A DNA stretch of 50,354 bases from Gammaproteobacteria bacterium (lineage in GTDB: Bacteria; Pseudomonadota; Gammaproteobacteria; Steroidobacterales; Woeseiaceae), in NCBI GenBank assembly GCA_029863305.1, contig JAOTVR010000018.1:1-50354 (forward strand), in the 5' to 3' direction. This document shows positions 1 to 50,354 of the stretch, piece by piece. The notes beneath the pieces are model-generated. The model saw only the letters and a list, made by a program, of their open reading frames with translations, ran no database searches and was not told where the DNA came from. Each line of letters begins with the position of its first letter. Position 1 is the first letter of the stretch. Both the position numbers and the translations under genes were made by a program.

Positions 1-1
1 C

Positions 2-910
2 GGCTTCAACATCAGAGTGGCGCCGACCATAGGCCCGAACGGGCTTCTTTACGGTGCCTTCGAGCTCAGCGGAGTTTTTGCGATGGAGCCGCTGACGGGT
101 ACCGTCATATGGTCGAACCCCGGCAATCCCGCGATGACCGACAAGGCCAGTGATGCTGTCGAGATGAAGTTCGGGCCGTCTGGTCCCGGCCAACCGGTGG
201 ATCAGATCTATGCCAGCATGGAGGGCCAAAGAAGTTTCTATGCCTTTTCAAGCAGCGGCGACCAGCTCTTTACCGCCAGCCTCGCCAACTCCAGGGGGTC
301 AGCCGAGGCCGCGATCGGCTCGGACGGGACCATCTACGGTCCAAGCAGCCTCGGGCTGACCGTAAAGGCCATCGACCCGACCGACGGGAGCACGCTGTGG
401 CAGTACTATCCGGGGGACTGGGCCACCGGCACCCTAAACGTCGAGATCGGTCCGGATGACACGCTCTACTTCGTCGGCAGTTCGGCCAAACTGGAGGCAT
501 ACGATCCCCACTCCCAGTACCGGAAGTGGCAGTTCTTCGATCCCGGCTACAGTCTGGGCCGACCATCGGTTACCCCCGACGGGGCGACCCTGATCCTCGC
601 CGGGAGCGACACGAGTATCTACGGCTATCCCGGGTTCGTGAAGGCCTTCGCGAGCCGGAACGGGCGGGAGCTGTGGACCGTAGACCTTCCCTTCCAGCTC
701 AACCCGGGCTACAGGGTTTACGGCGTACATCATCCGCGCATCACACCGGACGGCACCACCGCCTACGTGAGCACGCTTACGCTGGCCGAATGGCCTCTCA
801 ATCAGGACCCGCACTCGTTTGTATACGCGATCGATATTTCGTCCGCGAAAGGCGGTGGCAAAGGCGGAGGTGGTAAAGGTGGCGGAAAAGGTGGAAAGGG
901 AGGGAAGTAA
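2..910 (+). CDS. PQQ-like beta-propeller protein, 5'-truncated by window edge
   Basis: The reading frame is open from the first bases, so the true start lies outside the window; the GTG at 17 is only the first internal start codon. About 300 residues are visible. They contain five propeller-like repeats in which a 'GPDG.LY' or 'TPDG' strand is followed by 'A.DP..G...W', as in PQQ-like/BamB-type quinoprotein repeats. The last 19 or so residues are almost only glycine and lysine (GGGK/GGK units), giving a basic flexible tail. Family knowledge points to an exported or surface beta-propeller; no substrate can be named. No catalytic PQQ-dehydrogenase residues are recognised. The tail could act in surface attachment or polyanion binding, which is inference. 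Confidence 0.7.
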   Translation, partial: GFNIRVAPTIGPNGLLYGAFELSGVFAMEPLTGTVIWSNPGNPAMTDKASDAVEMKFGPSGPGQPVDQIYASMEGQRSFYAFSSSGDQLFTASLANSRGSAEAAIGSDGTIYGPSSLGLTVKAIDPTDGSTLWQYYPGDWATGTLNVEIGPDDTLYFVGSSAKLEAYDPHSQYRKWQFFDPGYSLGRPSVTPDGATLILAGSDTSIYGYPGFVKAFASRNGRELWTVDLPFQLNPGYRVYGVHHPRITPDGTTAYVSTLTLAEWPLNQDPHSFVYAIDISSAKGGGKGGGGKGGGKGGKGGK

Positions 911-1353
911 CGGGATGGCAATATCTCCTGTGTAAGGGCCACAGCTGACTTCAGGCCAGACTCGGAGCCGGTGAGAACGGGTCTGGGCTAGCTGGTCGCG
1001 TTGATTGCACTGCGTCGGCATCCGTCTCTGGTCGTTGCTGTAGCGTTTAGATTTGTACTTCAATACTCGAAGAAGAGATTTGCAGGAACCGTTGTTATTC
1101 CTGACATCGTCGTCATCGCATCTGGCGTTAACTCCGGACTAATGCTTGTTGGCTACGTTGTGGCATTGGGTGTGACCTGGTCACGCAGCGACTCACAATT
1201 CGATTCATCGGCTGCTTCAGGTCGCAACGCAGCCTGTTGAGAAGTCCGAAGTAATATGACGGCTTGTGACCCCAAAGCGCCGTAGAGGATGACCGGCCAA
1301 CTGACAGAAAGCTTGACCCGTGAATAGGGTTGAGCAGGTGATGGGGGGCTGAA
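911..1353. other. gene-free stretch with one repeat copy
   Basis: No convincing gene is seen. A 79-codon open frame from a TTG at 1001 has no ribosome binding site and no recognisable family. The only structured element is the repeat copy at 1249-1273, about 80 bases before the next gene. Confidence 0.5.
1249..1273 (+). repeat. degenerate intergenic repeat, copy 1 (module B)
   Basis: The 25-base block aagtaatatgacggcttgtg followed by acccc closely matches 3609-3633, and more loosely 1805-1829, 2428-2452 and 2979-3003. The shared core is 'cggcTnnTGACCC'. It is followed by 'caaagcgcc', a degenerate form of the 'aaagcggac' tail seen in other copies. It precedes the orphan membrane protein gene at 1354. 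Confidence 0.6.
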
Positions 1354-1764
1354 ATGGAAACGAGAAAGGTCGCACTAGGTACAGTCGCCTATACCGTCGG
1401 CACGTTCACACTTGCCGTGGTCTGGCACATTTTGTTGTTTGAGAACCAATATCGGAGGTTCGGCTACATTGAGGGCGAACCAAACTTTGCCATCGGATTC
1501 GTTACGATTCTGGCGCAGGGTGTACTTCTTTCACTACTGTTTCCGATGTTCAAAATCGCTGGAACCGGAATTATTCGCGGACTCAAGTTTGTGGTGCCGA
1601 TAGGCGCGTTTTTCTGGACATCTCATGTGCTCGCGTTTATCGCAAAACAGACAATCCAGGACGTCCCACTGTTCGTGATGATGGAAACCATTTATCTAGG
1701 GCTACAGTTCGGGCTGTTCGGAGTGCTCATAGGAGTCATCTATCGCGGTGACAGTTCAACCTGA
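1354..1764 (+). CDS. small four-helix membrane protein of unknown function
   Basis: The 136-residue protein has four hydrophobic segments, roughly residues 8-30, 45-68, 76-98 and 108-131, joined by short polar loops. There is no signal peptide and no catalytic motif. It starts at ATG 1354 after a purine-rich 'ggtgatggggggctga' stretch that can serve as ribosome binding site. It stands alone: the repeat at 1249-1273 lies upstream and the next repeat at 1771 begins just after its stop. I recognise the general look of small uncharacterised bacterial membrane proteins with a 'VWH..LF' motif in the first helix, but cannot name a family securely. Location in the inner membrane is likely. Confidence 0.6.
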   Translation: METRKVALGTVAYTVGTFTLAVVWHILLFENQYRRFGYIEGEPNFAIGFVTILAQGVLLSLLFPMFKIAGTGIIRGLKFVVPIGAFFWTSHVLAFIAKQTIQDVPLFVMMETIYLGLQFGLFGVLIGVIYRGDSST

Positions 1765-1770
1765 TGGGCG

Positions 1771-1842
1771 GCATCTGGCCGGAATGCGACGACTGCAAAG
1801 TTCAGGATATAATTTCGGCTAATAACGCTTAGCGGTCGCTGG
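1771..1842 (+). repeat. degenerate intergenic repeat, copy 2 (modules A+B+C)
   Basis: Module A-like sequence 'ctggccggaatgcgac' is followed by module B at 1805-1829 and then 'tagcggtcgctgg', corresponding to the 'tagcggac' tail. Module B holds a perfect TATAAT hexamer at 1808-1813, so it may supply a -10 element to the DUF1428 gene at 1927. No -35 consensus is visible 17 bases upstream. Confidence 0.55.
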
Positions 1843-1926
1843 CTCGGGCGCGATCGGACGCATCTGGTCAATGTCTGGATGCTTGCACCACTACCTTTTG
1901 CCGCTTCGAACTGCAGGAGTACAACA

Positions 1927-2292
1927 ATGAGCTACATCGATGGATTTGTGATAGCAGTACCAACCTCGAATAAGCAGGAATTCACAGAGTACGCCAAGTT
2001 GGTCGACACAATATTCACTGAATATGGTGCAACTCGGGTTGTCGAGTGCTGGGCTGACGATGTGCCCGAAGGGAAGGTCACCGATTTTGGCAAGGCGGTT
2101 CAAGCGACAAAGGATGAATCGGTTGTGTTCTCTTGGATCGAATGGCCGGACAAGAAAACGCGCGATGCCGCTATGAACAAGATGATGTCGGACGACTTAA
2201 ATGACGAGCGCATGGACCCAAAGAAGAACCCCATTCCGTTCGATGGTAAGCGCCTGATCTTCGGCGGGTTCAGACCGATAGTTGAACTATAG
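1927..2292 (+). CDS. DUF1428 family protein
   Basis: A protein of 121 residues beginning MSYIDGFV. The pattern 'YIDGFVIAVP..NK.EF..YA' at the N-terminus, 'VVECWADDVPEGKVTDF' in the middle and 'DGKRLIFGGF' at the end matches the DUF1428 (YbaA-like) family of small ferredoxin-fold cytoplasmic proteins of unknown function. Length is normal for the family. The ATG at 1927 is chosen over an in-frame ATG at 1879 because it has AGGAG at 1915-1919 and gives the usual family N-terminus. It is a lone gene between two repeat copies and appears intact. Confidence 0.88.
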   Translation: MSYIDGFVIAVPTSNKQEFTEYAKLVDTIFTEYGATRVVECWADDVPEGKVTDFGKAVQATKDESVVFSWIEWPDKKTRDAAMNKMMSDDLNDERMDPKKNPIPFDGKRLIFGGFRPIVEL

Positions 2293-2391
2293 AATCCGGG
2301 GATTGGTCGACGCCAATCGTTGAGACCATGCTGTCCTTATCCAGGGGGCACTTGTTACTGTCGGTTTGGTGGTCTTTCGAATTATCAGCGA

Positions 2392-2460
2392 CCGCTGTTG
2401 GCCTACTGCCGTCGGTCGCCTGGAATGAACTACAATTTCTGCTATTGACCCAAAGGGGAC
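2392..2460 (+). repeat. degenerate intergenic repeat, copy 3 (modules A+B+C)
   Basis: Module A (2392-2423) contains 'ctgccgtcggtcgcc', identical to part of the copy at 3465-3497. Module B (2428-2452) matches 2979-3003 at about 20 of 25 positions. It is followed by 'aaggggac', the degenerate tail. It separates the DUF1428 and DoxX genes. Confidence 0.65.
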
Positions 2461-2529
2461 TTCAGTTTGTCGCCAAAGTAATGGATGATCAGGTCACAAT
2501 TCCAACTCTGTGAGCGAGGCGCTATTCAG

Positions 2530-2916
2530 ATGAACTTTCTATCAAAGTACAATGACCACACGTATGCCGCGCTGAGAATCGTTTCCGGCGCGATTTTCAC
2601 ATTTCATGGCGTTCAAAAGATTTTCGGTTTCTTGGCGGAGTACCAGCCGGCCGTCGGCTCGCAGCTGTGGATAGGGGGCATGATTGAGTTGATATGCGGC
2701 GTCCTGATTGCGATCGGCTTTCAGACACGCTGGGCTGCATTTCTTTCCAGTGGCACCATGGCGGTTGCCTACATTCAGTATCATTGGAGCTTCAGATTCG
2801 GCCCTGAGTTTTTTCCTGCTATCAACGGTGGCGATGCCGCAATTCTCTATAGCTTGGTTTTCCTGCACATCGCCTGCCACGGTGGCGGTAAATGGGCTCT
2901 GGATAGAGCCAAATAA
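2530..2916 (+). CDS. DoxX family membrane protein
   Basis: A protein of 128 residues starting MNFLSKYNDHTYAALRI. It has four hydrophobic helices and the DoxX signature elements 'LR...G..F..HG.QK.FG', 'G..ELI.G.LI..G..TR.AAF' and a final helix ending near 'HGGGKWALD'. DoxX/SURF4-like proteins are inner-membrane proteins linked in some bacteria to thiol or sulfur redox homeostasis; the specific role here is unknown. The ATG at 2530 is preferred to the in-frame ATG at 2485 because family members start close to the first helix. The ribosome binding site (gagcgagg) is weak and distant. The gene stands alone between two repeat copies. Confidence 0.85.
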   Translation: MNFLSKYNDHTYAALRIVSGAIFTFHGVQKIFGFLAEYQPAVGSQLWIGGMIELICGVLIAIGFQTRWAAFLSSGTMAVAYIQYHWSFRFGPEFFPAINGGDAAILYSLVFLHIACHGGGKWALDRAK

Positions 2917-2942
2917 CCGACCCCGCCGACCAAAACCAGTTT

Positions 2943-3014
2943 CCGCTTCTGGCCGTGACGCGACGGTCGTCGGGCCTGAGCTATAATTTCTCCTACTGAC
3001 CCGATGCTGACATT
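2943..3014 (+). repeat. degenerate intergenic repeat, copy 4 (modules A+B+C)
   Basis: Module A 'ccgcttctggccgtgacgcg' and onward is followed by module B at 2979-3003, with a perfect TATAAT at 2982-2987, and by the tail 'atgctgacattcc'. It ends about 20 bases before the start of the nucleotidyltransferase-like gene and could carry its -10 promoter element. Confidence 0.65.
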
Positions 3015-3032
3015 CCAATATCGAACGAAGAA

Positions 3033-3461
3033 ATGGCAGAGCATTTATTTGAGTACCTCAGAAACCTCGATCTTCCTTGCGACTACGCGATATTTGGCAG
3101 CGGCCCGCTCTTAGTACGAGGTATCATCAAGGCCAGTAATGATCTAGATGTTCTTTGCGGCCCCGAGGCTTGGGGTGAAGTCTGCAAGAAAGGCAAGAAA
3201 ATTCGCCTCCGAGATTATGGGTTGGACGTTGTTTCGATGCTGAATGACCGAATTACCTTCGGCACTCATTGGGGCATCGGTGACTTTGATACTGCCGCAC
3301 TCATTGAATCTGCCGAAGAACTTGAAGCACTTCGATTCGTTCGCCTGGAGTACGTCGAAGCGTATAAATTGATTAGATTGAGTGACAAAGACAAGCAGCA
3401 CCTAATTGCTTTGCGTGAATATCTGCAGAACAACGAAATCCGCCATACGGCAATACAATAG
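3033..3461 (+). CDS. nucleotidyltransferase-fold protein (hypothetical)
   Basis: A protein of 142 residues with a minimal nucleotidyltransferase-like N-terminus. 'AIFGSGPLLVRGI' resembles the GS-containing helix, and 'NDLDVLCG' about 13 residues later supplies the D.D-type acidic motif. The rest, including a charged C-terminal 'YKLIRLSDKDKQHL' segment, looks like a small standalone domain. Such proteins can be toxin/antitoxin components or aminoglycoside-type transferases, but no HEPN-type partner is adjacent. ATG 3033 directly follows repeat copy 4; no strong Shine-Dalgarno is visible. Function is not assigned; the fold call is inference from the motif. Confidence 0.6.
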   Translation: MAEHLFEYLRNLDLPCDYAIFGSGPLLVRGIIKASNDLDVLCGPEAWGEVCKKGKKIRLRDYGLDVVSMLNDRITFGTHWGIGDFDTAALIESAEELEALRFVRLEYVEAYKLIRLSDKDKQHLIALREYLQNNEIRHTAIQ

Positions 3462-3464
3462 GCG

Positions 3465-3539
3465 TCCGCTACTGGCCGACTGCCGTCGGTCGCCAGGAAC
3501 CTGAACGAGCGACTGGTATTGAAAAGAGCAGACGTTCAA
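3465..3539 (+). repeat. degenerate intergenic repeat, copy 5 (modules A and C)
   Basis: Module A (3465-3497) is an imperfect palindrome around 'ctggccgactgccgtcggtc'. A module C-like block (3515-3539, 'gaaaagagcagacgttcaa') follows. The same A-then-C order recurs at 5327-5412. It starts four bases after the stop codon of the nucleotidyltransferase-like gene. Confidence 0.6.
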
Positions 3540-3608
3540 ACGGAGTTTTCAAAGTTTTGGCCTTCGAATGACTGCTTCACATCGCATAGCCGGCGATCGA
3601 ACAAACTG

Positions 3609-3633
3609 AAGTAAGATGTCGGCTTGTGACCCT
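3609..3633 (+). repeat. repeat module B interrupted by the IS element
   Basis: The block aagtaagatgtcggcttgtg followed by accct matches 1249-1273 at about 21 of 25 positions. The insertion element's left inverted repeat starts within five bases of its end. The expected continuation of the module, 'tagcggac', is found directly after the right inverted repeat at 4242-4249. This indicates that the element landed inside the repeat. Confidence 0.65.
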
Positions 3634-3637
3634 ATGT

Positions 3638-3649
3638 ATGGACTCCTCC
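3638..3649 (+). repeat. left inverted repeat of the IS element
   Basis: The 12 bases atggactcctcc are perfectly complementary to 4225-4236. They overlap the left-end stem-loop at 3648-3669. Confidence 0.75.
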
Positions 3650-3701
3650 AACCTAATTTCTTAGGTTGGAAGGTCGACCAAAACCCTATTGGAGTCCATA
3701 C

Positions 3702-4100
3702 ATGTCGTATTCAACTACAGTTGGCGTCGATCTTGCAAAGAACGTCATTCAGGTCTCGGTAATATCTAGCCGAGGCAAAGAGCTTTTTAATCGCTCGCTC
3801 ACTCGCAAGAAGTTTGCGGAGTTCCTGGGTAAACAGGAGCCATCACTCGTGGCCGTTGCCGAAGCGGCACGCCGGCCGAACATCAAAGATGCACCGATGA
3901 AGACGGTGGAACAGCAAGGGCTACAAGCTCTGCAACGAGCGCGGGAGCTGCTGATCCAGGAGTGTGTTGCATTATCGAACCACCTGCGCGGCATTCTGCT
4001 CGAGCTTGGCATCACCATTCCTCAGGGATTTGCCTCACTGCTGCGCGCGCTGCCTAAAGATATCTCCTCCGGCCTAACCTACACCGGTTTGAGGCCATAG
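3702..4100 (+). pseudogene. IS110-family transposase, internally deleted and 3'-truncated
   Basis: From ATG 3702 the protein starts with the IS110 RuvC-like DEDD domain: 'VGVDLAKNVIQVSV' carries the first catalytic Asp. At about residue 55 the frame jumps from 'VAVAEA' straight to 'ARRPNIKDAPMKTVEQQ'. In intact family members these blocks are separated by some 50 residues containing the second and third acidic positions, so an in-frame deletion is inferred, perhaps through the short repeated 'EA' coding sequence. After 'GITIPQGFASLLRALP' the frame leaves the family and stops at 4098. The C-terminal Tnp20 domain with the catalytic serine is absent. The product cannot be an active recombinase. 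Confidence 0.8.
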
Positions 4101-4224
4101 AGCCCTTTGACCCTTAGAGGAGCCGGGGTGCGTATACATAGTGGGCCAGGAGATAGCGTCTCCACATCAAGGCCGAATATACAAACGCGTCTGAGTTCTG
4201 ATCGGAAAATCTGTCTGCTGGACT

Positions 4225-4236
4225 GGAGGAGTCCAT
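4225..4236 (-). repeat. right inverted repeat of the IS element
   Basis: The 12 bases ggaggagtccat form the perfect partner of 3638-3649. Repeat sequence 'ttagcggac' resumes at 4241. Confidence 0.75.
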
Positions 4237-4278
4237 GTACTTAGCGGACGGTCACGCCTGATTGCAACCAATAATCAT

Positions 4279-5241
4279 TCAGGCGCTGTCCAAGTACTCT
4301 TCCGCATCGACTGCCAGCGACCTTACGTATTCATCATGGTCGAGACCGCATGCTCGGCAGGACGCGGTCAATGTGGCTCCCTCCTTATCATTCCGCATGT
4401 ACATGGAGAAAGCTGGATTCCCGCCGGGTAGGTTTGGATCGCAATAGTATCCTCTGGGATTGCATCCTGGACAAGCCATGATTGAGTAGTTTCCGACGTC
4501 TTCGTCTACGACTCCGCGTATGTGGTCCAGACGGTGAGTGCCGACATTGAATATTTTTTTCGAAGGAATTCCGCGGTCCTGCTCCCCGATTCGATAAATT
4601 CCGCCGTGAACGGGACATCGCAATTCATCGTCCGCAAAGGTCATTACTTCTCGACAGTCCTCATATCGAGGACACCCGTAACTCCACAATGCAGGGTAAA
4701 ACTCTTCTTTAGGTGTGACTTCGTAACCGCATTCATCACAACTACGAGATTGATGTTCGTATGGATGTCCGCAATTTCGACAGACTTGGACACGATTTCG
4801 AATACGAAAAATACCCCACGCCAACATCGCCACTGAAAGAGCGAGAAATTCCCATACATCATATAGGCGCTTGAGGGTCTCAATTACACCAACTTCCCAG
4901 GCGTCAATCACGTCCTCGACACCGAACCACACAGTCGTCCCCACAAAAAAGACACCAGAGGCGAGGATTAATGAAGGCGGCAGCAACCCGCCTCCGTGCC
5001 GGCGCGGCCTTCCGCTTAAGGTTCTCCATGCGACGGACGAAAAGAAGAATGTTAATGCAGCAGATAGGACAGTCATCACCAGCCAAATTGTCGCGTCATT
5101 ATCGCTCCATTCTCCTTGAACAACGAGGATAAGCGGTGCGGCCGTGACGACCGCGAAGATGATACTCAGAAAAGCGGAAATAACGCCGAGAATAACCTCA
5201 AACAAACGAGGTGCTGCCTCAGTGTACTTATTGGATTTCAT
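4279..5241 (-). CDS. membrane protein with multiple Cys-pair (zinc-ribbon-like) motifs
   Basis: This is a 320-residue protein. The N-terminal half has four hydrophobic segments (about residues 13-41, 52-71, 90-108 and 130-146). The cytosolic C-terminal half is cysteine-rich: CRNCG (154-157) and CDECG (168-171) form a typical zinc ribbon. Cys190, Cys196 and Cys209, CPGC (257-260), Cys267 and CRAC (295-298) follow. Metal binding or a redox role is likely from the motifs; the function is unknown and I do not recognise the family. It is a lone minus-strand gene between the IS remnant and a repeat-bearing gap, with only a weak 'ggcgaaga' ahead of its ATG. It may be cargo of the same accessory region. 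Confidence 0.6.
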   Translation of the reverse strand: MKSNKYTEAAPRLFEVILGVISAFLSIIFAVVTAAPLILVVQGEWSDNDATIWLVMTVLSAALTFFFSSVAWRTLSGRPRRHGGGLLPPSLILASGVFFVGTTVWFGVEDVIDAWEVGVIETLKRLYDVWEFLALSVAMLAWGIFRIRNRVQVCRNCGHPYEHQSRSCDECGYEVTPKEEFYPALWSYGCPRYEDCREVMTFADDELRCPVHGGIYRIGEQDRGIPSKKIFNVGTHRLDHIRGVVDEDVGNYSIMACPGCNPRGYYCDPNLPGGNPAFSMYMRNDKEGATLTASCRACGLDHDEYVRSLAVDAEEYLDSA

Positions 5242-5820
5242 TCTTCGCCGCCAGGTGATTACGTTTTTCGACCTAAGAAGAACCTTTTGAAAGTAAAGCG
5301 GACATTTACAAACCTACCACACCGACGCCTGCTATTGGCCGTTAGCAGGCTTCCACCATTTCCCCGAAGCGCACGCTCAAGCGGCCGTACGGGAAAAAGC
5401 AGACGCTCAGCACGGCAGCCTCTTGCCTTGGCTTTCCGTATTTGTCTATCAATGAAACACCAATTAATACCGGTCGCGACCGCTTTTCGCATTAGTCAGG
5501 CGTAACACCACGAAGGCAGCGGTCGCAGGTTCGCACCGAGGGCGACGCTCCCACGCAGTCGAGTTCGCCTTAAGTACATCTCCGAATTGACACAGGTTCT
5601 TTGCCAATCCAATTTGGTGAAACATCGGACAATGGCAAATCTGATCTTAATCAGGCATTCAGAGCCGCGGGTTTTCGCTTCCTGCGAGACGTCTCTCGCG
5701 ACGTCCCCTGGAACCCAAAGGTCGCCGGGCTGCGATGCCCCGGCGGAAGGGTTTCGATCGGATTGACTTGGTCGGTGTTGTCTTGACCTACGGTTCGGGC
5801 GTTCCGTCCGGGAGGTAACG
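5242..5820. other. gene-free stretch with repeats and a hairpin
   Basis: No convincing gene is seen in about 580 bases; the open frames here lack ribosome binding sites and family motifs. It holds repeat modules at 5290-5412 and, at its end, the GGAGG at 5811-5815 that serves the histidine kinase gene. Confidence 0.55.
5290..5412 (+). repeat. degenerate intergenic repeat, copy 6, with perfect hairpin
   Basis: Tail module 'aaagcggacattt' (5295-5307) is followed by a module A hairpin: gcctgcta (5327-5334) pairs perfectly with tagcaggc (5343-5350) around the loop ttggccgt. Two further tail-like blocks follow, 'cgaagcgcacgctcaa' (about 5365-5380) and 'gaaaaagcagacgctca' (about 5394-5410). The second resembles 3521-3537. 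This is the last copy of the family; none is seen beyond it. Confidence 0.55.
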
Positions 5821-7176
5821 ATGAGAGCAAACCGCAACTCTTGGAGGATGGGGGAAAACGGTCTCATCATCGCCGGCCTTGTTATCAGCGTTATTTTCTG
5901 GTTGCTCGAGGCGAGCAACCATGTACTGTTTTTTGCAGATTCCGACCTCTTTGAGGCCGTATTCGCGCCGACCTGGCATGAACTCTGGATGCGATTGGCC
6001 GTAGTCGGGGCGTTTATGGCTTTTGCCATCATTGCGAATCGCATAGTCAAGGCACGTCGCCGGGCCGAGGATGCCGCCACCCGGGCGCTGACCGAGGTCG
6101 ATCAGGTATTCGAAACCGCTGCCGACGGAATGCGAATAGTAGGCAGGGATTTCCGCGTGCTCAGGGCAAATGATACCTTTGCCAAATTGATTGGCTTGCC
6201 CAAGCACGAAATCATCGGCAGGAAATGCGACGAAGTATTCTGGGGCGACAAGTGTGATACGCCCGGATGTCCATTGGCCAGAGTGCTTGATGGTGACCAA
6301 TACGTCGAGTATGACGCCGATAAGGTACGTCCGGACGGGACGTCAGTGCCTTGTATCGTTTCAGCCACTCCTTACCGACATCCGGACGGTACGATTATCG
6401 GCATTGTTGAGGATTTCAAGGATATCTCGGAACGCAAACGTGCAGAAAAGGACCTGAAAGAGTCCGGCGAGCGCTTACGAGAGTTGACTGCGCACCTGCA
6501 AAGCATACGGGAAGAGGAACGCAGTCGAATAGCGCGGGAAATACATGACGAGTTAGGCCAGGTTCTGACGGCATTGAGCCTGGACGTGCGCTGGCTGCGT
6601 AAGCGATTGCCAGAAGAGCTGGGCGAGTTGCGAGAGAAAACCCGCATGATGGGTGGACTCATCACTGCAACGGTCAATTCCATAAGTCGGATTTGCTCGG
6701 AGCTGCGACCCGCTATTCTCGATGATGTCGGGCTTTCCGCCGCTATCGAATGGCAGGCGGAAGAGTTCACCTCCAGAACGGGAATCGCATGTAACATCAA
6801 GACCGAGCCTGCGGAAATAAAGTTATCCGAGGAACTGTCAGTCGCCATCTTTCGAATCTTCCAGGAAACGCTGACGAATATCGTCCGTCATGCAAACGCC
6901 AGCGAGGTAGATGTTCAGCTGCAGCTGACACCGAGAGTCTTTTCGATGCGGGTCAGTGACGATGGCGTAGGAATAGAAATTGCCGTGCCCCAAAAGGTGC
7001 ACTCCTTCGGTCTCTTGGGTGTGAAGGAAAGGGTGCGTGGCTTTGGCGGAGAGTTGACGTTTTGCACAGGCGACAAGGGCGGCGCATGCCTCGACATCGT
7101 TATCCCGACCCCGGAACTTGCGGCAAGGAATAAGGAAGTACACATGCCCGCTGCACACGTTTCGCAGAGGCCATAG
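5821..7176 (+). CDS. PAS-containing sensor histidine kinase, NarL/NarX type
   Basis: A protein of 451 residues. Two hydrophobic segments (about 14-38 and 55-77) anchor it in the inner membrane. A PAS domain follows (about 95-205), containing 'CDTPGCPLARVL'. Next is a HisKA_3 dimerisation domain with 'REEERSRIAREIHDELGQ', where His242 is the predicted phosphoacceptor. A HATPase_c domain closes it with 'QETLTNIVRHA', 'DDGVGI' and 'SFGLLGVKERV'. Family knowledge: autophosphorylates on His and signals to a LuxR-type regulator. ATG 5821 has GGAGG five bases upstream. The gene converges on the response regulator at 7204-7842 with only 27 bases between stops, so the two are the likely pair. The cysteines in the PAS could bind a metal or sense redox; that is inference. 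Confidence 0.9.
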   Translation: MRANRNSWRMGENGLIIAGLVISVIFWLLEASNHVLFFADSDLFEAVFAPTWHELWMRLAVVGAFMAFAIIANRIVKARRRAEDAATRALTEVDQVFETAADGMRIVGRDFRVLRANDTFAKLIGLPKHEIIGRKCDEVFWGDKCDTPGCPLARVLDGDQYVEYDADKVRPDGTSVPCIVSATPYRHPDGTIIGIVEDFKDISERKRAEKDLKESGERLRELTAHLQSIREEERSRIAREIHDELGQVLTALSLDVRWLRKRLPEELGELREKTRMMGGLITATVNSISRICSELRPAILDDVGLSAAIEWQAEEFTSRTGIACNIKTEPAEIKLSEELSVAIFRIFQETLTNIVRHANASEVDVQLQLTPRVFSMRVSDDGVGIEIAVPQKVHSFGLLGVKERVRGFGGELTFCTGDKGGACLDIVIPTPELAARNKEVHMPAAHVSQRP

Positions 7177-7203
7177 CATAATATCGCTGGCTGCGCCGTT
7201 ACC

Positions 7204-7842
7204 TTACTGTACAAGACCCTTGAAGAATGCGTAATGGGTAAGCTCGGCATTGGTTTTCATGTTCGTCTTCTGGAGAACATGGGCTCGATGTGTGCTAACG
7301 GTCTTTACGCTCAGGCATAATTCGTGCGCAATTTCCGATACCGTTTTGCCCGACGCTATCAACAGGAATATCTGGTACTCCCGGTCGGACAGCACGTCGT
7401 AAGGCTCTTCGTCACAGTGACCCGATAGATTCGCCGCGAGCCGCTCTCCGAGATTCGAGCTGATGTATCGACCGCCACCCAATATTTTCCTCACCGCCGC
7501 GACAAAGTTTTCGGGTGCGCTTGCTTTGGTCACATATCCGGCCGCGCCGGCTTTTATCATCCTCACCCCGTATTGGCTTTCGTCAAACATGCTGAGTATC
7601 AGCACGGGGAGATCCGGCCATTCCGAGTGAATACTCTTGAGAACGTCGAGGCCGTTCCGATCCGGCAGTCCTATGTCCAGGATAAGGGCGTCAGGTTTGT
7701 CATGCCGGAGGCACTCGATGCCCTCCCGGGCGGTTCCCGCCTCCTGCACTTCGACGTTGCCCAGCTCGTCTTCGAGGACAGCGCGTAAACCGCGTCGGAC
7801 GACCGCGTGATCGTCTACAAGCAGGACCTTATACCTTGGCAC
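7204..7842 (-). CDS. LuxR/NarL-family response regulator
   Basis: A protein of 212 residues. The receiver domain (1-120) has the acidic pair Asp10/Asp11, phosphoacceptor Asp56 in 'ALILDIGLPD' and Lys105 in the 'VTKAS' region. The C-terminal GerE/LuxR helix-turn-helix (about 148-205) has 'LSDREYQIFLLIASGKTVSE' and 'LSVKTVSTHRAHVLQKT'. It binds DNA when phosphorylated, and its partner is most likely the convergent kinase at 5821-7176. It starts at GTG 7842, which gives the family N-terminus 'YKVLLVDDH'; the ribosome binding site is weak. Targets cannot be deduced. The nearest divergent unit is the exported-protein block to the right, whose leftward transcripts end near its start. Confidence 0.92.
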   Translation of the reverse strand: MPRYKVLLVDDHAVVRRGLRAVLEDELGNVEVQEAGTAREGIECLRHDKPDALILDIGLPDRNGLDVLKSIHSEWPDLPVLILSMFDESQYGVRMIKAGAAGYVTKASAPENFVAAVRKILGGGRYISSNLGERLAANLSGHCDEEPYDVLSDREYQIFLLIASGKTVSEIAHELCLSVKTVSTHRAHVLQKTNMKTNAELTHYAFFKGLVQ

Positions 7843-7910
7843 AGTACTGACGTCGCTGAAGTATTGGTAAGAATCAGTTTAGTCTTGCGCTTATCGCGCC
7901 GCAACAAAGG

Positions 7911-7944
7911 CGAGGGGCGGCCACAGCACAGGCGCCGCCCCTCG
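7911..7944 (-). terminator. strong hairpin downstream of the HAF-repeat gene
   Basis: An 11-base perfect inverted repeat, cgaggggcggc (7911-7921) and gccgcccctcg (7934-7944), has a 12-base loop. It lies about 60 bases past the stop of the minus-strand gene at 8005. On that strand it is followed by 'cctttgttgcgg', a poor T-tract. It is therefore a plausible but non-canonical terminator, or an mRNA 3'-end stabiliser. Confidence 0.5.
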
Positions 7945-8004
7945 AGACGGAGTCCGGCCGGCGGCGATTCCATCCGCTGCCGCCCGGACCGCGCCTGGCT
8001 GCCG

Positions 8005-9405
8005 TCATTCATGCGTAAACTCCGGCACGTCAAACGGATACCCGGTGACCACCCAGGCCTCGATGCCGCCTTCCGGGTTGACGCCCCAACCGACGATCCG
8101 GTCGCCGAGGGCCGAGAGACCCGTGGCTTCGTTCAGGATCCACTGGGATCCCATGCCAGAATATTCGGCAGCACCGGTCTTGATGAGGATGTACTCGAGG
8201 TCGTACAGGTAGCCGATCTCGTCGTCTTCCAGCACGGGGTTGCCGGTCCACACGAAGGCCTCCGACGGATAGAGAATGCTCTTGCTCTTGCCCACAACCA
8301 TCAGGTCGCCGGCCGTCGAACCGATCTTGTAGGCGACGCCAGTGGCAACGCTGTCAAGCTTCTTCTTGGAGAGGCCGCCCAGGGGCTTGGCCACCCACTC
8401 GCCGGTGGTGCCGTCAACGAACCAGATGCAGGCCTGCGGGCCCTTCGGGCTGTCGCTGCGGCCGGCGATAATCAGGCCGTCAGGCGTCATCGCGTAGGCT
8501 TCGGCGAACTTGCCGCCATCAAGATTCGGCAGGACCACGCTCAGCAGAGTAATCGGGTCGGTATTCGGATCGATAACCTGCGTGACGAATGCGCGGTTGC
8601 CGCGCTGGGTGCCACCGTAGCCCGCGATGATCATTCCATCCGCGGACACGGCTTCGGCTCTTGACCACTGGAGTGTCTGCTCGGTGTAGACGGAGTCCGT
8701 GATGGACAGTGTCTTGATGACCGGCAGGAGGGGATCAGTCATGTCGGCACGGAACGCGAGTGGACCGCGCTTGTTATTGCCATAGCCCACCATGACTATC
8801 CCGTCGGTCGTCACGTCCATCGCCTGCATCTCGGAGATGCCGCCGCCGAAGTCCGGAATGGTCGCGTAGTCCCCTTCGTCGACCGAATCCAGCACTGGCA
8901 GCAGCCATTGAACGCCGTAGGAGACGGTGCCGAGGGTATACGTTCCAACCGGCGTCGAGCCGCCCCAGTCGAGGTTCAGGTTGGGCAGGTCATAGGCCGG
9001 CAAGTAGGCCATATCGGAGGACGCATACGCGGCGCTTGGCCGCGAAGGCGCGATAATGCCGATATCTTCCTGGACCTGCAGCTCGTTGTAGAGTGGCGGC
9101 AGCGCGTCATCGGTGGCTATGGCCCAATCGATGTCGGAACGCCACGCACGCTCGAAGTCAACGACCACGGTGGAGCCCACGGCCGTCTTGCCGTCGCGGG
9201 AGATGCCCAGCGCCATGCTGGAGTCGTGCGGGCCATCCATGTGCCCCCACCGCCAGAAGAATAATTCGGCATCGGCGGGCGGCGGCGCTGGCTCGTCGCC
9301 CGGCGGTTTACCCGGTGTGCCACCTTTGGCGGCCCACACTGTGGTGCCAGCCAGCAGCAGGAGCGCGCCGGCCACAATGGTAAGAATCAAATTACCTCGT
9401 TTCAT
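8005..9405 (-). CDS. exported HAF-repeat protein
   Basis: A protein of 466 residues beginning MKRGNLILTIVAGALLLL, with a signal peptide cut near 'VWA-AKGG' and then a Pro/Gly-rich linker. The body has at least five units of the type 'S.DG..VVG.......G..AF', for example 'GISRDGKTAVGS', 'VTTDGIVMVGY', 'VSADGMIIAGY' and 'MTPDGLIIAGRS'. These match the probable extracellular HAF repeat family. Its role is unknown; HAF proteins are presumed secreted or surface beta-structures. The start at 9405 is chosen because GAGGAGG precedes it; a longer frame to 9426 would overlap the upstream gene. It lies 17 bases after the large Asp-box protein gene and is probably cotranscribed with it. Confidence 0.75.
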   Translation of the reverse strand: MKRGNLILTIVAGALLLLAGTTVWAAKGGTPGKPPGDEPAPPPADAELFFWRWGHMDGPHDSSMALGISRDGKTAVGSTVVVDFERAWRSDIDWAIATDDALPPLYNELQVQEDIGIIAPSRPSAAYASSDMAYLPAYDLPNLNLDWGGSTPVGTYTLGTVSYGVQWLLPVLDSVDEGDYATIPDFGGGISEMQAMDVTTDGIVMVGYGNNKRGPLAFRADMTDPLLPVIKTLSITDSVYTEQTLQWSRAEAVSADGMIIAGYGGTQRGNRAFVTQVIDPNTDPITLLSVVLPNLDGGKFAEAYAMTPDGLIIAGRSDSPKGPQACIWFVDGTTGEWVAKPLGGLSKKKLDSVATGVAYKIGSTAGDLMVVGKSKSILYPSEAFVWTGNPVLEDDEIGYLYDLEYILIKTGAAEYSGMGSQWILNEATGLSALGDRIVGWGVNPEGGIEAWVVTGYPFDVPEFTHE

Positions 9406-9422
9406 GATTTCCTCCTCGCGCC

Positions 9423-12400
9423 TCAATCCGAGACGCCTCGGTAGTCAACTCTGCGGAACATGATGTCGCTGCCCTGCTCACTCTCTTCGAGCCAGATGCT
9501 GTACATCCGTGAGCCATCAGGCGTCTGGCGAAGCTGGGCCCCACCCTGTTCGGGCTTGTCCTTTGCCAGCGCATTCCAGCCGTCCTGAGGCTTGCCGCTT
9601 CCACCTTGCGGGGTCACGACGACGCTTTCATAGCGCTGTCCCTTGTCCCTGGTTCGGCTGTAGTAGATATCGAGCGGCATCTGCGGGTACTCGATGCCGT
9701 CCGCCAGCTGGTTCTGGTTGAACTCCAGGCCGAACGCGAGTTGGTAAACGCTCGAATTCCAATTGTCTTCGGCGTAACGAACAACGCCATTGGTCTTGAT
9801 CGTTCCCGGCGTCTTGACCAGCCGCGGCTCCAGCACGCTGGTACGGTTGTTGCGCAGGTTGGAGACGTTGCGCGGCGGCTCCGATTCTCCCGCCCCGTAC
9901 GCTGTGGTGACCACTTCCTCATCCCAGGTTACGGTCTGAGTGTCGTAATCCTCGATCGGAACTCTGAAGACCACGTTGTGATCGATCTCCGAGCCGAAAG
10001 GATCGGTCGTCCACGACTGCCCGCCGTTGAAGGAGCGCCGGACGTAGAAGTCGTACTTGTCGTTCGCCGCTCGGCCCCAATTTGGCGTCCAGCTGTAGCC
10101 GATGAGCAGGTCGTCGCCGTTGATCGCTCCGCGATGCGCTTTTGCATCGAGGCGCGGATGCTTCGCCGACGAATCTGCCAGGTTGGCCGGGCTCCAGCTC
10201 CACCTGAGCATCTTGACGGGTTTCTCAGGATCGAACGGATCCTGCCACTCGAGGGTCGGCTCTACGCTGCTGATGTTCTGGACACCAGGCACGAAGTTGC
10301 CGAAGGCATAGGGATTGCCGCTCGGCGAAGCGACAGCTCGTCGCATAAAGATGTCTGCCGGCTTGCCTTTGCCCTCTTCACCCTGGCGGTAGAGCGCTAC
10401 GAGCACCGTGCCCGAGGGTCCCTTCCTGGACTTGGGCTGGCTGATGAAGCGCACCCGCCGTGCGTTTTCGTATGCAAGCTGCGGCTCGCCCTTCCAGTCG
10501 AGCAGCAGAGCGCCGAACTCGTCGACCACGTAGACCGGGTTGCCGGCTGCGTCGGTCTCCGGCAGGTTCAGGATGCCACCGCCACCGACCAGTTCCGGAT
10601 TCCGGAAGTCGAAGCTGTGGTAGATGACGTTCTTGCCCTCGTCGGGCTTGTACTTGGCATCGTGCTCATCCTCCGAATCTGTGTCACAGTCGTGTTCCTC
10701 ATTGTCCGGAGGGATGCCCACACCTTTGCTCTCCTCGTAACCGACGATGGCCCACGCACTCTTGGTACCGTCGGGCTTCTTGTACGGCTGCAGGAAAACA
10801 TTGGCACGGGACGCACCGGTGTTGCCGTCGAGCAGACGACCGTCGGCGGTCACACAGACGTTGTGCACTTCACCCTTGGGGTTGGTCTTCTCCACCGTGT
10901 AGGCACACAGCAGATTGGTTCCAGGTGCCGCGGCCGTGCCGATGCCTTCGAGGGCGCCACAGTACCGGTGGGTACCCTGGCCTTCCTCGTCGTAATCGTG
11001 CTCACCGCTGCCACCGGAGGGATCCATGTTCTCCAGGCTGCAGACGTCGTTGTCGGAGACCCTCACCGGCAGGGACATCGGCACCAACGCTTTGACGCGT
11101 CCGGCCAGATCGGGATCCCAATCCACAAAGTCGCTGTCGTGGCCGGGCCCGCCTGCGGGGTAGTTGTAGTCTACGGTGCCGAAGTCGTCGAGCGTGATGT
11201 AGCTGTACCAGATGTCGGTCTTGTTGCTCGAGCGTGCACCGCTCCACCCGTCGCCAGGGCCTTCACCCTCGCCCGGCCGCAGCCCTTTCGGATCCTCCTG
11301 CCAGACGATCGCGAACGCGACGTCGGTGCCAGCTCCTGCAAAGAGCTGATAGGCATCGCGCCGACCGGAAGTGAGCCGTTCGGGCTTGAACCACTGAATG
11401 TTGCCATTTGGCTCGATTACCGCGCGAGCCGTCCAGACGCAGCTGTAGGGAATCTCGCCCATCTCGGGAAATTCTTCATAGACCACCGACCGTTGCGGTC
11501 CGCCGACGCCGAACAGGTCATCCTGCCAGTAAACGTCATCGCCCATGTAGTCAGCCGTGCAGAACGTACCTTCGTCAGTTTCGCGGCAAACGTCGCAGGG
11601 ATCCGGCAGCCCGTCACCCGTCGTGTCAGGACAAACGTTGATGGCATAGCCGGGCCGCCCGCCGTGGCAGTACTTGTCAGTCCAGGCTACAAAGATCTTG
11701 TTGTCTTTGACCTTGAGCATGGGTTTCCAGGACTTGCCCGGATACCCGAGCAGGGACGACTTGTCGGCGGTTTTCGAGAGGTTCCTGCGCTTCCAGGTGT
11801 CGCCATCGTCTCTTGAAATGGCGACGAAGACGTCGGCAGAACCCGTGCCCTCGACTTCGTCGAGGTAAGAAACCACGATGGGCTTGGCTTCGAATCGCTC
11901 TTCGATGACCTGGTCGTATTCATCGTGGTAGACCACCGAGGTCGGGGCTCCATCCGCCCGCAGCGCCGGAACGTATATCGGCACGATCTCGATCTTAGCC
12001 TTGTCGCTCTTCATTCCAGGCGTCTTGGAGAGATTTCTCTTCATGAGATTGCCGGCCTTGGTCCCGGCGTTGAGGTTGTCTCGCGCCTCCTCCTTCGTGA
12101 CGGCCATCAATTCGACGTCTCCGGCACAAGCCGCGAGCGTTGCGTCGATCAGTGCGCCGACTGCGTAGTCGTCAGCGAAGAAGTCTTCCGGCGCCGGGAT
12201 TGGAGGCAGGCCGGTCATCGCGCTGTTCAGGCAGGCGATCACCGGTTCGGTGATGTTGATCGCCCCTTGCGCCGGGTTGCCGTCTGCGTCGAAGCTTTGC
12301 AGCAGCCGGGCCACGTTGAGTACTCGATCGTCATCCAGGTCGGCACCCTCGAAGAGGCCAGCCGGCGAGATGGCGCGGTCACCCAGCGCCTCACCGAGAA

Positions 12401-13172
12401 AGAGGTTGCCCACGAAGAAGGCAACGTGCTCATTCGGCAAATACCAGAATTGACCGTTGTCACCGGTTGTCCCGGACTGGGTAACAGTCTCATACGCCAG
12501 GCCGTTCACGTTGGCGTCAACGAAGTGCCCTGGCTCGACCTTGGCGAGTGGATAGGTGACGTAGAAACCCCAGCCAATCGCATCGCCCGTGCTGCCGGGA
12601 TACCGGTCGAACGCGGCTACGTTCTCGGCATAAGTGGTTTCAGGCAGTTTCTCCCAGACCTCGTTCCCGAACTCGTCGAACGTTCTTAGATGGAGGTCTG
12701 CCGCGATAACGATGTAGCGGTTAGGGGGGCATTTCTCCGGAATTCCCCAACAAATGTTGGCTTGTTCTCTCAAGACGTCCAGCGGAATCACCTCCAGATG
12801 TTCGGTGGCGAGTTCCCCGGTCTCCTCGAGGTACAGGGTCTGGTAATCGAAAAGCCTCAGTCTCGGTCTTCCCTTCTTGTCGAGAATGGCGGAAAAGTCG
12901 GCCGGATCTGCGACGACGTGAATCGCCACTTCCTCGATCCTCAGGCCTTCACCGGGATTGATGGAGATTTTCAGGTCATCCTTGGTGTTCCAGATGGCTG
13001 CATCGCCGCCCGAATCGTGCCAGACCTGCGCGAGATCTACATCGTTGTAAACCAGGTCGGCTTCGACCGGCCAGGTCAAATCCTGGTCCGCGCCGACACT
13101 GCCGGCCAGCAAGCAAAGCACCGGGAACACCACCAGTACAATTGATTGCGACTTGAGTTTTGCTAGACACAT
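9423..13172 (-). CDS. very large exported protein with Asp-box (BNR-like) motifs
   Basis: A protein of 1249 residues starting MCLAKLKSQS with a signal peptide ending near 'SVGA-DQDL'. Asp-box-like sequences 'SRDDGDTWKRRNL' (near 456) and 'RRSFNGGQSWTTD' (near 1050) suggest sialidase-type propeller blades. A 'DTTGDGLPDPCD' stretch near 520 resembles a thrombospondin type-3 calcium loop. Many Asp/Gly-rich segments fit a calcium-binding extracellular protein. No sialidase catalytic residues were identified, so enzymatic activity is not claimed. Possible families are exo-sialidase-like or 'choice-of-anchor' surface proteins; I see no C-terminal sorting signal. The ATG at 13172 has AGGAGG eight bases upstream. 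It is the middle gene of a three-gene exported block. Confidence 0.65.
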   Translation of the reverse strand: MCLAKLKSQSIVLVVFPVLCLLAGSVGADQDLTWPVEADLVYNDVDLAQVWHDSGGDAAIWNTKDDLKISINPGEGLRIEEVAIHVVADPADFSAILDKKGRPRLRLFDYQTLYLEETGELATEHLEVIPLDVLREQANICWGIPEKCPPNRYIVIAADLHLRTFDEFGNEVWEKLPETTYAENVAAFDRYPGSTGDAIGWGFYVTYPLAKVEPGHFVDANVNGLAYETVTQSGTTGDNGQFWYLPNEHVAFFVGNLFLGEALGDRAISPAGLFEGADLDDDRVLNVARLLQSFDADGNPAQGAINITEPVIACLNSAMTGLPPIPAPEDFFADDYAVGALIDATLAACAGDVELMAVTKEEARDNLNAGTKAGNLMKRNLSKTPGMKSDKAKIEIVPIYVPALRADGAPTSVVYHDEYDQVIEERFEAKPIVVSYLDEVEGTGSADVFVAISRDDGDTWKRRNLSKTADKSSLLGYPGKSWKPMLKVKDNKIFVAWTDKYCHGGRPGYAINVCPDTTGDGLPDPCDVCRETDEGTFCTADYMGDDVYWQDDLFGVGGPQRSVVYEEFPEMGEIPYSCVWTARAVIEPNGNIQWFKPERLTSGRRDAYQLFAGAGTDVAFAIVWQEDPKGLRPGEGEGPGDGWSGARSSNKTDIWYSYITLDDFGTVDYNYPAGGPGHDSDFVDWDPDLAGRVKALVPMSLPVRVSDNDVCSLENMDPSGGSGEHDYDEEGQGTHRYCGALEGIGTAAAPGTNLLCAYTVEKTNPKGEVHNVCVTADGRLLDGNTGASRANVFLQPYKKPDGTKSAWAIVGYEESKGVGIPPDNEEHDCDTDSEDEHDAKYKPDEGKNVIYHSFDFRNPELVGGGGILNLPETDAAGNPVYVVDEFGALLLDWKGEPQLAYENARRVRFISQPKSRKGPSGTVLVALYRQGEEGKGKPADIFMRRAVASPSGNPYAFGNFVPGVQNISSVEPTLEWQDPFDPEKPVKMLRWSWSPANLADSSAKHPRLDAKAHRGAINGDDLLIGYSWTPNWGRAANDKYDFYVRRSFNGGQSWTTDPFGSEIDHNVVFRVPIEDYDTQTVTWDEEVVTTAYGAGESEPPRNVSNLRNNRTSVLEPRLVKTPGTIKTNGVVRYAEDNWNSSVYQLAFGLEFNQNQLADGIEYPQMPLDIYYSRTRDKGQRYESVVVTPQGGSGKPQDGWNALAKDKPEQGGAQLRQTPDGSRMYSIWLEESEQGSDIMFRRVDYRGVSD

Positions 13173-13364
13173 AAGTGCATCCTCCTGCGAAATCACCGCG
13201 TTTCGAGCCGGCGCCTGCTACCGCGAGCGCTGCCTACCCCCGCGATGTTGTGTTCAAGGTTTTGCTGTTGTTGCGGGAGGAAAGCAGGTTTGCATTCCCC
13301 CTCGCCGTAGCAACGATTTCTCTGGTGGCTGACTCACCTCCTTTTCGGATCAGGCTCCTTTGTT

Positions 13365-14819
13365 TCACAAGCAGTTGTTCAAACAGACGCGCAGGAACAT
13401 CTTGCTTGCCAGGATCGAGGTGCCGTCATAGGTGCCTTCGGACCTGACGATGCTGTCGATATCGACAAGTGCGAAGAACTCATCGGCGTCGATTTCCACG
13501 TGCGCGGCGTTCTGAAATACCGTGTTCTCGTCGGATGTCACGGTGACCCCGAGCATCGTGATGCTCGGTCGATCGATCGATTCGACCAGCGCCTTGAGCG
13601 TCACCACGTCGTGCGGGTCGTCACGCTCGAGCCGGGTCGCGATGACCAGATCGCCGTCCAGGACGGCACGAATCTCGAGGCGGTCGTTGATGGCGAGGTC
13701 TTCGAACCCAAAGCTTGGCGGGCCGGACGCCGTGTGATCGCGGAACAACGTGAACTGGTTCGTCTGAACGTCGATGCCGAGCAACCTGACCACGTCGTAA
13801 CCGGCGAGGAGGTCTTCGACATCGGCCTTGATTTCGACCAGCGACGGCAGGTGAAACACGATCCGTTCGGCCACGAGCACGCCAGTGTCATTGAGCGTGC
13901 CGTCGATCGACACCTTGACATCCAGTTCCAGGGTATCCACGGTCCCATTCACGTAGACCGTGTCTAATGTGGTCGTAACCGCCTGGCCATCGACTTCGAA
14001 GTCGATTGCCGAATTGAACGCGGTCACATAGCCGATCAGCTCGTACAGGCACTCGCCGGCACATAGCCGGTACCTGTCTCTGTCCCGATCACGTGCCTGA
14101 ACCATGTTGGCCAACATATGGCCGTTCTGGATCATGGCCGTGCTGGTCACCTGGACGTACATGCCATTGGCGAGGTCGGCGCCGCCCAGCTCCAGCATGG
14201 CTGCGGAGTAGTCACAGGATTGCGTGCCGATGCGGAAGCGTTGCTGGCCAATATCGAGATCAGCAATTTCCCCTTTGACCTGCATGGTCATGCCCGCTGC
14301 AAATTGGTTGGCGGTGCGATGCACGTAAGCCGCCTGGATCTGCTGCTGGTGTTTCCACAGACCGCTGACCTCGACGACATGGCCGACTTCGAGGTCCTCG
14401 AACGTCGCGTCTTCGAATACCGTGAGTCCGTCGACGAAGACCGTTCGGCCCAGCACGACGAAACTTCCCGCTGCCCTGTCGATACTCGAGACAGGACCCT
14501 CGGCGTCATCGACAAACGTGATTTCGTTGGCCCGTGTAACTCCGGTCGTGCTGTCTATCGTGCCGCCAATCGACACGACCATGCCGATCTTCAAATCGGA
14601 AACGGTTCCCGGTTCGTCATCCATTGAGACGATCGCGGCAGCGGTGTCGAACTCGACACCATTAGCGGTCACGCTGCCGAAGCCCGTGATCGGGCCGACC
14701 ACGACAACGTCGTCTGTAGCGACCACGGGCAAGGGAGTGGGAGCTCTGTTCGGATCGCTGTCGCCGCAGGCGGCGGCAACCAACAACACGAGCCCTGTAA
14801 GAATTCGGCTGCTTTTCAT
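13365..14819 (-). CDS. DUF5666-repeat lipoprotein
   Basis: A protein of 484 residues starting MKSSRILTGLVLLVAAACGD, with a lipoprotein signal whose lipobox ends at the Cys before 'GDSDPNRAP'. The mature part has about six beta-rich repeats of 55-75 residues, each following the DUF5666 plan 'G.I..F.S......G..V.......V......DL..G..V.V.G'. Examples are 'GPITGFGSVTANGVEFDT', 'GPVSSIDRAAGSFVVLG' and 'GYVTAFNSAIDFEVDG'. DUF5666 repeats resemble OB-fold-like modules of unknown role. The start at 14819 has AAAGGAGGTG close upstream. It is first in a same-strand block with the Asp-box and HAF proteins, about 190 bases from the next gene. Outer-membrane anchoring is likely. Confidence 0.8.
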   Translation of the reverse strand: MKSSRILTGLVLLVAAACGDSDPNRAPTPLPVVATDDVVVVGPITGFGSVTANGVEFDTAAAIVSMDDEPGTVSDLKIGMVVSIGGTIDSTTGVTRANEITFVDDAEGPVSSIDRAAGSFVVLGRTVFVDGLTVFEDATFEDLEVGHVVEVSGLWKHQQQIQAAYVHRTANQFAAGMTMQVKGEIADLDIGQQRFRIGTQSCDYSAAMLELGGADLANGMYVQVTSTAMIQNGHMLANMVQARDRDRDRYRLCAGECLYELIGYVTAFNSAIDFEVDGQAVTTTLDTVYVNGTVDTLELDVKVSIDGTLNDTGVLVAERIVFHLPSLVEIKADVEDLLAGYDVVRLLGIDVQTNQFTLFRDHTASGPPSFGFEDLAINDRLEIRAVLDGDLVIATRLERDDPHDVVTLKALVESIDRPSITMLGVTVTSDENTVFQNAAHVEIDADEFFALVDIDSIVRSEGTYDGTSILASKMFLRVCLNNCL

Positions 14820-15135
14820 GATGGACACCTCCTTTCCACCCATGCGGTATGCGGTTCGCTCATGGGGAGTCTATTGCCCGCATGGCACGGGCAACATGAG
14901 ACAAAAGCTGAATCGGATATCGGATCGGAACCGATCAGATAGTCGGTGTTCGTCCTATGCAGGGTTGGGATTTGAACGATCTGGGTGAGCGCCTTCGCAT
15001 TCGGCCGGCATTGGGTGTTCGCTGCTATTGACCTCATTCGCGCCGGCGGCGCAAGAGCTGCGAAAATCCGTTGATATCGTGTTTACCCCAAGTCCGCTAC
15101 GGTTTCGTGACCTACGCTTTGCTATATTCCTGGTG

Positions 15136-15744
15136 ATGCGTGCGCGCAATCTAATATTCTTAACTACCCTGATGTTCTGGGCATTGGCCAGCGCTGCCGA
15201 AGAATCGAGGAACGCAGGGTTGTCCCGGCAGGCCTGTGTGGGCTGTCATGGCGAGGACGATACCGGCAGGGCACAGACGGGACCGCCACGTGGCGCTGCA
15301 CTGCTGGCGCCGATGAAGACGGAGCTCAAACAAGCGCTAATGGCCGGAATGCAGAAGGGACCCTCGCACGCAATCAGTGTCTGCAAGGTGCAAGCCCCCA
15401 CAATCGCAGACTCTCTCTCAGTTGGGGGCGTTAAGATTGGCCGCACGAGTCACCGACTTCGTAACCCGGCAAACCGGGCTCCAGAGTGGGTCAATGTTGT
15501 GCTGCAAGCGTACCTGGACGAGGAAAAGGATCACGCGCCACAGGTGGTGTCATTGGCGAACGATCGGGAGGGCTACGTCGAACCGATTATGATCCAGCCA
15601 ATCTGTCTCGCCTGCCATGGTAGAAATCTGGCTGCCGACGTTGCGACGCAGATAAACACGCTGTACCCGGAAGATGAGGCAACGGGATTCGAGGTCGACG
15701 AGCTGAGAGGGGTTTATTGGGTAGAGTATTCCTTGGCGGAATAA
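15136..15744 (+). CDS. periplasmic haem protein, DUF3365 (c-type haem) family
   Basis: A protein of 202 residues starting MRARNLIFLTTLMFWALAS, with a signal peptide ending near 'SAAEE'. It carries two CxxCH haem motifs: CVGCH just after the signal peptide and CLACH near residue 160. The second sits in the typical DUF3365 context 'EPIMIQPICLACHG'. The middle 'ALMAGMQKGPSHAISVCKVQ' and 'GRTSHRLRNPANRAPEW' are also hallmarks of DUF3365/Tll0287-like domains, which are proposed haem-based redox or gas sensors. The extra N-terminal haem motif makes it a probable dihaem protein. The ATG at 15136 is chosen because it begins a clean signal peptide; the upstream in-frame ATG at 15028 would bury it. Confidence 0.85.
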   Translation: MRARNLIFLTTLMFWALASAAEESRNAGLSRQACVGCHGEDDTGRAQTGPPRGAALLAPMKTELKQALMAGMQKGPSHAISVCKVQAPTIADSLSVGGVKIGRTSHRLRNPANRAPEWVNVVLQAYLDEEKDHAPQVVSLANDREGYVEPIMIQPICLACHGRNLAADVATQINTLYPEDEATGFEVDELRGVYWVEYSLAE

Positions 15745-16008
15745 GGTTCGCAATTACCGACGCTTGCGCGAAGGCCGACTTTCTCCGACACACCCGATTA
15801 ACGCCGCCAATCCGGGTTGCCCTCGGGAGGCAGGGGTCGTCCCGACAGATGCACGGCACCCTTTCTCGAAAGTTGATCTGTGTCACGTTTTCGGCCCGAC
15901 TTGCCTGGCAGCCACGCCAATCCGTGACTTTATCGGCTGAAACAGTCGCCCGAATATCCTAGCGTTGCGCCCCTGGCTGCTGCGATTACGACAAGGGATG
16001 TCTCAACG

Positions 16009-17844
16009 ATGCACGGATTCGGCCGAATCGCTCTCATTTCTGCTGTGCTTGCCACAGCCCTGACTGGCTGCGGCGGTGGCGGCAACTCGTCGTCCCGGAC
16101 GGGATTCAACCCGGAGCCGCCGGTGATCAGCAGCGATGCCAGCCTGGCCGAGTTGACCGCTTCGGCGGCTGACTTCGATCAGATCTTCCAGCCGACGATT
16201 TTCGACTATACCGGCACGGCCTCGTACCTCGCCCGTACTACCGCAATCATGGCCGCGCCGACGCATGGAAACGCGACATTAACCATCAATGGCATCGCCG
16301 GCTCGCCGGGTGAGCCGAGTGGCCCGATTGACCTGCTGGAAGGCAATAATGTGATCACGGTGACGGTTACTGCCGAGGATGGAGTCAGCAGCCAGTCCTA
16401 CACAGTGGATATGGGTCGAAATGGTGCAAGCGCACTTGCGCCGCGATGGTTTATTAAGGCGGCTGACAACGGCGCCGACGACCGCTTCGGCGCGCGCGTC
16501 GCCATCTCGGACGGCACACTGGCGGTCGTTGCAGGCGGTGAGGACAGCGCAGCGACAGGCGTCAACGGCAACTCGGCCGACAACAGCGCCGACAACTCCG
16601 GTGCCGTCTACGTGTTCGGGCGCGATGCAGCCAGTACGTGGACGCAAGAGGCGTACATAAAGGCATCGAACACCGCAAACTCTGATGCATTCGGCCATGC
16701 GATTGCATTGTCCGGCGACACGCTCGCCGTGAGTGCGTTTCAAGAAGACAGCGCAGCGGCAGGTATTGACGGCGACGACTCGGACAACAGTGCTATTGAT
16801 GCCGGCGCGGTTTATATATTCACACGGGATGTGACCGGAATCTGGTCACAGCAGGCCTATCTGAAAGCGTCGAATACGGACCCCGTCGATGGCTTTGGTG
16901 TCTCCGTTGCGCTCGACGGCGATACGTTGGTGGTGGGCGCGAGCTACGAGGACGCTCTGGTGTCTGGCGTAGACGGTAATCAGGCAGACAACAACGGGCC
17001 GGATTCGGGCGCCGTGTACGTGTTCACCCGGGATGCAGCCGGCCTCTGGACGCAGCAGGCCTATCTGAAGGCATCGAATCCGGACGCGGGCGACCGATTC
17101 GGCGGGGCGGTCTCACTTTCGGGCGATACGCTGGCGGTTGGCGCGGCTTATGAACGGAGCAAGTCCACTGGAATTGATGGTAACCAGGCCAGCAACAGCT
17201 GGTCCGAGGCAGGCGCCGTGTACGTGTTTACACGTGACGATGTCGGCGACTGGAGCCAGCAAGCGTATTTGAAAGCGTCCAATACCGGCAGTGGCGACCG
17301 CTTTGGCGATTCACTGGTCCTGTCGGGCGACACACTGGTCGTCGGTGCACCGCTGGAAGACAGTGCGGCTCGAGGTATCGATGGTTTTCAGGCCGACAAC
17401 AAGGCGCTTAATTCGGGTGCAGCCTACATATTCAGTCGAGATGTGACGGGCAACTGGAGTCAACAAAATTATTTGAAGGGCTCCAACACGGACAGCCAGG
17501 ATCAGTTCGGACATTCAATCGCGCTCGATGGCGACCTGCTCGTTGTGGGCGCATTCGAAGACAGCAACGCAGTCGGCGCCGGTGGCGATCCATCGGATAA
17601 CAGTGCGCCGAATGCTGGTGCGGCCTACCTGTTCGAGCGTGACGCGATGGGCGCGTGGAGCCAGATCGCTTATCTGAAGGCATCAAACACTGATGCCGGA
17701 GATGAATTCGGCTCGGCAATCGCCATTGACGGCAACTCACTGCTTGTTGGTGCGCCGCTGGAAGACAGTGTAGCCACCGGCGTTGGCGGCGACCAGACAG
17801 GCAACGATTCGATCGACTCGGGCGCCGTCTATCTCTACCAATAA
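16009..17844 (+). CDS. FG-GAP seven-bladed propeller lipoprotein with cadherin-like domain
   Basis: A protein of 611 residues. A lipoprotein signal with lipobox 'ALTGC' is followed by a Gly/Ser linker. Residues about 44-140 resemble the cadherin-like beta-sandwich domain ('FDYTGTASYLARTTAI', 'GNNVITVTVTAEDG'). Seven near-regular units then run to the end, each with 'D.FG..VALSGDTLAVGA..EDS...G' and 'NSGAVYVF.RD..G.W.Q.AYLKASN'. These are FG-GAP repeats and should close one beta-propeller. Such proteins are surface-exposed and often calcium-binding; ligand unknown. It starts at ATG 16009 and is monocistronic as far as can be seen, with 264 bases upstream lacking any gene. Confidence 0.85.
   Translation: MHGFGRIALISAVLATALTGCGGGGNSSSRTGFNPEPPVISSDASLAELTASAADFDQIFQPTIFDYTGTASYLARTTAIMAAPTHGNATLTINGIAGSPGEPSGPIDLLEGNNVITVTVTAEDGVSSQSYTVDMGRNGASALAPRWFIKAADNGADDRFGARVAISDGTLAVVAGGEDSAATGVNGNSADNSADNSGAVYVFGRDAASTWTQEAYIKASNTANSDAFGHAIALSGDTLAVSAFQEDSAAAGIDGDDSDNSAIDAGAVYIFTRDVTGIWSQQAYLKASNTDPVDGFGVSVALDGDTLVVGASYEDALVSGVDGNQADNNGPDSGAVYVFTRDAAGLWTQQAYLKASNPDAGDRFGGAVSLSGDTLAVGAAYERSKSTGIDGNQASNSWSEAGAVYVFTRDDVGDWSQQAYLKASNTGSGDRFGDSLVLSGDTLVVGAPLEDSAARGIDGFQADNKALNSGAAYIFSRDVTGNWSQQNYLKGSNTDSQDQFGHSIALDGDLLVVGAFEDSNAVGAGGDPSDNSAPNAGAAYLFERDAMGAWSQIAYLKASNTDAGDEFGSAIAIDGNSLLVGAPLEDSVATGVGGDQTGNDSIDSGAVYLYQ
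16447..17841 (+). repeat. seven tandem FG-GAP coding repeats
   Basis: Seven units of about 195 bases encode the propeller blades. The repeated coding phrase for 'GDTLVVG' or its variants and for 'KASNT' recurs once per unit. Units differ at third positions, so this is an old duplication rather than a recent tandem array. Confidence 0.75.
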
Positions 17845-17959
17845 GCGCCCATTCGACGGTAAACCTCAAGTGCGGTTCGCTCATCCTGACTTCTGCCATC
17901 GAAATTTCCCTATTTGCTCCTGATCCTGCAGCCAAGCTCAACTGCAGGGAAAAGCCGCC

Positions 17960-18205
17960 GTGGTAAGTTCTGGTATTCACCGATGTCTCTGCACATTTCT
18001 GTTGTTGCTAATAGGGAGCGTCGCATCTGCCGCTGTCGATATCGATGATCTTTGGGTTGGCGCCGAGAACTTCCCAGGACCGTGTATTGGTCTGGCCCGC
18101 GGACAGCCGGCAGCTGGTCGGGAGCGGTATCGACATGACAGGCGGCAACACGTTGCGAGCGACCGATACCTTGTTCCTGTCGGGCCTCGCCAGTGGCGGC
18201 ACGCT
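17960..18205 (+). pseudogene. possible remnant of an exported-protein gene
   Basis: From GTG 17960 the frame gives a plausible signal peptide ('CLCTFLLLLIGSVASAA') followed by 'VDIDDLWVGAENFPG'. It then turns into arginine-rich sequence of low plausibility. The +1 frame over the same bases reads 'DRVLVWPADSRQLVGSGIDM', which looks more protein-like, so a frameshift near 18060 is possible. No family is recognised. It borders the sodB fragment, in a region that is clearly decaying. Confidence 0.25.
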
Positions 18206-18300
18206 TATGCGGCAGCGCGGTCGGCCACGAAGTTCTTCGCCGCAAAATCCCAGTTGATCAGGTTGCTCAGGAATGCATCGATGTATGCATCGCGCTTGTT
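18205..18300 (-). pseudogene. sodB: 3' fragment of Fe-superoxide dismutase gene
   Basis: The minus strand encodes 31 residues ending in a TAA (18205-18207). They read 'NKRDAYIDAFLSNLINWDF' then 'AAKNF' and a short tail. This matches the conserved C-terminal end of Fe/Mn superoxide dismutases ('Y...F...NLVNWDFA.KNF'). Upstream of 18300 the match stops abruptly: the metal-ligand segment 'DVWEHAYYIDYRN' expected next is missing. No other part of the gene is present. The fragment is not functional. Confidence 0.72.
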
Positions 18301-18305
18301 TCCGG

Positions 18306-18434
18306 ATGTCAGTAATCGGACAAACAGATGAGATCAAGGAGCGCTTCTACGCGATCTCACCCGAGCGGCGACTCAAGCATCCGTCGGTCGTATTGATCAC
18401 AGACACGGCTCGCTCGAACCTTTTCGCTGCGTAG
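18306..18434 (+). pseudogene. nhaR: 3' fragment of LysR-family nhaR gene
   Basis: The plus strand from 18306 encodes 42 residues and a TAG: 'VIGQTDEIKERFYAISPERR' followed by 'LKHPSVVLIT' and 'ARSNLFAA'. This is the characteristic C-terminus of NhaR, the LysR-type activator of Na+/H+ antiporter genes. The DNA-binding and most of the effector domain are missing. It starts five bases from the broken end of the sodB fragment on the opposite strand, so one deletion that removed the 5' ends of two divergent genes would explain both. Confidence 0.7.
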
Positions 18435-18585
18435 TGGTGGCATATGGGCGTTGGGTGGGAGCAATAGCCAATCCGCGGCTTTGACTACCATTACTCGCGG
18501 TCAGCCTTTTCTCTCTGGCGCATCGGCATGAGCGTCATCGCCGGGAGGGTTTGATCATTGTTGCGTTGTTTCGCGCCCCGAGCCC

Positions 18586-19170
18586 TTACCGGGCGTGCAC
18601 TTGGGCCAGGCACAGTTCAAACGGGCCGTCCCGTTTGTCGTAGATCATAAGGCCCATGCCCGTGATCTGTCGCGTATCGAGCGGCGGTCCATCCAGCTGA
18701 TACCCCCGGAACCTGGGAACGAAGCGTGAGAAGGGAATTTCGACCACGCGCCATGTGTCACTGGCGGTGTCGAAATCCGCCCAGTAACTGACCTGCTCGC
18801 CACGCCAGCGCGCGGCACTTGTCAGTCGCCAGGTGTAGCGACGGCCATCGCCTCTTACACGTAATCGGATTCCGGCGTGATTCGACAAATCCAGCTGCAT
18901 GGGTTTCGTGCGGATCGAGCTGAAACCGCCACCATTCGTGTTGGTGTGACCGGTGAAGCACAATTCCCCTCGTTCCAGCTCGAAATCGCCCTCGCTCCGT
19001 CCCCCCATGACGTTGTCATTCACCACGTACCAGCCCAGGTCGGAACTGCTCGCGGTGAAGTCGGTGAGCAAGAGTCCTCCATCAGAATGAGAGTCGGATG
19101 CGTCTAGCGGCGTGTCGGCAGAAGTCATCAGCAGAACTCCAAAGAATAACGAAAATGTTGCCAGGTACAT
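18586..19170 (-). CDS. CIA30 family protein, exported
   Basis: A protein of 194 residues starting MYLATFSLFFGVLLMTSA, a signal peptide. The mature part carries the CIA30/galactose-binding-like fold signature: 'WYVVNDNVMGGRSEGDFEL', 'FTGHTNTNGGGFSSIRT', 'LRVRGDGRRYTWRL' and 'ITGMGLMIYDKRDGPFEL'. In eukaryotes CIA30 is a complex I assembly factor. Bacterial homologues are of unknown function and many, like this one, are exported. The ATG lies four bases after the stop of the gene at 19175-19825, and 'cagg' before it can serve as ribosome binding site. The two are probably cotranscribed and perhaps translationally coupled. Confidence 0.88.
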   Translation of the reverse strand: MYLATFSLFFGVLLMTSADTPLDASDSHSDGGLLLTDFTASSSDLGWYVVNDNVMGGRSEGDFELERGELCFTGHTNTNGGGFSSIRTKPMQLDLSNHAGIRLRVRGDGRRYTWRLTSAARWRGEQVSYWADFDTASDTWRVVEIPFSRFVPRFRGYQLDGPPLDTRQITGMGLMIYDKRDGPFELCLAQVHAR

Positions 19171-19174
19171 CCTG

Positions 19175-19825
19175 CTAGGGCCCGTAAGCCGGCAACACGT
19201 TTTTCAGGTGCGGAAGCGACATGTACCACTCCCGGCAGGTTGTTGAGGCCTGACCACCCAATGTCACTGTGGTACGCATCGAGCGGCTCAGTGCACTGGC
19301 GTATAGCCGTTGATAGTAAGGCATGGACTGGACATGAAAGGGCAGTATTTCTTCGAACGATCGGTCGGTGTCAAAAGTGTCGACAAACGCGTCGTAGAAT
19401 CGGCGCAGCGCGTCGGAAACGGATTTCCTGGCGATCAGGCTAACCGAAGGTGTAATCGTCCAGGTCATATCGCGTTGCAGTACGAACTCACCGACGAAGC
19501 CTGCGCGCCGTTCGTCCGACCATTCTTCGGGTGCGATCAGGCTCAGTGACCACTGCCCGTCTATCCAATAAAGGTAGTTCGAACGCTCTGCGACCGGCCG
19601 GTACTTGAACGTCGCAGACAAAGCGAGCATGGATGTGAACAATTCTGCCAGCACCTGTTGCCGCGGTTTCGCCACGATGTTACGTGGTTGACTTCGGTAC
19701 CAGTCCAGCAAGAACCCGCTGACGCCTTTGCCTTCGGGGTTGCCGTCAGATTTCGGCGCTATCGCGCAGCCGACCGATTGTTTCGACCTGCCGTGATGTG
19801 GTGTGATCGACATGAATGAGCTCAT
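19175..19825 (-). CDS. conserved hypothetical protein, DUF2452-like
   Basis: A protein of 216 residues if started at ATG 19825 (MSSFMSITPHHGRSKQ). A longer frame to GTG 19966 exists and cannot be excluded. The central part has 'FKYRPVAERSNYLYWIDGQ' and 'WSLSLIAPEEW' followed by 'FVGEFVLQRDMTWTI'. From memory this pattern resembles the DUF2452 family, of unknown function; the match is tentative. There is no signal peptide from the shorter start and no membrane segment. It is transcribed toward the CIA30 gene with a four-base gap. Divergently, the photolyase-family gene starts at 20035. Confidence 0.5.
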   Translation of the reverse strand: MSSFMSITPHHGRSKQSVGCAIAPKSDGNPEGKGVSGFLLDWYRSQPRNIVAKPRQQVLAELFTSMLALSATFKYRPVAERSNYLYWIDGQWSLSLIAPEEWSDERRAGFVGEFVLQRDMTWTITPSVSLIARKSVSDALRRFYDAFVDTFDTDRSFEEILPFHVQSMPYYQRLYASALSRSMRTTVTLGGQASTTCREWYMSLPHLKNVLPAYGP

Positions 19826-20034
19826 CAGTTGGGCGGTAAATTTCTTTTCCTGGTTGACCGGCACAGACAACACGTCGTGGTCGAATTCAGGCAAAGCCGG
19901 ACAACGATTGTGATCTATTCTGACGATCGGCGTGTAACAAGTCGTAACAGAAAGCGTCGTGACCACCTGGAGTTAGTATGCTTCGCCTGCCATGAACAAT
20001 AACCTGTCCTGATCCTGAGAACGGATGTGATTCC

Positions 20035-21513
20035 TTGCTTGTAATTCTCGGCAATCAGCTTTTTCCCCTGCAGCACCTGCCGCCGCCGGACAGCACGCCG
20101 GTCTTCATGGCAGAGGACGCAGGTCTGTGTACGTACGAAAAACACCATCAGCAAAAGCTCGTGCTTTTTCTGGCCGCGATGCGCGCTTATGCCGAAGAAC
20201 TGAAGGCGGCCGGGTACGAAGTGCATTACCTGAAGCTGGACGCTACCGATAGCCGTCCATACGAGACCAAACTCGCAATGGTGATGAAGCTCGTTGGCGC
20301 AACCGATCTGCAGTACTTCGAGGTCGAGGACAAAGCAATGGAACGGCGACTTGCGGAATTTGCCGCAGAACACCAGCTGACCCGCAAGGAACTGGCCACG
20401 CCGATGTTTACGTGCACCCGTGAGGCTTTCTCCGAATATGTCAGCGGGAAGTCACGCCTGCTCATGGGCGACTTCTACAAGTGGCAACGCCGACGACTCG
20501 AAATTCTCGTGGATGAAAATGGAGAACCGCAGGGCGGTCGCTGGAGTTTCGATACCGACAACCGCAAGCGACTGCCCAAGAGCGTCGTGCCGCCGGACGT
20601 GCCGTGGCCCGAGCCCGACAAGCACGTCGCCGACGTGATCGAGATCGTGGCGCGTGCGTTTTCGGACCATCCCGGATCGGCCCGGGATTTTCGCTGGCCG
20701 ACGACGCGTAAGCAGGCGATAGAGTGGCTCGACGCTTTTATCGAGCAACGGCTGGCGCAGTTCGGGCCTTTCGAGGACGCGATCACATCTCGATCCGCTA
20801 CGGTTTTCCATAGCATGCTCAGCCCGTACCTGAATCTGGGGCTTCTGACGCCCATGGAAATTATCCGGAAGGTCGAAGTGTGCGCCGATGACGTTCCGCT
20901 GCAGAGCCTGGAGGGTTTTGTTCGGCAGGTAATTGGCTGGCGCGAATTTGTGCGCGGTGTGTATCGGCAGTTCGGCGAAACGCAGGACGCAAGCAACTTC
21001 TGGTGTCATGAGCGGGAATTGACCAACTCATGGTACGACGGCACCACCGGCATACCGCCGCTCGACGATACGATACAGACCGCCCAGAGACTCGGGTGGA
21101 CGCATCACATTCCGAGACTGATGGTACTTGGCAACCTCATGACCCTTTGCGAGATTCGGCCGCAATCGGCGCATCGGTGGTTCATGGAGATGTTCGTTGA
21201 CTCATCGGAGTGGGTCATGGGTCCGAACGTATACGGCATGGGTGTCTTCAGTGATGGCGGCATCTTTGCGACCAAGCCCTACATTTGCGGCTCCAATTAT
21301 CTTCTGAAAATGAGCGACTATTCGAAAGGGCCTTGGTGTGACACGGTCGACGGGCTTTATTGGCGCTTCATCGACAAGCATCGCGACTTTTTTGCCACGA
21401 ATCCACGATTGGCACTAATGCCTAAGGCGTTGGACAGGCTTGACAGCGAGAGGCGAGATCGAATCTTCCAGGCAGCGAAAAGCTTCATCGCCCAACACAC
21501 GACCAGCGCTTGA
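20035..21513 (+). CDS. cryptochrome/photolyase family protein (FeS-BCP-related, PhrB-like)
   Basis: A protein of 492 residues. The N-terminal alpha/beta domain starts 'LVILGNQLFP', and the C-terminal FAD-binding helical domain has 'HSMLSPYLNLGLLTPMEII', 'VRQVIGWREFVRGVY' and 'HIPRLMVLGNLMTLC'. These are features of the prokaryotic (6-4) photolyase/CryB group that repairs UV lesions with light. Known PhrB enzymes bind a 4Fe-4S cluster through four cysteines including a CxxC pair. Here Cys372 matches the first ligand, but the CxxC is absent and only Cys418 and Cys435 lie nearby. A cluster is therefore doubtful. TTG 20035 is the only start codon after the in-frame stop at 19993. Confidence 0.87.
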   Translation: MLVILGNQLFPLQHLPPPDSTPVFMAEDAGLCTYEKHHQQKLVLFLAAMRAYAEELKAAGYEVHYLKLDATDSRPYETKLAMVMKLVGATDLQYFEVEDKAMERRLAEFAAEHQLTRKELATPMFTCTREAFSEYVSGKSRLLMGDFYKWQRRRLEILVDENGEPQGGRWSFDTDNRKRLPKSVVPPDVPWPEPDKHVADVIEIVARAFSDHPGSARDFRWPTTRKQAIEWLDAFIEQRLAQFGPFEDAITSRSATVFHSMLSPYLNLGLLTPMEIIRKVEVCADDVPLQSLEGFVRQVIGWREFVRGVYRQFGETQDASNFWCHERELTNSWYDGTTGIPPLDDTIQTAQRLGWTHHIPRLMVLGNLMTLCEIRPQSAHRWFMEMFVDSSEWVMGPNVYGMGVFSDGGIFATKPYICGSNYLLKMSDYSKGPWCDTVDGLYWRFIDKHRDFFATNPRLALMPKALDRLDSERRDRIFQAAKSFIAQHTTSA

Positions 21514-21528
21514 TCGATCAAGGAGCGA

Positions 21529-22659
21529 TCATTCCGATGAATAGCCTGTTAGCTCGACATAGCCCCGACCCTCGACTGGCAGCTGATCGCGTTTTCCCTC
21601 CACGTCCACCGCGCCTTCCCAGTAGCGCACTGTGGTGAAGAGTTCCTGGTCGCTGATGACCGGGGTCACTGTCAGCTCGAGGTCGAAGCGCGGTATTCGC
21701 AGGAGCCAACGGGATGGGTAGACGCCGCCTTCGGGACTCGTCCAGTTGTCGAGCACGGTAATTTCGGCATCGCTCGCCGTGAGGTGCGAGGCGGCGCCGT
21801 GCGCATCGACAAAGGAGCCAGCGCTAGCCGGGTCCCAGGCGCCGTCTTTCAAACGCAGCCCGTAGAGCATCAACTCACTGCCGTCGGCAAGCTGCAGCGC
21901 AAACCAGTCCCAACCAACCTGGTCGGCCGCGAGTGCGCTCGTACTCCACTCGCGATCGAGCCACGACAAACCGGACACTGTGTAGTCGCGCTCACCGATG
22001 CGCAACTGGCCTTCAGTCTGCATGCGCGTTATCGAGTAGTAATACGATGCATTCTCCGGATCAGCCGACTTCTGCGACAAACCGTCAATACCGTTGAGGA
22101 CGGGCGGCTTTAATGCCGTCAACTCGAGATCCACGGCGATGGCGTCATCGCTTGCGCGCAAGCGCCAGGCTTCCGTGCCCGCTTGCGCTGCTATTTCCCA
22201 GTCGTTGATCCAGACGCGCAATGGCGCTGCTTGCGCGCCGGCAAGGCCGACCGCACCCCGCGAGTAGCGTTGCGCAACATAGAAGCTATCATCCTCGGCA
22301 TCCGTGACGGCGAGGTGGGCGACATAGGCCTGATTCGTGCGCCAGGCCGAACTGGATGCGGGCACGGTCGGCGCGAGCGAAAAACGAAAGATCGTGAGTT
22401 CGAAACCGAAGCGCCGGCCGGCTTCGTCATCGAGGTTGCCAGTGACGTACCACCACTCGTTGCGGAATGCGGGGTGCGGTCCGTGATCGTCCGGAAAGGC
22501 GAACGCCCGAGGCTCCAGGGCTCTGGCGAATCGCGCGTCCGCAGCGCTGCCCAGGAGGTCCGCAAGTTGTGAGGGCGGCTCTGCAGTCTCGTCCGAATGC
22601 ACCTGACCAACAATGAGGACGGCGAGGAGCGCAATCATGCGGAATCGTGTTCCCGCCAT
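21529..22659 (-). CDS. AttH/CrtC-type lipocalin-like exported protein
   Basis: A protein of 376 residues starting MAGTRFRMIALLAVLIVGQ, a signal peptide ending near 'VHS-DET'. The motifs 'FPDDHGPHPAFRNEWWYVTG', 'GFELTIFRF', 'GLSWLDREWSTSAL', 'GWDWFALQLADGSELMLY' and 'YPSRWLLRIP' are diagnostic of the two-lipocalin-domain family that includes AttH and carotenoid 1,2-hydratase (CrtC). Carotenoid hydratase activity is unlikely without other carotenoid genes. Homologues linked to FtsX-type ABC exporters are thought to handle lipid-like molecules in the periplasm. Its ATG lies one base after the permease stop, with GAGGA inside the permease's last codons, so the two are translationally coupled. Confidence 0.88.
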   Translation of the reverse strand: MAGTRFRMIALLAVLIVGQVHSDETAEPPSQLADLLGSAADARFARALEPRAFAFPDDHGPHPAFRNEWWYVTGNLDDEAGRRFGFELTIFRFSLAPTVPASSSAWRTNQAYVAHLAVTDAEDDSFYVAQRYSRGAVGLAGAQAAPLRVWINDWEIAAQAGTEAWRLRASDDAIAVDLELTALKPPVLNGIDGLSQKSADPENASYYYSITRMQTEGQLRIGERDYTVSGLSWLDREWSTSALAADQVGWDWFALQLADGSELMLYGLRLKDGAWDPASAGSFVDAHGAASHLTASDAEITVLDNWTSPEGGVYPSRWLLRIPRFDLELTVTPVISDQELFTTVRYWEGAVDVEGKRDQLPVEGRGYVELTGYSSE

Positions 22660-22660
22660 A

Positions 22661-25189
22661 CTATTCCTCACGCATCGCAATGGCGGGCTGGCTTCGGCCA
22701 GCGCGATACGCCGGGTAGATTCCTGCTAGCAGCGCCACCCCCATCGCAAACGCGACGGAAACCAGCAGGATGTCCGGGGCGATCGACATATCGATCTGCC
22801 AGCCGAAGGCGCGTCGATTGATGACCTTGATGAGTACCCAGGCCATGACGATACCGAGTGGAACTGCGGCGAGACCGCTCAACAGGCCAATAATGCCCGT
22901 CTGCGCCGTGATCATGCCGCCGACCTGCGTACGCGTCATGCCGAGCGCGCGAAGTGTTGCGGACTCGCGGGCGCGCTCCAGTTGCAGCGCGAGCATGGCT
23001 GACAGAATACCGATGAAAGCGACACCAAGGGTGAGCCAGTAGAGAACGTTGGTTATCACGAAAGTACGGTCGAATATACGCATCGACTCCTGGCGCAGGC
23101 CAGCCCTGGAGGTGACGTACAGTGCCTGCCAGTCGTTGCTCAGTGCTTCGACCTGTTCGACGATCTCGTTGGCGCTGACCTCGTTGTGAAGGTAGAGGCC
23201 CAACGAATCGATGGTGTCGTCGTCGTAATGGCGCAGGTATGTTGCGCGGCTCATCATGATGCCGCTCGCATTGATGTCATAGCTCTGAAACGTGGCCGCG
23301 ACCGAGAATTCCCGCGGGCCGCCACCGGTGGGCAGCACAATGCTGTCGCCCGCACCGACGCCATGCTGAAAGGAATAGGGTTCGGATACAAGCACCGCGT
23401 CGGCGCTCTCCCACGCGGGCCAGACCGCGGCAGGGTCTGCATCGAGAATCTCGGTGCCGGCATAGCTTGCGCGCGGCATCTCGAAAACACGCAGCTGAGT
23501 CTGGCCGTTCGCGTCCTCGACCCAGGCGCGCTTCCGCGTGCTCACGGCCTCAACGCCATCGAGATCGCTGATGGCCGCGACTAACGCCGGATCCATGGCG
23601 CCGCGCTGTGCGCCGGCATATACATCGGCCTGAAGCGTTTGCTCGAGCCACTCGCCAACCGAGCCTCGAAAGCTGTCGACCATGATGCTGACGCCGATAG
23701 TCGCCGACACGGCAACGGCCAGCGCGACGATCGCGATCCCCGTGCGCGCGATGCCCGATGCGATGCCCGCTACAGCCATGCGCGCGGTGGTGCCACCCAG
23801 GGCAGCGGCCGCGGGAGCCATGCCAATCGCAGCGAAACGCACGACTAATGGCACGCAAAGCGCAAAGCCCAGGATCATGAGGAACACGGCCGTGAGCCCC
23901 GCCACGAGGTCTTTGCCCGAGAAGACGATCAATACGACGGCTGCGATCATCAGCCCGATACCGGTCAGGGTAACGGTGGGCAGGGCACGGCGCGCCCGTC
24001 GCTCGAGTGCCGAGCGCATCATCGCAAGGCGAGGTTGGTAAGCGGTTGCCTCGATCGCCGGCAAGGCGGCGGCCAGGAGCGCAGCGCCGACTCCCGCGAC
24101 GAGGCCCTTGGCCACAGAGAATGCGTCGACGCCGACGCCCGTCACGTTGACACGGAAGTACAGGTCGTTGATCGTGCGCGCCACGAGGTGGAGGAGCTGT
24201 TCGCCGAGCATGATGCCGAGCGCAACGCCGAGTATGGCCGCGACAAGACCGAGGAGCGCGGCCTCAATGAGGATCATCGCGAGTAACTGGCGACGCGTAA
24301 GCCCGAGCGCCCGAAGCACACCGATAAGCGCGCGGCGCTGCAGCACAGAAAAATTCACGCTATTGAATATGAGGAACAGTCCGACGAGGAGCGCAAGCAG
24401 GCTCATGGCCGTAAGGTTGGTCATGAAAGCCTTGCTCATCTCGGACGTAGAGCGCGTGCGGCCGGCCGCGGACAGCACTTGTGCACCGTCGGGCAGCGCG
24501 GCCTCGAGAGCTGACAAGGTAGCCTCGTCATTATGATCGATGCGCACGTCGACGCGGGTGAGCCAGCCGGCTCGGCCCAGCCACTCCTGTGCCGTGGCGA
24601 TATCGGTGACGAGCAAGCGGTAAAGGGCATTGTTGCCGCCATCGGGAAAGACCGCCAGCAGCTCGGCTCGCCGCGTTTTGCCGTCTGCGAGCAATTCGAA
24701 GACGTCGCCGACAATGAGTCCCAGATCCTCCGCCGTCTGTTTCGAAGTCGTGACGGCGCCAGGCGTGAGGAAAAAATCGGCGAAGAAGGTGCTGCGATCC
24801 GATGCACCCGCGTCACGTGTATGCGCTTCGCCCGTGAAATCGCGAATCTCGCGCTCCGCAAAGAGATCAATACCGAGTACCGATAGTGTCATACCGTCGA
24901 TCGTGATCGTGCCTTCGACGACAGGCGCGATTGCACGGACGCCATGGTTGACGCGCAACTTCGTGTAGACGTCTTCTCTGACACCGCGCGGTCCGCCGAT
25001 AACCTGGTGCGTCGCTTTGCCAGTGATCGTATCCATCGATAGCAGGAAGGCCTTGCGAGCGCTGGCATTGGCGATATCCACGGCGACGATAACGGCAACG
25101 CCTATGCCGATGCCGAGCAGAGCAAGGGCCAGCTGCCACGGGTGCCGCAGCAGGTAAGAAAAGCTCGCGCGGTAGGTGACCGGTATCAT
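22661..25189 (-). CDS. FtsX/MacB-like ABC transporter permease
   Basis: A protein of 842 residues with two FtsX-type permease units in tandem. An N-terminal helix 'PWQLALALLGIGIGVAVIVA' and a periplasmic domain come first. Three helices at about 265-380 ('FNSVNFSVLQRRALIGVLRA' region) follow, then a second unit with its own large periplasmic loop and three helices near the end ('ESATLRALGMTRTQVGGMIT'). This ten-helix layout is typical of lipid or lipoprotein extractors and exporters of the COG3127/LolE-related group. ATG 25189 overlaps the ATPase stop codon as ATGA. It acts with the ATPase at 25186-25881 and the lipocalin-like protein downstream. Confidence 0.9.
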   Translation of the reverse strand: MIPVTYRASFSYLLRHPWQLALALLGIGIGVAVIVAVDIANASARKAFLLSMDTITGKATHQVIGGPRGVREDVYTKLRVNHGVRAIAPVVEGTITIDGMTLSVLGIDLFAEREIRDFTGEAHTRDAGASDRSTFFADFFLTPGAVTTSKQTAEDLGLIVGDVFELLADGKTRRAELLAVFPDGGNNALYRLLVTDIATAQEWLGRAGWLTRVDVRIDHNDEATLSALEAALPDGAQVLSAAGRTRSTSEMSKAFMTNLTAMSLLALLVGLFLIFNSVNFSVLQRRALIGVLRALGLTRRQLLAMILIEAALLGLVAAILGVALGIMLGEQLLHLVARTINDLYFRVNVTGVGVDAFSVAKGLVAGVGAALLAAALPAIEATAYQPRLAMMRSALERRARRALPTVTLTGIGLMIAAVVLIVFSGKDLVAGLTAVFLMILGFALCVPLVVRFAAIGMAPAAAALGGTTARMAVAGIASGIARTGIAIVALAVAVSATIGVSIMVDSFRGSVGEWLEQTLQADVYAGAQRGAMDPALVAAISDLDGVEAVSTRKRAWVEDANGQTQLRVFEMPRASYAGTEILDADPAAVWPAWESADAVLVSEPYSFQHGVGAGDSIVLPTGGGPREFSVAATFQSYDINASGIMMSRATYLRHYDDDTIDSLGLYLHNEVSANEIVEQVEALSNDWQALYVTSRAGLRQESMRIFDRTFVITNVLYWLTLGVAFIGILSAMLALQLERARESATLRALGMTRTQVGGMITAQTGIIGLLSGLAAVPLGIVMAWVLIKVINRRAFGWQIDMSIAPDILLVSVAFAMGVALLAGIYPAYRAGRSQPAIAMREE

Positions 25190-25881
25190 CGCCCCGTGCT
25201 TGCCTCGAGCTGGCCGTTGTGGAGCTCGAGCACACGATCACAGTGCGAAGCGACGTGCATGCTGTGCGTGGCGATCAGCATCGTGTGTCCTCTGGTGCGA
25301 ACAAGTTGGTCGATGAGTGCCAGCATGGCATCTGCCGTAGCGTCGTCGAGGTTGCCCGTTGGTTCGTCAGCCAGCAGTACGGCCGGTTTATGACACAGCG
25401 CTCGCGCAATCGCGACGCGCTGTTGTTCACCACCCGAAAGCATGTCCGGAAAACTTCCGGCCCGATCGGCGAGGCCCACGGCGTCGAGGAGTTCGTTGAT
25501 GCGCTCCGACGCTTTGACAGAGTTCACATTGTTCAACTCGAGGACGAGCCGCACGTTGTCCGCTACGTTCAGCGTTGGCACGAGGTTGAAGGCCTGGTAG
25601 ACGAAGCCGATGTGCTCGCGGCGAAACAGTGTACGGCCGCGTTCCGCAAGTCCTGTCAGATCGATGCCTGCAGCGCTTACGGTACCGGCATCTGGTGCGT
25701 CGATGCCGCCGATGATGTTCAGCAGCGTCGACTTGCCGGATCCGCTCCTGCCGCGAAGTGCCACGGTCTCGCCGCGGTGAACATCCAGATCGATGCCGTC
25801 GAGCACGATGTGCTCGCGCTCGCCTTCATGAAAGCGGCGACAGACGCCGCGAGCCTGGATTGCCAGTGGTTCGGATACCAT
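25186..25881 (-). CDS. LolD-like ABC transporter ATP-binding protein
   Basis: A protein of 231 residues with all ABC ATPase motifs: Walker A 'GRSGSGKST', Q-loop 'FVYQAFNLVPTLNVADN', signature 'LSGGEQQR', Walker B 'AVLLADEPTGNLD' and switch His in 'IATHS'. The 'F.LVPTLNV..NV' and 'DEPTGNLD' style places it in the LolD/MacB group serving FtsX-like permeases. ATG 25881 (MVSEPLAIQARGV) is preferred over a start 17 codons upstream because family members begin here. It is the first gene of the three-gene operon ATPase-permease-lipocalin-like, with four-base overlap to the permease. Confidence 0.93.
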   Translation of the reverse strand: MVSEPLAIQARGVCRRFHEGEREHIVLDGIDLDVHRGETVALRGRSGSGKSTLLNIIGGIDAPDAGTVSAAGIDLTGLAERGRTLFRREHIGFVYQAFNLVPTLNVADNVRLVLELNNVNSVKASERINELLDAVGLADRAGSFPDMLSGGEQQRVAIARALCHKPAVLLADEPTGNLDDATADAMLALIDQLVRTRGHTMLIATHSMHVASHCDRVLELHNGQLEASTGR

Positions 25882-26234
25882 GCGGCTACTGTGAGCTATT
25901 CGGCCAACACAGGCAACGGCGTCTTGTAACAAGTTATTTCGGGGTGACCGGCGTTAGTAAACGCGGTGCCTGGCTACCTCACGCCCAATCGTTACAAAAC
26001 GAAACACACTTTGGCGTCGCGAGCATGCACTATTCAGGTATACCAAACCGGAATTGCATGCTTATGAGCCAGTTGATCGCCCGACATGCTGAAACGTTCC
26101 AGCTTCTGTTCGTCATTGCTGTCGTTGGCGCAGCCATCCTGTTGTCGGTTGCCCTCAAGCCGGAACAACCGGCGGCGTATCCCGCAATGCCGGCACAGCG
26201 CCCATTCACAAATTTCTCTGAATCGGAGTTTTCG
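25882..26234. other. intergenic region upstream of glutathione peroxidase
   Basis: This stretch separates the divergent ABC operon and the peroxidase gene. It contains an open frame from ATG 26058 that has a hydrophobic segment and runs without a stop into the peroxidase. It could therefore be an N-terminal extension rather than a separate gene. No promoter can be assigned with confidence. Confidence 0.4.
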
Positions 26235-26774
26235 ATGCGATTACTAATAGGGTTAACGGTACTTGTATTTTCTGCGACGGCATCTGCTAGCGAGCCGCCG
26301 CTGCTCGACCAGAATTTCAGGCGGCTCGCTGCCGACGAGGTAGTCAATCTTGCGGATGCTTACGCAGGCAAAGTCCTGCTGATCGTCAATACCGCCTCGA
26401 AATGCGGCAACACCCCGCAATACGAGGGGCTCGAAAGCCTTTATGAGGAATACGGGCAAGACGGCCTGGTGGTGCTGGGTTTTCCTTCAAATGATTTCCT
26501 GGGTCAGGAGCCGGGTACGGAGGAACAAATCCAGGAATTCTGCCGCCTGACGTACAGCATCAAGTTTCCGATGTTCGAGAAAACTCAGGTCAAGAAAAGC
26601 GGAGCACATCCATTTTTCGACCAGCTGGCTGCGGCTGCCGGTACCTACCCGACCTGGAATTTCCACAAATACCTAATCGGGCGCGACGGTAAGTTCATCG
26701 CGGCATTCAGCCCACGCACGCAGCCATACGACGATGAGCTGGTTGCGGCAGTCGAGTCGGCGCTCGGCATTTAG
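26235..26774 (+). CDS. glutathione peroxidase, exported Cys type
   Basis: A protein of 179 residues starting MRLLIGLTVLVFSATASAS, a signal peptide. The peroxidatic cysteine is Cys57 in 'NTASKCGNTPQYEGL'. The other tetrad positions are present: Gln in 'PSNDFLGQEPG', and Trp/Asn in 'TWNFHKYLIG'. The thioredoxin-fold GPx reduces hydroperoxides with glutathione or, in many Cys-type bacterial enzymes, thioredoxin; here it would act in the periplasm. The chosen start gives a normal signal peptide. An in-frame ATG at 26058 would add 59 residues with a membrane helix. It stands alone, followed 142 bases later by endonuclease VIII. Confidence 0.92.
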   Translation: MRLLIGLTVLVFSATASASEPPLLDQNFRRLAADEVVNLADAYAGKVLLIVNTASKCGNTPQYEGLESLYEEYGQDGLVVLGFPSNDFLGQEPGTEEQIQEFCRLTYSIKFPMFEKTQVKKSGAHPFFDQLAAAAGTYPTWNFHKYLIGRDGKFIAAFSPRTQPYDDELVAAVESALGI

Positions 26775-26916
26775 TGTCCCACGGTCGAATTGAGCGCGAA
26801 GAGCAATCTGCCGAGCAAACCGTGCGGCTTGCCGTTTAGCTGGCGGCGCAAATGGATCAGGGATTGGGACGCTGTGAAATACTGTTCGCGTCGTTGTCGG
26901 CGCTGGAGAAGAATCA

Positions 26917-27741
26917 ATGCCCGAAGGGCCTGAAATACGTCTGGCAGCTGACCGGGTGGCGAAGGTTTTGGTTGGCAGGCCGATTGCCGAGGTTACCTTC
27001 GGGCTACCGGCACTGCAGCGTTTCGAGCGCCTGCTAACCGGTAGTACCGTCACGGGCGTCAATACCCGCGGCAAAGCCATGCTCACGAGATTTGACAACG
27101 GCCTTACGCTCTACAGCCACAATCAACTGTATGGACGCTGGTACACCACCCGTCGTCCGAGCTTTCCCAAGACGAATCGCTCGCTGCGAGTCGCGCTGCA
27201 CACAGAGCGGCACAGCGCTCTGCTCTACAGCGCCTCGGACATCGAAGTGCTTACCGACAAGCAGCTGTCGCAGCATGCATTCCTGGGACGTATCGGGCCG
27301 GACATCCTTGCGCCAGAATTGACCGTCGAGCAAGTTGCAATGCGCCTCGAATCAGATCGATTTCGTAACCGTGCACTGGCCAGCCTCTATCTCGATCAGT
27401 CATTTCTGGCCGGCATTGGCAACTATCTGCGCTCAGAGATTTTGTGGGCCGCCGGCGTCGAGCCCTCAAGAAAGCCCGCCGACCTCTCGTCAGCGAAGCG
27501 CAACAGGATCGCCAGGAATACGCTGCAAATCAGCCGCCGGTCTTACCGCACGCGCGGTGTAACGGTTGCGCCGACTCTTGCCGCTCGGCTTAAAGCGAAT
27601 GGCCTGACCTACCGGCAGCGTCGTTTCTGGGTGTTCGGACGTGAGGGCCTGTCATGTCATCGCTGCGACACGCCAATTCGTCGCAGGTCAATGGGTGGCC
27701 GAAACATCTTTGTTTGTTCAAGCTGCCAGCCGGCAGATTAA
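26917..27741 (+). CDS. nei: endonuclease VIII (DNA glycosylase/AP lyase)
   Basis: A protein of 274 residues. The N-terminus '[15 protein letters not shown]' supplies the catalytic Pro2 and Glu3. 'GKAML' provides the conserved lysine of the Fpg/Nei family, and '[15 protein letters not shown]' is the helix-two-turn-helix. The C-terminal zinc finger 'CHRCDTPI' ... 'FVCSSCQ' has four cysteines. It excises oxidised pyrimidines and nicks the abasic site. The length is normal. The start is fixed by the need for the N-terminal proline. The SDR gene follows 29 bases later, so the two may be cotranscribed. Confidence 0.94.
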
Positions 27742-27770
27742 CGTCCGCAGCAATCGAGGCTCCCTGTCTG

Positions 27771-28517
27771 ATGAGGCTACTTCCATCTCTGCACGCAAAC
27801 GCTAACGTCGCCGTAATCGGCGCCAGCGGCGGCATCGGTCGTGGCTTCGTCGAGTTGCTCGCGGCCGACAGTGAGGTTCAGAACGTTTACGCGTTTTCAC
27901 GCTCGCCAGTCCATTGGCCAGCAGCGAACGTTCACGACCACCGTATTGACATCGTCGACGAGGCGTCAATTGAAAACGCGGCCGCGATGGCATCGGCGAA
28001 CGGACCGCTGGATCTCGTTATCGTTGCCAGCGGCATCCTCCACCGCGATCCGGTGATCCAGCCGGAAAAGAGCCTGAGCGATTTGAATTCGAGGGCGCTG
28101 ACCGACGTACTTGCGGTCAATACAATCGGGCCAGCACTGGCCGGCAAGCATTTTCTGCCGAAGCTGCGACGCAAGCATAAGACCGTGTTCGCCGCGTTGT
28201 CCGCGCGCGTGGGCAGTATCAATGATAATCGCCTTGGCGGCTGGGCTTCCTATCGAATGTCGAAAGCGGCACTGAATATGTTCGTTCGGACGGCGTCGAT
28301 TGAGCAGTCGCGGTCTCTTCCGGAGTCCGTTGTCGTGGCATTACATCCAGGCACGGTGGAAACTGCCTTATCCTGTCCTTTCACAAGGCGGCTGGACTCA
28401 AGGAAATTATTTTCGCCAACAAATGCCGCCAGGCAACTCCTGCACGTCATAGATGAGCTGAAACCAGCGCATTCCGGCGGATTCTTTGCCTACGATCATG
28501 CCCGTATAGATTTCTGA
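27771..28517 (+). CDS. SDR family oxidoreductase, CsgA-like
   Basis: A protein of 248 residues with a Rossmann fold. The nucleotide-binding motif is 'VIGASGGIGRGFVELL', the catalytic serine lies in 'FAALSARVGSI' and the Tyr-Lys pair in 'ASYRMSKAALNMF'. The short size, 'NTIGPAL' element and late 'VALHPGTVETAL' resemble the C-factor/CsgA-like group of short-chain dehydrogenases. Substrate is unknown. ATG 27771 is chosen because upstream in-frame sequence overlaps nei in another frame. It is probably cotranscribed with nei. Confidence 0.9.
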   Translation: MRLLPSLHANANVAVIGASGGIGRGFVELLAADSEVQNVYAFSRSPVHWPAANVHDHRIDIVDEASIENAAAMASANGPLDLVIVASGILHRDPVIQPEKSLSDLNSRALTDVLAVNTIGPALAGKHFLPKLRRKHKTVFAALSARVGSINDNRLGGWASYRMSKAALNMFVRTASIEQSRSLPESVVVALHPGTVETALSCPFTRRLDSRKLFSPTNAARQLLHVIDELKPAHSGGFFAYDHARIDF

Positions 28518-28867
28518 TTCAATGCGCGGATCTCTGGTGGACCCGGCAAACACGAGAGGCTTATTGCCTTCGCGGTTTGACAGACAACAAATCGAAAAGG
28601 CCATTGCGCCAGTCTTTGGCTGCCTGAACCACGAAGAATTGCCATGGGGTCTCGGGCGAAACAATAGCCGGGCGGAGAGCGATACTGAGCGGCTGGCCAA
28701 TCCACTCGCACACGTTCGCGGCAGTGAAGAACCGATCACGGAAACTGCGGTTGAATTTCCTCTGCCGATGAACGCGCTTTGCTGTTATTGCCGGAGTCCC
28801 GAAAGGGATGTCCATGAGCAAACAGCGTGCGAGATCATGTATTGTCAGAAGATTCCAGGAGCATCGA
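28518..28867. other. intergenic stretch without an assigned gene
   Basis: An 84-codon minus-strand frame (28561-28815) reads 'RDRFFTAANVCEWIGQPLSI' and looks somewhat protein-like, but no family is recognised and it has no clear ribosome binding site. AGGAG at 28857-28861 serves the peptidase gene that follows. Confidence 0.35.
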
Positions 28868-30193
28868 ATGAAACTGTCCATCCGGGCCAGAGCAAGTGTC
28901 TGTGCCATCGCGATCGCAACCACGCCGGCCTGCATGTCGGTGCAGTCAGTTGCTACTGATCAGGACCAGTCCTTCGTGGTGGCCGACCGGCATGTGCAGG
29001 AAATCGCCGACCTGAAAACGAGTACAGCGGTAAGGAGCGCGGTCGAGCATATCGTTGCGCTTGAGTCGGATCTGATTCGGGACCTGATCGAGCTCACCGA
29101 GATTCCGGCGCCGCCCTTCGGTGAAGCAAAGCGGGCCGCTCGCTTTGCGGAACTGCTGCGCGACACGGGTCTGACGGATGTTTCGATCGACGCTGTCGGA
29201 AACGTCATAGGCCGGCGCCCGGGCCGAACGGGAAAACGCGTCGTTGCCTACACAGCACATCTGGATACGGTCTTCCCGGAGGGTACCGATGTCACCGTTC
29301 GGGTCGACGGTGATACGTTGCATGCGCCAGGCGTCGGCGACAATTCGCGTGGCCTGGTCGTCATATTGGGAGTGCTTCGGGCATTGCAGCATGCCGGCCT
29401 CGAGACCGACGCAGACATTCTCTTCGTCGGCAACGTGGGCGAAGAGGGGCTCGGAGACCTGCGCGGCGTCAAGCACCTGTTTCGCGAAGGCGGCCCGAGA
29501 ATCGATGCATTGATCGCCGTTGATGGCGGTGATACGAGTCGCATCGTGTTTGGCGGCGTCGGCTCGCACCGATACCGCGTCACGTACAGAGGGCCTGGCG
29601 GTCATTCCTGGGGTGCCTTCGGCACGGCAAGCCCACACCATGCGCTGGGTCGGGCGATTGCCGCTTTTGTCGAAGCTGCGCCATCTGTTACGCAAGATGG
29701 CGAGAAGACCAGTTTCAACGTCGGCCGCATCGGCGGAGGAACGTCGATCAATTCGATCGCATTCGAATCCTGGATGGAAGTTGATTTGCGCTCCGGCAGT
29801 CAGGACAAACTCAACGAAATCGATGCGGTTTTTCAGGCCGCTGTACGGACTGCGCTAACAGCAGAAAACGCAGCGCGACGGGAAGGTCCCGAACTTGCCG
29901 TTGACGTTGAACGAATCGGTACTCGTCCGGCGGCTCGCGGCGATTCACACTCACCACTTGTGCACCGCGCCGCAGCCGCCATGCAGGCGCTGGGAATCGA
30001 GCCAGATCTCAAGATATCGTCGACCGATGCGAATCACCCGATTGCGCTGGGGATTCCGGCAATTACGATGAGTCGCGGCGGAAATAGCGAGGACGCACAT
30101 TCACCCGCCGAGTCATGGCAAAACAAGGACGGTCATCTGGCGATACAGATTGGCTTGCTGACCGTCCTGGCTGAGGCGGGTTTCGTGCGCTGA
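28868..30193 (+). CDS. M20-family metallopeptidase, exported
   Basis: A protein of 441 residues. The N-terminal hydrophobic segment 'ASVCAIAIATTPACMS' is a signal peptide, and a Cys there could be a lipobox, though a proline at -2 argues against it. Metal-site motifs of family M20 are present: 'YTAHLDTVFP', 'GVGDNSRGL', 'NVGEEGLGDLRG', 'VDGGDTS' and a late 'GGNSEDAHSPAES' supplying the last histidine. The central dimerisation domain has 'YRGPGGHSWGAFG'. The arrangement is closest to PepT-like di/tripeptidases. ATG 28868 has AGGAG seven bases upstream. It lies 28 bases ahead of the radical SAM gene. Confidence 0.9.
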   Translation: MKLSIRARASVCAIAIATTPACMSVQSVATDQDQSFVVADRHVQEIADLKTSTAVRSAVEHIVALESDLIRDLIELTEIPAPPFGEAKRAARFAELLRDTGLTDVSIDAVGNVIGRRPGRTGKRVVAYTAHLDTVFPEGTDVTVRVDGDTLHAPGVGDNSRGLVVILGVLRALQHAGLETDADILFVGNVGEEGLGDLRGVKHLFREGGPRIDALIAVDGGDTSRIVFGGVGSHRYRVTYRGPGGHSWGAFGTASPHHALGRAIAAFVEAAPSVTQDGEKTSFNVGRIGGGTSINSIAFESWMEVDLRSGSQDKLNEIDAVFQAAVRTALTAENAARREGPELAVDVERIGTRPAARGDSHSPLVHRAAAAMQALGIEPDLKISSTDANHPIALGIPAITMSRGGNSEDAHSPAESWQNKDGHLAIQIGLLTVLAEAGFVR

Positions 30194-30221
30194 CCATCGT
30201 TTGTCAGCTATAGTTTCCTGT

Positions 30222-31151
30222 ATGCCGACCGGTTCATCTAAGAGGATTCAAACAAGACCGCTGTCAGGATTGCACCTGTTGCTGACCTACGAGTGCAACT
30301 ACGAGTGCGATCACTGTTTTGTTTGGGGTGGGCCATCGCAAACCGGTACGATGACGGTCGACACCATCAAGCACATACTCGATCAGGCCAAAGCGCTCGG
30401 AAGCATCAGGTGGATTTATTTCGAGGGCGGTGAGGCGTTTCTTTATTACGAGACCTTGAGCGCCGGCGTTCGAATGGCCGAAGACGCCGGCTTCAAGGTC
30501 GGCATCGTTACCAACGCCTATTGGGCGACCTCGGACATCGAGGCCGCGAAGTGGTTGAAGCCGTTTGTTGGCCCGGTCGAGGATTTGTCGATCAGCAGCG
30601 ATGTCTATCACGGCAACGACGACGTCCCGGAACTCACTGAAACCGCGCGCCGTGTCGCAACAGAACTCGGCATGCCGGTGGACTTCATCACGGTCGCCGA
30701 ACCCGAGGCCCTCGAGGTGCCGGCCGCCGCAGGTCAACTGCCGGCTGGCCAATCGGCCGTTCTGTACAGAGGCCGCGCCGCGGAAAAGCTCGCATCGCGC
30801 GTCGAAGCAAAGCCGTGGGATCAGTTCACCGAGTGCCCGTGGGAAGATCTGCGCGAGCCAGAGCGCGTGCATGTCGACCCGTTCGGCAACCTGCACATTT
30901 GCCAGGGCATTTCTATCGGTAATCTGCTTGAGCGGCCGTTACCAGACATCATGGCTGACTACGATGCTGACAAGCATCCAGTCGTCGGCCCGTTGCTTGC
31001 AGGCGGGCCCGCCGAAATCGTTCGTCGATATGGCCTTGCCCACGAGGACGGCTACGCCGATCACTGCCATCTTTGCTACAAGGCGCGGTGTGCGCTCAGA
31101 GAGCGCTTTCCCGAGGTGCTGACCCCGGACCAGATGTACGGTACAAGCTGA
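30222..31151 (+). CDS. radical SAM protein
   Basis: A protein of 309 residues. The radical SAM cluster motif is C25-N-Y-E-C29-D-H-C32, followed by the SAM-binding 'YFEGGEAFLYYE' and 'GIVTNAYWAT'. The C-terminal part has further cysteines in 'FTECPWEDL', 'NLHICQGISIGNLLE' and 'DHCHLCYKARCALRERFP', a SPASM/twitch-like arrangement that may hold an auxiliary cluster. The 'LRERFPEVLTPDQMYG' end is typical of a group of uncharacterised radical SAM proteins. No peptide substrate gene is visible nearby. ATG 30222 gives the better start; an in-frame TTG lies 21 bases upstream. It converges on the rnf operon. Confidence 0.85.
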   Translation: MPTGSSKRIQTRPLSGLHLLLTYECNYECDHCFVWGGPSQTGTMTVDTIKHILDQAKALGSIRWIYFEGGEAFLYYETLSAGVRMAEDAGFKVGIVTNAYWATSDIEAAKWLKPFVGPVEDLSISSDVYHGNDDVPELTETARRVATELGMPVDFITVAEPEALEVPAAAGQLPAGQSAVLYRGRAAEKLASRVEAKPWDQFTECPWEDLREPERVHVDPFGNLHICQGISIGNLLERPLPDIMADYDADKHPVVGPLLAGGPAEIVRRYGLAHEDGYADHCHLCYKARCALRERFPEVLTPDQMYGTS

Positions 31152-31169
31152 CCGGGGACATTCTGCTTT

Positions 31170-31325
31170 TTATTGGTCGCACTCGTCCCGGCGACCACAT
31201 CCGCCGCACTTCATCGACTTCGTCTTCGCATCAGGATCGTGTCGCGACAACCACACCTGGAAAACTGCCCAGAGCGCGCACAGCAAAACGATGGCGAGCA
31301 GAGAAAGAAGATAGCCAGTCATCAT
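31170..31325 (-). CDS. 51-aa membrane protein with Cys cluster, possible NqrM-like factor
   Basis: A previously unlisted small gene: ATG at 31325, TAA at 31170-31172. The protein has one hydrophobic helix (residues 5-26), then a charged linker and the C-terminal motif 'MKCGGCGRRDECDQ' with Cys40, Cys43 and Cys49. It begins 15 bases after the rnfA stop on the same strand. NqrM (DUF539) is a small protein of the same plan, one helix plus a cytosolic Cys cluster, needed to mature the iron site of NqrD/NqrE. RnfA and RnfE are the homologues of those subunits. A role in Rnf iron-site assembly is inferred; sequence similarity to NqrM is only general. Confidence 0.6.
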   Translation of the reverse strand: MMTGYLLSLLAIVLLCALWAVFQVWLSRHDPDAKTKSMKCGGCGRRDECDQ

Positions 31326-31340
31326 CTCAGTACAAATCTC

Positions 31341-31919
31341 TCAGGCCGAACTGAACAACCCGGCAAAACCCATAAACGCCATCGACAAAACGCCAGCGAT
31401 GATCAGGTTCATCGCGGTGCCTTTAATTAATTTCGGGATGTTCGACAACTCCGATTCTTCGCGCAGGCCGGCAAGCAGGACCAGCGCCAGCGTAAAACCG
31501 ATACCGGCGCCGAGCGCATAAACGATGCCTTCCCAAAAACCGTAGCCGCGGTTGGTCGCGAATATCGCGAGACCCAGGATCGCACAGTTCGTTGTAATCA
31601 ACGGCAGGAAGATTCCCATCGCGCGAAATAGCGCGGGGCTCAGTTTCTTGATCAGCATCTCGATAAACTGCACGGTACTCGCGATGACTACGATGAAGCA
31701 GATCAGCCGCAGATACGGTGCATGAATCAACACATACGTGTTGAGTACCCAGGCGCACACCGCAGTCACCAGCATCACGAACGTTGTCGCAAGCCCGAGC
31801 CGCGCCGAGGTTTCGAGCGAGCCGGACACGCCAAGGAACGGACACAAGCCGAGAAAATAGGTCAGCACGAAGTTATTGACGAGCAACGCACTGATGAAGA
31901 TCCAGAGAAGGTTGTCCAT
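31341..31919 (-). CDS. rnfA: Rnf electron transport complex subunit A
   Basis: A protein of 192 residues with six membrane helices. 'NNFVLTYFLGLCPFLGVSG' and 'PLITTNCAILGLAIF' carry the two conserved cysteines of the RnfA/NqrE family, which with RnfE bind an intramembrane iron-sulfur centre. The length is normal. Its ATG overlaps the rnfE stop by one base (31919). In gene order it is last of the recognised rnf genes, unlike the enterobacterial rsxABCDGE order. It transfers electrons across the inner membrane as part of the ion-translocating ferredoxin:NAD+ oxidoreductase. Confidence 0.96.
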   Translation of the reverse strand: MDNLLWIFISALLVNNFVLTYFLGLCPFLGVSGSLETSARLGLATTFVMLVTAVCAWVLNTYVLIHAPYLRLICFIVVIASTVQFIEMLIKKLSPALFRAMGIFLPLITTNCAILGLAIFATNRGYGFWEGIVYALGAGIGFTLALVLLAGLREESELSNIPKLIKGTAMNLIIAGVLSMAFMGFAGLFSSA

Positions 31920-32563
31920 TAGTTACCACCTCTCTCTGCCGCGGCGACGTCTTCCAGGAACTCGTCCTTCTTTAGCCTGAACCAGTTGAAAAACAGCAGA
32001 ATGACGCCCAGCGTCAGGAAGCCGCCCGGCGGCAGGATCATGATCACCCAGGGCTCGAAATTCTCGCCGAAGAGCTTCATCCCGAACAGTGCGCCGTCGC
32101 CGAGTATCTCCCTGACGGAGCCGAGCGAGAGCAGCGCGAGCAGGAAACCGCTCGCCATGCCCATCGCATCCATTACTGCGAGTTTCGTCGGGTACCTCGA
32201 TGCAAAGGCTTCTTGCCGTCCCAGGATCAGGCAGTTCGCCACGATCAGGGGAATGAACGCACCGAGTTCCTTGTGCACCGCCGGCACGAGCGCGAGCAGC
32301 GTATAATCGGCAATGGTCACGAAGGTCGCGATGATGATGATGAAGCAGGAGATGCGTACCTGCTTCGGAATCAGGTGACGAAACGTCGATACGAGGAAGC
32401 TCGATCCCACGAGCACGAAGAAGGTTGCCATTCCCATCGCAATCGCGTTGATCGCCGAGTTGGTGACGGCGAGCATCGGGCACATCCCCAGAACCTGGAC
32501 GAACACAGGGTTGTCGCGCCAGATGCCCTTGATGAATTCTTCGTGGAACTCGTTCTTTTTCAT
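31919..32563 (-). CDS. rnfE: Rnf electron transport complex subunit E
   Basis: A protein of 214 residues, homologous in fold to RnfA. It has six helices, and the cysteine motifs 'VQVLGMCPMLAVTNSA' and 'PLIVANCLILGRQEAFA'. The 'GMCPMLAVT' and 'NCLILGRQEAFAS' forms are diagnostic of RnfE/NqrD. With RnfA it forms the inverted-repeat membrane core that holds the iron centre. ATG 32563 overlaps the rnfG stop by four bases. The C-terminal tail is charged and cytoplasmic. Confidence 0.96.
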   Translation of the reverse strand: MKKNEFHEEFIKGIWRDNPVFVQVLGMCPMLAVTNSAINAIAMGMATFFVLVGSSFLVSTFRHLIPKQVRISCFIIIIATFVTIADYTLLALVPAVHKELGAFIPLIVANCLILGRQEAFASRYPTKLAVMDAMGMASGFLLALLSLGSVREILGDGALFGMKLFGENFEPWVIMILPPGGFLTLGVILLFFNWFRLKKDEFLEDVAAAERGGN

Positions 32564-33237
32564 TGGTCTGCCTCGGTTCCAGCAGTCTCTGTCGCTTCGA
32601 GCCTCGGCTCAGACCCTGGCTCCGGCAGTTGCGCCGACCAATCGGCGTGGGTCTCGTTGATGATTCTGACAACGGCCTTGGAAGAAATGGTTGCACCCGT
32701 AATCGCGTCAATCTCGTTCGGCCGACTCTTCGTGCCTTTCTTGACCGCAACGATCTCCGGCTCTACGGACAAGGCACTGAAGCCGCTGACAAATACGGCA
32801 TCCTTGTAGATCTTGTCACCCAGCCCCGGTGTCTCGCGGCTCTCCAGGATTTCCATGCCGACGACGTTTTTCTCGTCTGGCCGGTAACCATAGAGCAGTG
32901 CGATCGTGTCCTGAAACCCGGGGCCGGCGCCGGGCATCGCATAACCCACGAATGCGCTGTGTTCATCGTAACCTCCGTAAACAACGGGCTCATCCTTGTC
33001 CGGTCTATCTACTGCGACGAGTTCGCCATCCCGGTAAACGAGCGCCTGCATCTGGCTGACGCCGGGCAGTACCTTGAAAACCGCCTCGCGCAGCTCGCGA
33101 GCCTTGTTCGCGGTAATCGTCGGTAACGTCGACTCATAAATGCCGATGATCGCAATGCCCGATACCAGCCCGGCGATTGCCAGCGTCAGCACGAGCCGCA
33201 TCGAACCGGAAGCGCCGCTGTCCGTGGGTGCGTTCAT
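32560..33237 (-). CDS. rnfG: Rnf electron transport complex subunit G (covalent FMN)
   Basis: A protein of 225 residues. One N-terminal helix ('LVLTLAIAGLVSGIAIIGI') anchors a periplasmic FMN-binding domain. The motif 'DAITGATISSKAVVRIIN' contains the threonine to which ApbE attaches FMN. 'ETPGLGDKI' is also conserved. The C-terminal tail beyond 'ADWSAQL' is Pro/Glu-rich and probably disordered. It overlaps rnfD and rnfE by four bases each. No apbE gene lies in the window, so the flavin transferase must be encoded elsewhere. Confidence 0.95.
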   Translation of the reverse strand: MNAPTDSGASGSMRLVLTLAIAGLVSGIAIIGIYESTLPTITANKARELREAVFKVLPGVSQMQALVYRDGELVAVDRPDKDEPVVYGGYDEHSAFVGYAMPGAGPGFQDTIALLYGYRPDEKNVVGMEILESRETPGLGDKIYKDAVFVSGFSALSVEPEIVAVKKGTKSRPNEIDAITGATISSKAVVRIINETHADWSAQLPEPGSEPRLEATETAGTEADQ

Positions 33238-34253
33238 TTCGAATCAGTCCCGCGACCAAACACCCGCGGTTGCGTGTAGCGATCAATCAGCGGGGTTGCC
33301 GCATTCATCAACAGGATCGCGTACATAACACCTTCGGGCAGGCCGCCGAACACGCGAATCAACATGACGAGGACACCGACACCGATGCCGAAGATCCACG
33401 CTCCGCGTGGTGTGACCGGTGAGGTAACCGGATCGGTTGCCATGTAGATCGCCCCGAGTAACAAACCGCCCGAGAAGACCGAAAACAAGGGCGAGGGGAA
33501 ACGCACCGCATCAACGAGGCTCAAGATAGCGGAGAAGATCAGCACACTGAGCAGGATGCTTGCCGGTATGCGCCAGTCGAGGTCCCGCCTGAGCCAAAGA
33601 TAAACGCCGCCGAGCAACAGCAAAAGGCCGCTGGTTTCCCCGAGCGATCCGCTGATCTTGCCAAACATCAGGTTTGTGAGCGGCGTAACTTCCTGCTCGA
33701 ATTTCATCATGCCGAGCGGGGTTGCGGCGGTGACGCCGTCGACGGGTGCCTGCATGAATGGCAGTGCGAGATTGCCCGCGTAGACTTGGAAGAAGCCGCC
33801 GTCACTGACCGCTGGCACCCAGGTGGTCATCGCGATCGGAAATGTCGCGAGCAGAAAGGCACGGCCGAGCAGGGCCGGATTGAACAGGTTATGACCGAGG
33901 CCGCCCCAGATCACCTTGCCGAGGGCGATGCCGACGAAGCCTCCAAGAAATGCCATCCACAACGGCAGGCCGGGGGGCAAGGTGAGACCAAGTAACAGTC
34001 CCGTCAGTATGCCGCTGGCGTCTCGAAGCGACTCGCCGCGAGCTTCCTGGCTCGCAAACAGCCACTCCGCCATAACCGCGCCGGCAATGCAGGCGCCAAG
34101 AATCAGGGCCGCGCTGAGACCGAAGAACCACATCGATGCGGCCGTCGCTGGCGCCAAGGCATACAACACGTCACGCATCGCCTTCGGCGTGGTCATCCCC
34201 TGGCGCAGCAGTGGCGCATGGAACAGCAACAGATCCGGGTCGGTTTTCTTCAC
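33234..34253 (-). CDS. rnfD: Rnf electron transport complex subunit D (covalent FMN)
   Basis: A protein of 339 residues starting at GTG 34253 (VKKTDPDLLLFHAPLL), which overlaps the rnfC stop as GTGA. A longer frame to 34352 would run back into rnfC. It has nine or ten membrane helices. 'DGVTAATPLGMMK' holds the threonine for covalent FMN, a slight variant (AAT) of the usual GAT. 'HNLFNPALLGRAFLL' and 'ATDPVTSPVTPRG' are family hallmarks. It passes electrons within the membrane and is implicated in ion translocation. Confidence 0.94.
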   Translation of the reverse strand: MKKTDPDLLLFHAPLLRQGMTTPKAMRDVLYALAPATAASMWFFGLSAALILGACIAGAVMAEWLFASQEARGESLRDASGILTGLLLGLTLPPGLPLWMAFLGGFVGIALGKVIWGGLGHNLFNPALLGRAFLLATFPIAMTTWVPAVSDGGFFQVYAGNLALPFMQAPVDGVTAATPLGMMKFEQEVTPLTNLMFGKISGSLGETSGLLLLLGGVYLWLRRDLDWRIPASILLSVLIFSAILSLVDAVRFPSPLFSVFSGGLLLGAIYMATDPVTSPVTPRGAWIFGIGVGVLVMLIRVFGGLPEGVMYAILLMNAATPLIDRYTQPRVFGRGTDSK

Positions 34254-35590
34254 GCGTCGGGCTCCTTGCGGCGTGCAAGGTCGTCTTTTGCCGTGCGAAT
34301 GAGCTGCACGATCGGGATATTCGACGGGCAGGCAAACGTGCAGCAACCACATTCGACGCAGTCAAAGACGTGGTACGCCCGCATCTCATCGAACATGCGC
34401 GACTTGGACAAACGCGCCAGTCGCGATGGGTTCAGGAAGTACGGGCAGGCTTCGAGGCATCGGCCACAGGAAATGCAGGGGTACTCCTTGCGCCTGGCCG
34501 TCTGCTCCTCGGTAAACACGAGGACACCCGAGCAGCCTTTCAAAATTGGCACATCGAGGCTGGCGATGGGGCGACCCATCATAGGCCCGCCCATGATGAT
34601 CTCCCGGCTGCCCGGCTTGAGGCCACCGCAGAATTTGACGACGTCCCGAACAGGTGTCCCGAGCGGCACAATCAGGTTGGCAGGGTAGCTTACGCCCGGA
34701 CCCGCCACGGTCACGACACGTTCAATCAGCGGCATGCCGCGCAGGAAGTAGTCTGCGATCGCGACGATAGTGCCGACGTTGTTGACGTTCACCTCGACAT
34801 CGCGCGGTAACAGCCCGGCAGGCACTTCCTTGCCGAAGACGCTCTTGATCATCATCTTTTCGGCGCCCTGCGGATACTTGACCTTGAGCGGGACGACACG
34901 CACCGGGTCACCCGGCCGGATATGATTGCGAATGATCTCGATTGCGTCGGGCTTGTTCATCTCGACGCCGATGACGGTTTCTTCGGCACCGAGCTTTTGC
35001 CGCACGATCTCGGCGCCTTCGAGCAGCGCTTCGGGCCGCTCTACCATCAGCCGGTGATCGGTAGTCAGGTAGGGTTCGCACTCCGCACCGTTGATCAGCA
35101 AATGCCGGATCCTGATGCCGTCGGGCACCGAGAGTTTCACATGAGCAGGAAACGCCGCACCGCCCATGCCGACGATGCCGGCGATCTGTACGGCTTCGAT
35201 GAATTCCTCGAGCGTCAGAGACTGCCAGTCCACAGCGGCGCTGGCGTCGACCTGCTGGGTCGCGAACGGATCTGCTTCGATCGCGATCGCGGGCGCAAAC
35301 CGTCCGTCGACACCGCGATAGTCTCCGACCTCCCTGACCGTGCCGGTGACAGGACTGTGCAGGCCTGTGGATACGAAGCCGCCCGGTTTTGCAATCAGCT
35401 GACCGCGTTGAACACGCTCTCCGGCTGCAACGATAGCTTTGGCTGGCACGCCGATATGTTGTCCGAGGGGCATGACGTAGTGCTTGCCGAAGGGCACGCG
35501 CTGGATTGGCAAGTCTGCGGTCTGCTGCTTGTGATGAGCCGGATGCACTCCGTGCTCGAAGTTGCGGCGCAGGAAGCGGAGAGCTTTCAT
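34250..35590 (-). CDS. rnfC: Rnf electron transport complex subunit C (NADH/FMN and 2x 4Fe-4S)
   Basis: A protein of 446 residues starting MKALRFLRRNFEHGVHP at 35590, five bases after the preceding stop. The Rossmann-like part has 'GIVGMGGAAFPAHVKL' and 'INGAECEPYLTTDHRLM', the NADH/FMN-binding signature. Two 4Fe-4S motifs follow: 'CISCGRCLEACP' and 'CVECGCCTFACP'. At about 440 residues it is the short form, as in clostridial and Bacteroidetes Rnf, and lacks the long Ala/Lys-rich tail of enterobacterial RsxC (about 740 residues). It is the site of NAD+/NADH exchange on the cytosolic face. Confidence 0.96.
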   Translation of the reverse strand: MKALRFLRRNFEHGVHPAHHKQQTADLPIQRVPFGKHYVMPLGQHIGVPAKAIVAAGERVQRGQLIAKPGGFVSTGLHSPVTGTVREVGDYRGVDGRFAPAIAIEADPFATQQVDASAAVDWQSLTLEEFIEAVQIAGIVGMGGAAFPAHVKLSVPDGIRIRHLLINGAECEPYLTTDHRLMVERPEALLEGAEIVRQKLGAEETVIGVEMNKPDAIEIIRNHIRPGDPVRVVPLKVKYPQGAEKMMIKSVFGKEVPAGLLPRDVEVNVNNVGTIVAIADYFLRGMPLIERVVTVAGPGVSYPANLIVPLGTPVRDVVKFCGGLKPGSREIIMGGPMMGRPIASLDVPILKGCSGVLVFTEEQTARRKEYPCISCGRCLEACPYFLNPSRLARLSKSRMFDEMRAYHVFDCVECGCCTFACPSNIPIVQLIRTAKDDLARRKEPDA

Positions 35591-35595
35591 CGCTG

Positions 35596-38500
35596 TCAGT
35601 CCCGCTTCTGCGATGCCAGCTGCAGCAGGCGGCTGCGGATCTTGCTCGCAATCTCGGCCTGTGTCTTCTCCTGGATTTGCCGGATCTCTGCAGCGGATGC
35701 TTGTTTCTGAGCATCGAGCGCGGCCTGGTGCTCGTCGGCGAGCTGCGCACGGATTTCCTGCTCGAGTCGCTCGGTAAACGGTGTGACGATGCCGGCGAGC
35801 TCCTGCAGCGTGCGCCAGTTCGCGAGACACTGGTCGGCAGTATCCGCAAGCACCTGCGAAACAGCGTAACGTTTCTCTTCTTCATCATCGCCAGTCGCGA
35901 TATACGGCGTCTTGCCCTTGCGACCCTTCGCGTCCAGTTGCAGCCACTCGTCGAACGGCGTGGGTGCCGCCGCTTCTGCGGTCAGTGGCTTGAATGCCGA
36001 GGCAAATCGTTCTTGTCCGAGCGCCCAGTCGGCCAGCGTCAGAAGTCGTTCCCCGTCCTGGCCCGGCGCGAGCGTGTCGCCCGATGCGGGGTTGCCGTCA
36101 AGGCTTATGCGCAACCCGAATACACCCTCGGCGTTGGGGTCATAACGGAACAAGGGTAATGCGCGGCTCGCGACCGCGAGTCGCGCCTGGGCAATCGTTT
36201 GCCCGCTCGGGAAGCCATGTCTCGACGGACTCGGGGCGTAGACCTGGATCAGGGCGGGGCCCTCATAGCGCAGTGCCTGCAGCATGCTCTCGCCGAGGTG
36301 CACGGGATCGGCGATCGATGTCTGTGCAACAAACGCGTTGCGTTGCGCCAACGCCAGTAGCGCGAGATGTCCTCGTGGGTTGTTGCGGCGCACCTGGCGA
36401 TCCCCGACGTCCAGCTCACTGAGAACCAGCACCTTGACCGGCAGACCCGAATTCAGCAGCCAGATTAGCTGGCTCAGCCCCTGCCCGGCGAGCATCTCGT
36501 CGCTGCCGAGCAGCACGAGCGGTGGACTGACGTCCAGCTCTTCGTCACTCAGATCCTTCCATTGCAGGCTCGCGAGCGCTTCGCGCTTCCAGTCGGCGCC
36601 GTCGGGCTGATCGATTTCAATGCGTGCGAGACGCAGCAGACGGATCAGTTCGGTAGTCTCGTCCAGGTGTCCCTCGACCAGCCCCGCAGCGAGCTGTGCG
36701 GCGTCACCGGTCATATCGACGAGTACCGGTGCCTGGAACGGATTATGCGGAAACGCGCCGGCCCAGGCGGCGGTGCTGCCGCCGGCGACGGTCAGGCCAT
36801 AACGGGCGCGGCCGAGACCATGTTTGCCCTCAACGAGGCGATGCTGTGCCGCTGTAATACGGTTGGACAGTTCGATCAGGCGAAGCAGATGGTCGGTATC
36901 AATCGAGTGGTCGCCGCTTGCATTGCCGACGCCCTCGGCCAGGTCCTTGAGATCGACGCGCGGACTCGTCGTGCGTTTCAGCTTCTCGGTGACCGCATCA
37001 AGATCTTCCACTGCCAGCGTGCTCGAGAGTGTTTCATTGATCAGCGCGGAGACTGACTCGCCCGCTTCGGCAAGTGATTTCGCAAAGCGTTGCACGATAG
37101 GTTGCTGATGGAACTCGGTCGCGGACAGGATCAGCCTGACCGCCATTTTCTCGCCAGAGCCGGCTTCCGCGGGATCGCCGCCAGCAAGAGCGAACTGGCA
37201 ATAGCGCGATAACAGGATGGCCGCCATCTTGCCGACATCAGGGTGTTCGGCAACGCGTTCGAGCGACTCCGATGGCGTGTCAGGGGTGGTCGAGAATACC
37301 GACCAAAGTTGGCGGGCTTGCTCGACCGAAACCGCGTCCTGACCGTTGATGAGCAGTGCTTCGGGCTCGCAAGCGCTGACACAGATACCGCAGGCCTTGC
37401 ACGCTTCCGGGTTGATCACGACTGACAGCAGTTCCGCGCTGTCTTTCTTTCGCGCCTCGGCAGCAGAGAAAAACGGTTCCGTGACGGCGACGGGCAAGGC
37501 ACCGAGCGCCGCAGTAATCTTCTCGACACCTTCCTGAATCGCCTGCTTGCGTTCTTCCGGAAGCGGCATCTTGTCGTTCAGCCAGGCATAGGCGTCTTCG
37601 AGCAGCTGGCCAAACGTCGGTGCCACCGCATCACTTTTCCTGGAGCTCGAGACAATGCGCGATGCCAGTTTTGATGCAATCTGGCGCACGGGCTCTGCGC
37701 CGGTGCGGCTTATGCCCGCGTCGATGAGAGCTGCGGGTGTCGATGCGACGACGCCGATCGCACTGTCCGGGCAGTGCGTCCAGCACTTGCCGCAGCCCGT
37801 GCACAGCGTCGGGTCGAAAGTCGGTAACGTGCCGCCTGCGTTGCTGGTGTCATTAAAGGTCGAGCTCAGCGGCGGCATCGTACCGGTGGCGAGAAACGGG
37901 TCCGCCGTCAGGCTATCCGTCCGGCCGTCACGGTAGAGCACGCCGGTCTGGTCCCAGAAGCGGGGCAGGCTCGCGAAATTGTCGTCGTTTCTGCCGAGAT
38001 GGCGGACCGCTGCCGGTGCCTCACCTTGCCAGCGATCCGGTGTGCCGGCCGCGGGGACGTTGTGGCTGTCGGCTTCGACAAGCTGTTCGAGGCCGGCCTG
38101 GAAATCGGCCATGATCTTGTCACTGCGATTTTCGTCGTCAGCGTCGATCAGGCTGTTGCGCGCGGCGATTATCCGGCGCGTCTTGTGGTCGAGCAGCCCG
38201 GTTTTGATCAGGACACCGAACAGTCCGCCAAGCAAGGCTTCCGTCCCCACGGCGTCGTTCTCCAGCGGCACGCGAAAGGTCCTCGCTTCGCTGCCGATGA
38301 CTATCTCACCGCGCACCACGTCGACCGTGACGTCGGCCACAAGGTCATCGCCGGGGTCGTGCAGGGTTTCATCGCCGCAGGTGAGCCAGTCGGTATCGGT
38401 AGCTGACCAGCGCTCCCATGTAAATCCAGGACGGGAGCGTACCCGTCCGCCTTCGAGTGCGTGGAGCAGCGCAGCGGTCGTGCCGAGGAGTCCAATGTCA

Positions 38501-39975
38501 CCTTTGCCACGGCGTATTGCGATCGTCAGCGAGTTCTTCGGATTCGGTACCGATGCGTCTTTTGCTGCACGGATGCCGGATTCGGCGGCGTTCGGATAGG
38601 CACGGCGCAGTGCGTCGAGCAGCACTGCGCGTTTGGGTTGCTCGCCGGACGTATCGTCGAAGGCCAGTCCCAGAAACAGCGGTGCTGTCAAATCTGTATC
38701 AGCACGCGTGCACAGCTCGACGAGGTCTGTAACCCGTAACGGCAAACCGCCAACACCGTAAACGACGGGGGAACAGCTCGCGGGTCGTTTGCCGCCGAGG
38801 CGATCCATGCTGGCGCGAAGTTCACGCGTCAGCGGTGGCTCAGCAGCCATCGCGGCATCGGTGCGTTCGAGCACGAACACGCGGTCTCGCCCCTCGAGTG
38901 CAGCGACGATGTCGGCGCCCGGGAACGGTCGCAGTGTGTGAATGCCGACGACGCCCACCTTGATCCTGTGTTGATTACGCAGGCAATCCGCAGCTACCCG
39001 CGCTGTTTCGACCGCGGCACCCTGTGCCACCAGTACGGTCTTCGCATCGTCAAGCCGGTAACGGGAAATCGTGTCGTAGTGTCTGCCGGTCTTGCGCGCG
39101 AAGAGTTCGAACGATGCGCGTAAAGAGTCTTCGACGAAAGCATCGAAGAACGGCCGGCGCGCCAACGCGCCGAGCGCGAAGCTCTCTTTTTCGAACAGGG
39201 CGCCGATGAGCACGGGTTCGTCGAGGTCGTGCCAGGCGGGAACGCGCCGGCGCATCTCACCGAACAACAGTTTTTGCGCCGCCGTCGGTGCCACTATTTG
39301 CTCACGTGCCGCGCCTATGAAACCGTTGACCTGGGCCGGCGACAGCAGCCGCACGTCCTGGACGGCAAGCGCGGTTTGTTCGCCGTCCATGAGAACCATG
39401 CCGGGCAGTAGCGATTCTTCGGCCACTCGCCTCGCGATGTAAGTGAAGTCGACAGCCTCTTGTACATTGCTGGCGAACAGCAGGAAGAAACCGGCATCCG
39501 CGCTCAGGTGAACCGTCTCGTGGCCGCTACCGAGAGCCGCACCGTGTGCTGCCGCCGCGCGTGTCGCGACGTGCAATACCAGCGGAGCGTGCTTGCCGGC
39601 GGCCGATATCAGGAGGTCCTGTGCCGCGCCGATATCAGTGCCGGACAGGAACGCGGTCGCGCGCCTGCCGGCCAGCGCCAGGCCGGTCGCTGCAGCGACG
39701 ATGCCGCGGGGCCCCTCGGTGGTTTGTGCCGAGAGTGCTTCGCCAAAGAGATTTGTGCCGCCCTGGTCGAGTTCATCCAGCCAGACGGCATCGGAGTCGG
39801 CGGATGGCAACGACCCGCCCAATACGGCGTGGCTGGCCATGCCTGCCTCTGACAATGCGACGGCGCTGTTGCCGTCGAGCACGCAATTCAGTCCCTCCTC
39901 GCGAATGTCAGACCCGGCCGGCGCACCGAACACGTCACGGTACCAGCGGATCGCGATGTTACGCAGACCGGCCAT
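35596..39975 (-). CDS. 1459-aa NifJ-like protein with degenerate active sites
   Basis: The protein follows the domain order of pyruvate:ferredoxin oxidoreductase (NifJ). A pyrimidine-binding-like domain and transketolase C-terminal-like domain lie at about 25-430 ('ADAGFFLLFASNVQEAVDFT', 'VGIHTLRPFPG'), and a gamma-like domain at about 480-620. A 2x 4Fe-4S region has CTGCGKCWTHCP near 725 and CKACGICVSACEP near 860, and a TPP-domain-like module lies at about 1050-1340. The YPITPSS motif, the NifJ proximal cluster (CAGCGE) and the GDGW...NT thiamine site are not recognisable. The C-terminus is a coiled coil preceded by 'NWRTLQELAGI', shared with the 819-aa protein. ATG 39975 overlaps the rnfB stop. 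Inferred role: structural or electron-wiring subunit. Confidence 0.7.
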   Translation of the reverse strand: MAGLRNIAIRWYRDVFGAPAGSDIREEGLNCVLDGNSAVALSEAGMASHAVLGGSLPSADSDAVWLDELDQGGTNLFGEALSAQTTEGPRGIVAAATGLALAGRRATAFLSGTDIGAAQDLLISAAGKHAPLVLHVATRAAAAHGAALGSGHETVHLSADAGFFLLFASNVQEAVDFTYIARRVAEESLLPGMVLMDGEQTALAVQDVRLLSPAQVNGFIGAAREQIVAPTAAQKLLFGEMRRRVPAWHDLDEPVLIGALFEKESFALGALARRPFFDAFVEDSLRASFELFARKTGRHYDTISRYRLDDAKTVLVAQGAAVETARVAADCLRNQHRIKVGVVGIHTLRPFPGADIVAALEGRDRVFVLERTDAAMAAEPPLTRELRASMDRLGGKRPASCSPVVYGVGGLPLRVTDLVELCTRADTDLTAPLFLGLAFDDTSGEQPKRAVLLDALRRAYPNAAESGIRAAKDASVPNPKNSLTIAIRRGKGDIGLLGTTAALLHALEGGRVRSRPGFTWERWSATDTDWLTCGDETLHDPGDDLVADVTVDVVRGEIVIGSEARTFRVPLENDAVGTEALLGGLFGVLIKTGLLDHKTRRIIAARNSLIDADDENRSDKIMADFQAGLEQLVEADSHNVPAAGTPDRWQGEAPAAVRHLGRNDDNFASLPRFWDQTGVLYRDGRTDSLTADPFLATGTMPPLSSTFNDTSNAGGTLPTFDPTLCTGCGKCWTHCPDSAIGVVASTPAALIDAGISRTGAEPVRQIASKLASRIVSSSRKSDAVAPTFGQLLEDAYAWLNDKMPLPEERKQAIQEGVEKITAALGALPVAVTEPFFSAAEARKKDSAELLSVVINPEACKACGICVSACEPEALLINGQDAVSVEQARQLWSVFSTTPDTPSESLERVAEHPDVGKMAAILLSRYCQFALAGGDPAEAGSGEKMAVRLILSATEFHQQPIVQRFAKSLAEAGESVSALINETLSSTLAVEDLDAVTEKLKRTTSPRVDLKDLAEGVGNASGDHSIDTDHLLRLIELSNRITAAQHRLVEGKHGLGRARYGLTVAGGSTAAWAGAFPHNPFQAPVLVDMTGDAAQLAAGLVEGHLDETTELIRLLRLARIEIDQPDGADWKREALASLQWKDLSDEELDVSPPLVLLGSDEMLAGQGLSQLIWLLNSGLPVKVLVLSELDVGDRQVRRNNPRGHLALLALAQRNAFVAQTSIADPVHLGESMLQALRYEGPALIQVYAPSPSRHGFPSGQTIAQARLAVASRALPLFRYDPNAEGVFGLRISLDGNPASGDTLAPGQDGERLLTLADWALGQERFASAFKPLTAEAAAPTPFDEWLQLDAKGRKGKTPYIATGDDEEEKRYAVSQVLADTADQCLANWRTLQELAGIVTPFTERLEQEIRAQLADEHQAALDAQKQASAAEIRQIQEKTQAEIASKIRSRLLQLASQKRD

Positions 39976-40817
39976 CAGGCTGTCCCCGCCTTTCTCGATT
40001 CCTGCTCCTGAAACTGTTCGCGCTCGAGCCAGACGATCGACCGTGTGGCACAACGAAAGGTCGCTTCCGGTCTTGCCTCGCCGCCGCTGGCGTAATTGAT
40101 AACGGGAAGGTTGCCTTGCATGGTGATCAGCCCGGGTGCCGCGTCCGCGACGCACTTGCCGCAAGCATCACAGGCGACCTTGCACAGTCGCGTTGCGGCC
40201 TCCCCGGCCAGCGGGATATTGCATTGCACATACAGCTTCTGATTGAGTGGCACGAGTTCGAACAGGTCCCTCGGGCAGGCTGCGACACAATCCGGGCAGG
40301 CGCGGCATTTCTCGGTGTCCACTTGCGGAAGGCCATTGGCGTTCATGTGGATAGCGTCGAATGTGCAGGCGGCCTCGCAATCCGCCAGCCCGAGGCAACC
40401 CCAGGCGCATCCTTTGCCACCGCCCGACACGATGTCCGCCGCGCGGCAGCCCTCGAAGCCCTGGTATTCAGCAATCTGGTGGGCCTGCAGGTGGCCGCCA
40501 TTGCAGCGCAAGCGGGCAACCAGCTTCTCGGCACGGCCCGCATCGACCTCGAGATACTCGGCAATCTGCTCGATGGCCTCATCGGTACTCACGGTGCACT
40601 GACCGGGATCGACTTCACCGGCCACCAGTTTTTCTGCGAACGGCAGGCATCCGGGCTGCCCGCAGGCGCCACAGTTGGTTCCGGGCAGCAAGTTATTCGT
40701 GGCCTCGATGCGAGGGTCTTCGTCGACCTTCAAAAAGCGCTGCGCGATCGCGAGAATCGCGCCGAAGAACAGGCCGATTCCTACCATTATGGCTGGCGCT
40801 ACGAGCAGACTGTTCAT
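39975..40817 (-). CDS. rnfB: Rnf electron transport complex subunit B (ferredoxin-type)
   Basis: A protein of 280 residues with one N-terminal helix ('LLVAPAIMVGIGLFFGAIL'). It carries the RnfB-specific cluster motif 'TNCGACGQPGCLPFA' and several further Cys motifs: 'CAWGCLGLADCEAAC', 'CRACPDCVAACP' and 'CKVACDACGKCV', for additional 4Fe-4S centres. The last CxxC group is followed by 'ADAAPG', lacking one expected Cys-Pro. RnfB is the entry port for electrons from reduced ferredoxin. The ATG shares one base with the stop of the 819-aa gene, and its own stop overlaps the start of the NifJ-like gene. This places it exactly between the two unusual large proteins. Confidence 0.95.
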   Translation of the reverse strand: MNSLLVAPAIMVGIGLFFGAILAIAQRFLKVDEDPRIEATNNLLPGTNCGACGQPGCLPFAEKLVAGEVDPGQCTVSTDEAIEQIAEYLEVDAGRAEKLVARLRCNGGHLQAHQIAEYQGFEGCRAADIVSGGGKGCAWGCLGLADCEAACTFDAIHMNANGLPQVDTEKCRACPDCVAACPRDLFELVPLNQKLYVQCNIPLAGEAATRLCKVACDACGKCVADAAPGLITMQGNLPVINYASGGEARPEATFRCATRSIVWLEREQFQEQESRKAGTA

Positions 40818-43276
40818 CAGTTAAACGGTGCGGCGCGGGCGATCAGTTCATCGAGGCCTGGCTCACTGGGATCCAGAGGCTTGCCCGGATGGATGCACTT
40901 GGCGGGACAGATTTCGGCTGCCGCCACGAGATCGGCATAGGAGCCGGCCCTGGGATCCTTGATGATCGCCTGCTTGTCGTCGTTGTACGCAAACATCATC
41001 TTGTTGATGCTCATGCAGTCGTCACAAGTCGTACACATCGCCGTGTCGAGCCAGGGTTCGTCGAAACTGATCTCCTCTTCGGCCTCTTCTGCTGCCTCGG
41101 GCTCCGGCTCAGGGGCCACCTCCTCAGCCGGGGCACCCGTCACTGCCGGCGCCGCGGCCGGCATCGAGGCCAGCGGACCGCCACCGGCGACCATGCCTGA
41201 CAGGTCGGCGCCCATCAGCACGTCGACGAGTTGTCCCATCGCCTCGCCGGCGGCTTCCGAGCGAGCACTTTCCAATTGCTCTTGGTGTTCTTTCAAAAGT
41301 TGTTCGCGTTCAGCGTCGATCGCCGCCTGTTGCTCCTGGATGATCCGGTCGATCGCCTGTTCGACGTAGAAGTTCTGGATTCCGGCCAGTTCCTGCAGCG
41401 TGTGCCAGTAATTCAGCCGGTCGCGACACGCGAATACGAGGGCGCGCGACACCACGAGCCGGAGAAGCACACCCTGATCGTCAATTGCCCAAATCGTCGG
41501 TACCAGGTGGTCGAGCCGTTCGTCCCCGGCCTGCAGATATTGATCGATCGGTACGAGGTCGTCGGACTCGAAGCCAGCGGGTACCGTTCGAAAGTGCTCG
41601 TGCAGTCCCGGCATCAACAGCGCGTAATCGGCGAACGTAAACGCAAGGTCCATCTCGGTAAGTTCGCCTTCGGCGTTGCGGTACTCGAGCTTCTCGACGG
41701 GCCAGTCGTTTTCGGCCTGCGGGTTGCCACCGAAGCTGACGCGCTCAGCAGCACGGTCACCGGCATCCGGATTGACGAGAATGAACGGGTGGGCGCGACT
41801 CTCCAGCGCGGCACTCGCGACGAACCAGGCATCGAGCAGCGGTTTCCTGGTTTTGGTCTGGGTCCCGCGATTTATCAGGTGCAAACTCGCGCGATTGCTG
41901 TCCAGCGCGCAGAGAAACCCCGCTAACAAGTCATCGTGGCGTGCGGCAGAGGTTTGCGCGACAACGACCTGGCGATGCCCAATGCCGAAGTAGGCGAGCT
42001 CGAATCGATACGAGTCGAAGGGGTCCTCGCCAGGTTTCGCGCCTGGATTATCGTAGGCACGGACCCAGCTGAGTATGTGTACCGGCATACGCGACCCGAG
42101 CAGATGCGAGAACGACGGCAGGCCGTCGCCCGCAAGGTAGTCCGCCGATACCAGCGCCACCACGCGGGTAACGAGCTGGATCTCTTCGTTCGAAAATACC
42201 TGCCAGTCGAAACTGGCGAACCAGGAGTCGTGTATTGCCGGATCGTAGTTGCCGTCGATTTCAAGTGCCGCGATTCGGAGCGCGGCAAACAAGCGTGCGA
42301 AGCGAGCGGCGTCGCGTTTGAAAACCTCGGCAGCCTTCGCACATGGGTCGTCGCTCTGAACCAGCTCCAGCTCGGGCAGCCTGGCGAACCAGGGATCGTC
42401 CAGTTGACCGACGAACCTGACCAGCACGGGGCCATCCTCCCAGTCCCGCAGGTCTTTGAGCGCGAGTTCGATTCTGCGGAGCCGCTCAGCCGGCATCTCC
42501 ATCGAGCCGTGGGTGCGCTGATCGAGTATTCCGGACAGTGCGTCGGCCTCGAAATGACGCGACCCCGGCCCGACGCGGCTCGTGACACTTCCGGGTTGGT
42601 TCGCGTCCGCTGACTTGGCCTTTTCGACATCCAGCAGCGATTGCAGTCCGTGAATGCGTTTGTCGATCTGCTGGCGAAGTTGCTTACGGCTTTGGCCATG
42701 GCGGTGTCGAATCGCATGCAACATCAGGTGCAGCGACACGCGCGGTCCGTAAGCGAGGAATTGCGCGCCCTCTGCTATCGTGTCCGCGAGTCTGTCGAGC
42801 TCGGCACCCAGTTTTTCCCGGTTCGCCGGATCCAGATCGAGTTGCTTCTGCAGTGCCGCCGCCGCCTTCGCAAACAACCCGGGGGCATCAACGGGATCAG
42901 GACCGTCCAGATGCTGCCGCAGATAGCGCTCTATCCACGGCAGATTATCCTTCAGAATCCTTGCGTCTTCGGCCGCGGGCGCGAGCGTGTCAAGTGCCTC
43001 GGCAAGCTGCTCGCTGGCAGGTCTTGCGAGTACCGGCAGGGTCTTGCCGTCAGGGGGAATCAGGTACAGCGGATACTGATAACGAATGGCAGACGCATCG
43101 CGGTACGGATTCAGCAGGGCAGGCAAAACCGCGCCAGCCGGTTTTGTGGTATTCGCCGCGGCCGCGGGTTCGCCATAGTGGAAACGGCGGAGCAGGTTGA
43201 TTACATCTGCGTCGGCACCCCCGTTTGTCCCGTCCGTGGCGAGCGTGTCGTCTTTATTTTCCGATACGGAGTTCAT
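40817..43276 (-). CDS. 819-aa ferredoxin-tailed protein, paralogous module to the NifJ-like protein
   Basis: Residues 1-330 are largely helical with no recognised family. Residues about 340-650 align in order with the C-terminal part of the 1459-aa protein. Examples are 'LLGSRMPVHILSWVRAYD' with 'LLNSGLPVKVLVLSELD', 'RQVVVAQTSAARHDDLL' with 'NAFVAQTSIADPVHLGE', 'RAHPFILVNPDAGDRA' with 'RALPLFRYDPNAEGVF', and 'LNYWHTLQELAGI' with 'LANWRTLQELAGI'. A Glu/Gln/Ala coiled coil and an Ala/Pro/Glu linker follow. The C-terminus is a ferredoxin-like domain 'CTTCDDCMSINKMMFAY' ... 'EICPAKCIHPG' with the four Cys for one 4Fe-4S cluster. It sits between korB and rnfB and probably passes electrons from one to the other; that is inference. 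Confidence 0.65.
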   Translation of the reverse strand: MNSVSENKDDTLATDGTNGGADADVINLLRRFHYGEPAAAANTTKPAGAVLPALLNPYRDASAIRYQYPLYLIPPDGKTLPVLARPASEQLAEALDTLAPAAEDARILKDNLPWIERYLRQHLDGPDPVDAPGLFAKAAAALQKQLDLDPANREKLGAELDRLADTIAEGAQFLAYGPRVSLHLMLHAIRHRHGQSRKQLRQQIDKRIHGLQSLLDVEKAKSADANQPGSVTSRVGPGSRHFEADALSGILDQRTHGSMEMPAERLRRIELALKDLRDWEDGPVLVRFVGQLDDPWFARLPELELVQSDDPCAKAAEVFKRDAARFARLFAALRIAALEIDGNYDPAIHDSWFASFDWQVFSNEEIQLVTRVVALVSADYLAGDGLPSFSHLLGSRMPVHILSWVRAYDNPGAKPGEDPFDSYRFELAYFGIGHRQVVVAQTSAARHDDLLAGFLCALDSNRASLHLINRGTQTKTRKPLLDAWFVASAALESRAHPFILVNPDAGDRAAERVSFGGNPQAENDWPVEKLEYRNAEGELTEMDLAFTFADYALLMPGLHEHFRTVPAGFESDDLVPIDQYLQAGDERLDHLVPTIWAIDDQGVLLRLVVSRALVFACRDRLNYWHTLQELAGIQNFYVEQAIDRIIQEQQAAIDAEREQLLKEHQEQLESARSEAAGEAMGQLVDVLMGADLSGMVAGGGPLASMPAAAPAVTGAPAEEVAPEPEPEAAEEAEEEISFDEPWLDTAMCTTCDDCMSINKMMFAYNDDKQAIIKDPRAGSYADLVAAAEICPAKCIHPGKPLDPSEPGLDELIARAAPFN

Positions 43277-43288
43277 TATTGCTCCGGG

Positions 43289-44242
43289 CTAGATCGCGAA
43301 GTGATCCAGTGCCTTGTTCATTCCCGCCAGTTTGTCATCGACGCTCATCCCCAGGCCGACCGAAGACATCAGGTCGTAGCGGGGCGCATCGGGATTGTGA
43401 TAGAGAATACCCAGCGGCAGGGCGGACTCGTCCTGCGCCAGCGCGCGGGCGGCAGCGAGATCCGACGGGTCATGCTCGGCGTGGTTCGGGAACAGTCGCT
43501 TGAGCGCATCGTCGACCTGCACACCTTTCTCGTGTGTGATCAGTTTCAGTCTCGCCGGATTATCCTGCAGGGACTTGCCAATCGATTCCACGTAAACCGG
43601 GCAGCGCTGGATAATCCGCACGAAGCTGGTGCCCTTGTGCTCGTGCGCCTTCTTGATCACCTCGTGCCGGAGCGGTGCGTTCCAGTCGACGATCTGGGCG
43701 ACAAAAGAGATATTGGTAACGCCAAGCGTCACGGACAGCGGATTCAGCGGGGGCAACAACGCGCCCGACGGATGGGTGTTGGTCGGCACATCCAGAGGCG
43801 TGGTCGGGGATGTTTGTTTCTTGGTCAGTCCGTAAATGCCGTTGTCGAATACCAGCAGCGTGATATCCATGTTGTAACGCAGGGCGTATATCCAGTGGGC
43901 GGCGCCAATCGAGAAACAGTCACCGTCGCCGGTTGCAACCCACACATCGAGGTCGGGGCGCCTCGACTTGATGCCGCATGCGACCGGCAACGCACGTCCG
44001 TGAAGGCCGTGAAACCCGTAGGTGTTCATGTAATGCGGCAGGCGGCTCGAGCAACCGATACCGGATACGGCTACCGTCTTCTCAGGCTTGATCTGGGCGT
44101 CCCGGCAGACCCGGTGTACCGCGGCCAGGATGCCATGGTCGCCACAGCCGGTGCACCAACGCGGCTCCGCACCGCAATAATCCTGTAACGTGAAATATCG
44201 ATCCTTGACCTCGAGGGACCAGTCACCTTTTAAGCCGAACAT
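43289..44242 (-). CDS. korB: 2-oxoacid:ferredoxin oxidoreductase beta subunit
   Basis: A protein of 317 residues. The thiamine site is intact: 'WVATGDGDCFSIGAAHW' and 'VFDNGIYGLTKKQTSPTTP'. The cysteines 'RWCTGCGDHG', 'SGIGCSSRLPHY' and 'IIQRCPVYVE' occupy the positions that bind the 4Fe-4S cluster in this family. It forms a complex with KorA to oxidise 2-oxoacids such as 2-oxoglutarate or pyruvate to acyl-CoA, reducing ferredoxin; the reverse reaction fixes CO2. The substrate cannot be fixed from sequence alone. Its ATG overlaps the korA stop by 13 bases, and the 819-aa gene follows after 12 bases. Confidence 0.94.
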   Translation of the reverse strand: MFGLKGDWSLEVKDRYFTLQDYCGAEPRWCTGCGDHGILAAVHRVCRDAQIKPEKTVAVSGIGCSSRLPHYMNTYGFHGLHGRALPVACGIKSRRPDLDVWVATGDGDCFSIGAAHWIYALRYNMDITLLVFDNGIYGLTKKQTSPTTPLDVPTNTHPSGALLPPLNPLSVTLGVTNISFVAQIVDWNAPLRHEVIKKAHEHKGTSFVRIIQRCPVYVESIGKSLQDNPARLKLITHEKGVQVDDALKRLFPNHAEHDPSDLAAARALAQDESALPLGILYHNPDAPRYDLMSSVGLGMSVDDKLAGMNKALDHFAI

Positions 44243-46386
44243 GCTTCTGCTCCTTCTGTCTCCGTGAGATTTGCGTCAATGACCCTGCCGATGGCGCCAG
44301 GCTGCAGCGGGTGACCCGGAACCTTGGACCAGCAGCCGATATCCATCAGCGTATGCGCCCGCAGTACGAGTGCAAGCTGCGAATAACGGCGGTTTTCCTC
44401 GTTGATCAGCGGCGCACCGGGATCGTCGCTGTAATTGATCTCGATGGTCATGACCTTCTTGAAGCGCGAAAAAATCTCCTTCAGGCCGGGCTCGAGGGGC
44501 GACAGAAATCTGAGATGCGTCGAGGACACTTTCTTTCCCTGTGCCCTCGCCAGATCGACCGCTTCCTCGATGGCCCCCAACGTCGAACCCCAACCGACGA
44601 TCAGCAGGTCCCCGCTGGGATCACCATGGATCTCGGGGGGCTTCATCGTTGCGCCGAGCGCCGTCAGCTTGCGGCTGCGCATATTCATGCCTTCCTGGTT
44701 CGACGCGGAGTCGTATGCGATCTTGCTGTCGCGGTTGTGTGCAAGGCCGGTCAGGATGTACTCGCCGCCGCGCATGCCCGGGATAGGCCTGTCTGACAGA
44801 CCTGTAGTCTCGTCCCAGTCGTATGGCGACACGTCCTCGTCCCAGGCCGACTGGTCCAGTGGTGCGGCAAACCACTCGTCAGTCACTTCGGGCCGTGCAA
44901 TCGGTTGAACGCCGGTGGCGAGATTCGCATCCGTCAACATGATCACCGGTGTGCGGAATGACTCGGCCAGCTTGCGCGCCATGACGACGAAGTGGAAACA
45001 CTCCGAAATCGTGGCCGCAGCAATAACGATTTTGGGTGAGTCACCCGGCGCGCCATAGAGGCTCGCAAGCAGGTCTCCCTGTTCGACTTTGGTCGGAAGA
45101 CCGGTAGACGGGCTGCCGCGCTGCACGTCGATAATCACGAGCGGGACCTCGGCCATGACCGCGAGGCCGATCATCTCGGTCTTCAACGCCATGCCGGGGC
45201 CGGATGTGATCGTACAGGCTGTCTTGCCGGCATAGGACGCACCGATCGCAAACCCGATCGCCGCGATCTCATCCTCGGCCTGGTGGACGAAACCACCGGT
45301 CAAACGAAAATCTTCGGCAAGATAGTGAGACGCCGAAGTTGCCGGCGTGATCGGATACATCGCGACCATCTCTATGCCGGCAGCCATGACCCCCAATCCG
45401 GCTGCCGTATTGCCATTGATAACCACGGCCGACTCCATGCGATATTCCTCGGCCGTGGGGATTTCGATTTCGTAGTCCAGGTTTTCGCGCGCAAAAGCGT
45501 AGCCGGCGTCGAACAAGGCATGGTTAATCTCGATGACCTTCTCGCTTTTTCGTCTGAACGTATTCGCGATTTCATTCTTGGCCATGTCGGTATCGCGGGA
45601 AAGAATTCGGCAGAGCATCCCGAGCACGAACATGTTTTTGCCTTTGCGAGGGTCGGGTACGAGTTTGAGACATTCCTTCTGGATCGGCAGTTCGTGCACG
45701 ACCAGTCCCTGCGCGCCGAAATCGGCGAGCGCCTCCTGATACTGCTTGCGGATCTTTTCATCGGGATCTTCGGCCCACATGCTCTCAAGTAAAACGATCG
45801 TGCCTTTTTTGTAAGCGCCGTTATCGATGCGGGAATAAAGCACCTGCTCGTTAAACGCGACGACCATGTCGGCTTCGTTGCCCATGTTGGTCACTTCTTT
45901 CGATCCTACGCGAACGCGAATGCCGCTGGCGCCCTGACGTTCTCGCGCGGGCGGCTGGATCTCGGCCGGTATGATCTCTACCGTCCAGACACCGTTACCC
46001 ATCTTGCCGCTCACCAGCCCCAGTACCTGTCCACATTTCTGCGCACCCTCTCCGGAATCGCTGACGATTTCGACGATGTACTGGTCCAGCTGGCGAAGAC
46101 CATGCTGCGTTTCCCCGGATCCATCCTGGTCTTTGGCCAGGGGCGCAACGGTACCGGAGCGCTGACTGGCCTGTTCGGCACGAATCTTTTCGATTTCATC
46201 GCGAAATTCCTGGATGGCGGCCCAGCGCGCCTCCCGAGCCGCTTCGATGTCGTGCGTATGCAGCGAGCGCCGCATGTCGTAGCCGAGAATGTCACGAAGC
46301 GGCCGCGGCACGGCGAGCTTCACCCACCAGGTATTATCCCGCTTGAACAAGTACTTGGTGTCGCCTGCGATCTGTGAATTTGTCAT
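44230..46386 (-). CDS. korA: 2-oxoacid:ferredoxin oxidoreductase gamma-alpha subunit with N-terminal recombinase-type domain
   Basis: A protein of 718 residues. Residues about 9-70 ('YLFKRDNTWWVKLAVPRPL', 'RRSLHTHDIEAAREARWAAI') match the DUF6538 N-terminal domain otherwise found on tyrosine recombinases. After a polar linker (70-98) comes the gamma domain ('IVEIVSDSGEGAQKCGQVLG', 'ADMVVAFNEQ'). The alpha domain follows with the catalytic 'MYPITPATSASHYLAE' near 345 and 'DEIAAIGFAIGASYAGK'. A normal gamma-alpha fusion is about 620 residues, so the N-terminal part is extra. The frame is continuous with no sign of a sequencing frameshift. ATG 46386 has 'cagggacc' upstream. It is the first gene of the OFOR-Rnf operon. 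Confidence 0.9.
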   Translation of the reverse strand: MTNSQIAGDTKYLFKRDNTWWVKLAVPRPLRDILGYDMRRSLHTHDIEAAREARWAAIQEFRDEIEKIRAEQASQRSGTVAPLAKDQDGSGETQHGLRQLDQYIVEIVSDSGEGAQKCGQVLGLVSGKMGNGVWTVEIIPAEIQPPARERQGASGIRVRVGSKEVTNMGNEADMVVAFNEQVLYSRIDNGAYKKGTIVLLESMWAEDPDEKIRKQYQEALADFGAQGLVVHELPIQKECLKLVPDPRKGKNMFVLGMLCRILSRDTDMAKNEIANTFRRKSEKVIEINHALFDAGYAFARENLDYEIEIPTAEEYRMESAVVINGNTAAGLGVMAAGIEMVAMYPITPATSASHYLAEDFRLTGGFVHQAEDEIAAIGFAIGASYAGKTACTITSGPGMALKTEMIGLAVMAEVPLVIIDVQRGSPSTGLPTKVEQGDLLASLYGAPGDSPKIVIAAATISECFHFVVMARKLAESFRTPVIMLTDANLATGVQPIARPEVTDEWFAAPLDQSAWDEDVSPYDWDETTGLSDRPIPGMRGGEYILTGLAHNRDSKIAYDSASNQEGMNMRSRKLTALGATMKPPEIHGDPSGDLLIVGWGSTLGAIEEAVDLARAQGKKVSSTHLRFLSPLEPGLKEIFSRFKKVMTIEINYSDDPGAPLINEENRRYSQLALVLRAHTLMDIGCWSKVPGHPLQPGAIGRVIDANLTETEGAEACSA

Positions 46387-46574
46387 GCTCTGGTCCCTGC
46401 CGTACCTGCTGTTGAAAAACTGTACCTTTTCGCTCGTGGGGCGTTTATTGCATGGGGTCTGAGGCAAGTAAATAGGTATAAACATCCGTGCTATAGGTGC
46501 TTGTTCGCGAGTGTTTTCTGCGCTTCGGCAAACGCTTGACAGGTGCCCGGGCCTGCCGCCAGGCCGGCGACCGG

Positions 46575-47849
46575 CTACAGGCGATCCCTGATCTGGTAGT
46601 ACAGTATGCCGAGCGCAACCATGGGTTTGCTCAGCATATGCGCGCCCGGAACGGTAACCGGTCTGATGTTCGCGAACAGGTCAAATTGTTCCAGGGTCCC
46701 ACCGATTGCGTCCGCCATGATGCGGCCGGCCAGGTGTGTGACATTGACGCCGTGGCCCGAGTAGCCCTGGCAGTAGAAGACGTTGGGGGAAACTCGACCG
46801 AGCAGTGGCACCCTGTTGATCGGAACGCCGATGCTGCCGCCCCAGGCGTAGTCGATCGCGACACTGGCCAGTTGTGGATAAATCTTCAGCATTCTCGGCC
46901 GCAGGTTCTTTCTTATGATCTGCGGATCACTGCCGAAATAGTTGCAGCGGCCACCGAACAACAGCCGCTTGTCAGCGCTGAGGCGAAAATACTCCAGCAC
47001 GAAATTCGGGTCACAAACGGCGAGGTCGCGCGGATTGATGGTTGCGACAACTTCCTCGCGAAGCGGCTCCGTTGCAATGATGAAGCTGTTCACGGGGAAC
47101 ATGATGCCGCGCAGCTTCCGTTCCAGCGCGTGATACGCATTGCCCGCAATGACAACGGCGTCGGCTGATACGTGACCCTGTTCAGTGAGGACTTTTGCCT
47201 TTGCGCCATGCTCGATGTTCAGGACCGGCGATTGTTCGTAGATTCTCGCCCCAAGTGAAACCGCGGCCCTGGCTTCAGCCACACACATTTTCAGCGGGTG
47301 CAGATGGCCGTTGCCCATGTTCAACAGTGCGCCGATATACGCGTCCGTGCCGATCGTCTCCCGCGTCTCGTCGCGCGACAGCATCCTGATTTCATGGGGA
47401 AAGTCGTAACTTTGCAGCTCGTGATAGTCGGCTTCGAATTGCCGCAGGTGCCGCCGCTTGATCGCGACGTCGAGGTAGCCGAACTTCAGGTCACACTGAA
47501 TCGCGTATTTTTCCACGCGCTCGCGAATGATTTCATGACCGGCCCAACGCAAATCGCGAATAATTTCCCTGCCGTCCGCACCAATGTGATCTGCAATTTT
47601 TTTCTCGCCGGAGATACCGCCGATAATCTGTCCGCCGTTACGGCCTGATGCCCCCCAGCCGATCTTGTTCGCCTCGACGACATGCACGTCGTAACCGCGC
47701 TCGGCCAGGTGCAACGCGGTTGAGATCCCGGTAAAGCCGGCACCGATAACGCAGACATCGGCGGTTTGTGCTCCGACCAACGGCGCAAAGTCTGTCACGT
47801 CGTTGACGGTAGCTGCGTAGTAGGAGCCGGTGTGCACTTGTGTTTTCAT
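46575..47849 (-). CDS. FAD-dependent oxidoreductase, gamma-glutamylputrescine oxidase-like
   Basis: A protein of 424 residues. The N-terminus 'TGSYYAATVNDVTDFAPL' followed by the FAD-binding 'DVCVIGAGFTGISTALHLAE' and 'EANKIGWGASGRNGGQIIGG' is typical of the DadA/PuuB (OrdL) amine oxidase group. Late motifs 'RVPLLGRVSPNVFYCQGYSG' and 'HGVNVTHLAGRIMADAI' support this. Substrate is probably a polyamine conjugate or related secondary amine, but no puu genes are adjacent. It is divergent from the GMC gene at 47905, and its stop lies 188 bases from the korA start on the same strand. It is separate from the operon, though possibly read into it. Confidence 0.9.
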   Translation of the reverse strand: MKTQVHTGSYYAATVNDVTDFAPLVGAQTADVCVIGAGFTGISTALHLAERGYDVHVVEANKIGWGASGRNGGQIIGGISGEKKIADHIGADGREIIRDLRWAGHEIIRERVEKYAIQCDLKFGYLDVAIKRRHLRQFEADYHELQSYDFPHEIRMLSRDETRETIGTDAYIGALLNMGNGHLHPLKMCVAEARAAVSLGARIYEQSPVLNIEHGAKAKVLTEQGHVSADAVVIAGNAYHALERKLRGIMFPVNSFIIATEPLREEVVATINPRDLAVCDPNFVLEYFRLSADKRLLFGGRCNYFGSDPQIIRKNLRPRMLKIYPQLASVAIDYAWGGSIGVPINRVPLLGRVSPNVFYCQGYSGHGVNVTHLAGRIMADAIGGTLEQFDLFANIRPVTVPGAHMLSKPMVALGILYYQIRDRL

Positions 47850-47904
47850 GTCTTCGACAGATTACCATCGGAATTCCCGAAAAATAATCGAGCGGAAAAC
47901 AATC

Positions 47905-49596
47905 GTGGACTATGACTGGCTAATAATCGGCTCGGGATTTGGTGGCAGCATATCGGCGCTGCGCCTGTCCGAGAAAGGCTACAAGGTCGGCGTCATTGAA
48001 GCAGGACGTCGCTTTGAGGATGAGGACTTCGCCGAGTCCGGCTGGCAACTGAACCGTTACCTGTGGGCGCCATTGCTCGGCTTGCGCGGCATCATGCGCA
48101 TGACGCCCTTTAAGGACGTTTTTATCGCCAGCGGGGCCGGGGTTGGCGGGGGTAGCATTGTGTATGCCAACACCTTGTATCGCGCGAAACAGGAATTTTT
48201 CCAAAATCCGCAATGGGCTGCGCTCGGCGACTGGGAACAGGAACTCGATCAACCGTATGCCGTCGCCGAGCAAATGCTTGGCGTCAACACGGTTCCGTTC
48301 GACAGTCCGGGGGACAAACTGCTGCGGGATTACGCCGCCAGTATCGGCAGGGAGGACTCGTTTCGGCGGACACCCGTCGCTTGTTACTTTGGCGAGCCCG
48401 GCAAAACAGTTTCCGATCCGTACTTTGGCGGCGAGGGCCCGGATCGAACAGGTTGCATCCGATGTGGCGCCTGCATGGTGGGGTGTCGCGTCGGCGCCAA
48501 GAACACGTTGATGAAGAATTACCTCTGGTTCGCGGAGAAAAACGGCGCTGTCATATTGCCGGACCGACAGGTTACCGATATCCGGCCGCTGGGTGCTGCT
48601 GATGGCAGCGACGGATACGAACTTTCCATGCGGTCGCCGGGCTTGTTTCGTTCGGGAAAGAAGACGCTCACGGCTCGCGGCGTGATCGTCTCAGCTGGCG
48701 CACTGGGGACGAACCGGTTGCTGGCCAGCTGTAAACATGGTGGTTCGCTGCCCAATATCAGCGACCGGCTCGGACAGCTTGTACGCACCAACAGTGAATC
48801 GGTCCTGGCCGTCAGCTTGCCTGACGATGCACTCGAAACCTGGCGGAGCGTGGCGATCAGCTCGAGCATCCATACTGACAAGGATACACATATTGAACTT
48901 GTTTCCTACGGCGAGAAAGGTGATGTGATGAACTTCTTCTTTACGCTGATTACTGGTGATGGCACACGCTGGACCCGCGTGTTCTGCCTGTTCGGCAACA
49001 TACTGCGTCACCCAATCAATTTTCTGAAAACGCTTTGGCCGTTTGGCTGGTCGCGAAAGACCGTGGTGCTGCTGGTCATGCAAAGCCTGGACAACGCGAT
49101 TTCCTTCCGAGCGAAAAGGCCCTGGTTCGGCAAAGGCGTTCGGCTTGGCACGGAACAGGACCTGGAAAAGCCGAATCCCACCTACATCGATGCCGGCAAT
49201 AAAGCGGCCGAATGGATCGCAGAGCAAACCGGCGGGGTTGCTCAAAGTATGTTACTCGAGGCGGTTGCGAACATCCCAACGACCGCGCACATCCTCGGTG
49301 GTGCAGCGATCGGCAGCGACGCGACACGCGGCGTCGTCGACGCGGATCACCATGTGTTCGGTTATGAGAACCTGATCATCTGCGATGGCTCGGTGGTACC
49401 GGCAAATCCCGGTGTCAACCCATCCCTGACGATCAGCGCAATGACCGAGCGTGCGATGTCGAAGATACCCGCCAGGACCACCGAGGATATTGCAGCGCCC
49501 GCACAGGCAGCTCGAGCGCGTGTATCTGTTGCAGCCGATGCGTTAAATCGCGAAGGCCCTGGCCGGCTCCCCTCCGTCGGCGGAAACAACTTGTAA
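47905..49596 (+). CDS. GMC-type oxidoreductase with internal Cys cluster, cholesterol-oxidase-like
   Basis: A protein of 563 residues starting at GTG 47905 (VDYDWLIIGSGFGGSISALR). An upstream ATG at 47848 would overlap the divergent gene. The FAD-binding motif 'GSGFGGS' opens the protein, 'GAGVGGGSIVYANTLYR' follows, and the GMC C-terminal motif 'VPANPGVNPSLTISAMTERA' closes it. Between them 'GCIRCGACMVGCRVGAKNTL' has a CxxCxxCxxxC ferredoxin-like spacing, common in the cholesterol-oxidase-like GMC subgroup and possibly binding an iron-sulfur cluster. Substrate is likely a sterol or other hydrophobic alcohol; that is inference. A gcgga sequence before the GTG may be the ribosome binding site. 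Confidence 0.87.
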   Translation: MDYDWLIIGSGFGGSISALRLSEKGYKVGVIEAGRRFEDEDFAESGWQLNRYLWAPLLGLRGIMRMTPFKDVFIASGAGVGGGSIVYANTLYRAKQEFFQNPQWAALGDWEQELDQPYAVAEQMLGVNTVPFDSPGDKLLRDYAASIGREDSFRRTPVACYFGEPGKTVSDPYFGGEGPDRTGCIRCGACMVGCRVGAKNTLMKNYLWFAEKNGAVILPDRQVTDIRPLGAADGSDGYELSMRSPGLFRSGKKTLTARGVIVSAGALGTNRLLASCKHGGSLPNISDRLGQLVRTNSESVLAVSLPDDALETWRSVAISSSIHTDKDTHIELVSYGEKGDVMNFFFTLITGDGTRWTRVFCLFGNILRHPINFLKTLWPFGWSRKTVVLLVMQSLDNAISFRAKRPWFGKGVRLGTEQDLEKPNPTYIDAGNKAAEWIAEQTGGVAQSMLLEAVANIPTTAHILGGAAIGSDATRGVVDADHHVFGYENLIICDGSVVPANPGVNPSLTISAMTERAMSKIPARTTEDIAAPAQAARARVSVAADALNREGPGRLPSVGGNNL

Positions 49597-49738
49597 CAAT
49601 TTTGCAGGTTTCGGAAATCACCCCGAAACACTGCTGTCGGACACTGATCATCAAGGATCGACAGGCTCCGCACTCGCTTGGCACAGACAGTCTGGAGACA
49701 TGCGATCAGGTTCGAAACGACATGAGGAGGAACAGGTG

Positions 49739-50320
49739 ATGAGGCTAAGAGTGGCAATCAGCATTATCGTGGCGACGATTCTCGCGCTGACGTCCATGTC
49801 CAGCTTTGCAGGGCAGGGACATGGTCAGGGCAGCCACGCAGGCGACCGGGCGCAACAGGCCGATCGTGACCGGAGCTATGACAGAGATCGCATGCAGGAT
49901 CGGGATCGTATTCATGACGCGGCACAAGACCGGGATCGGGATCGAATCCATATGCAGGATGCCTCGAAAATGAGGGATCAGGATATTTACGGCAATCAGC
50001 TCATGACCGCGGCGGAACGCAAGCAGTATCGCAAGAAGATCAGTAGTGCGAATACGCAGCAGGAACGCGAGAGAATCCAGGCGCAGCACGAGCAGAAGAT
50101 GCAACAGCGCGCTCTGTCGCAGGGTAAAGATCTCGTACCACCGGGACAGGGTCCGATCTATGGCGGTGAGTTCATGACCGTGCAGGAACGTAACCAATAC
50201 CGTGAACAATTGCGCCAGATGGACTCCGATCCGGAGCGTGAGAAATTCCAGGCGCAACACCGTGACCGCATTAATCAAAGGGCCAATGCGCTAGGGCTTG
50301 AAGTCGAGGAAGCTGAGTAA
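49739..50320 (+). CDS. small exported protein with Asp/Arg-rich region and two repeats
   Basis: A protein of 193 residues starting MRLRVAISIIVATILALTS, with a signal peptide ending near 'SFA-GQGH'. Residues about 40-80 are a highly charged low-complexity segment of 'DRDR' and 'QDRDRIH' units. Two homologous repeats of about 50 residues follow: 'DIYGNQLMTAAERKQYRKKI' and 'PIYGGEFMTVQERNQYREQL'. Each continues with 'ERE' or 'EREK' and 'QAQH', ending in 'QRA'. The family is known to me only as uncharacterised periplasmic proteins. GAGGAGG nine bases ahead of the ATG supports the start at 49739 rather than 49700. It is a lone gene after the GMC oxidoreductase, with a probable periplasmic location and unknown ligand. 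Confidence 0.75.
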   Translation: MRLRVAISIIVATILALTSMSSFAGQGHGQGSHAGDRAQQADRDRSYDRDRMQDRDRIHDAAQDRDRDRIHMQDASKMRDQDIYGNQLMTAAERKQYRKKISSANTQQERERIQAQHEQKMQQRALSQGKDLVPPGQGPIYGGEFMTVQERNQYREQLRQMDSDPEREKFQAQHRDRINQRANALGLEVEEAE

Positions 50321-50354
50321 CCTCCCCCCCCTTGGTTCAGCATCCTCCAGGTTG

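Follow-up and report, generated by a model that had tools for sequence, protein, structure and literature searches.

The window analysed here, a stretch of 50,354 nucleotides, carries a tightly packed block of genes on a single strand: korA, korB, a gene for a protein of 819 residues (P819), rnfB, a gene for a protein of 1459 residues (P1459), rnfC, rnfD, rnfG, rnfE, rnfA and an open reading frame for a 51-residue membrane protein. All eleven frames listed in the first-pass annotation were recovered at the same positions, on the minus strand. Spacing at the junctions (negative values are overlaps) is -13 for korA/korB, +12 for korB/P819, -1 for P819/rnfB, -1 for rnfB/P1459 and +5 for P1459/rnfC, followed by -4 for rnfC/rnfD, -4 for rnfD/rnfG, -4 for rnfG/rnfE, -1 for rnfE/rnfA and +15 for rnfA and the 51-residue frame. 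The compactness described earlier was thus confirmed, with overlaps at seven of the ten junctions and a widest gap of 15 bases, as was the position of the two extra genes, which flank rnfB and each overlap it by a single base. Pfam and NCBIfam also agreed with the gene names, RnfA, B, C, D, E and KorA scoring above the NCBIfam cut-offs and RnfG and KorB below them.

KorA (44,230..46,386, minus strand; 718 residues) is a fused gamma and alpha 2-oxoacid:acceptor oxidoreductase chain matching TIGR03710 (NCBIfam; 504 bits, cut-off 482.75), POR, POR_N, PFOR_II and DUF6538. Pfam places DUF6538 at residues 12-69 counted from the start at 46,386; a second in-frame start lies upstream at 46,485, and the KorA of two related loci, L046 and L047, showed no such domain. 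The nearest solved structure is the Magnetococcus OGOR (6n2n_A), and the active site, YPITP together with a conserved Arg/Thr, is kept (54 rows). KorB (43,289..44,242, minus strand; 317 residues), the beta chain, matches TPP_enzyme_C, PFO_beta_C and 6n2n_B, and reaches 225.8 bits against TIGR02177 (NCBIfam cut-off 261.9). Its GDGD motif, N134 and C214 occur in 62 of 62 rows and C30, C33 and C64 in 61, the remaining row having a single gap. No Fer4 domain was found in KorA or KorB by the Pfam search. Judged from these alignments, the thiamine and Fe-S ligands of KorB are intact, and KorAB is predicted to be the intact enzyme of the block. Its substrate is probably 2-oxoglutarate; the nearest structure is that of the Magnetococcus marinus OGOR (6n2n), but for KorB a Sulfolobus OFOR follows closely, with 168.4 bits against 171.1. 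Why the cell should need KorAB is not evident, since a 2-oxoglutarate dehydrogenase E1 is encoded as well.

All six Rnf core subunits are encoded together, on the minus strand throughout, and RnfA, B, C, D and E exceed curated cut-offs. RnfB (39,975..40,817; TIGR01944, 80.1 bits, cut-off 68.7) is a long version of 280 residues, and all of its 20 cysteines are invariant in 71 of 71 rows. RnfC (34,250..35,590) matches TIGR01945 with 510 bits and RnfD (33,234..34,253) matches TIGR01946 with 333 bits as well as PF03116, the start codons of both genes having been chosen by us. RnfG (32,560..33,237) scores 91.7 bits against TIGR01947 (cut-off 102) and matches PF04205 (FMN_bind, 61 bits). RnfE (31,919..32,563; TIGR01948, 228 bits) and RnfA (31,341..31,919; TIGR01943, 235.8 bits) both lie above their cut-offs. 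The 51-residue membrane protein (31,170..31,325, minus strand) has a cysteine-rich tail and was seen in Woeseiaceae-type loci only: blastp returned 14 frames, of which one is a duplicate, one is a spurious frame overlapping rnfA (L059) and 12 belong to such loci. An identification as NqrM found no backing in Pfam, where no match exceeded its cut-off and weak matches to FeoB_associated and an Fe-hydrogenase domain were all that appeared.

P819 (40,817..43,276, minus strand) and P1459 (35,596..39,975, minus strand) are related to each other (29% identity over 362 residues, E 2e-21). In P1459-type proteins, the motifs YPITPS, GDG and NTGGQ and the proximal cysteines are substituted or gapped in all 41 rows (38 distinct, as three loci are duplicates), whereas the 30 intact relatives keep them wherever the alignment covers them. 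Both distal four-cysteine clusters are retained in 39 of the 41 rows; in the other two, from Phycisphaerales MAGs (L056 and L058), two of the four cysteines of each cluster are lacking. P1459 is of PFOR length but scores only 138 bits against the PFOR/NifJ profile TIGR02176 (cut-off 911), and its POR domain III is not recognised by Pfam. A functioning pyruvate enzyme is ruled out by the lost active-site motifs, and its residues identify P1459 as a putatively catalytically dead PFOR that has lost thiamine motif, substrate loop and proximal cluster. In P819, the NTGGQ loop is missing from the aligned rows and a GDG triplet, present in several of them, lies five residues past the aligned thiamine position and out of register. 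The ferredoxin tail has four ligands, and none of them varies in the 48 rows compared, which comprise the P819 of the window and 47 of 54 available P819 stretches.

Structure models, each of a single chain, predicted a PFOR domain V-VI fold both for P819 and for the last 820 residues of P1459. Foldseek TM-scores against whole PFOR chains were 0.13-0.24 for P819 and 0.31-0.47 for P1459; such low values are expected for part-matches, and they do not by themselves prove the whole fold. The PFOR-like model rules out that P819 is a plain ferredoxin protein, and alignment and model together characterise it as a predicted thiamine-dead C-terminal half of a PFOR (domains V-VI) with a single-cluster ferredoxin tail. 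The first-pass annotation had counted two extra Fe-S proteins but missed that both are PFORs in decay that have lost their thiamine sites. This finding is new, and it alters the mechanism given in that first reading.

Of 91 related loci (L020-L114 after removal of the duplicates L039, L040, L042 and L072), 24 carry the full set of ten genes from korA to rnfA on a single strand, with korA in pieces in L043. This count tests for presence, and gene order was read separately from the locus listings; rnfG is listed before rnfD in L020 and L059 because of over-long frames, the matches giving the usual order. The hosts are Woeseiaceae, other Gammaproteobacteria, Planctomycetota, Bacteroidota, Myxococcota and one unclassified MAG. 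A further 15 loci hold parts of the block and are truncated, so far as visible, where the contig or locus stops. The gene order is therefore shared beyond this assembly, whereas the first-pass annotation had named its uniqueness to the assembly as grounds for refutation. Chance adjacency or an assembly artefact is ruled out by this recurrence and by the component sets in the isolate records of Thiocystis violacea DSM 208 and Algoriphagus limi. The recurrence of the KorAB linkage across phyla also bears on a regulatory role, in which an Rnf of the RsxA-G kind would keep a redox sensor reduced and the OFOR genes would lie alongside by chance. RsxB and RnfE transcripts at one site in Woeseiales, with oxidative stress mentioned, would fit such a role (accessible part of PMC7451513). 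As that recurrence argues against it, and as a second RnfC encoded in the same genome (C130, a contig without a P819-type match) could fill the role, we regard it as highly improbable. Other RnfC of this genus and order form a branch (SH-aLRT 100) that does not include the RnfC of the block; these sequences were taken as 'ordinary' on the ground that their contigs have no P819-type match.

We consider it fairly probable that the block is best explained by a relay from KorAB through the dead PFORs to RnfB, with NAD+ being reduced and ions pumped. KorAB would oxidatively decarboxylate a 2-oxoacid with CoA at its thiamine site but would supply only the thiamine-proximal 4Fe-4S cluster. P1459 would provide in trans the pair of distal clusters found in normal PFORs and the P819 tail a terminal ferredoxin-like cluster, so that both proteins may conduct electrons from KorB to RnfB as a dedicated wire, in place of diffusing ferredoxin or in addition to it. 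Transfer from RnfB to RnfC would then reduce NAD+ and drive export of Na+ or H+. The earlier proposal of a dedicated KorAB-Rnf unit gains support from the linkage across phyla, from co-varying distances and from the PFOR-derived protein between rnfB and rnfC. Gene content, lost catalytic residues, kept cluster ligands, distribution and the branching of the Rnf tree are observed directly; contact between the proteins, the electron path, the substrate, forward direction and pumping are what we infer. Among KorB, P819, RnfB, RnfC and the PFOR-like protein, pairwise-distance correlations reached 0.91-0.98, a level attained in none of 2000 permutations, although they partly reflect shared genome ancestry; the 36 loci used exclude the four duplicates, and five of them (L079, L085, L090, L099 and L107) are not of the window's form, termed form A.

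The two Phycisphaerales MAGs indicate that a two-cluster wire is not universal. As they keep the P819 tail while P1459 lacks half of its cluster cysteines, P1459 might instead be a structural clamp that seats KorAB on the membrane complex, with electrons passing from KorB via the P819 tail to RnfB and bypassing the P1459 clusters. Retention of both clusters in 39 of the 41 rows speaks against this, and we hold it to be unlikely. It is somewhat less doubtful, yet still rather unlikely, that the components share their expression without being wired to each other, with KorAB, P819 and Rnf communicating via soluble ferredoxin while the P819 tail serves several acceptors as a tethered ferredoxin and the operon balances expression. 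KorAB-P819 indeed occurs away from Rnf, in L108 beside NfnAB-like genes, so P819 is not exclusive to the Rnf of the block, and Thioploca- and Thiocystis-type relatives have the genes at scattered places. Four of eleven genomes searched (L063, L086, L093 and L108) showed no dead-type P1459. In favour of the relay, all six genomes in which P819 was retrieved without adjacent Rnf (L048-L052 and L054) contain a P1459 relative (44-49% identity, some partial). Co-expression without wiring would also leave unexplained why a dead P1459 with conserved cluster ligands lies between rnfB and rnfC.

Both OFORs and Rnf run reversibly, and NADH and the ion gradient might accordingly push electrons via Rnf through P1459 and P819 into KorAB, which would carboxylate succinyl-CoA. 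Relatives of the block occur in sulfur oxidisers, for which korAB and Rnf are both reported (accessible parts of PMC6315080 and PMC4914600), and reversibility of Rnf is described in the accessible part of PMC12174285. On the other side, a search of the assembly, which is 90% complete, brought up no RuBisCO large chain while its controls matched, and the 2-oxoglutarate dehydrogenase E1 is present; a search for ATP-citrate lyase, in which no control matched, carries no weight in either direction. The reversible use for CO2 fixation suggested earlier hence received no positive support, and we give reverse running a low probability, the forward relay from KorAB to Rnf being preferred.

Related loci suggest how the block may have arisen. 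In form B, an intact tailed PFOR lies between rnfB and rnfC (Thiothrix, Sedimenticola, Acidobacteriota and other lineages), and in Gemmatimonadota this arrangement occurs together with KorAB. In the Rnf tree, built without the four duplicate loci, a branch with support 95/90 sets form A apart, and form A plus the Gemmatimonadota loci are separated from all others with 100/100; this set includes the hand-added L089 (Gemmatimonadales), which starts just before rnfB so that KorAB may be cut off. L092 counts as form B in the Rnf tree, as its nearby KorA- and KorB-like genes are only 28% and 36% alike and on the opposite strand; its label in the RnfC tree, which assigns it to the KorAB and PFOR group, is erroneous. 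A stepwise origin from form B via addition of KorAB is most likely: an intact tailed PFOR would have settled between the rnfB and rnfC genes of an Rnf operon, KorAB would have joined, and the PFOR would have been duplicated, lost catalysis and been retained as an adaptor. We infer the order of these steps from trees of which only the quick RnfC tree was rooted by ordinary Rnf. More tentatively, and with slightly more doubt than belief, the block may represent an Rnf supercomplex found across several phyla, with a duplicated dead PFOR as its wire, KorAB and Rnf acting as a 2-oxoacid:NAD+ ion pump without soluble ferredoxin and the intact PFOR of form B being its surviving ancestor.

The block shares all six subunits with the Rnf complex (RnfABCDGE), but its operon adds KorAB and two PFOR-derived Fe-S proteins. 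KorAB resembles the two-subunit OGOR of Magnetococcus marinus in consisting of two chains and in its thiamine motif and cluster cysteines, and differs in lying inside an Rnf operon with its own putative PFOR-like relay and, in Woeseiaceae-type KorA, in the extra DUF6538 domain. P1459 and P819 share the predicted domain V-VI fold with homodimeric PFOR/NifJ (PDB 6cin, 1b0p and 7plm), and P1459 the two distal cluster motifs, whereas thiamine motif, substrate loop and proximal cluster are lost from P1459. The additional subunit of Azotobacter Rnf1 is RnfH. Rnf1 likewise combines Rnf with an additional cytoplasmic subunit (accessible part of PMC12174285); the extra proteins of the block, in contrast, derive from PFOR and are encoded together with a 2-oxoacid enzyme. 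In the Hdr-Flx/korABCD rTCA cluster of tubeworm symbionts, an OGOR is similarly clustered with electron-transfer complexes including Rnf, but it has four subunits interspersed with Hdr-Flx, and the accessible parts of the two sources (PMC6315080 and PMC11636981) describe no PFOR-derived relay in an Rnf operon. No description of a KorAB-PFOR-Rnf block was found in the accessible open-access literature searched.

Rnf is usually viewed as an endpoint for soluble ferredoxin. If the proposed relay holds true, low-potential electrons would enter an ion pump without a diffusible carrier, energy might be gained at a TCA-cycle step relative to 2-oxoglutarate dehydrogenase, and facultative or aerobic hosts might lose fewer electrons to oxygen. 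From intact PFOR through the intermediate to the dead PFOR, the forms would provide a traceable case of an enzyme turned into a wiring part. All 21 contiguous form A loci of known source are from MAGs; component sets occur in the isolate records of Thiocystis violacea DSM 208, where rnfB-P1459-rnfCDG and korA-korB share one contig with P819, and of Algoriphagus limi, and these isolates, together with Thiothrix and Sedimenticola, make related gene sets testable. The host of the window is a marine sediment bacterium, with distant relatives in several phyla. In a phylum sample of 397 genomes, with the best two candidates per genome scored, the window's own genome gave the only full-length form A match. 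Eight further genomes, five of them of one genus, have long PFOR frames of 1651-1724 residues, and many other matches are ordinary NifJ proteins of about 1200 residues.

The block lies on the minus strand of the window (31170-46386) and comprises korA, korB, the gene for P819 (the thiamine-dead C-terminal half of a pyruvate:ferredoxin oxidoreductase, PFOR, with a ferredoxin tail), rnfB, the gene for P1459 (a catalytically dead PFOR with two distal cluster motifs), rnfC, rnfD, rnfG, rnfE, rnfA and the gene for a 51-aa membrane protein, in that order. Neighboring genes overlapped by 1-13 bases at seven of the ten junctions, and the remaining three were gaps of 5, 12 and 15 bases. The gene families were confirmed with Pfam and NCBIfam profiles, with RnfG and KorB scoring below the NCBIfam cut-offs. 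The 51-aa protein (31170-31325, 3' of rnfA) has a single membrane span and a cysteine-rich tail and was seen in Woeseiaceae-type loci only; a Pfam profile search with it gave no match above cut-off. No published description of this operon was found in those parts of the open-access literature that were searched. In the Riftia symbiont, dimeric korAB and a gene labeled 'PFOR-like', which may or may not belong to the P1459/P819 family, reportedly drop together under sulfide limitation (PMC11636981).

The thiamine residues and cluster cysteines of KorB were kept in essentially all of 62 rows, the substrate residues of KorA in essentially all of 54 rows, and 20 cysteines of RnfB in 71 of 71 rows; KorAB and Rnf are, by sequence, intact. 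The nearest solved relative of KorAB was the two-subunit 2-oxoglutarate-type enzyme of Magnetococcus marinus, and no Fer4 domain was detected in KorA or KorB by Pfam profile search. Oxidoreductases of this class carry the thiamine-proximal cluster only and normally pass electrons to a separate ferredoxin. Compared with PFOR, KorAB lacks two clusters, and P1459 is predicted to supply this pair. KorAB would most likely oxidize a 2-oxoacid with CoA, and the electrons would most likely travel through the clusters of P1459 and P819 to RnfB, a contact and path that we infer; from RnfB they would most likely reach NAD+, accompanied by ion export, the direction again being our reading. In two Phycisphaerales MAGs (L056, L058) two of the four cysteines were gone from both P1459 clusters, the operon being otherwise complete.

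Several arrangements related to that of the window (form A) were observed. In form B, rnfB is followed by an intact PFOR of about 1650 aa with a C-terminal single-cluster ferredoxin tail and then by rnfC and the rest; rnfB-PFOR-rnfC were consecutive in 21 loci, a count that includes L089 as well as three loci whose KorAB-like genes lie on the opposite strand, and hosts included genomes of the window's genus, Thiothrix, Sedimenticola and Acidobacteriota. Form C, korA-korB-rnfB-intact PFOR-rnfCDGEA, occurred in L076, L084 and L114, all Gemmatimonadota. The isolate Thiocystis violacea DSM 208 carried rnfB-P1459-rnfCDG on one strand, korA-korB on the opposite strand and also P819 on one contig of 37.7 kb, and an intact form-B-type PFOR on a different contig. 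In the isolate Algoriphagus limi (L164), PFOR-rnfCDGEA was followed by rnfB-korA-korB-P819 on the same strand. Algoriphagus (L164, L099, L107), where a single cluster combines an intact PFOR with Rnf, KorAB and P819, represents a cultured test system.

P819 was matched in 15 of 40 genomes, the window's own included. Judged from identity and length of the matches, ten of these held form A, some partially (the window's own, G002, G006, G016, G017, G018, G019, G022, G024 and G027), and five matched via form B only. In a scan of 84,980 species, each represented by a single genome, at least 551 stretches gave a tblastn match at E <= 1e-3, all forms counted together; the best 80 of them were taken as L035-L114. 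All ten genes occurred on the same strand in 24 of 91 loci (four duplicates dropped; korA in pieces in L043), and 15 further loci held consistent parts of the block. The 24 came from Woeseiaceae and other Gammaproteobacteria (Thiodiazotropha, a Competibacteraceae MAG), Planctomycetota, Bacteroidota, Myxococcota and one unclassified MAG, and the incomplete L078 added Calditrichota. Among 397 genomes across the phylum, with two candidates scored per genome, only the window's own gave a full-length form A match; form A is therefore scattered and uncommon. Frames of 547-592 aa in 30 genomes of this spread matched the portion of the query that corresponds to the PFOR thiamine domain, with scores of 153-174 bits. 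In the MAGs L043 and L078, korA was broken into several reading frames, either through an error in sequencing or through genuine damage.

A quick tree built from 87 RnfC rows set every PFOR-linked RnfC apart from 24 further RnfC belonging to the same genus and order (SH-aLRT 100), and in it form A formed one side of a branch (94), joined with Gemmatimonadota loci (90). A more careful RnfB+C+D tree of 63 loci likewise placed form A on one side of a branch (bootstrap 95, SH-aLRT 90) and separated form A plus four Gemmatimonadota loci from the remainder (100/100). An order in which PFOR joined first, KorAB second and decay came third would fit, an order that depends on the root of the quick tree. 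Distances among KorB, P819, RnfB, RnfC and the PFOR-like protein co-varied (r 0.91-0.98, 33-36 loci, none of 2000 permutations as high), in part due to shared genome ancestry; with most Woeseiaceae removed (26 loci), four of these pairs gave r 0.77-0.86. In the RnfB+C+D tree, several separate form A branches held Gammaproteobacteria and the gammaproteobacterial L094 grouped with Bacteroidota, which suggests that the block was transferred as one unit.

P819 was also fetched without adjoining Rnf. For L048-L052 and L054, a P1459 relative (44-49% identity, partial in some) was present in all six genomes; in the genomes of L063, L086, L093 and L108 a dead-type P1459 was looked for and none was seen. 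In L108, KorAB-P819 adjoins genes with NfnAB-like domains, an arrangement that counts against an exclusive link of P819 to Rnf and possibly represents a KorAB-P819-Nfn module without Rnf. There (L108:3962-12145), DUF6538 lies on the NfnA-like reductase, which has a DHODB Fe-S domain and a weak NAD-binding match and is encoded beside the NfnB-like protein and KorA-KorB-P819. The same domain was found at the KorA N-terminus in the window (46180-46353) and on the four Woeseiaceae-type KorA tested (L020, L025, L035, L045), and was absent from KorA of L046 and L047. As the L108 NfnA-like protein and Woeseiaceae-type KorA share DUF6538 and KorAB-P819 there neighbors NfnAB-like genes, we speculate that KorAB may use P819 as a general outlet and that DUF6538 may serve for docking.

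The window's assembly (4.25 Mb, 200 contigs, 90% complete) carries the POR domain at seven places, that of the window among them, and is thus rich in 2-oxoacid:ferredoxin enzymes. Since it also encodes a 2-oxoglutarate dehydrogenase E1 and, outside the window, a second full RnfC (C130:32995-34296), the operon looks like an addition to the standard parts of the host genome rather than their replacement.
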